Source: Planifilum fulgidum (GTDB lineage: Bacteria; Bacillota; Bacilli; Thermoactinomycetales; DSM-44946). From it: a stretch of 55,567 nucleotides of DNA. Under the pieces are notes generated by a model. It did no database searches and was not told where the DNA came from. It saw only the letters and a program-made list of their open reading frames with translations. Shown here one piece after another: positions 1 to 55,567 of the stretch. The stretch is from positions 1 through 55,567 of the forward strand of contig NZ_FOOK01000001.1 in the NCBI RefSeq assembly GCF_900113175.1. Reading direction: 5' to 3'. The position numbers were made by a program, and so were the translations under genes. Each line of letters starts with the position of its first letter. Position 1 is the stretch's first letter.

Positions 1-21
1 GCTTCAACTGAAATTAAACAA

Positions 22-50
22 GCTGACGCCTGTAGAATACAGGCGTCAGC
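22..50 (-). terminator. Perfect 12-bp inverted repeat, possible terminator
   Basis: The arms at 22-33 and 39-50 (GCTGACGCCTGT and its complement) are perfectly complementary around a 5-nt loop. Read on the minus strand the hairpin is followed by TGTTTAATTT, a weak U-rich tail, so it could end a transcript entering from the right. On the plus strand no T-run follows. No gene that it would serve is visible, so the terminator role is tentative. Confidence 0.4.
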
Positions 51-552
51 ACGCCGCATAAGCCGGGTGTTTTTACGTGTCTACATTTTTGGGGCTTGAC
101 CATCGAGGCGGGGGTGGTTTTTTGTCCGGAACACCTGGCGAAAATGCGGGTTCACATCCCTGTAATAAAAAAGTAATGTTTACAAAAAGAGCATTGCGGT
201 TATAGGAATAATGGATCTACCCCCATACCTTGTCAAACACCGCTTTCCTTGATTCCCCTTGCCCAATCAGCGGGAAAGGGGAATCAGGACAAACATTGTT
301 ATGTAAAATTCCACGTGTATATTTTTAAATTTAAAAATATGGGGCAAGGAGGCGATTGGGCGCGTCCGAGAAGAGAAGTCTTGCAGCATTCCAACCGGCG
401 GAAACGTCCGAGGTCGAAAACTGCGGGGAAAAGGGGTTTAACCATGAACGAAATGGAATGCGAACAACAGGAACCATTCAACGGGACGGAGGCTTCCGCT
501 TCCCTCCCGGGACAAAAAACTTATCAAACGCTTCAAAAAGGGAGGAATGCCT
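51..552. other. Gene-free stretch with an AT palindrome
   Basis: I find no convincing gene before the small reading frame that starts at 553. The stretch contains a 22-nt perfect AT-rich palindrome (319-340) and, at 444, an ATG with a weak AAAAGGGG site that opens an 86-codon frame overlapping the downstream gene out of frame. That frame is low complexity and I do not call it. The region is probably the leader and promoter zone of the gene at 553. Confidence 0.5.
319..340. repeat. 22-nt perfect AT palindrome
   Basis: The sequence from 319 to 340 equals its own reverse complement (ATATTTTTAAA followed by its complement). It lies about 210 nt before the start of the small gene at 553. It could be an operator, a weak hairpin or a remnant; no T-run follows. 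Confidence 0.5.
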
Positions 553-771
553 ATGAAAATCGCGATCCGCCGTCAATTGATGAGTCTTCAGGGATCCAAT
601 TGCATCCGCATGGGAAATTATCTGGTGCAACGAGTGGGCTCTTCCCTCAATTACCGGGTGATGAACGCGCGCGGAGAACTGATCAGCATTTTCCCCATCA
701 ATGATGCCGTGCGCCTTCTGGAAAGCCAAGGGCTTCAGCAGGAACCCGTCGAACCGCAGATACCCGCTTGA
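553..771 (+). CDS. Small conserved-looking protein, unknown function (72 aa)
   Basis: The ATG at 553 is chosen because GGAGGA (541-546) lies 6 nt upstream; an in-frame ATG at 547 abuts that site and is less likely. The product begins MKIAIRRQL and is basic and Arg-rich at the N-terminus. A compact middle follows (GNYLVQRVGSSLNYRVMNA), then an amphipathic C-terminal part (NDAVRLLESQGL). It has no signal peptide, membrane segment or Cys cluster. I do not recognise the family. It is transcribed towards the DUF3870 gene, which is convergent. The strong ribosome site and coherent composition support a real gene. Confidence 0.55.
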   Translation: MKIAIRRQLMSLQGSNCIRMGNYLVQRVGSSLNYRVMNARGELISIFPINDAVRLLESQGLQQEPVEPQIPA

Positions 772-859
772 AGAAAACAACGGGGGTAGTTCCAGCGTCC
801 CGCTTTTGCCAAGTTCCCACCACTTCCTTCCGCCATCGATCCCTTCCATGTGCGGGATT

Positions 860-1204
860 TCACGATTCCGCCGGCAAGCGGCCCTTTGCCTCCTTGTCCC
901 GGTAAAGCAAAAATTGCCCGTACAAATCCTTCGCGGCCGCGACAAGGGCCTGTTTCGCCTTCCCGTGATACGCTTCCCGGATCGCCTCCAGGACCGGTTC
1001 GATGCCGTCCAACAAACTGTATCCCTTCAAGAGTTCCCCGATAAACGCTTGGGCGTGATCGGTCGCCAGCGTGCAGGATGCCTGGACAATCACCCCGTAT
1101 TTCCGGTCGATTTCCGCCGTGATCGTCAAGGTTTCAAACACGCTCTTCGCGGCCATCCCCTGGGGAAGTTTGGCGTGTCCCGCCAGCATGATCGTCTTGG
1201 CCAT
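860..1204 (-). CDS. DUF3870 domain protein (114 aa)
   Basis: The whole protein matches my memory of the DUF3870 family: N-terminal motif MAKTIMLAGHAKLPQGMAA, then ITAEIDRKYGVI and a conserved CTLATDHAQAF segment. The function of this family is not established; members are small and cytoplasmic and are often found near acyl-CoA or amidohydrolase genes. The start is supported by AAGGAGGG about 9 nt upstream. It follows the CoA-transferase and acyl-CoA dehydrogenase genes on the same strand, but a hairpin at 1311-1330 lies between, so it may be only partly co-transcribed with them. Confidence 0.8.
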   Translation of the reverse strand: MAKTIMLAGHAKLPQGMAAKSVFETLTITAEIDRKYGVIVQASCTLATDHAQAFIGELLKGYSLLDGIEPVLEAIREAYHGKAKQALVAAAKDLYGQFLLYRDKEAKGRLPAES

Positions 1205-1310
1205 CCGGCTCCCTCCTTACGGTCTTATCCACAAACTGCGGCACTTCCCTGTCTCCACCTTTCGATAAGCGCGGGTTCCGTCCCTTTGTGAGAAAATGGG
1301 AAACGCGAAA

Positions 1311-1330
1311 GCCCGCCTCAAAGGGCGGGC
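1311..1330 (-). terminator. Hairpin after the acyl-CoA dehydrogenase gene
   Basis: GCCCGCC and GGCGGGC pair across a 6-nt loop. Read on the minus strand the stem is followed by TTTCGCGTTT, a broken U-rich tail. It lies just downstream of the acyl-CoA dehydrogenase stop and before DUF3870. Confidence 0.55.
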
Positions 1331-1351
1331 GAGGAAAGGAAAGTCCCCTTC

Positions 1352-2548
1352 TCATTCCTCAAAGGGCCACTTGGGCAGATTCTTGCGGAGCGGTTTGTCC
1401 TTCCGGTACCCCAGCGCATACTCCCCTTGCATGATCTGGTGGATCTCGCGGGTTCCCTCGTAGATGACGGGGGCTTTGGCATTGCGGAGGTAGCGCTCCA
1501 CGGGAAATTCGTGGGAATAGCCGTTGGCCCCGTGAATCTGGACGGCGTCGACGGCGGCCTGAAAGGCGACGTCACAGGCAAACCACTTGGCCAGCGAGAC
1601 TTCCCGCGTGTTGCGCATCCCCCGGTTTTTCATCCAGCCGACCCGGTAGACCAGCAGCCGGGCCGCCTCATACCCCGCCACCATCTTGGCGATCATCTGC
1701 TGCACCAGCTGGTGCCGTCCGATCGGCTTGCCGAAGGTTTCCCGCTCCTTCGCATATTTGACGCTGGCCTCGATGCAGGCCTGGGTCAGCCCCACGGCGC
1801 CTGCGGCCACGGTGAACCGGCCGTTGTCCAGGGCCGACATGGCGATCTTGAAGCCTTCCCCCTCTTCGCCCAGCCGGTTTTCCGCGGGAACCCGCACATC
1901 TTCCAGGATCACTTCCCCCGTGTTGCCCGCGCGGATCCCCAGCTTGTCCTTGAAACCGCGGGTCGTCACGCCGGGAAAGGTCCGCTCCACAATGAAGCAG
2001 GTGATGCCGCGGTGTCCCTTGTCCGGGTCCGTCTTGGCGAAAATCAGGAAATGGTCCGCCACGTCGCAGAGGGAAATCCAGGTTTTGCTGCCGTTTAGGA
2101 TGTAATGGTCCCCGTCCCGAACGGCCCGGGTCTGGATCGCCGCCACATCGGAGCCGGCGTTGGGTTCGGTCAGCCCGAAGGCCCCGATCTTCTCCCCTTT
2201 GGCCTGTGGAATCAGATATTTCTCCTTCTGGAACTCATCTCCCCACTGGAGCAACGTGAGGCTGTTCAACCCGGTGTGAACGGACACGGCGGTGCGGAAG
2301 GCGGTGTCTCCCCGCTCCAGTTCTTCGCAGACGATGGCCAGGGTGTTGTAATCCATCCCCTGTCCGCCGTACTTTTCCGGGATGCAGACGCCCATCAACC
2401 CCAGGTCGGCCAGTTTTTTCAGCAGGCTGGTCTCAAAATGCTGCTTGGCGTCCCACTCCTGAATGTAGGGCATAATCTCCTTGTCGACAAACTTGCGCAC
2501 CATCTTCTTGACCGCCAGTTGCTCTTCGGAATAGGAAAAATCAAACAT
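1352..2548 (-). CDS. Acyl-CoA dehydrogenase (398 aa)
   Basis: FAD-dependent dehydrogenase that introduces a 2,3 double bond into an acyl-CoA thioester and passes electrons to ETF in the cytoplasm. The length is normal for the family. Visible hallmarks are the FAD/substrate-binding signature GLTEPNAGSDVAA (about residues 125-137), the C-terminal four-helix domain with RETFGKPIGRHQLVQ, and YEGTREIHQIMQG, which contains the glutamate-bearing loop. The start at 2548 (MFDFSYSEEQ) is preferred over an upstream in-frame start because GGGGAGGAG lies just ahead. It sits 45 nt downstream of a CaiB/BaiF CoA-transferase, so the pair probably activates and then oxidises one acyl-CoA. Glutaryl-CoA dehydrogenase is possible, but the substrate cannot be fixed from sequence. 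Confidence 0.9.
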   Translation of the reverse strand: MFDFSYSEEQLAVKKMVRKFVDKEIMPYIQEWDAKQHFETSLLKKLADLGLMGVCIPEKYGGQGMDYNTLAIVCEELERGDTAFRTAVSVHTGLNSLTLLQWGDEFQKEKYLIPQAKGEKIGAFGLTEPNAGSDVAAIQTRAVRDGDHYILNGSKTWISLCDVADHFLIFAKTDPDKGHRGITCFIVERTFPGVTTRGFKDKLGIRAGNTGEVILEDVRVPAENRLGEEGEGFKIAMSALDNGRFTVAAGAVGLTQACIEASVKYAKERETFGKPIGRHQLVQQMIAKMVAGYEAARLLVYRVGWMKNRGMRNTREVSLAKWFACDVAFQAAVDAVQIHGANGYSHEFPVERYLRNAKAPVIYEGTREIHQIMQGEYALGYRKDKPLRKNLPKWPFEE

Positions 2549-2593
2549 CGGCCGCTCCTCCCCTTCCAAAAGCGTTCTCGTATTTTCTCAGGA

Positions 2594-3790
2594 TCAAATC
2601 ACGCGCTTACGCCTCAGCTTCTCGATTTCCTCCTCGGAATACCCCAACTCCCGCAATATCTCCCGGGTGTGCTCCCCGACCAGGGGAGGATGCCGGCGAT
2701 AGGTGACCGGCGTGCGGGACAGCTTGATGGGGCTGCCCACCAACCGCACCTTCTCCGCGAAGGGATGGGGCATTTCCACCACCATCTCCCGCGCCCGCAC
2801 CTGGGGATGATCGAAAACCTGATCGATGCGCTGGATGGGCGCACAGGGAATGCCCGCCTCCTGCAGCCGCTCGATCCACTCCCGAGCGGGACGCCTTTCA
2901 AACACCCGCTGCAACGCCTCCGTCAGCTCCTCCCGGTGGCTGAGCCGATTCGGATTGGTGGCAAAGCGCTCGTCCTTCGCCAGCTCCGGCCTCCCCAGCA
3001 CTTCCGCCAGTTTGGCGAACTGCCGGTCGTTGCCGACGGCGATCACCATCTCCTGATCGGCGGCGCGGAAGGACTGGTAAGGCACGATGTTGGGGTGGGC
3101 GTTTCCGAGCCGTTTCGCCACCTTTCCCCCCACCAGATAGTTGCTGGCCACGTTCACCAGGGAAGCCACGCAGACATCGAGCAGGGCGGTATCCACGATC
3201 TGTCCCTCTCCGGACCGCTTGCGCTCGTGGAGGGCGGCAAGGATCCCGAGGGCGGCGTACAATCCGGCCAGCACGTCGACGATGGCCACCCCCACCTTCA
3301 TCGGACCGCTCTCCTCGCTTCCGGTGATGCTCATCAGGCCGCCCAGAGCCTGAATGATAAAGTCGTAACCGGGCAAGGAGGAAAGGGGGCCCGTCTGGCC
3401 GAAACCGGTGATTTCCGCCACCACCAGGCGGGGATTGATCTTTCTGAGCCGTTCGGGAGCCAAGCCCATTCGGGCCAGCGTCCCCACCTTGAAATTTTCC
3501 ACCAGCACGTCGGCTTCCCGGATGAGCCGGAGAAAGATCCGCTTTCCTTCCTCCTTCTTCAGATCGAGGGTGATCCCCCTCTTGTTTCGGTTGGTGCACA
3601 GGTAATAGGCGCTTTCCCCGGCGGCGTAGGGGGGACCCCATCCCCGGGTGTCGTCGCTTCCCCCCGGCGCTTCCACCTTGATGACTTCGGCGCCCAAATC
3701 GCCCAGGATCATCGTGCAAAAAGGGCCTGCCAGCACCCGGGAGACATCGACCACCCGGATTCCCTCCAGCGGTCCCCTTCCTTCGGACAT
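2594..3790 (-). CDS. CaiB/BaiF family CoA-transferase (398 aa)
   Basis: Class III CoA-transferase that moves CoA from a donor thioester to a carboxylic acid through an aspartyl-CoA intermediate. The N-terminus (LEGIRVVDVSRVLAGPFC) and the segment LGDLGAEVIKVEAPGGSDDTR are typical. The likely catalytic Asp lies in LPGYDFIIQALGG, about residue 170. The start at 3790 is chosen because GGGGGGAGAAGGG precedes it; the frame stays open 41 codons further upstream but that part is basic and unlike the family. It is first in a two-gene unit with the acyl-CoA dehydrogenase. Glutarate or another dicarboxylate is a plausible substrate by context only. Confidence 0.9.
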   Translation of the reverse strand: MSEGRGPLEGIRVVDVSRVLAGPFCTMILGDLGAEVIKVEAPGGSDDTRGWGPPYAAGESAYYLCTNRNKRGITLDLKKEEGKRIFLRLIREADVLVENFKVGTLARMGLAPERLRKINPRLVVAEITGFGQTGPLSSLPGYDFIIQALGGLMSITGSEESGPMKVGVAIVDVLAGLYAALGILAALHERKRSGEGQIVDTALLDVCVASLVNVASNYLVGGKVAKRLGNAHPNIVPYQSFRAADQEMVIAVGNDRQFAKLAEVLGRPELAKDERFATNPNRLSHREELTEALQRVFERRPAREWIERLQEAGIPCAPIQRIDQVFDHPQVRAREMVVEMPHPFAEKVRLVGSPIKLSRTPVTYRRHPPLVGEHTREILRELGYSEEEIEKLRRKRVI

Positions 3791-3967
3791 CCCTTCTCCC
3801 CCCTTCGAAAAAAATAGCCGGGCAGGGCGAAGATCGGCGGTCCGGAAACCCTTCGAGGGCTTCTCCTCCCCGCGAGTCTTCGCCTTCCCGGCTCTCACCT
3901 GCGGCTCCTTCACCGGCCGGGTGAATGGACGCAGGTTGGATCGTCGCTTGATTCCGTCGATTTTAAT

Positions 3968-5335
3968 TTATTTGAAGAAAGCGGTTTTGTCAACTCGATG
4001 GCCAGGCTGCCCGTTCCGACGATCGGAAATGAGCACTTCGGTAAAAACGTCCGGAGCAATCCTCGCTTTCCCTTTCATCGCCACATAATATGTGATTCCT
4101 GACACGAAAAGGGATTGTACGGCGGGAAGACCAAAGGGCCAAACATATTGGGTGAGATAACCGACAAGCACACCGGCCACGAGCGCGATCGTCGCCATCC
4201 AGTTCCATCCTTCGTGGTCCATCCACCGCTGTTTGCGGATGAAGTAGAAGTCCACCATCATCACACCGGCAATGGCCGGATAAATCAAGGCGGTCATGTA
4301 AAGAAAATCCGTAAAGTAATCCAATATCCCGGCCAATGCAAGGGCGATGGCCAAAAGCGTGCCAATGAAGGTAAGTGTCGCGCGTCCCTTTCCCGAATTG
4401 ACATTCAGCATGTTCGCCAACGCCAGACCCATACTGTAATTATTGACCAATTGACTGGTCCACGTGGCGAACCACAAAATGGCGAATCCCCAGAAAGGAA
4501 ACCCGAGATTTTCCATGACCTTCACGATGTCCGCTTCGCCAACGCCCACCGCCATGACGGCCCCCACAAAAAACAGTGGAAATCCGACGGCAACAATTCC
4601 CATAGGGATCAGCACATTGTCCTTCACTCTCGGCCTTGCGTAGCGGGTGTAATCGGAGGCGATCACCCACTGGGAAACGTTGACACCGATGACCAAACTG
4701 ACAGCGGCAAGAAAAGACATGGATGGTGTCGGGGACCAATGAATCAACGTCTTCAATCCCGTATTTTTTAGCGCCAGTGCGATTCCCGCTCCAACCAGAA
4801 GAAGACCGGCAGGGACCGCGAGATAATCAGTCCACTTCATCGAGTTATAACCAATGATGGAAGGTAGCGCGAAAATCAATCCCGCAATCACGGTGACGAC
4901 CGCCCAGGGCAACCATTGTTGTTCATAATCGATACCGAGCATCACCGATATCGCATTACCGGCAACGGCGGTTTGCAGAGCCCACCATCCCATGGAAACA
5001 AAAAATATGGTTAAACCGACGACAAATCTCGCCTGATAGGCCCCAAAACTGGTCCGCGCGATTACAGAAGAAGATCTTCCCGTCTTCGCCCCAATATAAC
5101 CCTGAAGAGCGTTCCCCACCCATTGGAAAAAGAACAGCGCGATCAAAAGAACCAGAACGATTTCAGACAAGCCGAAACTTCCCGCCAACGTAGCTCCCAC
5201 CATGAGCACCGGAATGGTAAACTCCAGCCCGCCAAAAATCATGGCAGGGGCCAGCCAATGCTGTCTTTCAGTGGACGGAATGGAGGATAAAGCTTTATCC
5301 TGATCGAGGGACGAATGGCTCCTTTGGCGATTCAT
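3968..5335 (-). CDS. NCS1-family nucleobase/hydantoin:cation symporter (455 aa)
   Basis: Integral membrane importer of the NCS1 (cytosine/purine/hydantoin/allantoin) family with about 12 hydrophobic segments. Family signatures are the N-terminal GGLEFTIPVLMVGATLAGSFG, ARTSFGAYQARFVVGL, and SQWVIASDYTRYARPR in the middle. The C-terminal tail is short and charged. The start at 5335 (MNRQRSHSS) is preferred to the 25-codon upstream extension because a GGGGGGTG site precedes it. It is the last gene of the operon with hyuA and hyuB, which suggests that it imports the substrate of those enzymes, a hydantoin, pyrimidine or related cyclic amide. Confidence 0.87.
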   Translation of the reverse strand: MNRQRSHSSLDQDKALSSIPSTERQHWLAPAMIFGGLEFTIPVLMVGATLAGSFGLSEIVLVLLIALFFFQWVGNALQGYIGAKTGRSSSVIARTSFGAYQARFVVGLTIFFVSMGWWALQTAVAGNAISVMLGIDYEQQWLPWAVVTVIAGLIFALPSIIGYNSMKWTDYLAVPAGLLLVGAGIALALKNTGLKTLIHWSPTPSMSFLAAVSLVIGVNVSQWVIASDYTRYARPRVKDNVLIPMGIVAVGFPLFFVGAVMAVGVGEADIVKVMENLGFPFWGFAILWFATWTSQLVNNYSMGLALANMLNVNSGKGRATLTFIGTLLAIALALAGILDYFTDFLYMTALIYPAIAGVMMVDFYFIRKQRWMDHEGWNWMATIALVAGVLVGYLTQYVWPFGLPAVQSLFVSGITYYVAMKGKARIAPDVFTEVLISDRRNGQPGHRVDKTAFFK

Positions 5336-5424
5336 GGCCCGCACCCCCCATTTTTGAATATTCTTAAATATATTGGAACACAGCTGAAGGAGGAAAGCTC
5401 CTTCAGCCAATGCATGCGCTTTTT

Positions 5425-7185
5425 TTATGCCTTTTCTCTCTGTTTTGTCCGCTGCTTCCGTTCCGGAGTGAAATCCACGATTTCGAAGGTTTCCGGATTG
5501 ACAACAACCCCGAAAATCTCCTTTGCCTGTTCCAGGCTGATATAGCCGTTCTTCACGTCAAAGGCGACCTTTTCCGGAGCACGGTCCAAGGGATTTCCGT
5601 AACCGCCCCCCGTTGCGGTGATCAATTTCACGACATCGCCCGTGTTCAGGGGATAACGGGCATACTTGCCGAACGGCCCGTCCACTTCACCGTTCGCTTT
5701 GATGATGTAAAATTCGTTCGCGGAGCCGTCTCTGCCGCCGTTGACCCCCCACGGCACGAATTTGTGTCGGCCGAACGTCGCCGTGACGAACTGGTTGTCC
5801 GTCAGCGCCCGGTACGAACGGATAACACCGGATCCTCCGATATACTCTCCCGCACCGGCACCATCGCACCGAAGGCTGTACTCATCAACCATCACTCCGT
5901 AACGGGTTTCCGCGATTTCCACCGGCACGTTGTACGTCTCCCCGTCACCGATGCAAAACTGTCCCCGCATGCCGTCTTGTCCCTTACCGGCTCCCCAACC
6001 GCCAACGGACGGTTCCACGATGAGAAACGGCTCGTTTCGATCCGGATGAGTACCGGAAAGCGTCACCGCACACACGGAAAGCAGGTGACCGGCGGTGAGG
6101 CGCTCGGGCAACACAGGGGCCAAGGCTTTCCAGATCATATCCGCTCCATAATACATGCTTTCCCAATAGATAGACACAGGCGCTGGGCGTTCGGCGGAAA
6201 AAATCGATCGCGGATCGGTAATGACCTCCAAGGGGCGAAAAACCCCGTCGTTGATGTCTTGCGATGGATTGGTAATGGCGAGAAAGATGGTACGAACCGC
6301 CGACACCAGGCCGGTATAGGAACAGTTGATCGGCCCGGCCACTTGAGGATGGCTTCCGCGGAAATCACAGATGAATTTGTCATCGGTGATCGTCACTTTC
6401 ACTTTTACTTTAAAGGGGCCGTTCCCCATCCCGTCATCGTCGATATAATCTTCCGCTTCGAAAGTCCCCTTCGGCAATTTCTTCAATTCCTGACGGGTCA
6501 ATTTTTCTCCGTGATCGAGCAAGTACTCGATGGAAGCCAACACCGTATCCTTTCCGTATTTGTCGCACAGCTCTCGAAAACGGCGCTCGCCCGTGCGGAG
6601 GGCGGCGACTTGCGCCCACATGTCGCCAAGAGAAAGATCGGGAAAACGAACGTTCGCTTTGATCACTTCGACCAGCGCTTCGTTCAACCTTCCTTCGTCA
6701 AACAATTTCACACAGGGAAACTGCAGCCCTTCTTGGAAAATCTCCGTTGCATCGTTTGTGAAAGAACCGGGATCTTTCCCTCCGACTTCCGTCCAGTGCG
6801 CCTTGTTGGCGGAAAAAGCAACCAATTCTCCATCGTAGAAAATCGGCATCACCAGCCCCACATCGGACAGGTGAGAACCTCCCCCACCATACGGATCGTT
6901 GATGATAATAATGTCTCCCGGCCGCAGGTTTTCCGGGCCGAACTTCTTCAACGTTTCCTTTACCATGAAACTTAACATCCCTATAAACCCTGTCACGCCG
7001 TTTCCCTGCGTAAGCAGCTGACCTTTGTTGTCGGTGAGACCACTGGCATAATCAAGCACTTCGTAAATAATCGGGCTCATCGACGTGCGCGCCAAGGCGT
7101 AAAACATTTCCTCGCCGATGGCGATCAGCGAGTCCTTCACAATTTCCCGCGTAAACGGATCCACCTGGGCAGTCGTTTTCCGCAT
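5425..7185 (-). CDS. hyuB: Hydantoinase B / oxoprolinase family protein (586 aa)
   Basis: B (beta) subunit of the ATP-dependent hydantoinase / 5-oxoprolinase / acetone-acetophenone carboxylase superfamily. Recognisable parts are the N-terminal IGEEMFYALARTSMSPIIYE, the glycine motif NDPYGGGGSHLSDVG and the C-terminal GGGYGNPLDRAPEK. The gene begins one base after the hyuA stop, so the two are translationally linked and the products probably form a complex. The bond cleaved (N-methylhydantoin, 5-oxoproline, another cyclic amide) cannot be told from sequence. The neighbouring NCS1 permease favours a hydantoin or pyrimidine-like ring. Confidence 0.9.
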   Translation of the reverse strand: MRKTTAQVDPFTREIVKDSLIAIGEEMFYALARTSMSPIIYEVLDYASGLTDNKGQLLTQGNGVTGFIGMLSFMVKETLKKFGPENLRPGDIIIINDPYGGGGSHLSDVGLVMPIFYDGELVAFSANKAHWTEVGGKDPGSFTNDATEIFQEGLQFPCVKLFDEGRLNEALVEVIKANVRFPDLSLGDMWAQVAALRTGERRFRELCDKYGKDTVLASIEYLLDHGEKLTRQELKKLPKGTFEAEDYIDDDGMGNGPFKVKVKVTITDDKFICDFRGSHPQVAGPINCSYTGLVSAVRTIFLAITNPSQDINDGVFRPLEVITDPRSIFSAERPAPVSIYWESMYYGADMIWKALAPVLPERLTAGHLLSVCAVTLSGTHPDRNEPFLIVEPSVGGWGAGKGQDGMRGQFCIGDGETYNVPVEIAETRYGVMVDEYSLRCDGAGAGEYIGGSGVIRSYRALTDNQFVTATFGRHKFVPWGVNGGRDGSANEFYIIKANGEVDGPFGKYARYPLNTGDVVKLITATGGGYGNPLDRAPEKVAFDVKNGYISLEQAKEIFGVVVNPETFEIVDFTPERKQRTKQREKA

Positions 7186-7186
7186 G

Positions 7187-9232
7187 TCACTTCACCCCCG
7201 TTTCGATGATCAGATTACCGTAATCGTCGACGATGACTGCTTGTCCGGGATAAACCACTGTGGAAGCCGCCTTTTCCTCAACAATGGCCGGCCCGCTCAA
7301 ATGCATCCCGGGTGACAGGCGCTCCCGGAGGTAAACGCTGGTCTGAACCCATCCTTCTTCCTCGTAAAAGACCGGACGGACCTCTTTGATCGCCTCTTCT
7401 TCGGACACATCGCCAGCGGGCATTTTTTGGATCTTCGGTTTCGTGACCGAACCGAAAGCCGTCAAGTGCATGTTGACGATTTCCACGGGTGTCGACTCCA
7501 ATTTGAAGGTGTAATGCTGTTCATGAAGTTGATGGAACCGCTGAATCACCTCGCGGATCGTCCGCTCCGTCCAGGATTCGCCCGGCACCGGCACTTTCAC
7601 CGTATGCTCCTGCCCCACATAGCGCATATCCGCCCAACGGGAAAACATCACGCGTTCCTTGGGAAATCCTTCTTCGCGATACTGCTGAACGGCGGTCTCC
7701 TCCATTTGGGCCCATAGCCGGTTCAACGTTCGCACATCCGCTTCGTCCAGACGCTGAATCCGTGTTTCGATGTAATCGTGCCGCAAATCGGTCATCAGCA
7801 TCCCCCAGGCGGAGAAAACCGGTGCCGCTACCGGAACGATCACTTTTTTCACACCGAGTTCCCGGGCCAAGGCAGGAGCGTGCATGGACCCTCCACCGCC
7901 AAAAGCGACAAGTGTGAAATCGCGCGGGTCATGGCCTTTACGTACGGAAATCAAGCGCAACGCGTTCAACATGTTCGCATTGGCGATGCGGATAATGCCG
8001 AGCGACGCTTCTTCCACCGACAAACCGAAGTGCTTGGCCACTTTTTCTTCCATCACTTTTTTCACATGTTCCAAATCGACCGGATAGTCAAAGTTTTCCG
8101 GGGCAAGTCGTCCCGTGATCAGATTGGCGTCCGTCGTCGTCGGCTCGGTTCCCCCCTGTCCGTACGCCACCGGGCCGGGAACAGCCCCCGCCGACTGGGG
8201 ACCCACTTTGAGGGAACCGGCGTCATCGATCCAAGCGATCGAACCGCCTCCGTTGCCGATCTCGACGATATCCACCACCGGAATTTTTAAGGGATAACCC
8301 GCGCTCTTCTCGGACTTCTCGATGTAATAGTCCGTGCTCACCTTGACTTCCCCTTTTTCAATCAAGGAACATTTCGCGGTCGTACCGCCGATGTCAAAGG
8401 CGATAATATTTTTCTCTCCCAGCATTTCTCCCAGTACGGCAGCTCCGTACACGCCCGCGACCGGCCCGGATTCCACCATATGGATCGGAGTCTCTTTCGC
8501 ACTGTCAAACGTCGTCGTTCCGCCGTTTGACTGCATGATATAGTTGCGGCTTTTCGCCCCGTGCCGCTTAAGCTTGTCTTGCAAGCGATCGATGTAAGAA
8601 GCGGCAATCGGCTTGACGTAGGAATTTAACACGGCTGTGTTTGTCCGTTCGTACTCCCTCCATTCCTTCGTCACCTCGTGGGAAGCGGTGACTGCCACTT
8701 CCGGCCACATCTCTTTGATCCATTTCGCCGCCTTTTGTTCGTGCACGGGATTCTTGTAGGCATGCAGGAATGAAACGGCGATGGCTTGGACTCCTTCTTT
8801 TTTGAAGTGATCCACCGCTTTCTCGACGTCGCCCCGTTTGATCTCTGTAAGGACTTCCCCTTTGTAATTGAGCCGCTCTTCCACTTCCAAGCGAAGGAAA
8901 CGCGGAACAAACGGTTCCGGCTTTTTGTAGCGGATGTTGAACAAATCCGGACGGTTTCCGCGCGCGATTTCCAACACGTCGCGAAATCCTTTGGTTGTAA
9001 TGAGTCCGGTTTTCACTCCTTTGCGCTCGGTCAATGCGTTAATGATGACGGTGGTGCCGTGGATGAAGGTATCGATGGCATGGGGATCGATGCCGGTCTT
9101 TTCAATCACATCCATGACACCCTTTTCGAAGTTGGGCGGAGTTGTATGGCTCTTTGCCATGCCGATTTTCCCTTCATCATCCACATAGACCAGGTCGGTA
9201 AAGGTTCCGCCGATATCCGTTGCAACGCGCAT
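7187..9232 (-). CDS. hyuA: Hydantoinase A / oxoprolinase family protein (681 aa)
   Basis: A (alpha) subunit of the ATP-dependent hydantoinase/oxoprolinase superfamily, containing an acetate/sugar kinase-like ATPase fold. The N-terminus MRVATDIGGTFTDLVYVD is the phosphate-binding motif. A second glycine motif, IIAFDIGGTTAKCSLI, lies near residue 275, and the nucleotide-fold signature FGGGGSMHAPALAREL lies near residue 445. The length is normal. The start carries GGGAGGTAACACC just upstream. It follows the XRE-cupin regulator by 23 nt and is followed at once by hyuB, so this is a four-gene operon with the permease. Confidence 0.92.
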   Translation of the reverse strand: MRVATDIGGTFTDLVYVDDEGKIGMAKSHTTPPNFEKGVMDVIEKTGIDPHAIDTFIHGTTVIINALTERKGVKTGLITTKGFRDVLEIARGNRPDLFNIRYKKPEPFVPRFLRLEVEERLNYKGEVLTEIKRGDVEKAVDHFKKEGVQAIAVSFLHAYKNPVHEQKAAKWIKEMWPEVAVTASHEVTKEWREYERTNTAVLNSYVKPIAASYIDRLQDKLKRHGAKSRNYIMQSNGGTTTFDSAKETPIHMVESGPVAGVYGAAVLGEMLGEKNIIAFDIGGTTAKCSLIEKGEVKVSTDYYIEKSEKSAGYPLKIPVVDIVEIGNGGGSIAWIDDAGSLKVGPQSAGAVPGPVAYGQGGTEPTTTDANLITGRLAPENFDYPVDLEHVKKVMEEKVAKHFGLSVEEASLGIIRIANANMLNALRLISVRKGHDPRDFTLVAFGGGGSMHAPALARELGVKKVIVPVAAPVFSAWGMLMTDLRHDYIETRIQRLDEADVRTLNRLWAQMEETAVQQYREEGFPKERVMFSRWADMRYVGQEHTVKVPVPGESWTERTIREVIQRFHQLHEQHYTFKLESTPVEIVNMHLTAFGSVTKPKIQKMPAGDVSEEEAIKEVRPVFYEEEGWVQTSVYLRERLSPGMHLSGPAIVEEKAASTVVYPGQAVIVDDYGNLIIETGVK

Positions 9233-9255
9233 GGTGTTACCTCCCTTTCAAAAAC

Positions 9256-9801
9256 TCAATTAAAAATCACTGGCGTGAGCACACAAAGAATGGTGGCGGG
9301 TTCATCCAGCGGGTTTTCCCAATAATGGGAGAGTTGGGACGGGAAATGAATGGCATCCCCTTCGCGCAGGTGATAAACCTCCTGAGCAACGTAAATGCGC
9401 ACCGCCCCTTTCAGCACATAGTAAAACTCCTCGCCCGGATGGTGGAACTTCGCGGTTTGTTTGTGCTTCGGAGGCAGGATCACTTTCATCGGTTCCAGAG
9501 TTCTTCCGGAAAACTGTCCAGCCAAACGGGTATAAACCGACTCGGATCCTTCGAGTCGGAAAGGTTGTTGTTCCTCCTTTCGCACCGCATATTGCTCATT
9601 TTCCGGAGTCTCAAAAAAATAGGTCATCTTCACTCCGAGGGCGTCTGCAATTTTTTTCAACGATGTAATTGCGAGCGACGAAGCCCCCCTTTCCACTTGC
9701 GACAAAAAACTGACAGACAGGTCGGTTTTTTCACTGAGCTCCTTCAGTGTTAGCCCTTTTTGTATACGAAGTCCCCTGATTTTTTTGGAAATATCATCCA
9801 T
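9256..9801 (-). CDS. XRE-family regulator with C-terminal cupin sensor (181 aa)
   Basis: Transcription factor with an N-terminal helix-turn-helix of the XRE type (IRGLRIQKGLTLKELSEKTDLS with LSQVERG, residues about 9-40) and a C-terminal cupin_2 barrel (HHPGEEFYYVLKGAVRIYV, residues about 118-140). This architecture is common in regulators of small-molecule catabolism, where the cupin binds the inducer. It is the first gene of the hyuA-hyuB-permease operon and probably regulates that operon and itself. AAGGAAGAG is a good ribosome site. Confidence 0.88.
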   Translation of the reverse strand: MDDISKKIRGLRIQKGLTLKELSEKTDLSVSFLSQVERGASSLAITSLKKIADALGVKMTYFFETPENEQYAVRKEEQQPFRLEGSESVYTRLAGQFSGRTLEPMKVILPPKHKQTAKFHHPGEEFYYVLKGAVRIYVAQEVYHLREGDAIHFPSQLSHYWENPLDEPATILCVLTPVIFN

Positions 9802-9832
9802 ACTATCTCTTCCTTTGTTTGGAACGGTTACA

Positions 9833-9862
9833 GTATTACTTTATTTTGTTTCATAATATCAA
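9833..9862 (-). promoter_or_regulatory. Possible sigma-A promoter of the XRE-cupin/hyu operon
   Basis: On the minus strand TTGATA (9862-9857) is followed after 18 nt by TAATAC (9838-9833), about 32 nt before the regulator start codon. The -35 match is good and the -10 moderate, and spacing is acceptable. The assignment rests on sequence only. Confidence 0.4.
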
Positions 9863-10044
9863 AACAGATTCTTGGCTGTAAATAGTTTTTTTTGCGAATA
9901 CTTAACCAGGAAATTAAAAACAAACAATACATTGTTTATCTTTGATGTAAAATCATCTCACCCCTTAAGGGCGCGCATAAATCCTTTCCGCGCAAACCAT
10001 AGTAACGGTGGACCCATCAATCTCATCCGAAGGAGGTATTCTGC

Positions 10045-10629
10045 GTGCATCAAGTGATCTCCCGAATCGAATCGGAACTGGACCAGATACGATCCATGTG
10101 TATGCAGTTGGAACAGGCGGAGCGTTCCAATCAGCAATCGGCCCAGCAGTTGCAATCATCCGTGATGGATCCCCATGTTCGGGCCCAGCTCCAAAACATG
10201 GCGCAGAAAGAAGCTTTTAATGCCCAAAAACTGCAGCAAATCTCCCAGATCGCTTCCCAGGCGCGGCAGGAAGTCGGCCAGCTGAGGCAGCAGGCCCATT
10301 CCGTCCATCCGTCCGCATTTCAGCCGCAGCCCGCCGCGCAAACCGGCTTCCAGGCCCAAGCTCCCCAGCCGGTTACCGCCCAGTACCAGCAACCGGCCGG
10401 ATTTCAGCAGCCCTCCCGGCAACAATCTTCCAGCACCCAGCAGTGGGTGCAGCGCCACCTCCAGCCCGGCTTGTCTCCCAATCAAGCGCTGAGCATCCTG
10501 CAACAGGGAGTGCCGAAACAGGGGACCCCGTCCGTGCAAACGGCTCCTTCCGCGCAGATGGTCCAGACCCAACCCGCCCAACAATTCGGAAGCCAATCCC
10601 GCAGCATGAACCCTTATTACCAGCACTGA
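10045..10629 (+). CDS. Gln/Pro-rich coiled-coil protein, unknown function (194 aa)
   Basis: The GTG start at 10045 is supported by AAGGAGGT (10030-10037) 7 nt upstream. Residues 1-85 look like a charged and Gln-rich coiled coil (ISRIESELDQIRSMCMQLEQ). Residues 90-194 are low complexity, rich in Q, P, A and S, and end in SRSMNPYYQH. There is no signal peptide or membrane segment. I do not recognise a family. The composition recalls spore-coat or spore-associated proteins of Bacillales, but that is only a guess. A strong hairpin-T7 terminator lies 120 nt beyond the stop, after two further inverted repeats. Confidence 0.75.
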   Translation: MHQVISRIESELDQIRSMCMQLEQAERSNQQSAQQLQSSVMDPHVRAQLQNMAQKEAFNAQKLQQISQIASQARQEVGQLRQQAHSVHPSAFQPQPAAQTGFQAQAPQPVTAQYQQPAGFQQPSRQQSSSTQQWVQRHLQPGLSPNQALSILQQGVPKQGTPSVQTAPSAQMVQTQPAQQFGSQSRSMNPYYQH

Positions 10630-10637
10630 ACAAAAAA

Positions 10638-10729
10638 CGGGACCCCATCCGGGTCCCGAGGAAGTCGACAAAGCGGAAGGGAGCGATTTTTGCCAAGCGA
10701 CCCCTGCCGCGAGGCGCAAAATCGCTCCC
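10638..10729. repeat. Two inverted repeats downstream of the Gln-rich gene
   Basis: The first is CGGGACCC (10638-10645) with GGGTCCCG (10651-10658). The second is GGGAGCGATTTT (10679-10690) with a perfect 12-nt complement at 10718-10729. Neither has a T-run. The first shares its GGACCC/GGGTCC core with the terminator at 10752, so alternative pairings are possible. Confidence 0.6.
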
Positions 10730-10751
10730 CTCTCCCAAAACAAAAGCCTCA

Positions 10752-10777
10752 GGACCCGATCTCGGGTCCCTTTTTTT
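10752..10777 (+). terminator. Rho-independent terminator
   Basis: GGACCCG (10752-10758) pairs with CGGGTCC (10763-10769) across a 4-nt loop and is followed by a cytosine and seven T. It ends the Gln-rich gene transcript and faces the 3' end of gltX. On the minus strand the same stem is followed by TGAGGCTTTTG, so it may be weakly bidirectional. Confidence 0.85.
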
Positions 10778-10789
10778 AAAGCTTTTCCC

Positions 10790-12259
10790 TTATGCATTCA
10801 GATACTGCTCCAGCACCTGTTCGATGCGGCGCAGCACCTTTTCCCTGCCCAACAGGGAAAGGGTTTGGTTCAGGTCCGGGCCGTGGGTCTGTCCCGTGAC
10901 GGCCGCGCGAATCGGCATGAACAGCTGCTTCCCCTTATATCCCGTTTCCTTTTGGATCCCCTTCAGCGCCTTCTTGATGCCTGCCGGCTGAAATTCCGCA
11001 TCCTCCATCTCGGCCACCTTCGCCCGAAAGGCGGGAAGCACGACGGGGACGGAGGGCTGGTTCAGCACTTCGATGGCCTCCTCATCGTGGCGGACGTCAT
11101 CCCGGAAGAACAGCTCCGCCAACCGGGGCAGCTCCTTGAGATGGGAAAGGGACGGCTGATAGAGGGCCACCAGTTGTTTCGCCCATTCGCGGTCCAGGCG
11201 CTCGATCCCGTAGTGTTCCTGCAAATAGGGGAGAGCCATGTCGGTCAGGGTGTCGATATCCAGCTTCTTGATGTATTCCCCGTTCATCCATTTCAGCTTT
11301 TCGGGATCGAAAATCGCTCCCGCCTTGCTCACCCGATCGAAGGAGAAGAGGCGGATCAGCTCATCCATGGAGAAGATCTCCTGTTCGGCGTATTCCCCCG
11401 GCGGCGACCATCCCAGAAGGGCCAGGTAATTGTTGAGGGCCTCGGGCAGGTACCCCGATTCGCGGTACTGCTCGATGAACTGCATGACGGTCTCGTCCCG
11501 CTTGGACAGCTTCTTCCCGCTTTCGTTCAAAATCAGGGGCAGATGGCCGAACTCCGGCGGATCCCAGCCAAAGGCCTCGTAAAGCAGCAGTTGGGCGGGC
11601 GTGTTGGACAGATGCTCCTCCCCGCGGATGACGTGGGTGATTTTCATCAGGGCGTCGTCGATGGTGACGGCCAAGTTGTACAAGGGCACCCCGTTGGATT
11701 TGACGATGACGAAATCGCCCATGTCTTTGGTGTGGAAGCGGACTTCGCCCCGGATCAAATCCCGGAAGACGATTTCCCGGTTCTCCGGAACCCGGAAACG
11801 GATGGTTCGGGGGCGCCCCTCCCGTTCATACCGGTTTCGGGTTTCCTCGTCCAGATGGGCGCATTTGCCCGAATAACGATAAACCTTGCCCCGGGCGTTC
11901 GCCTCCTGCCGTTCCCTGTCCAGTTCTTCCTTGGTGCAGTAGCAGTAATAGGCCTTGCCTTCTTCCAACAGACGCTCGATGTACCGCCGGTAAATATCCA
12001 GCCGCTCCATGCAGGTGTAGGGACCGTACTCTCCCCCGATGTCCGGCCCCTCATCCCATTTCAGCCCCAGCCACTTGAACCCGTCGATGAATCCTTCCAC
12101 CGCATCGGCCCGGTTGCGGCTGGTGTCGGTATCCTCGATCCGGAGAATGTACTTTCCGCCGTGCTTCCGGGCAAACAGAAAATTGAACAGCGCCGTCCTC
12201 GCGCTTCCGATATGTAGATGCCCCGTCGGGCTGGGGGCAAACCGCACCCTCACCGTCAT
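10790..12259 (-). CDS. gltX: Glutamate--tRNA ligase (489 aa)
   Basis: Class I aminoacyl-tRNA synthetase charging tRNA-Glu in the cytoplasm (in Bacillales usually also tRNA-Gln for the transamidation route). The HIGH signature is HLHIGSARTALFN near residue 10 and the KMSKS signature is KKLSKRDETV near residue 240. Length and C-terminal anticodon-binding domain are normal. The start at 12259 (MTVRVRFAPSPTGH) is chosen because it begins the conserved domain and has AGAGGTG upstream; the 36-codon extension in frame is not conserved-looking. It lies downstream of comEA on the same strand rather than beside cysE/cysS as in B. subtilis. Confidence 0.97.
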   Translation of the reverse strand: MTVRVRFAPSPTGHLHIGSARTALFNFLFARKHGGKYILRIEDTDTSRNRADAVEGFIDGFKWLGLKWDEGPDIGGEYGPYTCMERLDIYRRYIERLLEEGKAYYCYCTKEELDRERQEANARGKVYRYSGKCAHLDEETRNRYEREGRPRTIRFRVPENREIVFRDLIRGEVRFHTKDMGDFVIVKSNGVPLYNLAVTIDDALMKITHVIRGEEHLSNTPAQLLLYEAFGWDPPEFGHLPLILNESGKKLSKRDETVMQFIEQYRESGYLPEALNNYLALLGWSPPGEYAEQEIFSMDELIRLFSFDRVSKAGAIFDPEKLKWMNGEYIKKLDIDTLTDMALPYLQEHYGIERLDREWAKQLVALYQPSLSHLKELPRLAELFFRDDVRHDEEAIEVLNQPSVPVVLPAFRAKVAEMEDAEFQPAGIKKALKGIQKETGYKGKQLFMPIRAAVTGQTHGPDLNQTLSLLGREKVLRRIEQVLEQYLNA

Positions 12260-12332
12260 CTGCCACACCTCTTTTCCGTAAAAAGTGCTGCATCCCGGCG
12301 CCTGCGCAGGCCCATCCGCGCCTGCAAAGGCC

Positions 12333-12370
12333 GGGGTGTGCCGCAAATTCCCGCCCGGGCGGCACACCCC
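12333..12370 (-). terminator. Long hairpin between comEA and gltX
   Basis: GGGGTGTGCCGC (12333-12344) is perfectly complementary to 12359-12370, with further flanking pairs. On the minus strand it is followed by GGCCTTTG, a poor U-tail. It lies about 165 nt after the comEA stop and 74 nt before gltX, so it could terminate comEA or attenuate gltX. Confidence 0.45.
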
Positions 12371-12535
12371 CGACCTTTTCGTCTCCCTTCCGCCATTCCC
12401 CGGAAAGCCCGAAAATGCCGGGCACCGCCTCCGCGCCTTTCACGGACGTCTTCAGTATATCCGGCAAAGCGTTACCTTTCAAGGGTCGAAGGAAAAGCCC
12501 CCCTTCCGGCAGCGCCCATGCCCGGAAACGGCCCC

Positions 12536-13165
12536 TTAATCCACGGAGATCTGATCCGCAAACTTTTCCAGGGTTTTTTCTCCGATTCCGGGAACCTCGA
12601 GCAGGTCGCGGACGTCTTTGAAGGGGCCGTGCTCTTCCCGGTGGCGGAGGATCGCCTCGGCCTTGGCGGGGCCGATCCCGTCGAGTGTCTCCAGTTCAGC
12701 GGCAGAGGCGGTGTTGATGTTGATTTTCCCCGAACCGGCTCCCACCGGTCCGCTTCCCGCCGTGCCGGCTTCAAAGAATGCCGGCATCTTTTCCCCGCGG
12801 CGCGGGATATAGACCACCATCCCGTCGGCGAGGGGTTGGGCGAGATTGACCCGGTCCAAATCCGCCTTTTTCCCCGCACCGCCCGCCTCGGCCAAAGCAT
12901 CCCGAACCCGGGAGCCGGCGGGAAGCTGGTACACGCCCGGGCGTTCCACCGCCCCCTTCACATCGACGACCACATCCTCCCTCTCCTTTTCCGCGGGGGC
13001 TTCGGCGGGACGTGCCGTCCGCTCCGGAGCATAGGCCGGAAGCGGCACCTGCTCCGGTTCATCCCCGCCCCACCAATCCGCCGCAACGACGCCCGCCAGG
13101 GCGACGGCCAACAGGATGGACAACACGGCCAGCTTTTTCTCCCGGGGCGTCCAAAGGTCATCCAT
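12536..13165 (-). CDS. comEA: Competence DNA-binding protein ComEA (209 aa)
   Basis: Membrane-anchored DNA receptor for transformation. Order: a short cytoplasmic N-terminus, one transmembrane helix (residues about 14-31, LAVLSILLAVALAGVVAA), a Pro/Glu-rich linker, a SLBB/OB-like domain (VVDVKGAVERPGVYQLPAGSRV, about 66-125), and a C-terminal pair of helix-hairpin-helix motifs beginning INTASAAELETLDGIGPAKA (about 150-209). The start at 13165 has GGGAGGGGGATCAG upstream. It is divergent from comER, as in B. subtilis, but comEB and comEC do not follow; gltX does. Confidence 0.93.
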   Translation of the reverse strand: MDDLWTPREKKLAVLSILLAVALAGVVAADWWGGDEPEQVPLPAYAPERTARPAEAPAEKEREDVVVDVKGAVERPGVYQLPAGSRVRDALAEAGGAGKKADLDRVNLAQPLADGMVVYIPRRGEKMPAFFEAGTAGSGPVGAGSGKININTASAAELETLDGIGPAKAEAILRHREEHGPFKDVRDLLEVPGIGEKTLEKFADQISVD

Positions 13166-13338
13166 CTGATCCCCCTCCCGAGCTCCATGCGGCATCATCG
13201 CCCCGCGGAAGACGGACGCCCGCCCCGCTCCCCACCCCGCCCTCCCGGAAGCTCCCGCTTCATAACCCCTCCGCCGGCCGCGTACCTTTATAAAAAGCCG
13301 GGTCCGGTCCGGCTCCCGCCACGAAAGGGGGAAGGGCG

Positions 13339-14181
13339 ATGAACAAACTGGTCGGTTTTATCGGGACGGGAAGCATGGGGCAAACCCTGGTGGAAGCGCT
13401 GATACGTTCCAAAGCGCTTCGGCCGTCTCAGATTCTGCTCAGCAACCGGACTCGGAGCAAGGCGGAGTCGCTGGCCGAGTCCCATCCCGGAATCCGCATC
13501 GCCGAAAACAATGCCGAGCTCGTCCGGAAAGCGGATTGGGTGTTCCTGTGCGTCAAGCCCCGCGATTATCGGGATGTGCTGGATGAGATCGGCGGAAGGG
13601 CCGGAAAAGAACAGATGATCATTTCGATTACCAGTCCGGTGATGATCCGCGATCTGGAAGCGGCCCTGCCCTCCAAAATCGCCAAGATCATTCCGAGCAT
13701 CACCCACGCGGTGCTGGACGGAACTTGCCTTTTCATCCCCGGCAGCCGGCTGACCCTTCGGGATCGGGAGGAATTGCTCAATCTCCTTTCGGCGATCGGA
13801 ACGCCCTTGGAAATCGACGAACGCCACTGCCGCGTGGCCTCGGATCTGGCCAGCTGCGGTCCGGCATTTTTGGCCCGCTTTCTGGAGCAGCTCGCCCGCG
13901 CCGCGGGCGAAGTGACCGGCCTTCCCCGGGATACGGCCCTTTTGCTGATCATCCGGATGGCCCTGGGAACCGCCCGGATGCTGACCGAAGGGGGATTTAC
14001 CCTGGAAAGCCTGCAGGAGCGGGTGGCCGTTCCCGGCGGCATCACCCGGAAAGGACTCGATCTGCTGGAGCGGGAACTGGATCCGGTGTTGATCCGCTTG
14101 TTCCGCCTCACCCACGCCAAATTTGTCGAGGACGTCGAAAAGGTGCGACAATCCCTGCAGGGCGCGGGAAGCAAGGGGTGA
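13339..14181 (+). CDS. comER: ComER, pyrroline-5-carboxylate reductase-like protein (280 aa)
   Basis: ProC-family protein with an N-terminal Rossmann fold (LVGFIGTGSMGQTLVEALI, residues 4-22) and a C-terminal dimerisation domain containing SCGPAFLARFLEQLARAA. In Bacillales the ProC paralogue encoded divergently from comEA is named ComER, and the position here agrees. Whether it still makes proline is unknown; a true ProC would normally be encoded elsewhere. GGGGGAAGGG precedes the ATG. It is convergent with fni. Confidence 0.88.
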   Translation: MNKLVGFIGTGSMGQTLVEALIRSKALRPSQILLSNRTRSKAESLAESHPGIRIAENNAELVRKADWVFLCVKPRDYRDVLDEIGGRAGKEQMIISITSPVMIRDLEAALPSKIAKIIPSITHAVLDGTCLFIPGSRLTLRDREELLNLLSAIGTPLEIDERHCRVASDLASCGPAFLARFLEQLARAAGEVTGLPRDTALLLIIRMALGTARMLTEGGFTLESLQERVAVPGGITRKGLDLLERELDPVLIRLFRLTHAKFVEDVEKVRQSLQGAGSKG

Positions 14182-14251
14182 CCAGGCGATCCGCTTCCAC
14201 GGAACGCATGTTCAGTATACCGCAAATCCCCTTTTATTTCCAGAAAGCCGG

Positions 14252-15313
14252 TCAACCATCAAAACCCGGTGGATCTCCCGCGCGAAACAGCCGGTCCGTC
14301 CCCTTCAACCCGTCGACGGTGGCGATTCCGGCCCCGAACATGGCGATTTTGCACTCCAACTCGATCCGCTTCATCTCCCGGGCGATTTCCTCCGGATCGC
14401 AGGTGGCCGCGGCGGGCAACAGAGATCGCCCGAAACCGGCCAAATCGGCGCCGAGGGCGATCGATTTCGCCGCGTCGACCCCGGTTTTGAGCCCGCCGCT
14501 GGCAATCACGCATCCCTCCGGCACATGACGGCGCACATCCCGGACGCAATCCGCGGTGGAAAGGCCCCAATCGGCGAAGGCCTCCGCCACCGCCGCCAGC
14601 AGTGGATCCTTCGCGCGGTATTTCTCCACCTGAATCCAGGAGGTGCCGCCGGCGCCGGCCACATCCACAAACTGCACCCCGGCATCAAACAGCTGCCGGG
14701 CCAGCCGCCCGTGAATGCCGAATCCCACCTCTTTCACGCCGACGGGCACCTCCAGCGCCCGGCACACCTCTTCGATCTTCCGGAGCAGATTTCCGAATCG
14801 GGTGTTTCCCTCGGGCTGAAACACCTCCTGCATGGCGTTCAGATGGAGGACCAGCCCGTCGGCCTCCGTCAATTCGACGGCCCTCCGGCACTGCTCGGCC
14901 CCGTATCCGTAATTGAGCTGGACCGCCCCCAGATTGGCCAGCAGGGGAATGTCCGGGGCGACGGGGCGGACCCGGAAGGTGGCCGCCGTTTCCGGGTGTT
15001 CGATCGCCACCCGGACGGACCCGAGGCCCATCGCCCACCCCCGCTCCTGGGCGGCCTCCGCCAGGGCGGCGTTGATCCGCCCCGCCTGTTCCGTCCCCCC
15101 GGTCATGGAACTGATGAGAAAAGGCGCCTTCAGGGGCCGGCCCAAAAAGGAGGCGGAAAGGGAAACCTCGGAAAAGTCGATTTCCGGCAACGCCTCGTGC
15201 CGGAAACGATACCGCTCCATGCCGGTGGTGATTCCCCGGCCGGTCACCTCCCGGGTCAGCGCGATGTGAATGTGGTCCGCTTTTCGCTTGGGAATCCGCC
15301 TCTCTTCCTTCAT
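14252..15313 (-). CDS. fni: Type 2 isopentenyl-diphosphate delta-isomerase (353 aa)
   Basis: FMN- and NADPH-dependent enzyme interconverting IPP and DMAPP in isoprenoid synthesis. Recognisable parts are the N-terminal RKADHIHIAL, FLISSMTGGTEQAGRIN (about residues 66-82), LLANLGAVQLNYG, HLNAMQEVFQPEGN (about 157-170) and a flavin phosphate-binding IASGGLKTGVDAAKSIALGA. The start codon overlaps the stop of the upstream pseudouridine synthase gene by 4 nt, so the two are translationally coupled. Length is normal. Confidence 0.95.
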   Translation of the reverse strand: MKEERRIPKRKADHIHIALTREVTGRGITTGMERYRFRHEALPEIDFSEVSLSASFLGRPLKAPFLISSMTGGTEQAGRINAALAEAAQERGWAMGLGSVRVAIEHPETAATFRVRPVAPDIPLLANLGAVQLNYGYGAEQCRRAVELTEADGLVLHLNAMQEVFQPEGNTRFGNLLRKIEEVCRALEVPVGVKEVGFGIHGRLARQLFDAGVQFVDVAGAGGTSWIQVEKYRAKDPLLAAVAEAFADWGLSTADCVRDVRRHVPEGCVIASGGLKTGVDAAKSIALGADLAGFGRSLLPAAATCDPEEIAREMKRIELECKIAMFGAGIATVDGLKGTDRLFRAGDPPGFDG

Positions 15314-16047
15314 CCCTCAATGTCCTTTCCCGTGATCAGGGCCACCTCTTCCTCCGTCAGCTCCCGGTACTCTCCCGGCTCCAGGGACGGATCGAGCCGA
15401 AGGGGGCCCATGGCGATGCGTTTCAGGTAAACCACCCGTTTGCCCACCGCTTCAAACATCCGCTTCACCTGGTGATATTTTCCCTCGTAGACGGTCACTT
15501 CCGTCTCGGACTCCGGACCGGACGAGCGGATGGCAAGTTCCGCCGGCATCGCCTGATAGCCGTCATCCAGGACGACGCCCCGCCGGAAGGCCTCCACATC
15601 CGCTTCGGTCACTTTTCCCCGGACGAGGGCCACATACCGCTTGGGCACCCGCTTCTTGGGAGAAAGCAGGTTGTGGGCGGTCTTTCCGTCATTGGTGAGC
15701 AGGAGCAACCCTTCGGCGTCCTTGTCCAGCCTTCCCACCGGAAAAGGCTCAAACAGGGCGTGTTCCGGCTCCAGGAGCTGAACCACGGTCTCCGAGATCC
15801 GGTCCGCCGTGGCGGAAACCACTCCGGCGGGCTTGTTCATCATCAGGTAGATAAATTCCCGGTATTGGATGTGCAGGCCGTCCACTTCGACGCGGTCCTT
15901 CTCCGGGTGCACGTGCATCCCCGGGTTTTCGGCCACTTCGCCGTTGATGGTCACTCGCCCCTCTTTGACCAGTTTCCGGATCTCCTTCCGCGTCCCGACA
16001 CCCATCCTTCCGAGCAATTTGTCGAGACGCAGCCGCTTTTCCGCCAT
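15310..16047 (-). CDS. RsuA-family pseudouridine synthase (245 aa)
   Basis: Modifies rRNA by isomerising a specific uridine; RsuA acts on 16S and RluB on 23S rRNA. The N-terminal S4 RNA-binding domain (RLDKLLGRMGVGTRKEIRKL, residues 6-25) is followed by the catalytic domain with PVGRLDKDAEGLLLLTNDG, where the Asp is the nucleophile (about residue 109). The C-terminal part has KYHQVKRMFEAVGKRV. The compact length fits RsuA (16S U516) slightly better than RluB, which usually carries a basic tail. GGAGGCGAGAGG precedes the start. It overlaps fni. Confidence 0.9.
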   Translation of the reverse strand: MAEKRLRLDKLLGRMGVGTRKEIRKLVKEGRVTINGEVAENPGMHVHPEKDRVEVDGLHIQYREFIYLMMNKPAGVVSATADRISETVVQLLEPEHALFEPFPVGRLDKDAEGLLLLTNDGKTAHNLLSPKKRVPKRYVALVRGKVTEADVEAFRRGVVLDDGYQAMPAELAIRSSGPESETEVTVYEGKYHQVKRMFEAVGKRVVYLKRIAMGPLRLDPSLEPGEYRELTEEEVALITGKDIEG

Positions 16048-16277
16048 CCTCTCGCCTCCGTGTCTCGTTCAATCCGCACAAATTTTATCCTATCACAACC
16101 TGGCTCCGACGCAAAAATTTGGGCGGCCCCAAATCCGGCGCCCCTTCCCCCCGCATCCGCGAAGGTCTCGCCGGAAAACCGCCTCCGGACCCACTTAAAG
16201 GGATCCGGACGGAGCGTTTTCCGCCTCGGCCCCGGCGACGGGCGCCCTGCGCCCGGACATCGCGGTCTGCACAAGTT

Positions 16278-16302
16278 AAGGGGACGGTTTTTCCGTCCCC
16301 TT
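16278..16302 (-). terminator. Terminator hairpin of leuS
   Basis: AAGGGGACGG (16278-16287) pairs perfectly with 16293-16302 across a TTTTT loop, 10 nt after the leuS stop. On the minus strand it is followed by TTAACTTG. Flanking A and T tracts make it roughly symmetrical. Confidence 0.7.
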
Positions 16303-16311
16303 TCGGCCGCC

Positions 16312-18771
16312 TCAATTGGCGACGATGTTGACCAGCTTTTTGGGAACCACGATCACCTTTCGCACCGTTTTGCCGGACAGGAGGCTTTTGATGCGTTCCT
16401 GGCTGAGCGCCAGCTGTTCCACCGTTTCCCGGTCCGCCTCGGCGGGCACGACCAGTCGGTCCCGTACCCTGCCGTTGATCTGAACGGCCATCTCCACCTC
16501 TTCCTCCACCAGCATCGCCGGATCGTAGGAGGGCCAGGACTGCTCGTGAACGCTGGATGCGTGCCCCATGGCGTGCCACAATTCCTCCGCCAGATGGGGC
16601 GCGAAGGGGGCCAGCAGGATCACGCCCGTCTCCAGGGCATCGGCCAGGGTTCCCCGATCGGCGTCCTTCGGATATTCGCCGATCGCGTTGAACAGCTCCA
16701 TGATCGCGCTGATCGCCGTGTTGAAATGGTATCGCTCCCCGACATCCTCCGTCACCTTTTTGATGGTGCGGTGAACCCGGCGATGCAGATCCCGGGCGGG
16801 TCCCTTCTCGGGACGGGCTTCCGGCCGGTTCCGGAACAACTCCTCGTGGCGCATCACCGTCCGGAAGACCCGGCCCAGGAAGCGGTAGCACCCCTCGACT
16901 CCGGAATCGCTCCACTCCAGATCCCGCTCCGGCGGAGCGGCGAACAGGATAAACAGGCGGGCGGTGTCCGCTCCGTACCGCTCGATGATCTCCAAGGGGC
17001 TGACCGTGTTCCCCTTCGATTTGGACATCTTCGCGCCGTCCCTCAGCACCATGCCCTGGGTCAACAGGCTGGTGAAGGGCTCGTCGACATGCACCAGTCC
17101 CGCATCATACAGCACTTTGGTGAAGAAGCGGGAGTACAGAAGATGGAGCACGGCGTGCTCGATTCCCCCGATGTATTCGTCGACCGGCAGCCACTCCCGG
17201 ATTCGTTCCGGATCGAAGGGAAGGCGGTCGTTCTTGGGATCGGCGTACCGGAAAAAGTACCAGGAGGAATCGATGAAGGTGTCCATTGTGTCCGTCTCCC
17301 GCCGCGCGGGGCCCCCGCAAGAGGGACAGGTGGTCCGGACGAAGGATTCCGAGGTGGTCAGCGGATTCCGTTTGCCGTCGAAGACCACGTCCTCCGGGAG
17401 CAGAACGGGCAATTCTTCCTTCGGCACCGGCACCGTGCCGCATTTGTCGCAGTAGACGATGGGAATGGGACAGCCCCAGTACCGCTGGCGGGAAATCAGC
17501 CAGTCGCGAAGCCGGTAGGTGACCGCCGGCCCTCCGAGTCCCTTTTCGGCCAAATGCTCGGAGATGGCCCGGATCGCCTCCCGGTTGTCCATGCCGTCGA
17601 AGGGACCGGAATCGACCAGCACGCCCTCCCCGGTATAGGCCTCGGCAAGGGGCTCTTCCAACTCCCCGTCCCGGGGGCGGATCACCCGGCGGATCGGCAG
17701 GCCGTATTTTTTGGCGAACTGAAAATCCCGTTCATCGTGGGCCGGCACGCCCATCACCGCACCCGTCCCGTAATCCATCAGCACGTAGTTGGCGATCCAT
17801 ACGGGCACTTCTTCGCCGGTCAGGGGGTGCCGCGCCACCGCTCCGGTGTCCATGCCCACCTTTTCCGCATCGGCCGCGGTCCGCTGGATTTCGCTCTCTT
17901 TCCGCATCCGCTCGATGAAAGCGCGAAGTTCCCCTTCCTTCTCCTTCCCGGCGATCAGGCGCTCCACCAGGGGATGCTCCGGCGCCAACACCAGGTACGT
18001 CACTCCGTACAGGGTGTCGGGACGGGTGGTGAAAACGGTGACCGGCTCATCGCTCAGCTCCGGCAGGGTGAAGGTCACCTTCGCCCCTTCGCTGCGCCCG
18101 ATCCAGTTGCGCTGCATCGTCTTCACCCGTTCGGGCCAGCGGGGAAGCCGGTCCAGCCCCTCCAGCAACCGGTCGGCGTAATCGGTGATCTTGAGGAACC
18201 ATTGCTCCAGCTCCTTCTTGGTCACCTCCGCGTCGCACCGCCAGCACCTGCCGTTTTCCACCTGTTCGTTGGCCAGAACGGTCGCACAGTCGGGGCACCA
18301 GTTGACCGGCGCCTTCTTCCGGTAGGCCAAACCCCGCTCGTAGAAAAGGAGAAACAGCCACTGGGTGAACCGGTAGTAGTCGGGCAGGCAGGTGGCCACG
18401 TAGCGGTCCCAGTCGTAGGAAATCCCGAGCCGCTCCTGCTCTTCCCGGAACTTTTTCATGTTGCTGAGGGTCCAATCCCGGGGGTTTACCCCCCGCTTGA
18501 TGGCCGCGTTCTCCGCCGGCAAGCCGAAGGCGTCCACGCCCATCGGGTGAAGCACCCGGTAGCCGTTCATCCGTTTGAACCGGGCGATCACATCCCCGAT
18601 GGAATACACCCGCACGTGTCCCATGTGCATCCCTTCGCCCGACGGATAGGGAAACTGCTCCAACGTGTAAAACTTGGTCTTCCCGGCATCCGGATCGGTC
18701 CGGTGAACTCCCTTCTCCTCCCAAACCCGCTGCCATTTCGCTTCGATTTCCTTCGCTTGATACGCTCGCAT
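16312..18771 (-). CDS. leuS: Leucine--tRNA ligase (819 aa)
   Basis: Class I synthetase with CP1 editing domain. The HIGH-type motif is [19 protein letters not shown] (near residue 45) and the KMSKS loop is [12 protein letters not shown]. The editing domain carries [19 protein letters not shown], and the zinc-type cysteine clusters [14 protein letters not shown] and CWRC are present. The start at 18771 ([11 protein letters not shown]) has GGAGGAG upstream; the 28-codon upstream extension runs through the T-box terminator and is not coding. It is controlled by the T-box leader at 18823-19080 and has its own promoter, so it is an independent unit within the com/yqe region. Confidence 0.97.
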
Positions 18772-18822
18772 GGGCGTCTCCTCCAACACCAGCAAAAATA
18801 TTGAAACCTCCCGCCCCTGCTG

Positions 18823-19080
18823 AAAAAAAGCGCTAGGGACGAGAGGTTGATTCACTCCCGCGGTACCACCCTAGTTAGCACCCACCCGGCGGCAGGCGCT
18901 CCCTCATTCACATCCGATAACGGGGATGAGGCGCCGGAATGTACTCCCCTTTCCATTCCGGGGCGATGAGGCGAGTTCATTCGGCCCCTCTGATCGGCTC
19001 GCACCTTCCGCCGACTCTCTGCGCAGAGCGGACGAACTACTACTCCTCATCCTGGCCTGTCAAATTCTTGTCGAAGATTT
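18823..19080 (-). promoter_or_regulatory. T-box riboswitch (leucine) upstream of leuS
   Basis: The diagnostic T-box AGGGTGGTACCGCG occurs on the minus strand at 18872-18859. Upstream, GATGAGG and CCTCATC close a stem I that contains an AGTAGTAG segment and a CAGAGAGTC (AGAGA-type) bulge. A GAACTC segment lies at the specifier position, so the specifier codon is read as CTC (Leu) at 18975-18973. Downstream, CTAGGG and CCCTAG form the terminator stem, followed by CGC and seven T (18829-18823). Uncharged tRNA-Leu should favour the antiterminator and raise leuS expression. Confidence 0.93.
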
Positions 19081-19087
19081 GGATTTT

Positions 19088-19116
19088 ATTATATGCCACG
19101 ATTTCGCCCGTGTCAA
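19088..19116 (-). promoter_or_regulatory. Consensus sigma-A promoter of leuS
   Basis: On the minus strand TTGACA (19116-19111), a 17-nt spacer and TATAAT (19093-19088) form a perfect consensus promoter. Transcription should start near 19081, just before stem I of the T-box. Confidence 0.9.
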
Positions 19117-19183
19117 TGGGTTTCAGGGCGTCAGGGGCCCTGCAGTTCTCATCCTTTCCCGTTTCGGACCGCAAAATACCTGT

Positions 19184-19525
19184 CTACTGGACACGGACTT
19201 GCTGCGCATCGCCCCAAAGACGCTCCAAATCGTAGAAATCCCTCTCGTCCTTGTGGAAGACATGCACGACCACGTCACCGAGATCCAAAAGCACCCACCG
19301 CGCTTCCCGGAATCCCTCCACTCCTTTGATGGGAATTCCGGCCTCCTCCATCTTTTCCTTGATGCCCGTCGCGATCGCCTGCACCTGGGTGGCCGAATTG
19401 CCGTGACAGATGACGAAATAATCGGCGATCACCGACAACCCGCGAATATCCAGAATGGTGACGCGCTGGGCTTTTTTCTCTTCGGCGGCGTCGGCCGCCA
19501 GCCGGGCGATTTCCTCCAGGTTCAA
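19184..19525 (-). CDS. rsfS: Ribosomal silencing factor RsfS (113 aa)
   Basis: RsfS/Iojap/YbeB family protein that binds L14 of the 50S subunit and blocks subunit joining under starvation. The whole length fits the family: IARLAADAAEEKKAQ, VTILDIRGLSVIADYFVICHGNS (residues about 22-44) and the C-terminal GDVVVHVFHKDERDFYDLERLWGDA. The gene overlaps yqeK by 4 nt and is last in the yqeG operon. In B. subtilis a methyltransferase gene (yqeM) follows; here the leuS unit follows. Confidence 0.95.
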   Translation of the reverse strand: MNLEEIARLAADAAEEKKAQRVTILDIRGLSVIADYFVICHGNSATQVQAIATGIKEKMEEAGIPIKGVEGFREARWVLLDLGDVVVHVFHKDERDFYDLERLWGDAQQVRVQ

Positions 19526-20118
19526 TGAGATTCCTCCTTTGGAAGGATTTGAGGGATTTTATCAAGCAAATCATTGCGGGTTAAAATCGTCAGCGGGTAC
19601 ACCTTCAGCCCCCGTTCCACCAGATAAAGGATGGTGTTGTCCAGGGCCTTCAAGACCGCGCGGTCCAGGTCCTCCCGGGCCAGTCGGCGAACCTCGTCCA
19701 AGCCGGGAAAGCTCCGGCCGGGTTCGATGTAATCGGCGAGAAAGACCACCTTTTCCAGCAGGGACATCCCCGGGCGCCCCGTGGTGTGGGAACGAATCGC
19801 GTTCAGCACCTCTTCGTCGTCGACTCCGAGTTCCTCCCGCACGGCCACCGCGCCAACGGGAGCGTGCCACAATTCCTTGTGGAACTGGAGCAGGTCCTGG
19901 GGCAGACGGTGGCGGAGAATCCACTCCCTCTGCTTTTCTTCCGGCCAATACTTGCAGTAATCGTGGAGAATGGCCGCGATCTCCGCCTTCTCCGGATCGG
20001 CGCCCGTCCTTTCGGCCAGCTCCACCGCCGTCTCCTTCACCCGCAGGGTGTGCTCCCAGCGGGAGGAAGGCATCTGACGCCTGGTCGCTTCCATTAGTTT
20101 CTCACGGCTCATTTTCAT
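19522..20118 (-). CDS. yqeK: YqeK, HD-domain Ap4A hydrolase family (198 aa)
   Basis: HD-superfamily phosphohydrolase; YqeK proteins have been described as symmetrical diadenosine tetraphosphatases. The metal ligands are visible in RWEHTLRVKETA, AAILHDYCK (the HD pair, about residue 50), a His in WHAPVGA and AIRSHTTG. The start at 20118 has GAGGAG about 10 nt upstream; a second ATG two codons on is an alternative. The gene overlaps nadD, and the pair nadD-yqeK is conserved in Bacillales. Confidence 0.92.
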   Translation of the reverse strand: MKMSREKLMEATRRQMPSSRWEHTLRVKETAVELAERTGADPEKAEIAAILHDYCKYWPEEKQREWILRHRLPQDLLQFHKELWHAPVGAVAVREELGVDDEEVLNAIRSHTTGRPGMSLLEKVVFLADYIEPGRSFPGLDEVRRLAREDLDRAVLKALDNTILYLVERGLKVYPLTILTRNDLLDKIPQILPKEESH

Positions 20119-20695
20119 ATAACCGATTCTCCTCGATATAGCGGCGGACCTTCTCGGGAACCAGATAGCGGATCGATTTCCCCGCCGCCGCCCGTCTCCG
20201 GATTTCAGTGGATGAAAGGTCCAGGGTGACGGCATCCTCGACCAGGGTCAACCGGCGGGCAATAAAGGGAGGAAGATCCCCGACGACCACCCCCGGCCGC
20301 AGATGGCCGATGACCTGGACAACATGCATGATTTCTTCTATTTTATACCACCGCGGCAGATCGTTCATCATGTCTGCGCCCACAATCAAAAAAAAGTGCG
20401 CTTGGGGATGGGCTTTCTTCAAGTCTCTCACCGTATCCACCGTGTAAGAGGGGCCGGGGCGGTCCAGCTCCACCCGGGAGAGGCGAAAACGGGGATGATC
20501 GGCGATGGCCAGCTCCACCATGCGCTCCCGGTGGTGGGGGGCGGAAACGGGAGCCGCCTTGTGGGGCGGCTCGGCGTTGGGAATGAACCACACCTCGTCC
20601 AGGTCCGCAGCCTCCCTCGCCTGTTCGGCAACCAGGAGATGGCCCATGTGAATCGGATCAAAGGTTCCGCCGAAGATGCCAATGCGCATGTCCAT
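20102..20695 (-). CDS. nadD: Nicotinate-nucleotide adenylyltransferase (197 aa)
   Basis: Converts nicotinate mononucleotide plus ATP to deamido-NAD in NAD synthesis. The nucleotidyltransferase motif IFGGTFDPIHMGHLLVAEQA spans about residues 5-24 and the second motif LSSTEIRRRAAAGKS lies near residue 168. The start at 20695 (MDMRIG) is preceded by GGGGAGAG; the second ATG (MRIG) is also possible. The longer in-frame extension is not conserved-looking. In B. subtilis yqeI lies between aroE and this gene; here it is absent. Confidence 0.95.
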   Translation of the reverse strand: MDMRIGIFGGTFDPIHMGHLLVAEQAREAADLDEVWFIPNAEPPHKAAPVSAPHHRERMVELAIADHPRFRLSRVELDRPGPSYTVDTVRDLKKAHPQAHFFLIVGADMMNDLPRWYKIEEIMHVVQVIGHLRPGVVVGDLPPFIARRLTLVEDAVTLDLSSTEIRRRAAAGKSIRYLVPEKVRRYIEENRLYENEP

Positions 20696-20709
20696 CCCTC
20701 TCTCCCCGC

Positions 20710-21561
20710 TTAACCGCCGCCTGCAGGCTCCATCGCCTCTTCCAGGGCCTTCCTCATCACGTCCACGGGCGCCGGTTTTCCCATCCACTTCTCAAAGGCC
20801 AGGGCCGCCTGGTGGAGCAGCATGCCGAGCCCGCCGTGAATTCTGGCGCCCCTCGCCTCCGCCTCCCTCAGAAGGAGGGTTTTCCGCGGACGATAAATCA
20901 GGTCGCTCACCGTCATCCGCTCGTGCAAAAGCGACGGGTCAATCGGAATCGCCTCCGTCTCCGGATACATGCCCACGGAGGTAGTCTGCACCAAAAGCGT
21001 CGTCTCCCCGATCACCCGCTCCACCTCCGACAGCGACACGGCCCGCGCATCCCCTTTCCGGAGGGAAGCCGCCAGGCGCTCCGCCTTCTCCCGCGTCCGG
21101 TTGGCGATGGTGATCGACTTCACCCCGGCCCCCGCCAGCGCGTGGGCCACCGCCCGCGCCGCACCGCCCGCGCCGAGGATCAGCACCTTTTGTTCCACGA
21201 GATCCAGTCCCGTCTCGTCGACGAGGGATCGAAGATATCCCTCGCCGTCCGTGTTGTAACCGACCAGCCGCCCCTCCCGCGCCACGACGGTGTTGACGGC
21301 GCCGATTTCCCTCGCGGTCTCCTCCACTTCATCCAGATGTTCGAGGACGGCCACCTTGTGGGGGATGGTCACGTTCCACCCCCGGAATCCCAGGGCCCGC
21401 ATTCCCCGAACGGCCGTCCCCAGTTCCGCGGGCGAAACATCAAAGGCCAAATAGACGAAGGGAAGGCCTAAGGCGCGAAACGCCCGGTTCATCATCTCCG
21501 GCGACTTGGAATGGCCCACCGGATGGCCGATCAGCCCCACCACTCCGGTTCCGGCATCCAT
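20710..21561 (-). CDS. aroE: Shikimate dehydrogenase (283 aa)
   Basis: NADP-dependent reduction of 3-dehydroshikimate to shikimate. Visible are the substrate site GHPVGHSKSPEMMN, the catalytic Lys in NVTIPHKVAVLEHLD (about residue 68), the Asp in GYNTDGEGYLRSL, the Rossmann loop LGAGGAARAVAHAL and the C-terminal GLGMLLHQAALAFE. The ATG at 21561 is preferred because GGGGGG lies 6 nt upstream; the ATG two codons earlier abuts that site. It is the third gene of the yqeG operon. Confidence 0.95.
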   Translation of the reverse strand: MDAGTGVVGLIGHPVGHSKSPEMMNRAFRALGLPFVYLAFDVSPAELGTAVRGMRALGFRGWNVTIPHKVAVLEHLDEVEETAREIGAVNTVVAREGRLVGYNTDGEGYLRSLVDETGLDLVEQKVLILGAGGAARAVAHALAGAGVKSITIANRTREKAERLAASLRKGDARAVSLSEVERVIGETTLLVQTTSVGMYPETEAIPIDPSLLHERMTVSDLIYRPRKTLLLREAEARGARIHGGLGMLLHQAALAFEKWMGKPAPVDVMRKALEEAMEPAGGG

Positions 21562-21581
21562 CCTCATCCCCCCGACAAGCG

Positions 21582-22682
21582 TTATATAATCGCCGGCCGC
21601 ACTTCCACGGGAATCCCGCGCGGGGCCCAGACGTGGATCTCAGCCTCCATTTTCCCCGCCGCGATCCATCCCAGTCCGGGGATGACAAGGTCCCGCTTCT
21701 CGCCCTCGGCCAGCCGGAACTCGTGCCGCTCCATCTCCGGCAGATCCGCGGTCCCCGACGGAGGCGAAAGCAGCTCCCCCCGGTGACGGGCGTACACCTC
21801 ATCGGCCTTCTCCCACTTGGTCCGGTGAACGTACAGGTCGTTGGAAATGTAACAGACGAAGGGCTGCCTCGGCCCCTTCACGAAGTCGAAGCGAACCAGA
21901 CCGCCGAAAAACAGGGTTTGCCGGTCGTTCAGCTGGTACACCCGCGGATGGATCTCCCGGCGGGGAACGATCACCCGCAGGTCCTCCGGCGACACCCATT
22001 CGCTCAGCCGGTCCCGGCGGACAATGCCGGGGGTGTCGATCAAGGCCCGTCCATCCTCCAGCGGGATGCGGATCACATCGAGGGTGGTGCCCGGGTAGGG
22101 AGAGGTGGTGATTTCGCCTCCCTCCCCTCCCTCTTCCCGCAGAATGCGGTTGATCAAGGTGGATTTGCCCACATTGGTGGTCCCCACCACATAGGCGTCC
22201 CGCCCCCGGCGATGCTTCTCGATGGCGGCGATCACCTCGTCGATATGAAGCCCCTTGGCCGCGCTGCACAGGACGACTCCCACCGGACGAAGGCCCAGAT
22301 TTTCCGCCGATCGGCGGACCCATTCCGTCAGGCGGCCCCGTTTGACCGACTTCGGGAACAGGTCGATCTTGTTTGCGACCAACAGGATATCGTTTTGGAC
22401 CAAGTGGCGTTGGATGCCGGGAATCCAACTGCCGGCGAAATCGAACAGATCGGTCACCCAGACGACCAGGCTGTCCGTCTGCCCGATCCGCTGAAGCAGC
22501 CGCAGGTAGGCGTCGGGATCCTGCTCCACCCGCGCCACCTCATTGTAATGGCGGATGCGGAAACAGCGCCTGCAAACGGGATTTTCCCGTTCCAGCGCGG
22601 CTTCCGGCACGTATCCCGGCCGTGCGGGATCCTCCGTCTGAAGAAGGGCTCCGCACCCTTCACACCGGGTACCCTCCGTCAT
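21582..22682 (-). CDS. yqeH: YqeH, ribosome-assembly GTPase (366 aa)
   Basis: Circularly permuted GTPase needed for 30S assembly. Order: an N-terminal zinc finger (CEGCGALLQTEDP with CRRC), then G4 (VANKIDLFPKS) ahead of G1 (VGTTNVGKSTLINRIL) and G3 (LIDTPGIV), which is the permuted arrangement. A C-terminal domain follows. The start at 22682 overlaps the yqeG stop by 4 nt and has GGAGGACC upstream; the 28-codon extension overlaps yqeG and is not used. Confidence 0.95.
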   Translation of the reverse strand: MTEGTRCEGCGALLQTEDPARPGYVPEAALERENPVCRRCFRIRHYNEVARVEQDPDAYLRLLQRIGQTDSLVVWVTDLFDFAGSWIPGIQRHLVQNDILLVANKIDLFPKSVKRGRLTEWVRRSAENLGLRPVGVVLCSAAKGLHIDEVIAAIEKHRRGRDAYVVGTTNVGKSTLINRILREEGGEGGEITTSPYPGTTLDVIRIPLEDGRALIDTPGIVRRDRLSEWVSPEDLRVIVPRREIHPRVYQLNDRQTLFFGGLVRFDFVKGPRQPFVCYISNDLYVHRTKWEKADEVYARHRGELLSPPSGTADLPEMERHEFRLAEGEKRDLVIPGLGWIAAGKMEAEIHVWAPRGIPVEVRPAII

Positions 22683-23200
22683 CGGCGGTCCTCCCCCTCC
22701 AACAGCCCCCGTTTGCGCATGAAATGAAAAACCAGCCGCTCCATGCGGCGGTTGATTCTCGTCCAAAATCCCTCCACATGGGAGACGGGAGCCACGAGAA
22801 TCGTGTACAGTCCCAACCGGTTTCCTCCCAGCACATCGGTAAACAGCTGATCCCCGATCATCGCCGTCTCCTCCGGGCGGCTCCCCATGCGCCGCATCGC
22901 CTCGATAAACGCTCTGGAGAGGGGCTTCTTCGCCCGGTGAATGTACGGCACCCCCAGGGGTTTGGCGAACCGGGAAACCCGGGTCCGATTGTTGTTGGAA
23001 ACGATCATGACGCGAAACCCCATCTTCTGAAGCTGGTCCAGCCAGTTGACCAACCGGGGAGTGGCATCCGGGCGGGTCGACTCCACCAGCGTGTTGTCCA
23101 GATCGAAGATGGCCGCCTTGATCCCGCGCCGCTGAAGTTTCTCAAAATCGATCTCATAGATGGATGCAGCAAAATGCTTCGGTATGATTGCTTTCAGCAC
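22679..23200 (-). CDS. yqeG: YqeG family HAD-IIIA phosphatase (173 aa)
   Basis: Small HAD-superfamily phosphatase. Motif I is FDLDNTLVES (residues about 32-41), motif II lies in MIVSNNNRTR, and motif IV is GDQLFTDVLGGNRLG. It starts with GTG at 23200, with AGAGGTGG just upstream. It is the first gene of the yqeG-yqeH-aroE-nadD-yqeK-rsfS operon, which is conserved in Bacillales. Its physiological substrate is uncertain; plant and cyanobacterial relatives are reported as phosphatidylglycerophosphate phosphatases. Confidence 0.92.
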   Translation of the reverse strand: MLKAIIPKHFAASIYEIDFEKLQRRGIKAAIFDLDNTLVESTRPDATPRLVNWLDQLQKMGFRVMIVSNNNRTRVSRFAKPLGVPYIHRAKKPLSRAFIEAMRRMGSRPEETAMIGDQLFTDVLGGNRLGLYTILVAPVSHVEGFWTRINRRMERLVFHFMRKRGLLEGEDRR

Positions 23201-23243
23201 GGGTCCACCTCTGCGAAAAAAGTCCGTTCCGTTATCGGCAATA

Positions 23244-23273
23244 ACTATACCACATCCTCAGACCCGCATGCAA
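23244..23273 (-). promoter_or_regulatory. Likely promoter of the yqeG operon
   Basis: On the minus strand TTGCAT (23273-23268), an 18-nt gap and TATAGT (23249-23244) resemble a sigma-A promoter, about 45 nt before the yqeG start. Confidence 0.6.
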
Positions 23274-23485
23274 AAGAATCCAGCAAAATTCGGGGATCTT
23301 AAGCCACAATACATCAACGGGCCGCCCGCCCCTTATCCGGTCCGGCTGACGGTTGGCGCATCGCCCCAAGGAAACCGGGAAATCCCCGGAGCCGCTCCAA
23401 AATTACTTCGCAAAAAAATCGGACGAATCATTCCCCTGTCCGTGATATCTATAAATTACATCCCAGATATCGGAGGAATGCGGTG

Positions 23486-24037
23486 ATGAAACTGTACCTG
23501 GCCGTCTATGAATGGGAGCGGCGGATCTGCCTGGCGTCCGACGGGAAAACAGTGTACTCGGCGGGATTTGATCCCGATCGGGTCTTATCCCGTCTGCAGA
23601 AGCTTTTTCCCCACTTTCGGATCGAGTGGGATCCGGCCAAATCGGCAACGATCCTTCGACAATTGGAGGAATATCTTCAGGGAAAACGAAAAGTTTGCGA
23701 TGTCCCCGTCCATTTGCGGGGAACCCGGTTTCAGCTCCGGGTGTGGAACGAAATCCGAAAGATTCCCTACGGTCAAACCGAAACCTATGGAAGCATTGCC
23801 AAAGCTCTGGGGGATCTCCGCCTTTCCCGGGCTGTGGGCGGGGCGGTCGGAACCAATCCCGTTCCCTTGATCATCCCTTGCCACCGCGTCGTCGGCGCAA
23901 GGGGGGGCTGGGAGGTTACTTGGGCGGTCCGGCCGCAGAAAAGCGGCTGCTGGAACTGGAGGGGGGACTGGACCCCTGTGAAACGATCCATCGGCTGGTC
24001 CCCAGGCCAAGAAGAGGAAAACCGCTCATTTAAATAA
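23486..24037 (+). pseudogene. ogt: Methylated-DNA--protein-cysteine methyltransferase, frameshifted C-terminus
   Basis: O6-alkylguanine DNA repair protein. The helix-turn-helix (FQLRVWNEIRKIPYGQTETYG) and acceptor site (PLIIPCHRVVGARGG, Cys about residue 132) are intact. After ARGG the frame reads WEVTWAVRPQ, unlike the family. Another frame continues LGGYLGGPAAEKRLLELEGG, the usual ending, and stops at 24033. The switch lies in a run of seven G at 23901-23907; eight G would restore the normal protein. As read, the last third of the C-terminal domain is scrambled. This may be a true mutation, a phase-variable tract or a sequence error. The start at 23486 has GGAGGA upstream. It is followed by adaA in what looks like an adaptive-response operon. 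Confidence 0.85.
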
Positions 24038-24049
24038 GGAGGGTTGTAA

Positions 24050-24649
24050 GTGAAGATTGGGCCGGACTCCCTGTGGAAGGCGGTCATCCGATGCGACGAG
24101 CGTTATGACGGCTTCTTTTACTACGCGGTGAAGACAACGGGGATTTTCTGCCGCCCCTCCTGCCGATCCAAGACGCCCAAACGGGAAAACGTGGAGTTCT
24201 TTTTCAGCCGGGAAGAGGCGCTTCGAAAGGGATACAAACCCTGCAAACGGTGTCGTCCCGATTTGCAAACATCCACCTACGCCCCCAACCGGGAATGGAT
24301 TCAGGAAGTGAAAAAGCTTCTGGAAACCGAATTCGACAGGCCCTGGACCCTCCAAAGTCTGTCCAAACGGATCGGGATCAGTCCGCACCATCTGCAGCGA
24401 CTCTTCAAAAAAGAAACCGGCGTCAGCCCCAAGCGCTTCCTCGAACGAATTCGCGTGCAACAGGCGAAACGCTTGCTTTTAAGCGGAAACCAAAACGTCA
24501 CGGACATCTGTTACACGGTCGGTTTCAGCAATCCCTCTCGGTTTTATAAGATTTTCCGCGAGGTGGCGGGTTGTTCTCCATTGGAGTTTAAGCGCAGGAA
24601 AAAGGAAGGAGGTTCTTCCGAGTCCATTTCACCGAGGGATGCCGGGTAA
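24050..24649 (+). CDS. adaA: AdaA-type methylphosphotriester transferase/activator (199 aa)
   Basis: Sensor of alkylation damage that accepts methyl groups from phosphotriesters onto a zinc-bound Cys and then activates repair genes. The N-terminal Ada zinc domain has FCRPSC (Cys34, Cys38) and CKRC (Cys65, Cys68). Residues about 85-190 are an AraC-type double helix-turn-helix ending IGISPHHLQRLFKKETGVSP and CYTVGFSNPSRFYKIFREVAG. It lacks the C-terminal methyltransferase domain, which is supplied by the ogt gene upstream, as in the B. subtilis ada operon. The GTG start has GGAGGG 7 nt upstream. Confidence 0.92.
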   Translation: MKIGPDSLWKAVIRCDERYDGFFYYAVKTTGIFCRPSCRSKTPKRENVEFFFSREEALRKGYKPCKRCRPDLQTSTYAPNREWIQEVKKLLETEFDRPWTLQSLSKRIGISPHHLQRLFKKETGVSPKRFLERIRVQQAKRLLLSGNQNVTDICYTVGFSNPSRFYKIFREVAGCSPLEFKRRKKEGGSSESISPRDAG

Positions 24650-24792
24650 CGCCGGTTTGCCCTTTTCTTCTCAGTCAAACCATTCCTTCATCAAATGGAT
24701 CGCATAATTCTTCGCCTGGGAAAAAGTGATGACCGCCGGCATGAAAGGCTCGTTGGGGTCGACCAGAATCAACAGGACCTTTGCTGAACAAA

Positions 24793-24815
24793 CAAAAAAG
24801 GCGGGCAAATCCGCC
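24793..24815 (-). terminator. Terminator of the small membrane-protein gene
   Basis: GGCGG (24800-24804) pairs with CCGCC (24811-24815), and six A at 24794-24799 give a T-run on the minus strand. It lies about 16 nt after the stop of the small gene at 24831 and supports that gene being transcribed. Confidence 0.75.
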
Positions 24816-24830
24816 TCATACCGGTAACCT

Positions 24831-24995
24831 TCATTTTTCCGAAGCGGAACCATGGCAGGTGCCCAATCCCGACAAATCCCCGCTCTTGTTTTTCTCCCCG
24901 AGGGACGGTTTGCGAAAGAGACTGGCGAAACTGTATACCAGGACGGCTCCGACAAACACGGCGGTCAACAACACGTAATACCCGATCATTTCCAT
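24831..24995 (-). CDS. Small single-pass membrane protein, unknown (54 aa)
   Basis: The frame starts at ATG 24995 with GGGAGGGG upstream and stops at TGA 24831. It begins MEMIGYYVLLTAVFVGAVL, a clear N-terminal transmembrane helix (residues about 4-25). A short basic/polar tail, including KPSLGEKNKSGDLSGLGTC, ends in SASEK. A rho-independent terminator follows within 20 nt. It is convergent with adaA. I do not recognise the family. An accessory subunit of a membrane complex is one possibility, with no direct evidence. Confidence 0.55.
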   Translation of the reverse strand: MEMIGYYVLLTAVFVGAVLVYSFASLFRKPSLGEKNKSGDLSGLGTCHGSASEK

Positions 24996-25221
24996 GGAGT
25001 CGTCCACCCCTCCCGGCAGAATTCCGTTTCCAGGCCCGTATTTCTAATTATTTATTTCCCTTTTTTCATAACCGTTAGCATATAGTTTTAGCACAAAATG
25101 CATCGACGAAAAAAGACCTTCTAAAAGGGGTTGAAGGAATGCCCCATCGGGAAATCGCCGGATGGGCAAATGCTTTTTGGGGCGGGAATTCAAGGCATTG
25201 GACACACCGGATGACGGCTGG

Positions 25222-25247
25222 AAAAAGGCCGGGCGGATGCCCGGCCT
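25222..25247 (-). terminator. Orphan minus-strand terminator beside the sigK fragment
   Basis: AGGCCGGGC (25226-25234) pairs perfectly with GCCCGGCCT (25239-25247); an A5 at 25222-25226 gives a T-run on the minus strand. No minus-strand gene is visible on its right, only the plus-strand sigK fragment that begins at the next base. Confidence 0.6.
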
Positions 25248-25584
25248 ATGCACCTGCGCTCCCTGAAAAAGGCCCGCAAGGACGTGTCGCTGCACGACCC
25301 CATCGGCACCCACAAAGAGGGAAATGAAATCACGCTGATCGATATCCTCGGCACGGACCGGGACGAGGTGGTCGAAACGAATATACAACCACCTGCACAT
25401 CCTCGATCCGCGGGAACAGGAAGTGATCCGAAACCGCTTCGGACTGGACGGAGGCAAGGAAAAAAACCAGTGGGAAATCGCACGGGAACAGGGCATCTCC
25501 CTCTCCTACGTATCGCGGATTGAAAAACGGGCGTTGATCAAGCTTTTTCACGAATTTTACCGGGTGGGACGAAAAAGCCAATAG
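25248..25584 (+). pseudogene. Decayed copy of the 3' half of sigK
   Basis: From 25248 the sequence is highly similar to the 3' half of the intact sigK (37939-38301). It encodes [21 protein letters not shown] and, after a frame break, the [11 protein letters not shown] and [17 protein letters not shown] segments. Relative to sigK about 26 nt are missing near 25380, which shifts the frame, and scattered substitutions are present. The original stop (TAG, 25582-25584) survives. There is no 5' half; the homology begins right after an unrelated hairpin. A terminator follows at 25615. It cannot make a sigma factor. Confidence 0.9.
25549..25576 (+). repeat. sigK 3'-end repeat, copy 1 (one mismatch)
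   Basis: This 28-nt segment matches 38266-38293 in the intact sigK and 46432-46459 beyond the Cmr operon, with a single substitution (GACGA for GACGG). It encodes HEFYRVGRK. Confidence 0.9.
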
Positions 25585-25614
25585 AACGTTCAAAGCACAG
25601 GCACAACCGGTACA

Positions 25615-25636
25615 GGGCACTGAGTTGCCCTTTTTT
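25615..25636 (+). terminator. Terminator after the sigK fragment
   Basis: GGGCA (25615-25619) pairs with TGCCC (25626-25630), followed by six T. Confidence 0.7.
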
Positions 25637-25830
25637 GATGTCTCTCCACTCGGAAGAAAAAGCCTCCCTATACTTTTCATCGCATGATATATTCAGAATA
25701 AAATGTAAAGTAATCAAAGTTAAAAAGCATCCCGTCGCTGCACGTCTCCCGTCACCCTTTATGTGCAAACCTGCCCGGGTTCACAAAGTCAGTCTCTAAA
25801 ACTTGATGCACAAAAAGGAGGACCAAAGAC

Positions 25831-27168
25831 ATGAACGGTACAGGAATATTGAACGGTTCTTTGGTCAAAAAATACGTGAACATTATTCTTCCCCTTTTCA
25901 TCGGTTCCGTCTTGGCGTATCTCGACCGGCTCAACATCGCCTATGCCGCCTTGACGATGAACCAAGATCTTGGTTTTACCGCCAAGGTTTTCGGCATGGG
26001 CGCAGGCATTTTGTTCTGGGGTTACGTCTTGTTTGAGGTGCCGGGAACGCTGATCGCCCATAAATGGAGCCCGCGTAAATGGATTGCGCGAATCATGATT
26101 ACCTGGGGTCTTTCGTGTGCGCTCATGGCTTTTATCCAAAACGAGATGCAGTTCTACATACTCCGCTTTTTGATCGGTGCCGCGGAAGCAAGTTTCTATC
26201 CCGTTTGCTATGCCGTCGTCATCCCTCGCTGGTTTAACGTAAGGGAACGGCCGACGGCCATTTCCATCATGTTGACTTCGCTGTTGGTATCAAATATTAT
26301 CGGGTCTCCTTTGGCGGAAATGTTATTGGATTTGTCATGGATGGGGTTAAAAGGATGGCAAATGTTGTTTCTGATAGAGGGAGGAATCGCGTTCCTCTTC
26401 GGTTTCATCATCCCGTTCTGGCTGGCCGACTGGCCAAAAGATGTGCGTTGGTTGAGTGAAGATGAAAAGAAGGTCCTGGCTGAACAATATGAACGCGAAG
26501 ATCAAATCAAAAGCTCCGCAAAAAACTATACGGTTTGGGAAGCCCTGCGGGATAAGGAAGTCCTTAAACTCTGCCTGATATACTTCATGTGGATTACCGG
26601 TTTTTGGGGTTTCGGGTTCTGGATGCCAACGATTTTGAAATCCGTTTCCGGCTGGTCCAATGCAAGTATTGGATGGCTCATCGTTATTCCGATGACGCTT
26701 GCCTTGATCGGCTTCATCGTGAACGGCATCTCCTCTTCCCGCACAGGGGAAAAGAGATGGCATGTGGCGCTCCCCATGTTTATTGGCGCCATCGGGATGG
26801 GATGGGGATCGGTTGTCACCCACCCGATATTGAGTTTCGTGCTGGTCTGCATCACTGCCATCGGTGTGTACGTGGGCATGGGGGTTTGGTGGACATATCC
26901 GACATCGTTCCTCTCGGGAGCCGCCGCGGCAGGTGCAGTAAGTCTGATCAACTCGGTGGGCAACTTGGGCGGATGGACCGGCCCTTATTTGGTCGGATTT
27001 CTAAAAGATCTAACCGGAACCTTCACTTGGGCCTATCTTTACCTGGCTTTCTCATTGGCGGCAGCAGGGCTTTTGATCCTTACCCTGCGGAAAAAACTGC
27101 CCACAGATCATATGGCAGTCCATTCTCCTGATGGTTCAGAGCCCAAGACAGGAACGGATCAACTGTAA
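25831..27168 (+). CDS. MFS transporter, anion:cation symporter type (445 aa)
   Basis: Twelve hydrophobic segments typical of the major facilitator superfamily. The N-terminal half contains LAYLDRLNIAYAALTMNQDLG and GYVLFEVPGTLIAHKWSPRKWIARI, the hallmark of the ACS family that imports organic anions (tartrate, phthalate, hydroxyphenylacetate and similar). A central hydrophilic loop (DEKKVLAEQYEREDQIKSS) separates the halves. AAAAAGGAGG precedes the ATG. It stands alone between the sigK fragment and the ABC cluster; no catabolic partner is adjacent, so the substrate is unknown. Confidence 0.88.
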   Translation: MNGTGILNGSLVKKYVNIILPLFIGSVLAYLDRLNIAYAALTMNQDLGFTAKVFGMGAGILFWGYVLFEVPGTLIAHKWSPRKWIARIMITWGLSCALMAFIQNEMQFYILRFLIGAAEASFYPVCYAVVIPRWFNVRERPTAISIMLTSLLVSNIIGSPLAEMLLDLSWMGLKGWQMLFLIEGGIAFLFGFIIPFWLADWPKDVRWLSEDEKKVLAEQYEREDQIKSSAKNYTVWEALRDKEVLKLCLIYFMWITGFWGFGFWMPTILKSVSGWSNASIGWLIVIPMTLALIGFIVNGISSSRTGEKRWHVALPMFIGAIGMGWGSVVTHPILSFVLVCITAIGVYVGMGVWWTYPTSFLSGAAAAGAVSLINSVGNLGGWTGPYLVGFLKDLTGTFTWAYLYLAFSLAAAGLLILTLRKKLPTDHMAVHSPDGSEPKTGTDQL

Positions 27169-27180
27169 GTAAGGCGCGAA

Positions 27181-27201
27181 GACCGGGCGTTATGCCCGGT
27201 C
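27181..27201 (+). terminator. Hairpin after the MFS gene
   Basis: GACCGGGC (27181-27188) pairs with GCCCGGTC (27194-27201) across a 5-nt loop, 12 nt after the stop. No strong T-run follows. Confidence 0.5.
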
Positions 27202-27340
27202 TCCGATCATCGTTTTATGGGACAATGACCACAACAGGCATCCACCGCGCCCGTACCCTTTCCCGCCTTTTGCCTGTGCAACTGCCGAGAGACCCTCGTC
27301 GCCAGCCAGAATAGTTCAACTTAAGCCTTTCCCTCTATTT

Positions 27341-29323
27341 TCATCTGTATTGCAAGCGTATCGTTTCAACGATATTATCATCGCGAAGCCGTGACAGCGA
27401 AAACCGCATAATGATCCACGTTACGGCAATTACACCGAGTGTACACTGTACTATCGGCAACCACGGGATCGCAAAATCCAACTCCACGGGGGACGAAAAG
27501 GCCCGATATAGCAAATACGACCCGAGCATCCCAAGAGGCACTCCGATGACGAGAGATTTGACCGAACACAGTATGCTTTCAAGGGTCAACATCCGCTTCA
27601 GTCCTGCCGGCGTCATGCCGACACTGCGCAAAGCCGCAAATTCCCGGGCGCGGAAGAGTACATTGGTGGATATGGTACTGATTACATTCGTCATCCCAAT
27701 CAGTGTGAGCATGGTGATGAAACCATATATAAACACCAAGATCAAGCGGGTTATGTCACGCATTGCAAAAGGAACTTCTTCCCCGCTTTTCACATCGATA
27801 TATTCCGAGCTTCCTTCAAATGCAATCGATTCATGCAATATCTTGGTTGCGTATCCTTTAAACCCCTCCGGATCGGCTGCATTCACAAACCATGTGTAGC
27901 GCGTCGCATCAAGCCGGGGAACAATCACCATTATATTGCCTACATAGGTAGCTGCAATCTCATTCGGAACATCACGAAGATCAAGTGCACCCTCTAAGGG
28001 CAGTTCGACCACGGAATGGTCCTTTTGATTGGTTAAGAGCAACGTCTTCGGATAGGATACAAAGGGTGTGAATACGGCTTTCCCGTCACCGTTATCGCCC
28101 GGTATTCGAACATAATTTACAAGGATGTTTGAGCCGGGCGAAACACCCGCGCGTTCGCACAACTCCGCATAATTCTCAGCGTCTATCGCATATAAGGTGA
28201 TCGGGAACGAATATCCATCCCCGACAGGGACACCACCATTGGAGTCGAGAAACTCTTTCATTTTAGATGTCAGCATCTCTTTCGGAATCACTGTTTTGTA
28301 CGAGTGATCTTCATCCCGCAAATTGTCGCCCACGCCGAACACGGTCGTGTTCGGATACTCGCGAAATTTCTGGGTTACTTCGTCCGCAAGAACGCTATTT
28401 AACGTATGGTATGTCTGTTCATCGCCATCATGACCAAGCGTTCCTTTCTCCGGTCTCAAAAATTCGCCCACCACATTGGCGTTATCTACGACCGGGTAAA
28501 ACAAGCGCGTGGTCTCTTTATAGTGTTCGCCGAAATAGCCCGCGACAATAAACAGTATGATGCTCATGGTGAGCGACACAACCGTCGCCCGGAAATTTCT
28601 CCGGCTCCGTTTCAGGGACTTATAAGCAAGTGTACCTTCATAACCGAACAGCTTGCCAATGAGCCGTCCGCCACGGACATCCCTCGCCTTAATCTTAACT
28701 TCATCCGTTCCCCGTATGGCATCGATTGCGGCCATCTTTGCCGCCTTGCGAGCCGGAAGCCACGCCGACATCCATACGGTCACAAACGATAGCACCGCCG
28801 AAACAAGGATCGCCTGCCACGCAACAACAAAATCAAAGTTGACTTGGAACGTGTTTCTCTTATTCGCTGCTGCAAGGAGATGATCCATAATTTGTATGCC
28901 GACAAAATTCACGAGAAGTCCCAACGCGATTCCCAGGGGGATGCCGACAGTCGCCAGTATCAAACCTTCATGCGTGATAATCCCGGCAATTTGCTGTTTT
29001 GTCGCACCGACGCTTTTCAGTGCGCCGAACTGCTTGATACGCTCTCCGGCACTGACGCGGAAGGCGTTGGAGACAACGATAACGGTGGCGGCAATGATTA
29101 CAGAACCGACAACAGCGCTTAAACCCAAAAGTAATTCATTATACATGGAGTTGTAATAATCACTCTCGCCCAGCAGTTCCTTAAACATCAAGTCGGCGCT
29201 GGACGCAAAACCGAAAACGGCGGTTAACATCGCCGTTGACAGCACGATTCCGGCAAGCGTCCAAAAGGCGCGGTTTCGGTTTGTTTTGATTTGGCTGTAC
29301 GCCAATTTTGCGGTCAGCTTCAT
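27341..29323 (-). CDS. ABC transporter permease with two FtsX domains (660 aa)
   Basis: Membrane subunit of an ABC exporter or stress-resistance transporter. An N-terminal helix (residues about 18-38) is followed by an FtsX domain (about 58-205), which contains RIKQFGALKSVGATKQQIAG. Another helix at about 250 precedes a large extracytoplasmic domain (about 270-500). The C-terminal FtsX domain has REFAALRSVGMTPAGLKRML. The overall plan resembles BceB/MacB-type permeases for antimicrobial-peptide resistance or signalling. The start codon overlaps the ATPase gene stop by 4 nt. Confidence 0.88.
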   Translation of the reverse strand: MKLTAKLAYSQIKTNRNRAFWTLAGIVLSTAMLTAVFGFASSADLMFKELLGESDYYNSMYNELLLGLSAVVGSVIIAATVIVVSNAFRVSAGERIKQFGALKSVGATKQQIAGIITHEGLILATVGIPLGIALGLLVNFVGIQIMDHLLAAANKRNTFQVNFDFVVAWQAILVSAVLSFVTVWMSAWLPARKAAKMAAIDAIRGTDEVKIKARDVRGGRLIGKLFGYEGTLAYKSLKRSRRNFRATVVSLTMSIILFIVAGYFGEHYKETTRLFYPVVDNANVVGEFLRPEKGTLGHDGDEQTYHTLNSVLADEVTQKFREYPNTTVFGVGDNLRDEDHSYKTVIPKEMLTSKMKEFLDSNGGVPVGDGYSFPITLYAIDAENYAELCERAGVSPGSNILVNYVRIPGDNGDGKAVFTPFVSYPKTLLLTNQKDHSVVELPLEGALDLRDVPNEIAATYVGNIMVIVPRLDATRYTWFVNAADPEGFKGYATKILHESIAFEGSSEYIDVKSGEEVPFAMRDITRLILVFIYGFITMLTLIGMTNVISTISTNVLFRAREFAALRSVGMTPAGLKRMLTLESILCSVKSLVIGVPLGMLGSYLLYRAFSSPVELDFAIPWLPIVQCTLGVIAVTWIIMRFSLSRLRDDNIVETIRLQYR

Positions 29324-30003
29324 CGGCGCAACACCTCATCCCTGACGATTTGTCCATCGCTGATGGTGATAACCCGGTCGGCTTGGCGCGCGATTTTTTC
29401 ATCATGAGTGATGACAAGCAAAGTTTGATTGTATTGCTGATTGGATCGCTTCAAAAGGTCGATAACCTCTCTGCTCGATTTGCTGTCAAGATTGCCCGTC
29501 GGTTCATCGGCGAGGATGAGCGCGGGATTGTTGATCAGCGCCCTGCCGACGGCTACCCGCTGCTGCTGTCCGCCGGAAAGCTCGTTCGGCAAGTGTTTTG
29601 CCCTGTCCGTCAGCCCGATTGTTTCAAGTATGGTCCGCAATTTGTCGGGATCCGGCTTGCGATTGTCCAATAGACACGGCAGCATGATATTTTCTTGCAC
29701 AGTCAGAGTCGGAATGAGATTGTAGAACTGATAGATAATTCCTATTTTTCGGCGGCGAAAAATCGCCAGTTCGCTTTCATTCAGCTTGAATATTTCCACT
29801 CCATCAACTACGACGCTGCCGGACGTGGGACGGTCAACTCCACCGATTAAATGCATAAGGGTTGATTTGCCTGAGCCGGACGCACCCACGACCGCGACAA
29901 ATTCCCCCTTCTCCACGCTGAAACTCACGCCGTTCAAAGCCATAACGGTTGTGTTGTCTTTGCCATACGTCTTTACCAGGTCTTTGACTTGTAAAATCGT
30001 CAT
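29320..30003 (-). CDS. ABC transporter ATP-binding protein (227 aa)
   Basis: MacB/LolD/BceA-type ATPase that powers the adjacent FtsX permease. Walker A is [17 protein letters not shown] (about residue 37), the signature is [15 protein letters not shown], Walker B is [17 protein letters not shown] and the switch His lies in [11 protein letters not shown]. The start at 30003 (MTILQVKDL) has GGGGAG 9 nt upstream; the 11-codon extension is not needed. It has its own leader, because a terminator after the kinase gene separates it from the two-component system. Confidence 0.93.
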
Positions 30004-30214
30004 TAGTTGACACTCCCCATTTTTTGTTATCAACATACCTTTCCAAGCTCGTTCCCGGTTGGCTCAATGGGTTACTGCCTCCTGGCGTTTATTCTGCTTC
30101 TCCGCATCGCCAAAGCAGGGAATATAACGCATGTTTTGGTTTACCGCTGTTGCGATTATGGCAAAGCAATCTGTATTTTTCCTGTAGACAACCTGTAGTT
30201 TCTCTGCATGCAAA
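30004..30214 (-). promoter_or_regulatory. Leader/promoter region of the ABC operon
   Basis: This non-coding interval lies between the terminator after the kinase gene and the ATPase start. Transcription of the ABC pair must begin here if the terminator is efficient. I could not pick a convincing -35/-10 pair. It is the obvious place for response-regulator binding sites. Confidence 0.45.
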
Positions 30215-30245
30215 CAAAAAAACCGGCAGGAATCGTCCTGTCGGT
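30215..30245 (-). terminator. Terminator of the two-component operon
   Basis: A 10-bp stem with one G-T pair (30222-30231 with 30236-30245, tetraloop ATCG) is followed on the minus strand by seven T (the A-run at 30215-30221). It lies 60 nt after the kinase stop. Confidence 0.85.
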
Positions 30246-30307
30246 CAAATCAATCAATGATGGGCGGTTGCATCCAGATTTACGAATTGTATTCTCTCTT
30301 ATGCTGC

Positions 30308-31648
30308 TTAAGCCCGCGGCAAGTCCATCCAAAACAAAACACCGTCTGTGGTGTTTTCCAAAGCAAAAGCAATATCCATCGCTTCCAATGTTTTCTTGAC
30401 AATGGTCAATCCCAAGCCACTCCGACCGCCTTTTCGGCTTCGCGCTTTATCCACGCGGTAGAACGGATCAAACAGCTTCGGCAAGATCTCATCGTCAATC
30501 CTCGCCCCTGTGTTCAAAATGCAAAGGCGATATTGATCAGCCGCAATTTCGCTCCATATCCGAATCTCTCCTCCTTCGGGCGTATTTTGCACCGCGTTCA
30601 ATATGACGTTGGACAGCGCCTTCCGGAGCATTTTGGGATCGGCAAGACAGATTTGTCCGTCAGGAATGTCCGTCACGATGCGCTGGCCGTTTGCTTCGCA
30701 CAAGGTCTGAAAGTCGGGCAGCATTTCGGCGACGGCATGCCGGATGTCCAGTTTCTCAGACATAAGCGAAATTTTCCCATCATTCAGACGTACAATCTCC
30801 ATGATCTCTGAAATCGTTTTGCTCTGTGCATCCATCATCTTCAAGCATTCGCGCAGATATTTGGGGTGGTCTTTGTAATCGCCTATATTTTCAAGCATTC
30901 CTTCAAGCAAGACCCTTGTGGCCGAGATAGGCGTTTTTAATTCATGAGAAGCCGCCGAGAAGAAGTAGCGCTGGGTTTCCTCCAGCTCACGCACTTTCAA
31001 AATCTCATTCTCTAATTGGGAAATGGTCTCCTTCAGCTTGCTGTACATGGCATAAACGTCACGGGCTAAAGCGCCGAGTTCATCATTGCGCTCCGGCAGG
31101 GGCGGTACTTCTTCGAGATTGGTCATCTTATTCGTGGCATCCGCCAGATGTTTGATGGGTTTTGTCATCTGCCGAGCAAAGACCAACGCGCAAATGACGC
31201 AGACGACAAACATGGCGGACAACACTACAAGCGCTTCTGCAATCCACTTGTCATAATTCAACTCAAAAATGTCATTTTTCAGCGCATAAAGCAAATAGTC
31301 ATTGTCCAGACGCAACATGATTGAGCTGCTGTATGGTGGTTCGCCGGTCTCAATGCCGGATGCGTGGGCTTCAGGTGTCGCGTAAACCACGTGTCCGTCT
31401 TTATCCTTGATGTAGAATTGCATGGATTGATTCTTTTCGTAGAACTGCCTCGCCACTTCGGTGATGTCATCTTCCCCCCGCGACTGAATGACAATGCCCT
31501 GATAGGTGTTGATAATTTCCTGTGAGCGAAGATGTGAGTAGTAGGTCATAATCCGAGCCAAAAACATGGTTACCGTCACACCAACCAACAAGATCGAAAA
31601 TATGATTGTGTAAATGAATACCTTGACAAAGATTCCGCTTCTCTTCAT
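30308..31648 (-). CDS. Sensor histidine kinase (446 aa)
   Basis: Membrane kinase with helices at about residues 8-30 and 130-155 enclosing a 100-residue extracytoplasmic sensor. A HAMP linker (RQMTKPIKHLADATNKM), a HisKA domain with FFSAASHELKTPISATRVL (phospho-acceptor His) and an HATPase domain (NVILNAVQNTPEGG; KGGRSGLGLTIVKK) follow. The start at 31648 (MKRSGIF) overlaps the regulator stop by 4 nt. The classic sensor domain differs from the short intramembrane BceS type even though an FtsX ABC pair is adjacent; it is closer to VanS/PhoR-like kinases. Confidence 0.92.
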   Translation of the reverse strand: MKRSGIFVKVFIYTIIFSILLVGVTVTMFLARIMTYYSHLRSQEIINTYQGIVIQSRGEDDITEVARQFYEKNQSMQFYIKDKDGHVVYATPEAHASGIETGEPPYSSSIMLRLDNDYLLYALKNDIFELNYDKWIAEALVVLSAMFVVCVICALVFARQMTKPIKHLADATNKMTNLEEVPPLPERNDELGALARDVYAMYSKLKETISQLENEILKVRELEETQRYFFSAASHELKTPISATRVLLEGMLENIGDYKDHPKYLRECLKMMDAQSKTISEIMEIVRLNDGKISLMSEKLDIRHAVAEMLPDFQTLCEANGQRIVTDIPDGQICLADPKMLRKALSNVILNAVQNTPEGGEIRIWSEIAADQYRLCILNTGARIDDEILPKLFDPFYRVDKARSRKGGRSGLGLTIVKKTLEAMDIAFALENTTDGVLFWMDLPRA

Positions 31649-32310
31649 TCCGTTTCTTCCTCCCACCGGTAACCTACACCGCGAATGGTCTTGATGGGAT
31701 TGTTGGGCAGTTTCGCTCGCAGGTTTTTGATGTGGGTATGCACAATGCTCACATCACCATCAAAATCATAGCCCCACACTCGGGATAGGATCATTTCATG
31801 GGATAGTGTTCTGCCCCTGTTTTGCGCCAAAAGCAAAAGGATTTCATATTCTTTAAGCGTCAAGGGAAGCTCTTTGTCATCATAAACCGCCATGTAGTCT
31901 TCCGGAAAAAGCGTTAGCTTACCGCAACGAATCTCCTTTGCCAACGCACCGCTTCGCCGAAGAAGGGCTTCGACGCGTTTCAGCAGAATCTGAATTTTGA
32001 ACGGCTTCGTCACATAATCATCCGCTTCCGAGTCAAACGCCTTGATTTGATTCTCGTCATCGGAAAGAGCGGTCAACATCAGAATAGGGATATTGCTCAA
32101 CTTGCGGAACTCCCGCAAAAGCTCATGCCCGTTCATTCCCGGCAGCATGATGTCGAGAATGACCAGCTGATAGGTGTTTTCGTAAAACTTGGTGTACGCT
32201 TCGTCGCCGTCCAGGCAGGCATCCACCTTATATCCCGCCTCCGATAAAAAGGCCTTGACGGTGTTGCAGATATGCTCATCGTCCTCGACTAGCAAAATTC
32301 GAATCGTCAT
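31645..32310 (-). CDS. OmpR-family response regulator (221 aa)
   Basis: N-terminal receiver domain (ILLVEDDEHICNTVKAFL; phospho-acceptor Asp in LVILDIMLPGMNG; conserved Lys in DDYVTKPF) and C-terminal winged helix ending HIKNLRAKLPNNPIKTIRGVGYRWE. The start at 32310 (MTIRILLVEDD) has GGAGGG upstream; the long in-frame extension is rejected because it runs through a Leu/Phe-rich non-conserved stretch. It is first in the operon with the kinase and probably controls the downstream ABC pair. Confidence 0.93.
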   Translation of the reverse strand: MTIRILLVEDDEHICNTVKAFLSEAGYKVDACLDGDEAYTKFYENTYQLVILDIMLPGMNGHELLREFRKLSNIPILMLTALSDDENQIKAFDSEADDYVTKPFKIQILLKRVEALLRRSGALAKEIRCGKLTLFPEDYMAVYDDKELPLTLKEYEILLLLAQNRGRTLSHEMILSRVWGYDFDGDVSIVHTHIKNLRAKLPNNPIKTIRGVGYRWEEETE

Positions 32311-32846
32311 CCATTTCCCTCCGCCAAAAAGATAACAAAAAGGATAACACAGCAATCTGTATATTCCCTGAAGAGCTTCAGGGTTTTTATGTTCGGATTT
32401 CTCCCGCTGGCGAGCGGATTTTTCCGCGATTTTTGGATTCGACCATATACGGCTAAATCGTATCACACCGAGATTTTGCTTTCCTTGGAAAAGAATTGAA
32501 ACAACTGGCATTGCTCTGCACTGCGTCAAAATGAATAAACCTCCCCAACACAATGGGGAGGTTTATCCGGATAGCCCGAAAGCATAGGTAACCTTTTGTT
32601 CCGTTGTGTCTGTTTCAATTCCTGATGACTACAACCAGCTTTATCAGAAACGCTGCACAACTTTCTCAGAGACTTCTGCGAATAAGCGATTTGGTTCACC
32701 GCACGAGCACAAACATCAGGCAATGAGGTGCCCCTGATTCAAGGATTTTGTTAACCTCTTTCGCAAGAAAGAGAGAAAGACATATGCGTTGGAAATTGCT
32801 TCATGACCCGGGTATGAACCGGCAAACAATCCCGTGTAGGGCTTTT
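32311..32846. other. Intergenic region with a strong inverted repeat
   Basis: About 540 nt without a gene between the oxidoreductase and the regulator. It holds a 13-bp perfect stem (32535-32547 with 32554-32566). That could end the oxidoreductase transcript, although the tail on the minus strand (ATTCATTTTG) is weak. The regulator promoter must lie between this hairpin and 32320. Confidence 0.5.
32535..32566 (-). terminator. 13-bp hairpin, likely terminator
   Basis: The arms 32535-32547 and 32554-32566 (ATAAACCTCCCCA and its complement) are perfectly paired with a 6-nt loop. The minus-strand tail is ATTCATTTTG. Confidence 0.55.
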
Positions 32847-34136
32847 TTATTTCCGCGGTAACCTTTCAGGCATCTGATGTTCCAACCGCCGGACGAACGC
32901 TTCCAGTTCCACCACCTGTCCGCCGTTCAGGCGGGATTCCTCCGCGGCAAAGGCCATCATGTGGCTGTGGAGCGACTCCCGGGCGGATGTGAGGCTCTCC
33001 GTCTTGTCGTGACGGCGCAAATCCCGTAAAAACTGGCGAATGATCCCTAAATCTCCTCCCCCGTGTTGAGCATTTGCTGCATTCACTCGAACTTCCATCC
33101 GGTTCTGTGTTACGAAGTCGTAGACGGTAAAACGCTGTTCAATGAGGTTTCCCCGAATCTCTCCCCGGGTGCCCATGATTTGCACCGTCCGGGTGTTGTC
33201 ATGGGTGAAACCGCACATGCTGAAAACCGCCGTGGCGCCGCCTTCAAACTCCAGGCTGACCACCTGATGATCGACCACGTCGTTGTCGCTCCGGTAGACA
33301 CACCGCCCATAGGGACCTCGCCGCAAGGCCTTCAGGATTCCCTCGTTCGTCAAATCCTCGGTGATCTTGGGAGCCCATTCCTCCCTGCCCTCTTCCAAAT
33401 AAAAACGCGGTGCGCAATAGGGGCATTCGTGCTCCGCGGGACAGCCGTCCAGGCAGTAGTCCGGGGCGCCAGCCGGGGCATGCTCTTCCCTGAAATGCAT
33501 CAGGGAACCGAAGGAACTGATTCGGAGGCAGGGAGCTCCCACAATCCACGCAAGAAGATCCATATCATGGCAGGATTTGGCCAGAATCATGGGGCTGGAG
33601 GTGTCCTTTCTTCTCCAATTGCCCCGAACAAAGCTGTGAGCCATATGATGGTAGTTGACGTTTTCGTTCAACTGGACGGAAACGACTTCCCCGATTTTTC
33701 CTTCATCGATCAACTCCTTGATCGCCGACCAAAAGGGAGTGTAACGCAATACGTGACAAATCGTGAGAAAGCGTCCCTTTTCCTTCGCTTTCCGGATCAT
33801 CGCGATGCATTCCGCGGGATCGGGAGACATCGGCTTTTCCAACAAGACGTGATAGCCTTGTTCCAGCGCCCGAACCGTCGGCTGGTAGTGCATCCGGTCC
33901 TGGGTACAGATGATCGCGATATCCGCCATCCGGGGTTGTTTCAGCAGATCTTCCCAACGGGAAAAACATGCTCCATCTTCAAGGCCGTACATCTTCTGAA
34001 ATTGTTCCCGCCGCTTCGGGTTGATCTCCGCAACGCCCACAATTTTCAGCTCATGAGGAAATTTCAAGGCATAGGGAGCATAGGCCCGCATCCCCCGGTC
34101 TCCCGCCCCGATGACCACCGCAGACAACGTTTTCAT
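32847..34136 (-). CDS. Gfo/Idh/MocA family oxidoreductase (429 aa)
   Basis: NAD(P)-dependent sugar or inositol-type dehydrogenase. The Rossmann loop is VVIGAGDRGMRAYAPYA (residues about 6-22), the conserved Lys-Pro is in HVLLEKPMS (about 95-103), and the C-terminal domain carries AKSCHDMDLLAWIVG. An insertion holds four Cys in C-x3-C-x5-C-x2-C (YCLDGCPAEHECPYC), a likely metal site seen in a subset of the family. The start at 34136 is chosen because AAGGAG lies 9 nt ahead; that site overlaps an upstream ATG. No sugar transporter or isomerase is adjacent, so the substrate is unknown. Confidence 0.88.
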   Translation of the reverse strand: MKTLSAVVIGAGDRGMRAYAPYALKFPHELKIVGVAEINPKRREQFQKMYGLEDGACFSRWEDLLKQPRMADIAIICTQDRMHYQPTVRALEQGYHVLLEKPMSPDPAECIAMIRKAKEKGRFLTICHVLRYTPFWSAIKELIDEGKIGEVVSVQLNENVNYHHMAHSFVRGNWRRKDTSSPMILAKSCHDMDLLAWIVGAPCLRISSFGSLMHFREEHAPAGAPDYCLDGCPAEHECPYCAPRFYLEEGREEWAPKITEDLTNEGILKALRRGPYGRCVYRSDNDVVDHQVVSLEFEGGATAVFSMCGFTHDNTRTVQIMGTRGEIRGNLIEQRFTVYDFVTQNRMEVRVNAANAQHGGGDLGIIRQFLRDLRRHDKTESLTSARESLHSHMMAFAAEESRLNGGQVVELEAFVRRLEHQMPERLPRK

Positions 34137-34886
34137 CGTCCCCATCTCCTTCACTTCCGGCCGCGATTTCAGTTTTTAAACAAAGTACCCATTTTTCTGT
34201 CGGCAAAAAATCTTTAGGCGCCTGAATTTCCCCGGAACCCCACCGAAAAATTTAGCATCAAAAACCGGGAAAACCCAGCATGGGCTTCCCGTTCCCCATA
34301 GACAGGCTTTCTCGAGGAATGGGCCGCCATCACCGCACAGATGACGCCGCATCAGGTTATGGAACAGATCGACGAACCCATGGAATGCCTCCCGGCGGAT
34401 TCCCTTGATTTACGCCCCTCCACTTTCCCGTGTCTCCGAACACCTTCCGGGTCTCACCGATGGCGTTCGGAAATCCCACAAACCCGACCGGGGCTTGCGG
34501 CTTGGGCGGCTTGCCCCATTCCCGCAAGTGGGCCGAATCAATTGAAGCGGGCCGCCTGCGGCGGCCCGACCAAAACCAAAAAAGGGGAGCAGGTAACATG
34601 TTCCTGCATCATTCATCATATTCCACTGATCCCCCGGAATCAAGACTTTTCTGTATGCTTTGCAAACCGCTATCAAACGCGGCGGGAAACGATCCGAGAA
34701 AAAGGGTGATCCGCTTGTCCATCTCTTATCCAGGAATCGGTCTGCCAATTCCAAAATCACGTTTCCGCATCCCATCGGTTTCGGCGAAGACGGTCAAAAA
34801 CGGGAGTGTCGCCAACCTCCGGGATCTTTTTCCCACTTACGTCGACATTTTCAAACGCCATCTATGGACTGACCGCAATCGGCTCC
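34137..34886. other. Gene-free stretch with a GC-rich hairpin
   Basis: About 750 nt with no frame that looks coding. It contains a 9-bp stem (34548-34556 with 34560-34568, loop TGC) without a T-run on either side. It includes the oxidoreductase promoter region. It may hold the remains of a lost gene, but I could not identify one. Confidence 0.4.
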
Positions 34887-35687
34887 TCATGGAAGCGATT
34901 CGCAGGCGATGCCATCCCGGTCCGGATCCAGGCGGTGGGGATCCTTTTCCGGTCCCCCTGCGGCTTCATAAAATGCCTGCGCTTCTTTCTGGGAGTCAAA
35001 GTCTGAACAGTCTCGATCCGGGCCTTCGGGATCATAGGGGACATGATAGGTTCTTCCGTTACGCACCACGGTGTGCATCGCCTTCTTCGCGCCTTCATTC
35101 CCCTTGCACCACTTTTCCGGTTTGTACCCATCCCGCGCAACATACCCGGCGCATTCCCAAATCCCCAGCCTCCGCTCCCTCGCAAATTTCTCCGCTTCCT
35201 TGAAGGCTTCGAGGTGACGGCGGGAGTCGTAGACATACCCCACCCTGGCCAATCCCCTTTTCAGCAGTTCCTCCTGAACGTTCACACCGTCGGCAAAAAC
35301 ATAGGCCAGCACCCGCTGGTACTTGTCCCGCTTCTCCACATCATACTGCAAAGTAATCCGGTCCGCTTCCTCCAACATCTTTTGAGTGAATGCGGCTGCC
35401 TGCGCTCCCTTCGGCTGTTCTCCCCACTTCGGATGTTTGGTTTCCGGCGTGTCTACAAGAAGGAAGCGGACGGTTTCCACCTTCCCCTTTATCTTCACCT
35501 TGGCGGTGTCCCCGTCCACAGGCGCCACAAACTCCACCTCTTCCGCATCCCCGGGCTCCTTCACCAATTGGGTTTTTTCCGTCGCCGAGTTGCTGAGATC
35601 ATCATTCGCCCCTCCTGCCTCCGGATTTGTCGCACATCCGGCGGACAACACGACAAAAACCAAAAAGAGAATCCAACACCTTCTCAT
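34887..35687 (-). CDS. Thermonuclease-like lipoprotein with excalibur domain (266 aa)
   Basis: Predicted extracellular lipoprotein. The N-terminus is MRRCWILFLVFVVLSAGC, with a lipobox (LSAGC) placing the lipidated Cys at residue 18. Residues about 50-190 are a staphylococcal-nuclease domain with active-site elements VRFLLVDTPETKHP (Arg, Asp, Glu) and DKYQRVLAYVF (Arg). The C-terminus is an excalibur calcium-binding motif, DCSDFDSQKEAQAFYE with DPDRDGIACE. The start at 35687 gives a proper signal peptide with GGAGTGGAGAG upstream; the longer in-frame form masks it. It probably degrades extracellular nucleic acid, like B. subtilis YncB. Confidence 0.9.
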   Translation of the reverse strand: MRRCWILFLVFVVLSAGCATNPEAGGANDDLSNSATEKTQLVKEPGDAEEVEFVAPVDGDTAKVKIKGKVETVRFLLVDTPETKHPKWGEQPKGAQAAAFTQKMLEEADRITLQYDVEKRDKYQRVLAYVFADGVNVQEELLKRGLARVGYVYDSRRHLEAFKEAEKFARERRLGIWECAGYVARDGYKPEKWCKGNEGAKKAMHTVVRNGRTYHVPYDPEGPDRDCSDFDSQKEAQAFYEAAGGPEKDPHRLDPDRDGIACESLP

Positions 35688-36267
35688 GGCTCTCCACTCC
35701 GCTTTCCATGGATTTCCGGCGGCAAATCCCCGAAAAAAGAGAGCGGCCCTGAAGAAGGAACGCCGCAACTACCTAAAGTCGTGCATTTTCCCCCTCATTT
35801 TTTCATCAAGGCAATCTCAACACCAAACGGAACCTGCGATGTTTTCAGCCATTTTCGCAAGATGATCCAATTTGGGAACTACGCTTCGCCTGAAAAGATC
35901 AGGTGCAGCTTGCGCGCGAGCAAGGAAAAAAGCCGCAAAAGTAAAGGCAACCGAAAACTTATGTAACCGGCTGTCCTTTTGTGTGCATCCGTTTTCCATG
36001 AAGGGCTTTGTCAGGGAAAAGTGCCGTTCCCGTGGATTTCGTCGTTCGGGGATCGTGCGGCGAATCCCGCCTTTTTCTCAACTTATCCGGACGTTTTCCC
36101 GGACGATCCGAGCCGAACCGCCGCACTTCGATGGCATGGGCTGTTCCGATGCCGGAACTGGGCGATTCCACCCGTCATCAAAAGCGGGCGGTCAACTTTT
36201 GGGCTTATGCATCCTTGACAAGACACGCCCCGCCCAGATTTGATGACCTTTCAGGGTCACGGCTTCT
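35688..36267. other. Gene-free stretch
   Basis: About 580 nt upstream of the nuclease gene with no recognisable gene, hairpin terminator or repeat. Possible promoter for the nuclease near 35700-35850, not assigned. Confidence 0.35.
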
Positions 36268-36693
36268 TCATACACGAAGGATTACAGGATCACTTTCATT
36301 CTCGAATCTCCAATAGCCTACAAACTCATCTCCGTCGCCTGCCCCCGAAATGTATGGCTTCAGCCAGTCCAAGAAATCATCCACTTTCTCCATCCAGGTG
36401 ACAGGAAGATTGGTTCGGATGGAAACGCGATATTCATCTCCCGGCCCATATTGATACATATTCGCATGCGGAATGCTCGCAAACATTCCTTGATCCATGT
36501 TGCAAAACATCAGCCATTCTTGTTTATAGGGATCTTTTTGGAAAAATGGATGGTCGGGCAGCTTAAAAGGAGGATCAAATTCGTCTTCCGGATTTCGCTT
36601 TTCTTTATGAATCATGTATTCAAGAACTTCTACGACCTCGGAGGGTGTATCATCTTTCAGATGAAACGCCAATACTACTTCGATGGCACTCAA
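36268..36693 (-). CDS. Unknown acidic protein (141 aa)
   Basis: A hypothetical protein beginning SAIEVVLAFHLKDDTPSEVVEVL and ending YWRFENESDPVILRV. It is acidic and rich in aromatic residues, with DPPFKLPDHPFFQKDPYKQEW in the middle. There is no signal or membrane segment. The TTG at 36693 is favoured because GGGGTGG lies 5 nt upstream; a GTG at 36702 is possible but abuts the purine run. The fold style resembles small immunity-type proteins of polymorphic toxin systems, but no toxin is adjacent and I do not assign that role. Confidence 0.55.
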   Translation of the reverse strand: MSAIEVVLAFHLKDDTPSEVVEVLEYMIHKEKRNPEDEFDPPFKLPDHPFFQKDPYKQEWLMFCNMDQGMFASIPHANMYQYGPGDEYRVSIRTNLPVTWMEKVDDFLDWLKPYISGAGDGDEFVGYWRFENESDPVILRV

Positions 36694-36702
36694 TTTTTCC
36701 AC

Positions 36703-37593
36703 CCCTTTTTTCTCATAATTTTATATAATACTGATCTCTATTTTAAAGTTTTTTCGCATCTTGCCAAGGGGCGTGAAAAGGTCGCCATCGCTTCTTGTCT
36801 CCTTAACCCTTTCCATCCCGGGTGGTAGTGAAAGGGACCGGCGGGGATGGGAAAGAAAGGAATCAACGATTCCCGCCTCGGCCTGCGCAACCGGCCACCT
36901 CAATATTGACCTATTTTTTGTCCCCCCGGGCTTTGCTCCATAGGTGATTGAAAGCGAGATAATGCCTGCCCTTTTTTCAAACCGGTTTTTCCACCTGCTT
37001 GACGAACAGGATCCTCCCTTTGGGCTCACCATGCTGAACCCCGGGATCTGACAAACCTCCACCATCACTGTGAGCGGAAGGATGCGGCCGGGCACGTTCT
37101 TGTATCTGCGCCATTTGTATGGGAGCGTTTGACAATCCAGCGCCATTTCATGAAAACAAGGTGCTCCTCCCCCTTTCCGACGGGGCGGACAGGCTGCCTT
37201 TTTTCTTCGCTTTTTCCCGCCCCGGGCCAAAGGGACGCTACCCCCGGTGAAGGAGCCAAAACATCGCACCATCTTTGCAAACATTCGGAGGACTTCAGCC
37301 ATCAACAGCCATCCGTTTTAATTGATTTATCCGGAACAAGTAAACCGAAGATGGTTCTTTGAAGACCTGATTTCCCGAAGGCGGAAACATTTCCGATGAG
37401 ACAAACTGTCTCTCTGCCACTTCCCGATTTGAGCGGGAATCGGTGAAACATTCCCGTTTCTTCGAAGGAAAAAGGCTCCTCCTTTTTTCACAAAAATTGC
37501 TGGATCTTTTCAGGGTACAGGCACGCGCCGGAATCCCTCCTCATATAGGTGATAATACCTGTTTTATTGGAGACGGACCAAGGAGGGATTCTC
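36703..37593. other. Gene-free stretch upstream of sigK
   Basis: About 890 nt without a convincing gene; a 194-codon minus-strand frame is basic and patternless, and I reject it. A mother-cell promoter for sigK is expected at the right end. A CATATAGGT sequence near 37542 could be a sigma-E type -10, but no clear -35 partner was found. Confidence 0.35.
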
Positions 37594-38301
37594 TTGTTCG
37601 GAATGTTTTCCGCTTTGGCCATGCTGATCCGGGAAATCATCGTGTTCGTCTCCTATATCAAAAACAACGCGTTCCCACAACCCCTCTCCGAGGAAGAAGA
37701 GGAAGAGCATCTGAAGCGGATGGCCCAGGGAGACAGAGAAGCCCGCAATGCCCTCATCGAACACAACCTGCGGCTGGTCGCCCATATTGTCAAAAAGTTT
37801 GAGAACACCGGAGAATCCACCGAAGACCTCATTTCCATCGGAACCATCGGCCTGATCAAGGCGATCGAGTCCTTCCAACCCGACAAGGGAACCAAACTGG
37901 CCACCTATGCAGCACGGTGCATTGAAAATGAAATTCTCATGCACCTGCGTTCCCTGAAGAAGGCCCGGAAAGACGTGTCCCTGCACGACCCCATCGGCAC
38001 CGACAAAGAGGGCAATGAAATCACGCTGATCGATATCCTCGGCACGGACCGGGACGAGGTGGTTGAAACGGTCCAAACCAAGATCGAAAAGAATCGAATA
38101 TACAACCACCTACACATCCTCGATCCACGGGAACAGGAAGTGATCCGCAACCGTTTCGGATTGGACGGCGGCAAGGAAAAAACCCAGCGGGAAATCGCCC
38201 GGGAACTGGGCATCTCCCGCTCCTATGTGTCCCGAATCGAAAAACGGGCGTTGATCAAACTCTTCCACGAATTTTACCGGGTGGGACGGAAAAGTAATTA
38301 G
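37594..38301 (+). CDS. sigK: RNA polymerase sporulation sigma factor, pro-sigma-K (235 aa)
   Basis: Late mother-cell sigma factor. The N-terminal pro-peptide is hydrophobic ([20 protein letters not shown]) and precedes [15 protein letters not shown], matching the usual SpoIVFB cleavage region. Region 2 contains [20 protein letters not shown] and [18 protein letters not shown], and region 4 contains [23 protein letters not shown] at 37594 has AAGGAGGG 6 nt upstream. The gene is intact and uninterrupted, unlike B. subtilis where the skin element splits it. The AATGA in the IENEI codons (37927-37931) is the equivalent of the skin crossover site. Its 3' half is duplicated at 25248 and its last codons at 46429. 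Confidence 0.96.
38266..38293 (+). repeat. sigK 3'-end repeat, copy 2 (inside intact sigK)
   Basis: These 28 nt, encoding HEFYRVGRK, are identical to 46432-46459 and differ at one base from 25549-25576. As an attachment site this would be the junction that keeps sigK intact. Confidence 0.93.
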
Positions 38302-38317
38302 ATGCGATGAACTGACA

Positions 38318-38342
38318 AACCGGGTAAATACCCGGTTTTTTC
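38318..38342 (+). terminator. Terminator of sigK, bidirectional with the Cmr operon
   Basis: AACCGGGTA (38318-38326) pairs with TACCCGGTT (38329-38337), followed by further T. It lies 16 nt after the sigK stop and faces the end of the convergent csx gene. Confidence 0.88.
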
Positions 38343-38496
38343 GTCAATGATATGTCGTGTTCTTTTTCCTAAGAGACTGTCCAGCCATTATTCTCCATAA
38401 CTGTGATCCCAAATCCTTATCGTTCACCCGACTGCAGCAAATAATTCTTATAAGGATTGCAAATGCTAAATTCTTTATCGTTCTGTACAATAACCT

Positions 38497-39732
38497 CTAA
38501 ACTTGCTTCACTTCTTGGCGCAGCTGACGAATATAATTAACAATAATTAGATAATTTTCCTTTAATCCTTTCAAAAATATGCCAGCTTCTTTGCTATTCT
38601 CCCTCCATCCAGCATGGTTGATGTCGTGTCGTAGGTCGGCTATCCGTTGATAAGCAATTAATAACTCTGAATGCTTCAACATTCGCCGAATTACATCCTG
38701 CTGTTTCGGTGTAAAACAGTCAAAGGATTTTTGTCCTTTTAATACTTCAATCGCCTTATTAATGTGCCATGTTATTTCACCTCTTTTTTTCTTTTTTATG
38801 GGATTCCGCCCCTCCGCCCAACAAAATGCTGTAATCACGACTTCCGTTAAAAGGGTGTAAGCCTGTTGGATCAATCCATGATCAATACACCACTGAACTG
38901 TTTCCAAGTTTGCTTCGATATCGTCTCCGATAGCCATTTTTTCGAGTTGGTTTTCCAAATCATCAAACAAAGCGTACAAGGGAACAAAAGTCGGATAAGG
39001 CTCTTCCTTTCGAACCTGCTGCAAAGCGATTTGCGCTTCCTTAGCAGAACGAGATATTTTAGGACCACGACAGGTTTGTAAATTTTCAGCTAGTTGATTC
39101 CACTTTTTCACTAACTCTTCCGCTGCCTCTACTCGTGGAGACAAAGACGATTGACTCATCAAACCTTTCTTTTCTTCCACCCATTTACTTAGCGATTCCG
39201 CCCGACCACTTTCTACAAACGCATATACATTAGTGATCCACTCCTGCATATCAACAAAATTTCTCAGATTGAGCACCGGGGCCTCATCGCCCACTTTCTC
39301 CTCGAAATTACCGTAATAAATGCCTCGAATCTGTACATCTTTGACCACACTTGCAAAATGGATGACAAGCATCGCCATGATCGGCTGATATCGGAAAGAA
39401 TAGGTAATATCAAAGTCGATTTCGTCCCCATTGTCCAAGCATTCTAATATTCTTCCAAAATCCTTCCATAGTTCTTCTTCCCGTCCAATACCGGAAATCT
39501 GAACTCCCTTCGATTTCACCCCTAGTTCTTCCAATTCCTCCTTGAGTTTTTTCCAATTCTGTTTACGTGCTTGGTCTGTAAGAAAAATTATTACCTCGTC
39601 CGGAGAATCATCCCGCATAAACTCCAATAGTGCCCGTTGAAAAAACGAAGTCTTAGATGACCTCTTCCCATTTAGTGTATAATACACCGGTGTATAATCG
39701 CGTGTACCTAAAAAAGAAAGTAACTTATGCAT
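38497..39732 (-). CDS. csx1: CARF-HEPN ribonuclease, Csx1/Csx2 (TM1812) family (411 aa)
   Basis: Ancillary CRISPR nuclease activated by cyclic oligoadenylate. The N-terminal CARF domain (residues about 1-170) has the TM1812 features LLSFLGTRDYTPVYYTLNG, VIIFLTDQARKQNW, ISGIGREEELWKDFGRI and FDITYSFRYQPIMAML. The C-terminal half is helical and ends in a HEPN domain with the catalytic pattern R-x4-H (RHDINH, Arg368 and His373). This predicts non-specific RNA cleavage when cOA made by Cas10 binds. It is the last gene of the Cmr operon, 121 nt after cmr6, with AAAGGGGG before the ATG. Confidence 0.9.
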   Translation of the reverse strand: MHKLLSFLGTRDYTPVYYTLNGKRSSKTSFFQRALLEFMRDDSPDEVIIFLTDQARKQNWKKLKEELEELGVKSKGVQISGIGREEELWKDFGRILECLDNGDEIDFDITYSFRYQPIMAMLVIHFASVVKDVQIRGIYYGNFEEKVGDEAPVLNLRNFVDMQEWITNVYAFVESGRAESLSKWVEEKKGLMSQSSLSPRVEAAEELVKKWNQLAENLQTCRGPKISRSAKEAQIALQQVRKEEPYPTFVPLYALFDDLENQLEKMAIGDDIEANLETVQWCIDHGLIQQAYTLLTEVVITAFCWAEGRNPIKKKKRGEITWHINKAIEVLKGQKSFDCFTPKQQDVIRRMLKHSELLIAYQRIADLRHDINHAGWRENSKEAGIFLKGLKENYLIIVNYIRQLRQEVKQV

Positions 39733-39853
39733 GAAAAGCCCCCTTTAAGTTATTTCGGATTCCTCCCATGTCGTGGGAGAAGCGGCCTTCGAAATCGCCA
39801 ACCTCTTCAACTTTAAGAGAGCTCTAGTTTCCATCCTCCCACCGATGTTTCCT

Positions 39854-40660
39854 TCATACCCCCCCATCGACGACAAATCGCCCGTATCCTACCGATGTCT
39901 TAGCACCGGCGCCGATCCATTCCAGTGCCTCCTTCAACCAGTTCATTACCTTATCTACATCGCATTGATCCTCTTTTTTCCTCGGAGCGACGGCAAACAC
40001 AAACGACTGCCCCTCCGACACCGTCAAAAAAGGAATCGGAATAGGCGCATACCGTTCAACCGGCGGATGCTTTTTCGGATCCCGATAATAGGGAGCAAAG
40101 TGAGGTGTCATCACGTCAATTTCCAATTTCACAGCAGCCCGGGGAAGAGCGTCAAAAAAGACAACACTACCAATGTGTTTCGAAGAATCAGTGTGCTTGG
40201 ATCCAAAAATGCGATCAATCTCTGAACCGCCCGTCCATTTCTCCGCCCAATCCCGAACCATTCCCTTTACCGAACTTCCGGGTAAATAAGGGGTTCCCAA
40301 TACCGGGTGCCAAACCAATCCATTCTCTACCGGGTGCGAACGTCCCAAACCAGTAACAAAACGTCCCTCCGTCCGAGCATACATCAGGCGACCAGAGCGG
40401 GCCCTCACCAACGCTTCCATTCGTTCGACGGCCTCTTGGATCAAATGCTTGTCTCCACATCGTTTTTTCGTCACCGTTTGAATCCAATCGGCTTTCCTGT
40501 TTCCCAGTTCCCAAAAATTCTTTTCAGAATTCTTATCTACATATACTTTCCATCGGTTGCAAAACTTGTCATACCAAAGTCCCGTATGAGCGGTATCAGG
40601 CATTTTATGCGGAAAACTCCTTCCGTCATTATACAGCGGTGTCCGGCCTTCCATTTTCAT
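39854..40660 (-). CDS. cmr6: Type III-B CRISPR RAMP protein Cmr6 (268 aa)
   Basis: Backbone subunit at the head of the Cmr complex. A long N-terminal segment is followed by the RAMP fold with HPVLGTPYLPGSSVKGMVRDWAE (typical of Cmr6/Cmr4-type RAMPs) and the glycine-rich end EWIGAGAKTSVGYGRF. The gene overlaps the 3' end of cmr5. ATG at 40660 and a second ATG two codons on share an AGGGG site; the second has better spacing. Confidence 0.92.
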   Translation of the reverse strand: MKMEGRTPLYNDGRSFPHKMPDTAHTGLWYDKFCNRWKVYVDKNSEKNFWELGNRKADWIQTVTKKRCGDKHLIQEAVERMEALVRARSGRLMYARTEGRFVTGLGRSHPVENGLVWHPVLGTPYLPGSSVKGMVRDWAEKWTGGSEIDRIFGSKHTDSSKHIGSVVFFDALPRAAVKLEIDVMTPHFAPYYRDPKKHPPVERYAPIPIPFLTVSEGQSFVFAVAPRKKEDQCDVDKVMNWLKEALEWIGAGAKTSVGYGRFVVDGGV

Positions 40661-41060
40661 CCCCTGCCTTCTTCAAATAAGCCACTGCCAACTTTTTATG
40701 CCACTCCAGCCAAGCCATTGCTTCAGCCTGAGCTTGGAGGTACTTGTCCCGGCCGTTTTGGGTGATCGCTTCCAATACATCGGACGCATTTCGGTAGGGC
40801 GCCCGGTAATCATCCCGGCATAACCAACCTTGTACATCACGGTACAAAAGATAATGGGGATCCCGCTCGTTCTTTTTCGCCGCCGCCAAGAGTTGGGCTA
40901 AAGCTTGTCCCAGGCCGTTGATCAAGATGGTGGCGGGAAGACGTTCCACATAGTCAGCATAAGAATCTTGCTCCTCTTCAGAGCAGTTTTTTTGGATCCA
41001 TCTCACTTTTTTCAACGAATCCGCCGCCCGCTCCTGATCCAATGTCTTCGCATCCGACAT
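40629..41060 (-). CDS. cmr5: Type III-B CRISPR protein Cmr5 (143 aa)
   Basis: Small helical subunit of the minor filament. The segments QERAADSLKKVRWIQKNC, YADYVERLPATILINGLGQALAQLLA and YLQAQAEAMAWLEWHKKLAVAYLKK match the family pattern. The start at 41060 has GGAGGG 7 nt upstream; the 20-codon extension overlaps cmr4 and is unlikely. Confidence 0.92.
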   Translation of the reverse strand: MSDAKTLDQERAADSLKKVRWIQKNCSEEEQDSYADYVERLPATILINGLGQALAQLLAAAKKNERDPHYLLYRDVQGWLCRDDYRAPYRNASDVLEAITQNGRDKYLQAQAEAMAWLEWHKKLAVAYLKKAGDENGRPDTAV

Positions 41061-41073
41061 ATTCGTTCCCTCC

Positions 41074-41898
41074 TCATTCCTCAATGGACGTAATACACCA
41101 TCCTTGGCCAATCGTTTCATTGCCCCCCACCTGCAGATAAGGGTGTTTCACCAAAAGATCCTTCAACGCTTGCAGTACATTTGCGTCGTTCGTTCGGGAA
41201 ATCAGAAGACCATAGAGAACCGTGTCCGGCGGCAGAGTTTCCTCATACCACAGATTTTTGCTCTCCTTTGTATCGTTGTCCAGTTGATTGCGTGCTTGAA
41301 CCGCCAGACCAAACTTGGCAAAGTGGGAAAAATCATCGTCATTGATGATCACCAACTGACGCTCAAGCCTCCGGCGGGTCCGTTCGTGGCGAATGAGGGG
41401 AGCGACAGCATCCACAATTCGATCCCAAATGCTTTGATCAATCTGCTTTACCTTGAAAGAAATCTCTTCCAAAAAGAGTTCCGATCCATTCATTTGCGCC
41501 AAGGCTGCCTCTCCCTTTCCCACCTCGATAGAACCAAAATCGTAGGGTCGTCCAATCAGAGCCAAATCCCGTTCCAGCCTCTCCAGGATATAAGGGCAGG
41601 TCACCCAGCGAAAATGACCGCTCAAGGAACGGATTGGCAACAACAATAAGCGAGCGTCGGTCACCAACACCATTCCGGCATTGGATTGTTTTCCAAAAGC
41701 TTTATCCACCAAAGGATCCTGTCTCCCTCGCTCCTGCTCCACTTTCTCTCTGAGTGCCCCCTTCAAGCTGGAACCAATCACCACAGGATAACCAGTGGCT
41801 GCCTCCCGGGATACCGGCAAATCAATTGCGCCGGTCGACTGTCCGCTACCCGGGTGAAGAGACGTTTCCGCCAACAATCCCATAATTAACGCTTTCAT
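41074..41898 (-). CDS. cmr4: Type III-B CRISPR RAMP protein Cmr4 (274 aa)
   Basis: Main backbone RAMP that cleaves target RNA at 6-nt intervals. Asp26 in STGAIDLPVSREAATGYP corresponds to the catalytic Asp reported for P. furiosus Cmr4, so RNA cutting should be intact. Other family parts are SSLKGALREKVE, FRWVTCPYILERL and the C-terminal LQVGGNETIGQGWC. It overlaps the cmr3 stop by 4 nt. GGAGGCAAGTGAAGG precedes the start. Confidence 0.95.
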   Translation of the reverse strand: MKALIMGLLAETSLHPGSGQSTGAIDLPVSREAATGYPVVIGSSLKGALREKVEQERGRQDPLVDKAFGKQSNAGMVLVTDARLLLLPIRSLSGHFRWVTCPYILERLERDLALIGRPYDFGSIEVGKGEAALAQMNGSELFLEEISFKVKQIDQSIWDRIVDAVAPLIRHERTRRRLERQLVIINDDDFSHFAKFGLAVQARNQLDNDTKESKNLWYEETLPPDTVLYGLLISRTNDANVLQALKDLLVKHPYLQVGGNETIGQGWCITSIEE

Positions 41899-43007
41899 CC
41901 TTCACTTGCCTCCTTTTCACTCCAAGTACCAATGAGCAATTGTCCCATGCCGTAACGGGAGCGTGGACCGGTAACTTTTCCGTGCAATTTTTCGATTCTG
42001 TGACGTTCAGAAGCCGGAGCCTCGTAGAACCAAGTACTCCCCGGGGGAAAAACCGGCCAAAGAGGGCGCGGGCATCCATTTCTCATGTCCCAACCACCAA
42101 TTTGCATCATTTTGCCAAGACAAGCCGACACACAACGCCCGGGCACCTCAGGCGGACCAGAGCGGATGACAGCCTCAGGATCCTCGTACCACCCCGGGGT
42201 CAACAGCGTCACGGTAAACCGAATCAGACCGTCTTCATCTTGCATCATCTCTGGTCGCTTTGGCCATCCATTGATACTTTGACCCTTCGTAATAGTCGCT
42301 TCCACTGCCCGACCTTCTCCACCCAGGGGAAGAATGGCTCGTTCCGGCAGATCCCAGTCATCAGGAATTCCGTCAACGCAGACAACAAGACGCACATTTT
42401 GCATTGGGCGGATCATCGTAATGCCGTACAAGTGATGATCCTTTGCCGTCCGCTTGTCCCTCTCCCTCTCCAACCCTACACGCCGTTCTTCTTTCCATAA
42501 CTCATCATGAGAATAAATTTGATAATTCTTCGGAATTCCATTTGATAGCACTTCTTCCAATCCTTCGCAGGTCAACCAAGCATCAAGGGGATCACCGCCC
42601 TCCACCGGAAAAACCAGACGGGGAAGACAGATCTCTCTCCCCAGATCGCAACAAACCGGACTCCCGGGGACAAGGCGGGTTATTTCCCACGTCTGTTCCT
42701 TCTTCTTACCGAAGAGGAGGAGAGGAGCATGATATAACACTCTTTCCCCGAGCTGCAGATAGGGACCGTACAACTGCAAATCCCCCAGATCCTCCGGTCC
42801 GCCAAGTTCAGCAGGCCAATCCGTTTCCCGTCCCGGTTCCCAACCACGCCAACGGGCCAGGGCCGTACGAATGGCCCCCTGCAGGGGCATTATCGTTGGG
42901 GGGAAGGTCCCTTTGGGCTGAACGAATCCCCCTTCCCCTTGGTGAAAAGGGGTACCATCCCGAAAAAATAAAGCATCCAATGCTCGAAAAGTCCAGACCG
43001 TTTTCAC
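41895..43007 (-). CDS. cmr3: Type III-B CRISPR protein Cmr3 (370 aa)
   Basis: RAMP protein that holds the 5' handle of the crRNA next to Cas10. The N-terminus VWTFRALDALFFRDGTPFH and the following PPTIMPLQGAIRTALARW are characteristic. The C-terminal part has CLGKMMQIGGWDMRNGCPRP and GPRSRYGMGQLLIGTW. GTG start at 43007, overlapping the cmr2 stop by 4 nt. Length is normal. Confidence 0.93.
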   Translation of the reverse strand: MKTVWTFRALDALFFRDGTPFHQGEGGFVQPKGTFPPTIMPLQGAIRTALARWRGWEPGRETDWPAELGGPEDLGDLQLYGPYLQLGERVLYHAPLLLFGKKKEQTWEITRLVPGSPVCCDLGREICLPRLVFPVEGGDPLDAWLTCEGLEEVLSNGIPKNYQIYSHDELWKEERRVGLERERDKRTAKDHHLYGITMIRPMQNVRLVVCVDGIPDDWDLPERAILPLGGEGRAVEATITKGQSINGWPKRPEMMQDEDGLIRFTVTLLTPGWYEDPEAVIRSGPPEVPGRCVSACLGKMMQIGGWDMRNGCPRPLWPVFPPGSTWFYEAPASERHRIEKLHGKVTGPRSRYGMGQLLIGTWSEKEASEG

Positions 43008-44911
43008 GCCTCCTCTCCTCCCCTCTGCCCGAGAAAACGTATCAACAATGCTGCATCCGCCCGGAACGGTAATTCCAGCTCAATGCCTCCATGCTCATCC
43101 CTTCGATTGCACAGACAAAACTCCACCAATCGACGGATGCGCATCTCGGCTGTCCCAACATTGAGGGTTTGTCGATCCTCCAAAATACGGAGGTAATCGG
43201 CGGTAATCAGCTTAGTCAGAAATTCAACCAAATCCTCCTCTGCATGGTTTGAACCGATCACCTCAAACTGTTCTTTTAACTTGTAGAAGAAACTTCCGGA
43301 ATAAGCCATGCTTCGAAATTCCTCAACAAGCCTTTGCAAATCGGTGGGGTCTCCAGTCATTCGCCAGCTTTCCCCGCATACCACCTTCCATGGAGCCGAC
43401 CAGGTAATCGTGGGACCTCCCCCTTTCCAAACACAGACCGCTAGGCTGTCCCGACCGGTTTGGTCCTTCGCCACCTTGTCCAACAAAAAATGAGCGTGTT
43501 CCAACACTCCTTTGAGAGGCGCCTTGGTATGGGCATAGATGATAGCGGCGGAAATGGTGGCAGAATCGCAATTCCGACCTTCCTTTGCAAAGGATTCCAA
43601 ATAGGCGCTGCGCACCTCCACCACCGCATCCAGCGCATGATCCAAGGGAAGGAGGGCCAGAACATCATCTCCACCGACATAAATTGGCGCGCCGTTGTGA
43701 TCAGTAATGATCCGGTCAACTTTTTTAGTAAACTGAGCCAGCGCTTGACTTACCCTCTCTCCGCCGATTTCCCGCAGCAACTTCCCCAGCCGATCCCCGT
43801 CCATGAGGAGAAGAGCGTAATAGGGGCGGGGACTCTCCTTTAAAGCTTCGGTTAGTTCGAACAAAGCTTTTTTTACGGCCTCTCTTTTCTCCTGGTCATC
43901 CGCTTCATTCCAGAAATTTTCATTTTCTAAATTGGACCGGAAAAAACAAGAGGCATCCAAGCAAGCAAAATCCTTTAACGAATCTTGTCCTGATACCGCT
44001 TCTTTCAACAGTGGAAAGCGCTCTCCATTTCCCACTTTTTTAATTGTCCGCGTAGACTGAGCCGCCTCAACCAATGCCAACGCTTTCTTCGGTTCCTCCC
44101 GAATCGCCCTGTTTATCCACGGCAAAGCGGACATATAGGATGTCGAGGGGAAATGGATAGCTGTTTCAGGAAATTTCCACCCAATCGACTCCTCGGCAAA
44201 TCGGGGAAACAAGCGCTTAATCAGCCCAACGGCACTGAGCCGTTCGTTTTCTTGGAGATCCAGTCCCCCCGCCGCCTCGCGCACCACGGACCAGAACTTT
44301 TCCTGCTTCGTTCGCTCCCGTATCCGAAGCCATCCTGAAAGCTCCTGCAAATGACCGATCAGTGTACATTTATCGCCGGGCTCGACCGTTGGTACATAAC
44401 TCCGCCAATTTTTCCGGCGATCAAGCAGGTCGCCGTTATCTAAATCCCCTTGATCCAACACCCAGGCGATATCCCAGAATTTTCCCACCTGCCGGTTCCA
44501 TATCTCTCGAGTTTTACATCCGTAAAGTTCCGCCTTCTCCACCACATGTCTCCAAACCGCATCGGCTACCTTGCCCCAAGCTTTATGGACAGCTTCGACA
44601 CACGCATTGGGATCAAAGTTTTCCGGTACCTTCGCCTGAAAGCGGTTGGGTAACGATCCTTTCCATGGGCCCTTTGTCGGCAGGCCTTTCAAGCTTTCAA
44701 GAATAGCTTGGAGCAATTCATCCTTCACCTGCTCCGCTCCCTCACCATGCACTTGGGGGAACTGAATGCGCCCGCCTCCCTGGATCACTGCTACCATAGC
44801 GTGCCCCGCAAGATATGAAAGAAGAAAAGAGCCGGCCAAAAGATCGCGGGTCCGCCGGGATTGAGCGACAAAGCTCTGCACCGGTCCGAGGGTGAAATGA
44901 AGTTTTCTCAT
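43004..44911 (-). CDS. cmr2: Cas10/Cmr2 of type III-B, HD domain absent (635 aa)
   Basis: Large subunit that makes cyclic oligoadenylate when target RNA binds. It begins directly with the Cmr2 N-terminal Palm-like domain (LHFTLGPVQSFVAQSRRTRDL); there is no HD phosphohydrolase domain ahead of it, and at 635 aa it is clearly shorter than HD-containing Cmr2 (P. furiosus is about 870). A first Palm motif is LLLMDGDRLGKLL (residues 371-376), and the cyclase motif GGDD lies at 413-416 (IYVGGDDVLALLP). So cOA synthesis is predicted, but not the HD-dependent ssDNA cleavage. ATG at 44911 overlaps cmr1 by 4 nt with GGAGGTG upstream. Confidence 0.95.
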   Translation of the reverse strand: MRKLHFTLGPVQSFVAQSRRTRDLLAGSFLLSYLAGHAMVAVIQGGGRIQFPQVHGEGAEQVKDELLQAILESLKGLPTKGPWKGSLPNRFQAKVPENFDPNACVEAVHKAWGKVADAVWRHVVEKAELYGCKTREIWNRQVGKFWDIAWVLDQGDLDNGDLLDRRKNWRSYVPTVEPGDKCTLIGHLQELSGWLRIRERTKQEKFWSVVREAAGGLDLQENERLSAVGLIKRLFPRFAEESIGWKFPETAIHFPSTSYMSALPWINRAIREEPKKALALVEAAQSTRTIKKVGNGERFPLLKEAVSGQDSLKDFACLDASCFFRSNLENENFWNEADDQEKREAVKKALFELTEALKESPRPYYALLLMDGDRLGKLLREIGGERVSQALAQFTKKVDRIITDHNGAPIYVGGDDVLALLPLDHALDAVVEVRSAYLESFAKEGRNCDSATISAAIIYAHTKAPLKGVLEHAHFLLDKVAKDQTGRDSLAVCVWKGGGPTITWSAPWKVVCGESWRMTGDPTDLQRLVEEFRSMAYSGSFFYKLKEQFEVIGSNHAEEDLVEFLTKLITADYLRILEDRQTLNVGTAEMRIRRLVEFCLCNRRDEHGGIELELPFRADAALLIRFLGQRGGEEA

Positions 44912-46044
44912 ACGTGCACCTCCAACGTAAACCCGTTCCGTCGCAAATGGTTCTGAAACTCGACCAGGACCTCTTTAAAAGGTACGAGGAAGGACCGTCC
45001 ATTAAGCGATTGATTCCCCTTGTGTTTGCCTATGGGCTTTTCCACGGCTTTCAAGGGAGGTGTACGGTAAATGCAAAACATCGGAAAATAACATCCTCCA
45101 GCCTCCACCACTCGAATCCAGACAGGGGAAGCCATCCGCTCAACCTCTTCCGGCGTATACTGGATTTTCCGCTGTGGAACCAACATGGGCATGCCAAAGA
45201 CCGTTCGCTTACGAATGTCAATCTCTTTTCGGTAGCCTTTCAGTTGCGATCCCGCAAAGGCAAGGGCCTCCTCCCACTTCGAAAAGCCCTTATTGTGAAA
45301 TAGAAAAACAGATTCATCGAGCACCGTGTGAGTTACTGCGGAAAAACGAGGAAACCATCCCTTTTCACCCTTCAAAGTCCGAAGTCCTCGCTCAAACCTG
45401 TCCATCCACTCGTGTACACTACCGGATCCGTGTGCAATGGGCAATTGACTGGTCACTTGCTGGATCACTTCTGTGGTAATCTCTTTTTGTAAGGAATTGT
45501 CAACTTGCCAAGCCTTCAAAGCCACCGAACCAAATCCTCGACGGGAACGATACCCCAACCCGCCCACATGCCCCAGAAGCCATATCGCCGCAACCAGTCG
45601 TCGCCAATACTGATCTACTTCTTCTTTTGAGGGACGCATATAGAAATAAATAGAAAAAACGTTATTCGGTTCCAGGTAGCCCCGAGGCTCCTGGACAATT
45701 CGATTCTTTCTGGTTTTTCCTTCTAAGGAAAAAGCCAAATAGCTAAGATCTATCCTTTTTTTCCAACTCCGGACGGACGGCTTTTCGGAGTAAAGCCGCA
45801 TCAGAAAGCTGGATTGCCCCTCACCGGTACCCGTTCCTCCAAACAAACTGCTCTCCCAAGTTGGACCATCCGCTTTTTTGGCATCTCCAATCTTACTTTG
45901 GTTGTACCCAGGATCCACTGCACGATACCAATAACGCAGCATTCCCTTTACGGAAGGCAAGCGAAGTTCCGCTCTTCTTTGATCTGCACCAGACAACACG
46001 AGCGGCGTCACGATTTGAAAATCAACACGTAACATTTTCCCCAT
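44908..46044 (-). CDS. cmr1: Type III-B CRISPR RAMP protein Cmr1 (378 aa)
   Basis: RAMP subunit that caps the complex near the 3' end of the crRNA. The family opening VDFQIVTPLVLSGADQ and LRLPSVKGMLRYWYRAV is clear, followed by ESSLFGGTGTGEGQSSFLMRL and the glycine motif HVGGLGYRSRRGFGSV. It is the first gene of the operon. The ATG at 46044 (MGKMLRV) has AAGGGG 5 nt upstream; a GTG two codons earlier is too close to that site. Confidence 0.93.
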   Translation of the reverse strand: MGKMLRVDFQIVTPLVLSGADQRRAELRLPSVKGMLRYWYRAVDPGYNQSKIGDAKKADGPTWESSLFGGTGTGEGQSSFLMRLYSEKPSVRSWKKRIDLSYLAFSLEGKTRKNRIVQEPRGYLEPNNVFSIYFYMRPSKEEVDQYWRRLVAAIWLLGHVGGLGYRSRRGFGSVALKAWQVDNSLQKEITTEVIQQVTSQLPIAHGSGSVHEWMDRFERGLRTLKGEKGWFPRFSAVTHTVLDESVFLFHNKGFSKWEEALAFAGSQLKGYRKEIDIRKRTVFGMPMLVPQRKIQYTPEEVERMASPVWIRVVEAGGCYFPMFCIYRTPPLKAVEKPIGKHKGNQSLNGRSFLVPFKEVLVEFQNHLRRNGFTLEVHV

Positions 46045-46428
46045 TCCCACCCCTTTATCCTACAAAGGCAGTATTCGATATAAAAATAATGATCTCCTTC
46101 TGTTAGATAATTAAATGTTGAAATTGTATTGAACCATTTCAGTCCTCAATTTGATTACAAATACTAACTCTATCACTGCATTAGTCCAAAACGAAAAAAA
46201 AATGTATACACGGAAAACCTTTCTCTATTAGTTAAAACACGATAACGACCTTAAAGAATAAGAAGGTAAGAAGAATCATTCTTTTATGGCAATAGTGGAT
46301 GGGCCTACTTCTTTTTTCATACTTTCACCTATTCTTGCAGCCATAATCTTTATTATTCAATGTTCCTTTTTCGACCCTAAACCTTCTTCGACGTTGGAGA
46401 AACTCAAACTTTCCTGATCCCATAAACC
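46045..46428. other. AT-rich upstream region of the Cmr operon
   Basis: About 380 nt of clearly AT-rich sequence, different from its flanks. It must contain the Cmr promoter. A weak pair on the minus strand (TTGGAC, 17 nt, TAGTAT, near 46165-46190) is possible. I looked for CRISPR repeats and found none. Confidence 0.45.
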
Positions 46429-46467
46429 ATTCACGAATTTTACCGGGTGGGACGGAAAAACCATTAG
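46429..46467 (+). pseudogene. Remnant of the sigK 3' end beyond the Cmr operon
   Basis: Thirteen codons that read [12 protein letters not shown] and stop with TAG. They align with the last codons of sigK ([12 protein letters not shown], stop TAG). 28 nt (46432-46459) are identical to 38266-38293. The last two codons differ from both other copies, so this looks like a displaced end of a sigK allele rather than a recent copy of the neighbour. Confidence 0.85.
46432..46459 (+). repeat. sigK 3'-end repeat, copy 3
   Basis: Perfect 28-nt direct repeat of 38266-38293, in the same orientation, 8,166 nt away. Together the two copies bracket the whole Cmr operon. Confidence 0.93.
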
Positions 46468-47341
46468 TTGTTGAAACGGGGAATGATTCGCGGTTAAGAG
46501 AGTGCGCCCACATAACGCTCCTTTTCATCCGATTTGCGATCAGAAACCGTCACCTGCGGTTTGGCCCCATAAAATTTCCACTTCCCCTTTACATCCCCAT
46601 CGCTCTATCTTCACCGCTTGCCTCCAGATCATCCGTGTCCTTCCGGACCCTGCCGGCGCGCCCTCCAGGACCTGCAGCTGGACCGGCTTTTTCCTTATCG
46701 GTAGACGGACAGCTCTTTTACCCACTCTTTGATAAAACGCCGGCATCCGGAATGCCGCACTCCTCTTCCTTTAATTTTTGGACAATCCTCCCCGTTGGAT
46801 GGGAGCGCAAGCCTGCCTCATCCATACGACGACCGCAGAATCCTTTAGTCGTTCGTTTCATCCGCTGCTGCAAAATCAATCGGACAAGCGTTATGGGAGA
46901 TCCCGGCGCGGGAAGGGGCAGCGTGCACATATTGTTGAATCAAGGCAGGGAGACCTTTGAACCTTTGAAGGAATATTTGCGATTCTGCAAAACATTGTCG
47001 GAAAAAACCCTCCCGATCAAACGGGAAATCTCTGCACGACAAACCTTCAATGCGTTTAATCACTGAAAATGGCGTCAAAATATCCGGGTATGAACATTGC
47101 GTGGATTTATTAATGTCCGGGTTGCAGTTTTCAATATAAAAAATCTATGATGAAAATGAAAGCACTTACTTGGAAATGGGAGGGGATATATGAAGGACCA
47201 TCCATCCCTCGAGCGTTTCATTTCCGCCGGATGTATGTCCCTGCACACTCCTTTTTCCGGAAGTTTTTGAGAAGTCGGCAGTTGGGGTGGAATCGGACGG
47301 AGAGGACGAAAAAATGAACAAATGAAAATGGGGGAAAACCG
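46468..47341. other. Gene-free stretch before the GH3 gene
   Basis: About 870 nt with several short open frames on both strands and no ribosome site or domain I can recognise. It may be decayed coding sequence. A TTGAAAC at 46470-46476 resembles the end of many CRISPR repeats but occurs once only. Confidence 0.4.
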
Positions 47342-49705
47342 ATGCCTGGCAAAAGCAAATGCGCATTATCCCTGATGACAGCGGTTATGCTTGTCATGGT
47401 GTTCGCCGTCGGGCCTTACGCATTTGCAAACGAGAAAAATGTCCGCCTGGAAGACGAATCTTCCATCCCCGAACTGCTCAAAGTCATGACGCTGGAGGAG
47501 AAAGCGCTTCTTCTCGCGGGGGACTGGGATTCGCAAAAATTAAAGGGTGCGGCCGGCAGCACAACGGGCGATTTGTATGAGAAGTACGGCATACCGGCAA
47601 CCTCTCTCCCCGATGGGCCTGCCGGCGTCCGGATCGATCCCCTTCCGGGAGGAACTGCTCCGGATGGGACTCCCCTTACCCGCTACGCCACCCAATTCCC
47701 CAACGCCTCCGCAAGAGCATCGACATGGAACCTGGATTTGTTGAACAAAGTCGGCCGGTCGATCGGCAAAGAGCTGCGCTACTTCGGGGGCGACCTGTGG
47801 TTGGCCCCGGCCATGAATATTCACAGGCACCCGCTGAACGGCCGGAACTTTGAATACTATTCAGAGGATCCCCTGTTGTCCGGAAAAGCCTCGGCGGCGG
47901 AAGTGAAAGGACTGCAATCCCAGCGCGTGGGCGCGACGATTAAGCACTTTGCAGCAAACAACCAGGAAAACTCCCGCCGCAATCTGCCGACCAACGTGAG
48001 CCAAAGGGCGCTTCGCGAAATCTACCTGCGCGGCTTTGAAATCGCAGTAAAAGAAGCGAAACCCTGGGCGATCATGACCGCATACAATCAGATCAACGGT
48101 GTAAGCCCCCCGCAAAACCCCGAGCTGATCACAACGATCGCGCGGAAAGAATGGGGTTTTGACGGAATTGTGATGACGGACTGGGGCGGTCAAGGAAATG
48201 CCTCCTACTGGGAGCCGCAGCCCGGAAACAACGCATATTCCTCTATGGTCAAGGCGGGGACAGATCTCAGCATGCCCTCCGGCAGCCCTGAAGCTATCAT
48301 CGAGGGATATCAAAAGGGCTTCCTGACGATGGAGGAAATCGACGCGGCGGTTGCCAGGATTTTGAAATATGTGTTGAAAACCCCGGCATTTGAGGGTGTC
48401 CAGCCCAGCACGGATCATAACAAATACGCCGAAGAGAACGAGCAAGTGGCCTATGACACCGCCGTTGAAGGCATGGTGATTCTGAAAAACGAAAAAGTGA
48501 AGGGCAAAAAGGCTCTTCCGATTACAGGCGGAACCATCGGTACCATCGGCAATGCGACCAACAATTTGGTCCGCGGCGGCGCGGGAAGCGGCAATGTGAA
48601 CGTGGATCCTTCAAAACTGGTGCATCTGGCACAGGCCCTGAAAGAGGAAGGGGCTAAGGTGATCGATGCAACCGAATTTGATTATCCACAGGTGGACAGC
48701 ATCCTTCCGGTGGGCGGTCTTGGCGGCGATCCCGCATTCAAAGAGATGAAACCCTCCAAAGAACAGTTGGCCAAGGATATCGTCGACAAGTCCGACAGCG
48801 TCATTATGACCATTCGCAGGGGCTCGGCGGAAGGCGTAGATGTTCAGGCCGAAAAAGGTGCCTATTATCTCAGCGACGCCGAACAATACTTGATCGACAC
48901 AGCCTCCGAACTGTGCCGCAAAGCCAAAAAACCCTTCATTGTCGTGCTCAGCACCGGGGCCCCCATAGAGATGGAAAGCTGGAAGGATAAGGCCGATGCC
49001 ATTTTGCTCGCCTGGGAAACCGGAACGGTACTCGGAAAACCGATCGCGGCCGTACTAACCGGAAAAGAAAATCCGTCGGGCAAACTGTCCACCACCTTCC
49101 CGATCGACATAAAGGGAAAAGCTCCCAATGGCCGGCCGTATGTGCCGTCCACCACTTTCGGTGAAAATCCCGTCACGTACCATGAAGGCATCTACGTGGG
49201 GTATCGCTACTATGACACCTTCAACGTGCCGGTGTCCTATGAGTTTGGCTACGGCAAAAACTACTCTGATTTCAGCTACAGCAAGCCAAAACTGAGCTCC
49301 AAGAAATTCAATCAGTCCATCAAGGTAAGCGTCGATGTCAAAAATACCAGCAATGTGCCGGGAAAAGAAGTGGTCCAGGTTTACGTCGGCGCTCCGGGCA
49401 AAGCATTGCACAAGCCCGTCAAAGAATTGAAGGCCTTCGGCAAGACAAGGGAGCTTGGAAAGAACGAACGCCAAACTTTGACCTTCACACTGGATGCAAG
49501 ATCGCTGGCGTCTTTTGACGAAAAACGCTCGGCCTGGGTCGTGGAGCCCGGAAAATACACGGTTTACATCGGAGCTTCCTCCAAGGATATCAAACACACT
49601 TTGCATTTTACGGTAGATAAGGAAATCCTCGTCGAAAAAGTGAATGACGTCCTGAAACCGGTGACGGATATAGGGGAAATCGTTCCCCCGAAAAAGAACA
49701 AGTAA
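47342..49705 (+). CDS. Secreted glycoside hydrolase family 3 (beta-glucosidase type), 787 aa
   Basis: Exported glycosidase. A Sec signal peptide (residues 1-about 29, hydrophobic core ALSLMTAVMLVMVFAVG, cleavage near AFA) precedes the GH3 N-terminal domain. That domain has SLPDGPAGVRIDPLPGG, the KHF motif ATIKHFAANNQEN and the nucleophile loop DGIVMTDWGGQG, with the Asp as predicted nucleophile. A GH3 C-terminal alpha/beta domain (about 375-600) and a fibronectin III-like domain (about 650-760, VSVDVKNTSNVPGKEVVQVYV) follow. GGGGGAAAACCG precedes the ATG. It stands alone, with a strong terminator after it. It probably releases glucose or another sugar from beta-linked oligosaccharides outside the cell. 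Confidence 0.93.
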   Translation: MPGKSKCALSLMTAVMLVMVFAVGPYAFANEKNVRLEDESSIPELLKVMTLEEKALLLAGDWDSQKLKGAAGSTTGDLYEKYGIPATSLPDGPAGVRIDPLPGGTAPDGTPLTRYATQFPNASARASTWNLDLLNKVGRSIGKELRYFGGDLWLAPAMNIHRHPLNGRNFEYYSEDPLLSGKASAAEVKGLQSQRVGATIKHFAANNQENSRRNLPTNVSQRALREIYLRGFEIAVKEAKPWAIMTAYNQINGVSPPQNPELITTIARKEWGFDGIVMTDWGGQGNASYWEPQPGNNAYSSMVKAGTDLSMPSGSPEAIIEGYQKGFLTMEEIDAAVARILKYVLKTPAFEGVQPSTDHNKYAEENEQVAYDTAVEGMVILKNEKVKGKKALPITGGTIGTIGNATNNLVRGGAGSGNVNVDPSKLVHLAQALKEEGAKVIDATEFDYPQVDSILPVGGLGGDPAFKEMKPSKEQLAKDIVDKSDSVIMTIRRGSAEGVDVQAEKGAYYLSDAEQYLIDTASELCRKAKKPFIVVLSTGAPIEMESWKDKADAILLAWETGTVLGKPIAAVLTGKENPSGKLSTTFPIDIKGKAPNGRPYVPSTTFGENPVTYHEGIYVGYRYYDTFNVPVSYEFGYGKNYSDFSYSKPKLSSKKFNQSIKVSVDVKNTSNVPGKEVVQVYVGAPGKALHKPVKELKAFGKTRELGKNERQTLTFTLDARSLASFDEKRSAWVVEPGKYTVYIGASSKDIKHTLHFTVDKEILVEKVNDVLKPVTDIGEIVPPKKNK

Positions 49706-49718
49706 TTGGGTCCCTATC

Positions 49719-49752
49719 GCTGTGCCGTGAAAAGGCACAGCCTCTTTTTTTT
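49719..49752 (+). terminator. Terminator of the GH3 gene
   Basis: GCTGTGCC (49719-49726) pairs with GGCACAGC (49734-49741), followed by CTC and eight T. Confidence 0.9.
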
Positions 49753-49968
49753 GGACGCAAAAGACCGTCCCCATCAGGTGGAGACGGGAGAGGCCCAAAA
49801 AGGGATGACCTAAGATCCGCAACGTTTCTACAAATACAGGAAAATCATGCGGAATGAAGTGATTAATTTATAAATTGACCAAATTTAATATCGTGTGCTA
49901 TATTGAAATCATTCTAAAGTAGATTCAGCAGATTTCTATGCCATTTCACGCGAAAGGAGGAACCAACA

Positions 49969-50382
49969 ATGGGTTTGTTTAGCGGGATGTCGGAGAAGAT
50001 GAAGGCCAAGGCGGAAGAAACCAAAGCAAAGGAAATTCAAAGGCGGAAAGAGTATTTTCAACAGTTCCTCCTCGAAGGAGAAGTTATTGAATCGCTGTAT
50101 CCGGTTGGAGCCGATTCTTTGGCAATGACTGAATGGAGACTTCTTTTTGTGGAAGAGTTTAACACAGACAAATCAAGGGTTCTGATAACTTTACCCTATT
50201 CTCAAATCGTTGAAGTCAAGATGGTTCTTGGAGAGATGTACAGTTTTTCCAACAAAGTCTATGTTGCAACAAGATCTGAAACCCATGAGTTTGCTTTTCC
50301 AAAGTTCATCAAAGAGGAAGAGGTCAAGGAGTTTTACCTCAAATTGATGCAGAAAATCCGGCAAATGGGAAATACGAATTAA
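49969..50382 (+). CDS. Small PH-like domain protein, unknown (137 aa)
   Basis: A charged N-terminal helix (MSEKMKAKAEETKAKEIQRRKE, about 7-28) is followed by a region whose strand pattern resembles bacterial PH domains (EVIESLYPVGADSLAMTEWRLLFVEE, then ITLPYSQIVEVKMVLG and SETHEFAFPKFIKEEEVKEFYLKL). No signal or membrane segment. GAAAGGAGG precedes the ATG with 8-nt spacing. It is monocistronic, with a terminator 30 nt after the stop. The function is unknown. Confidence 0.75.
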   Translation: MGLFSGMSEKMKAKAEETKAKEIQRRKEYFQQFLLEGEVIESLYPVGADSLAMTEWRLLFVEEFNTDKSRVLITLPYSQIVEVKMVLGEMYSFSNKVYVATRSETHEFAFPKFIKEEEVKEFYLKLMQKIRQMGNTN

Positions 50383-50386
50383 CAGA

Positions 50387-50414
50387 TTATAGAAAGAGAC
50401 TTATAGAAAGAGAC
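50387..50414 (+). repeat. Perfect 14-bp tandem duplication
   Basis: TTATAGAAAGAGAC occurs at 50387-50400 and again at 50401-50414, abutting the next terminator stem. Confidence 0.85.
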
Positions 50415-50436
50415 CGGTGTGTACCGGCCTTTTTTT
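50414..50436 (+). terminator. Terminator of the PH-like gene
   Basis: CCGGT (50414-50418) pairs with ACCGG (50423-50427), followed by CC and seven T. Confidence 0.8.
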
Positions 50437-50604
50437 ATGTGCGGAAGTTCTTTTACTCGTATGATCCTGCCGTGGGATGACTTTTGCCAGGACCTGGGTT
50501 TCATCCAAGTCCTTAACAATACAAACACGGGATTTTTTGCGGCCCAAACCATTTGTCACAACGTGTAAACTGTTATTGAAGTACCGGTTCAAGGAGAGAT
50601 TTTT

Positions 50605-51168
50605 ATGCGCAACTTCCAGGACGTATGTGAATGGGTCAAGCGGGAAACCGGTCAGGCAGTCCGCCCCTATTCCACATATGATTTCGGCCGCTCAAAGGAT
50701 TGCAGCCATCGTTCCGTCATTCTGTCTCAGACAAATGCCGCCCAGTTGATTCAGAAAGCAATGCCGTCCCTGCCCGAAGGCGTGCTGATGTTCACCGGAA
50801 CCTCCGGCACACGGTTGGGGGATGGGCGCCGCGAAGAGGACGTGGAAGTGGTGATCGGGTGCGGAAAGGATCAGTGGGACAAGCTGCGCATCGCCAGAAC
50901 GATTGATTGCAACCGCGACTGGACTACTGAGGAGATCATCACAAGGCTGAAACGGTTTGACGAGAAATACGGGATATCCATTTTTCACGCCGAAACGGAT
51001 GATGTGGGGATCGAATTCCTGTGTTGGCCTCAATTTGATGACTTGGACCAGCTTTGCCAAGAGATCTATGAATTTTGTCCGGATATCGTCCATCAAGGCT
51101 GGGGTTCGGTCAAAGACCTGAAAGAAGTGATAGAAGCAACGGGATTGATTCACTTATGGTGGGATTGA
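50605..51168 (+). CDS. DUF4253 domain protein (187 aa)
   Basis: The C-terminal part carries the conserved pattern of DUF4253 as I remember it: FHAETDDVGIEFLCWPQ, then QEIYEFCPDIVHQGWGS, ending in GLIHLWWD. The N-terminal half (residues 1-100) includes FTGTSGTRLGDGRREEDVEVVIG. The family has no established function; members are often found near polymorphic toxin or immunity genes. AAGGAGAG precedes the ATG. It stands alone. Confidence 0.82.
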   Translation: MRNFQDVCEWVKRETGQAVRPYSTYDFGRSKDCSHRSVILSQTNAAQLIQKAMPSLPEGVLMFTGTSGTRLGDGRREEDVEVVIGCGKDQWDKLRIARTIDCNRDWTTEEIITRLKRFDEKYGISIFHAETDDVGIEFLCWPQFDDLDQLCQEIYEFCPDIVHQGWGSVKDLKEVIEATGLIHLWWD

Positions 51169-51796
51169 TTTTTGGGCTCACCGGCGGGTGGATCCAATCA
51201 GGCGCAGGGGGAAAAAAGCGCATTTACTTGCGGAAGATCTCCTCTGTGATGCGGAATGGGTTGCGGAAATATGGTAGTTTCAATGTGATCGATCCCCTGC
51301 ATCCTCGCCTTGGGAGTGCCGGCTGTTTTCGCTTTCCGGCGGACGGCTCCATCACATACGGCATCCGCGAAACCCGCCTCAGAGATGTCGCGGGTCTGCG
51401 GCCTTCCCGCCAAGGCTTTCCGTTGGACGATAAACCGCCCGGAACTGCCACCGGTCGCCGGACAGTCCACGATCCGCTTGATGAAACAGCATTTCTCCTT
51501 CCCCCATGAAACGGAATCAGCCATCCTCCCCCCTGTAAGGAAAAAGGCTGGGTCATATCATCCGGCCTTTCACGTCACATTTTTTCGTTGAAATTGGGGA
51601 ATGCCCCTTCCCGGCATCCGCATAATAGTTGGTATGCTCGATGGTGAAACTTCATCCACTTCTCAACAAATCCGATTCCTGATATACCAATCGATGCCGG
51701 CCGGATCACCTGTCGCCGCTTTTGGTTTTTCGGCGCCAGCTGCCCGGTTTTTTCGTGGTGTCTACGCGAATTGGGGCCGGGATCCCCCGGCCCACC
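51169..51796. other. Gene-free stretch
   Basis: About 630 nt between the DUF4253 gene and the convergent XRE-UTRA gene. Several overlapping frames exist on both strands but none shows a domain or a good ribosome site. No terminator hairpin with a T-run was found. Confidence 0.35.
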
Positions 51797-52504
51797 TCAA
51801 AGAGCAAAACGGTATGTGAGCTGGTGTGCATCGGCCCTTAAAGTCATCAGGCAACATTCGACTAAATAACTGGAAGTATCAAACGTTCGCCGAGTAATCT
51901 GGATCACCGGAATGCCTTCGGAAATTTCCAAAAGAGATGTTTCATCGGAGGATGGCATTTCAGCAGTCAAATGTTCTTCACAGGTTGCAGGTTTTTTTCC
52001 TAAGGATTCCAGCGTTTTGTACAGGCTGAGAGTCGGGTCTTTCTTCACTCCCCCAAGGATTTTTTCAAGATCGTCCAGCGGCAGGGAGCTCGGAAGGTAG
52101 GAACGAGATATGGCCAAAGGTTTGTTGTCCAACAATTGGATGACGCTGTAGAGCAACACGGGCGGTTGCAATTCATGGCGAATCGTTTTCGGCAGATCAT
52201 CCGGTGTTTTGATTGTCCGAAGTTCTATCAACTTTTTTGTGGCCTTTTTCCCGTAATGCCTGCCGAAACCTGAAAATCCGCCTCTCCGATCTGAAAGGTA
52301 AAATGACCTGCCGAGCAAAAAGTCAGTGGTGACTCCGAGGGCATCGGCCAACTTAGATAACACTTCGGCTGACGGGTTCGATTTTTCCCCTCTTTCCAGC
52401 CTGGAAAGATACCCCTGATCTATGCCTGTCAATTTCGATAACTCAGATAAAGAAATTTTCCGCTCTGCCCTCAACTCCTTAAGAATAGCTGGGAATTTAC
52501 TCAT
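51797..52504 (-). CDS. XRE helix-turn-helix fused to a UTRA effector domain (235 aa)
   Basis: Transcription regulator with an N-terminal XRE domain (LKELRAERKISLSELSKLTGI and YLSRLERGEKSNPSAE, residues about 7-45). The C-terminal part (about 75-235) reads like the UTRA ligand-binding domain of GntR/HutC regulators: PVLLYSVIQLLDNKPLAISR, SLYKTLESLGKKPATCEEH and EGIPVIQITRRTFDTS with a terminal VECCLMTLRADAHQLTYRF. UTRA usually follows a GntR winged helix, so this pairing is uncommon. The start at 52504 has GAGGCGAGGGG upstream. Inverted repeats in the promoter suggest autoregulation. No obvious target operon is adjacent. Confidence 0.8.
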   Translation of the reverse strand: MSKFPAILKELRAERKISLSELSKLTGIDQGYLSRLERGEKSNPSAEVLSKLADALGVTTDFLLGRSFYLSDRRGGFSGFGRHYGKKATKKLIELRTIKTPDDLPKTIRHELQPPVLLYSVIQLLDNKPLAISRSYLPSSLPLDDLEKILGGVKKDPTLSLYKTLESLGKKPATCEEHLTAEMPSSDETSLLEISEGIPVIQITRRTFDTSSYLVECCLMTLRADAHQLTYRFAL

Positions 52505-52531
52505 GTCCCCTCGCCTCTTTTCCCCCATCAT

Positions 52532-52575
52532 TTGGGTTTGACAATATTATAACCCAAGGGGTTGTCTATAAACAA
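52532..52575 (-). promoter_or_regulatory. Promoter and operator of the XRE-UTRA gene
   Basis: TTGGGTT (52532-52538) and AACCCAA (52551-52557) form an inverted repeat that overlaps a minus-strand TATAAT (52551-52546). A TTGTTT at 52575-52570 lies 18 nt upstream. An operator over the -10 fits negative autoregulation. Confidence 0.55.
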
Positions 52576-52661
52576 ACGGTTATTCCACTGATGCCTGTAC
52601 ACTTGTTATGCAGGATGGTTGCATATAGACATAATCCGGCGATATAATGTCTATAGACAAC
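52561..52661. promoter_or_regulatory. GTCTATAGAC-type repeats and a divergent promoter
   Basis: GTTGTCTATA (52561-52570) is the inverted complement of TATAGACAAC (52652-52661). A further ATAGACA lies at 52625-52631, and GTCTATAGAC (52649-52658) is a perfect 10-nt palindrome. A plus-strand promoter-like pair is TTGCAT (52619-52624) with TATAAT (52643-52648). These look like regulator binding sites controlling a divergent transcript, but no good gene follows. Confidence 0.5.
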
Positions 52662-53901
52662 GAAAGAATATTTTGAATTAAGCGCTGTAGGTATATGCAT
52701 TCTCTTATTTTAATACATCGCGAAGAGATTTGTGCTGGCCGTTGGGGTAATGTGGACTTCAAATCCTGTTCTCTCCATTATGACTGGACGGATGGAAACC
52801 GACGGCGATCCATGGCTGTTTGCTCAGCAGCTTGAAAACCGCTTTGGCAGCGGAATGTCGGGCATAACTCGTTTTTGCAGCCCGGCTGGCACATCGATGA
52901 TCGCTTTTCCCGGGAGCATGGTCAATTAATTAGAAACGGTTTGTGCCCGTCCGTTCCCATGCCTTCGCCACCCACGCCACATTATCTTCAGCAAAGATAG
53001 TATGAACCCTTTGGCCACTCATCCATTACCAATTCCGATGGATTTCCTCTCATGATGAGATACCAAGTGACTTGAGGTTTGCGATTCATTTGCAATTGGT
53101 CATTTCCCGGCCCTCGGTCTCGTCATCTGAATGCGGAAAAACCTGGACATGACGAAGCGGTAAAACCACGGAAAAGGACGGTTTTCGTGTTTTTTTATCG
53201 GCTACATTTTTGCCAAACCTTGCTTTTCCGAAACGCAAAGGGCGCTTCCGATAAACGCCTTCCCATCCCTCCCTCTTCCCCTTGTCGTTTGTGTAATTTT
53301 TGCTCATAAAAGCGGATTATCTTTATGCAAATCGTATTATGCGATCCATTCGTCGTCATTTCTATTAAAAATCAACCTATTGAATAACCGGTTTTTAGGA
53401 TATATACTCAAATAAAAACATGCAATATCGCCACTGGAAACACGGATCCCGCCTATAAACTCTATCGGCTAAAAGCCCCTTCCCGAATCCGCCGTGAGCA
53501 GATCCAGCCGGTTTTAAAAAAACCGGACCCGCCGACGACCAGGCGGGCGAAGCAGATGGAAAACGATGACAAACTCCCGTCGGAAAAGGCGTTGGCAAAC
53601 CCGGGAGCGTAGCAAATGACGATACAAGGCCCCCCATCCAAGCCTGCTCCTTCCTCCACTTCGCCGCCGTTTGTCCTGTCGCCCGGTTCCTATCTCCTCC
53701 CGGAAAGAACCACAACAACTCCGTTTGTGCAACAGGCTTTTTCCTCCGGAATCCGCCGCAGCCGCGGATACGGCAGGAGCCAGCCAATTGGGTTTCGGTG
53801 CGTCGGCCGATAAAAGCCATGGTTATCCGCATCTGTCCCATTTTTAGATGAAACCTGGGAGCGGACAACGGAAGATCATGAGGAAAACCCTGGTGAGGAA
53901 T
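52662..53901. other. Long gene-free stretch
   Basis: About 1.24 kb downstream of the divergent promoter-like site. A 65-codon frame (52732-52929) lacks a ribosome site and a recognised domain. The rest shows only short overlapping frames. It may be the decayed target of the XRE-UTRA regulator. Confidence 0.35.
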
Positions 53902-54660
53902 ATGAAAGACCTTCGCAATGGACAAGACCCCTTGTTGGAAGCATGGGAGGGCGCAAGCCCTATCGGCCTTCCCGATCTTCCCGAGGTCTTTTTCGAGGAG
54001 ATGCGCAGGCACTTCCGCCTCGACGGAAGCGGGCGGCTGCTGGTGCTGTGGTGCGGTGCAGGGGTTTTTCTTCCCCTCGCAGAATCCTTCGAATCGATCC
54101 TGATTGCCGACCCGGAACCGGATCGGTTGGCAGAAGCAAGGCGGGACGCAACGCGGATGGGGATCCGCAACGTCATCCCCCTGGAGGGAGGGGCGGAACT
54201 CCTGCATCCCCGGATGGGGCGGTTTCGCTTGGTGATCGTGCAGGATGCCTTTCTCCGCAGGGACCGGATGCGGCGGCTATCCTTTCTGGCAAAGATGACG
54301 GAACCGGAAGGCGGCGCCGTCATCGCCGAGGTCCACCGGTGCAGCCCCCTCACCGATTGGCAAAAGGTCGCCTTGGAGGTGCTTCGGCAGCTGGAAGAAA
54401 GGCTTCCCGTGGAAAAAACCATTCCTTGCCGTCCCGTGGAGCCGCTCGGACATTCTCCCTTCCGGCAGGTGAACCTGTTCATTCATCGCTGGACCCAGAG
54501 ACGGACCATCGACCAGACGGTGAAAGGAATCCTCGCGGCATCGTGCCCCTTCTCCAAGAAACGATCCGCAGAGGAAGCGTTGAGGCACGCCCTTCGAAAA
54601 GCCTATTCATCCAATATCCTGGAGGAGCGCCTCCGCCTCACCGCCGTCTTTGCCAAATAG
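53902..54660 (+). CDS. Class I SAM-dependent methyltransferase-like protein (252 aa)
   Basis: The Rossmann-like motif I is LLVLWCGAGVFLPLA (about residues 45-59), followed by an acidic residue after strand 2 in SILIADPEPDRLAEARRDA and a motif IV-like FRLVIVQDAFLRRDRM, then TEPEGGAVIAEVHR. This matches a methyltransferase-type 11 core, although motif I has Trp where Asp or Glu is usual. The C-terminal third is helical and basic (KRSAEEALRHALRKAY). The start at 53902 has GTGAGGA nearby; earlier ATGs at 53848 and 53878 are possible. The target is unknown. Confidence 0.65.
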   Translation: MKDLRNGQDPLLEAWEGASPIGLPDLPEVFFEEMRRHFRLDGSGRLLVLWCGAGVFLPLAESFESILIADPEPDRLAEARRDATRMGIRNVIPLEGGAELLHPRMGRFRLVIVQDAFLRRDRMRRLSFLAKMTEPEGGAVIAEVHRCSPLTDWQKVALEVLRQLEERLPVEKTIPCRPVEPLGHSPFRQVNLFIHRWTQRRTIDQTVKGILAASCPFSKKRSAEEALRHALRKAYSSNILEERLRLTAVFAK

Positions 54661-55567
54661 CACTACAGAAAAAGCCGATGTAAGGGAAGCGGACCTCATG
54701 AGACGGTTGTTTCATCCTCGCGGACCAAACAAAATGGCGGCCGCCGGTTTGCAGATCGGGCATGAAGGCCTGGATTACTTTAGAAACCACGGCCGGCATT
54801 TCCCCATCATCGTCCGAAGGCCGGCTGCCGCGCCCAAATCGCAGCCGCCCTCCACAGGGGCCGGTCACGACCGCTCCATCTCCCCCGGTCCGGCTGGGAA
54901 ACCTGTCGAAATCTGTGAATCTGCCGGAGCAGGATGAAAACAAAAAGGCTTGATCGGCGGTCAGGTGGCGATGGGAACTGATATAGCAGAAAAGCGATGT
55001 CAATCCATTAAAATGCTCGAAAAACTGATTATAAAGCATCCGGAAATCAATTGGATCCTTTTTCCCGGGTTTCGATGAGAACCCCATGCGCGGTGCAGAT
55101 TCAGACTTAGGGTCCAACCCGATGGAAAATTGTAAAGTAGTTCACCATGTCGTTGACCTGCATCAGCGCGAGCCCCCTCGGATCAACGACACTTTCATTT
55201 TCTTCTTTCAGTAGATTGATGGGAATACAACAAACTTCTCAATTGACGAAATTGTTTCCGAAGGTTATAGTTGTAAATGGCACCCGCTGAATTGTCGGGT
55301 CTTATCCAGGGGATCATCCGATCTTGTGGTCCCCTGCGAGATTGGTTGCAACAGTGACGCCTTTATAATGGGATTGTCTGGTTTCCCGCATGGGTTGATT
55401 TTGCGAACACCGGGAGCTTCGGCAAAAACCCGGGGGTTGTTCGCAAACGTGAAAACCCGCATAAAATAAGGGAAAACGGCGTTTTGCAACTTCCAAAGCG
55501 CGCACCCAATCGCCTAAAAATTGGTTAAATGAAGGAGGTGTTCGCAAAACGGCGCACGAGGCCAAGC
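54661..55567. other. Gene-free right end with inverted repeats
   Basis: About 900 nt with no convincing gene. It contains a 13-bp inverted repeat (55399-55411 with 55537-55549, core TTTTGCGAACACC) and a third related TTCGCAAA near 55440. An ATG at 55529 opens a frame (MKEVFAKRRTRPS) that runs off the window edge; its coding status cannot be judged. Confidence 0.4.

Follow-up and report, generated by a model that had tools for sequence, protein, structure and literature searches.

In Bacillus subtilis AdaA and AdaB are described as two proteins (PMC1976550). The locus described here shares with the B. subtilis adaA-adaB operon a split activator AdaA beside a separate AdaB-like methyltransferase and a second ogt elsewhere, and it differs in that ogt comes first and adaA second and in that the ogt half is frameshifted in a run of seven G residues (G7). 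Two further known classes are close to such a gene. Homopolymer-frameshifted pseudogenes of redundant genes are marked by a single-base insertion or deletion within a short mononucleotide run, by conserved flanks and by an intact paralogue, all of which are shared here, and the sole distinctive point of the present case is that the partner gene is independently broken in a sister species. Poly-G contingency loci (e.g. in Neisseria) resemble it in having a run of G in the coding sequence that determines the frame by its length. These loci are characterized in PMC10710837 as typically cell-surface genes, and a Neisseria phasome study gives G≥9 as its cut-off for phase-variable poly-G tracts (PMC5953494). 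The present gene differs in encoding a DNA-repair enzyme with a backup instead of a surface structure, and its run has seven bases compared with nine or more and is unconserved in a relative.

The window analyzed is a stretch of DNA of 55,567 nucleotides, forming positions 1-55567 of contig G000:C1:1-210563 of the present genome (G000), and the features of interest are collected in Table 1. The sequence shows that the seven G residues occupy exactly the positions listed there, within a gene for an ogt/adaB-type O6-methylguanine-DNA methyltransferase. The gene has two candidate start codons, a GTG at 23483 and an ATG at 23486, the latter being better placed behind the GGAGG at 23472-23476. The as-read product is family-like up to PCHRVVGARGG and no further; it runs ...VPLIIPCHRVVGARGG and then continues into a tail foreign to the family, and the remaining family ending, LGGYLGGPAAEKRLLELEG, is encoded in another frame immediately 3' of the G7 run. 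The first-pass annotation had proposed a frameshift in ogt at this run with the acceptor motif left intact, and both points are borne out, as the family frame is lost at the run with its ending in another frame and PCHRVVGA is kept in the as-read translation. By curated cut-offs the as-read product belongs to the O6-methylguanine-DNA methyltransferase family, with a match to PF01035 of 86.6 bits (cut-off 27) that covers profile positions 2-61 of 81 only and a match to TIGR00589 of 80.2 bits (cut-off 46.4) that covers positions 1-61 of 80 only. That the family match ends exactly at the G7 run and picks up again in another frame is beyond chance, and a chance open reading frame is ruled out by the Pfam/NCBIfam matches and by the alignment to the sister genome G002. 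The full domain, with its loop Tyr/Phe and closing K..LL..E helix, is not present in the as-read product, which by its sequence appears to be a broken family member and not a working one.

Table 1. Features of the ogt-adaA locus in the window and of its counterpart in the sister species
Feature	Position	Strand	Basis
ogt/adaB-type methylated-DNA--protein-cysteine methyltransferase gene, as-read frame, 184 aa	23483..24037	+	PF01035 and TIGR00589 matches; frame lost after codon ~141
Acceptor motif PCHR, with the active-site cysteine	23876..23887	+	translation (PCHRVVGA)
G7 run, where the family frame is lost	23901..23907	+	one base short in the alignment to G002
Former ogt C-terminal coding part (end of the active-site loop, last helix), now out of frame	23908..24033	+	sequence and alignment to G002
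adaA, methylphosphotriester acceptor domain and AraC-type activator domain, intact	24050..24649	+	PF02805, PF12833
Frameshifted A run in adaA of the sister species	L003 (G002:C8), about 2510-2530		alignment to window

The elements lost from the protein are strongly conserved in the family. The acceptor motif is invariant as Pro-132, Cys-133, His-134 and Arg-135 in an alignment of 30 sequences. Homologous C-terminal ends were collected from 110 loci, giving 116 ends and 101 after the removal of duplicates. The K..LL..E closing helix is present in all 101 and a G[YF] pair in the loop in 99, the other two having Gly-Glu-Tyr, and the two elements occur together in 99 of the 101. A motif count finds neither the loop G[YF] nor the K..LL..E helix in the tail of the as-read product. 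The best solved relatives, the methyltransferase chains 4bhb and 1sfe, align with it only to residues 141-143, and an AlphaFold2 model built from the 30-sequence alignment has block means of pLDDT between 86 and 98 up to residue 140 and between 37 and 54 beyond. The loop tyrosine (Tyr-139 in MtOGT and Tyr-158 in hAGT) is described as contributing to holding the base in place within the active site (PMC5751216), and the lost tyrosine matches it by position. With the loop and helix motifs lost and the model confidence falling after residue 140, the as-read Ogt product is expected to be inactive.

The family frame of ogt would stop at the TAA at 24031-24033 and the as-read frame stops at the TAA at 24035-24037, and since these are only 4 bases apart and adaA is preceded by its own AAGGAGGG, adaA should be undisturbed. 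The downstream adaA had been annotated as intact and this holds, with matches to both the Ada_Zn_binding domain (PF02805, positions 2-65 of 65) and the complete AraC-type helix-turn-helix domain (HTH_18, PF12833, positions 1-80 of 80) that together mark an AdaA-type activator. The gene order is uncommon. Around 31 adaA matches in 28 genomes, adaA lies upstream of ogt in 19 cases (some of them fused) and ogt is upstream of adaA in two, namely the present genome and G002, and for the other 10 no ogt lies on the same strand within 2.5 kb. The window also contains, about 600 bases beyond adaA, a broken partial copy of the sporulation sigma-K gene that covers its C-terminal half (25246-25584, plus strand), carrying a 26-base deletion and a change of frame and being 94% identical at the protein level over the last 66 residues. 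An intact sigK of 250 amino acids lies 12 kb downstream of this remnant in the same orientation (37549-38301, plus strand). Several relatives (e.g. G015, G017, G004 and G002) have the C-terminal part of sigK only in short open frames of 96-133 amino acids, as if sigK were split there, and the remnant in the window may be a leftover of a sigK-intervening (skin-like) element or of a duplication.

A DNA search of 60 related genomes shows the orthologous ogt-adaA pair to be complete only in G002, a genome of the same genus, with 80% identity over 1300 bases. In G002 the ogt frame runs through without interruption and the place of the G7 is not occupied by a G run; the alignment of the two genes there keeps the codons in register, apart from a single base lacking in the window. 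G002 is the sole relative with the orthologue, and the pattern that the first-pass annotation had named as counting against its proposal, a G7 with the altered tail conserved in all relatives, is thus not what is seen. The adaA gene of G002 has an A run one base longer than that of the window, its frame is lost after ...SPHHLQRLFKK, and the second helix-turn-helix is missing. The genome G001 (67% complete) shows the stand-alone ogt only, and in a contig scan for closer genomes the matches were all to distant relatives, at segment identities of 58% or less.

A second ogt is present in the genome on contig G000:C39. It is complete, with 180 amino acids from its ATG and the full family ending, and lies just downstream of an open reading frame resembling queG. 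Counterparts of this stand-alone gene are complete in G002:C35 and G001:C14, and 59 of the 61 genomes examined have at least one match to PF01035. With a second intact Ogt elsewhere in the cell, loss of the copy in the window would be tolerated.

Substitution patterns bear on the age of the break. The part of ogt before the run has a dN/dS of 0.24 compared with G002 (139 codons) and adaA a dN/dS of 0.20 (128 codons), the median over 67 gene pairs between the two genomes being 0.127; in the ranking of dN among these pairs adaA is highest and ogt sixth. The 18 codons 3' of the run, read in the family frame, have five synonymous and two non-synonymous differences from G002. The post-run codons are still conserved, and together with the dN/dS of 0.20-0.24 this indicates past purifying selection and a break that is either recent or an artefact. 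Longer-term decay of ogt is ruled out by the dN/dS before the run and the codon differences after it.

The same comparison of the two genomes, in which 89 rows (both directions) gave 67 pairs that passed length, identity and codon-position filters, provides a base rate of broken genes, a rough one given the mechanical choice of open reading frames. Rows 101889 and 162095 were flagged and judged to be overlong starts (alignment blocks with gaps), row 132995 to be a spurious open reading frame on reading its translation, and row 165520 to have low coverage (0.59); the rows flagged on the G002 side (127084, 130143 and 131062) come from the same genes, as frames that overlap or are overlong. Apart from ogt and adaA, clear breaks are seen in two multi-hit remnants, one in each genome. 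A gene that is presumably cobT-like is decayed in G002 with several single-base indels (L195 about 15560-16010, G002:C12:35561-36010), its counterpart on the contig of the window being an open frame of 386 amino acids (G000:C1:138039-139199). A remnant that we assume to be larA-like is truncated in G000 (row 118948; L097 about 3900-4260, G000:C1:118900-119260) with single-base deletions compared with G002, and lies at a breakpoint, the G002 sequence being longer there by about 1.7 kb. These remnants indicate that gene decay is real in the genus. In this mechanical comparison no further single-base break in an otherwise conserved gene occurs among the ~65 other gene pairs.

The ogt in the window is best explained, by a modest balance of probability, as a redundant gene that has recently suffered a null mutation, within an alkylation-response operon that is eroding. 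A single-base deletion in the short G run would recently have disabled ogt, the adaB-like half of the ogt-adaA alkylation-response pair; the second intact Ogt would cover the loss, and translation of adaA would continue from the ribosome-binding site of that gene. In the sister species it is the other half, adaA, that would have been lost, independently and through the one-base change in its A run. The ogt-adaA operon, a fast-evolving one, would then appear to be eroding in both species and hence in the genus. We infer that the base change is present in the organism and not just in the assembly, and a relaxed need for the operon would be the reason for the loss.

The main rival is a base-calling or assembly error with the ogt of the organism intact, which is a real possibility and a less probable one. 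The assembly is a draft of 62 contigs and the difference amounts to one base at a G run, which has the look of such a slip, the codons on both sides are conserved with G002, the family frame runs on directly and the flanks have no further decay. The one-base difference in the A run of the G002 adaA is similar and could be an error too. Against an error, comparable single-base breaks are missing from the ~65 other gene pairs, and the assembly does not appear generally poor at homopolymers. Thirty G7 sites were inspected, the one in ogt and the first 29 others listed, and they lie mostly inside long open frames; at none of the 29 is a frameshift positively shown, as judged by the lengths of open reading frames, which cannot prove a gene intact. 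The two genomes were also assembled separately, and their one-base breaks both hit the same operon of two genes. The chance that one G002 break lands on either operon gene is about 2/67, with two breaks seen in G002 (adaA and the cobT-like gene), and this coincidence favors real erosion, as only modest evidence.

Phase variation, in which slippage changes the length of the run and switches Ogt, and thereby the mutation rate, on and off, had been put forward together with sequencing or assembly error as equally likely. The run is a coding homopolymer in which a one-base change toggles between an intact and a broken product, and the near coincidence of the two stop codons spares adaA. However, its seven bases fall short of the G≥9 cut-off, the one relative that has the orthologue lacks the run, and the second intact Ogt would mask a switch. 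The run is also not special in the genome, which has 276 overlapping G7 matches on both strands of its 3,382,342 bases, with the tracts of G9 to G14 sitting elsewhere. Runs of nine or more occur at five places outside the window, the longest being a G14 on C19. A narrow literature search for such a phase-variable case found none. Judged by the length of the tract, its conservation, the redundancy of the gene and the counts of tracts across the genome, phase variation is ruled out as the leading reading; it is improbable, and a plain recent inactivation fits best.

Runs of this kind are scarce around the locus. The window has two G7 matches compared with 27.7 (S.D. 7.8) in dinucleotide shuffles, and contig C1 has seven G/C runs of exactly seven and none longer. 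A first-order model of the contig gives an expectation of about 107 G/C runs of seven, and A/T runs of at least seven are common there (75). We read the scarcity as an ordinary avoidance of long runs. In the genome as a whole, the longest G/C runs are the G14 (L208 1731-1744, G000:C19:44231-44244) and a C11 (L209 1714-1724, G000:C7:99714-99724), both of which look non-coding from their short flanking frames and, compared with the run in ogt, would be the better places to expect length variation.

Recoding, with ribosomes or RNA polymerase slipping on the run to yield some full-length Ogt, is very unlikely. In the as-read frame the site does read G GGG GGC, which fits the X XXY YYZ pattern of a -1 slippery heptamer, and restoring the family frame would require a shift in that direction, but the downstream RNA structure is not stable (z -0.33, 64 of 200 shuffles folding at least as well), inspection by eye finds no ribosome-binding-like stimulator 10-14 bases upstream, and the site is unconserved, G002 encoding the protein without it. 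Programmed frameshifting is ruled out by the fold test and the conservation. There is similarly slight probability that slippage at the G run, in DNA, in RNA or on the ribosome, is reversible and supplies active Ogt as a trickle or in a sub-population of cells, alongside intact AdaA, with the sister species varying AdaA likewise through its A run, which if true would mean that the cell can vary its alkylation repair.

If the recent null mutation is real, it adds another redundant repair gene lost by an indel in a homopolymer, with the mild twist that the inducible alkylation-repair pair has one member broken in each of two sister species, and not the same one. The break in ogt would then have no bearing on the switching of mutation rate. 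The prediction that follows is a genus-wide loss of the inducible methylation response, with the stand-alone second Ogt being kept.
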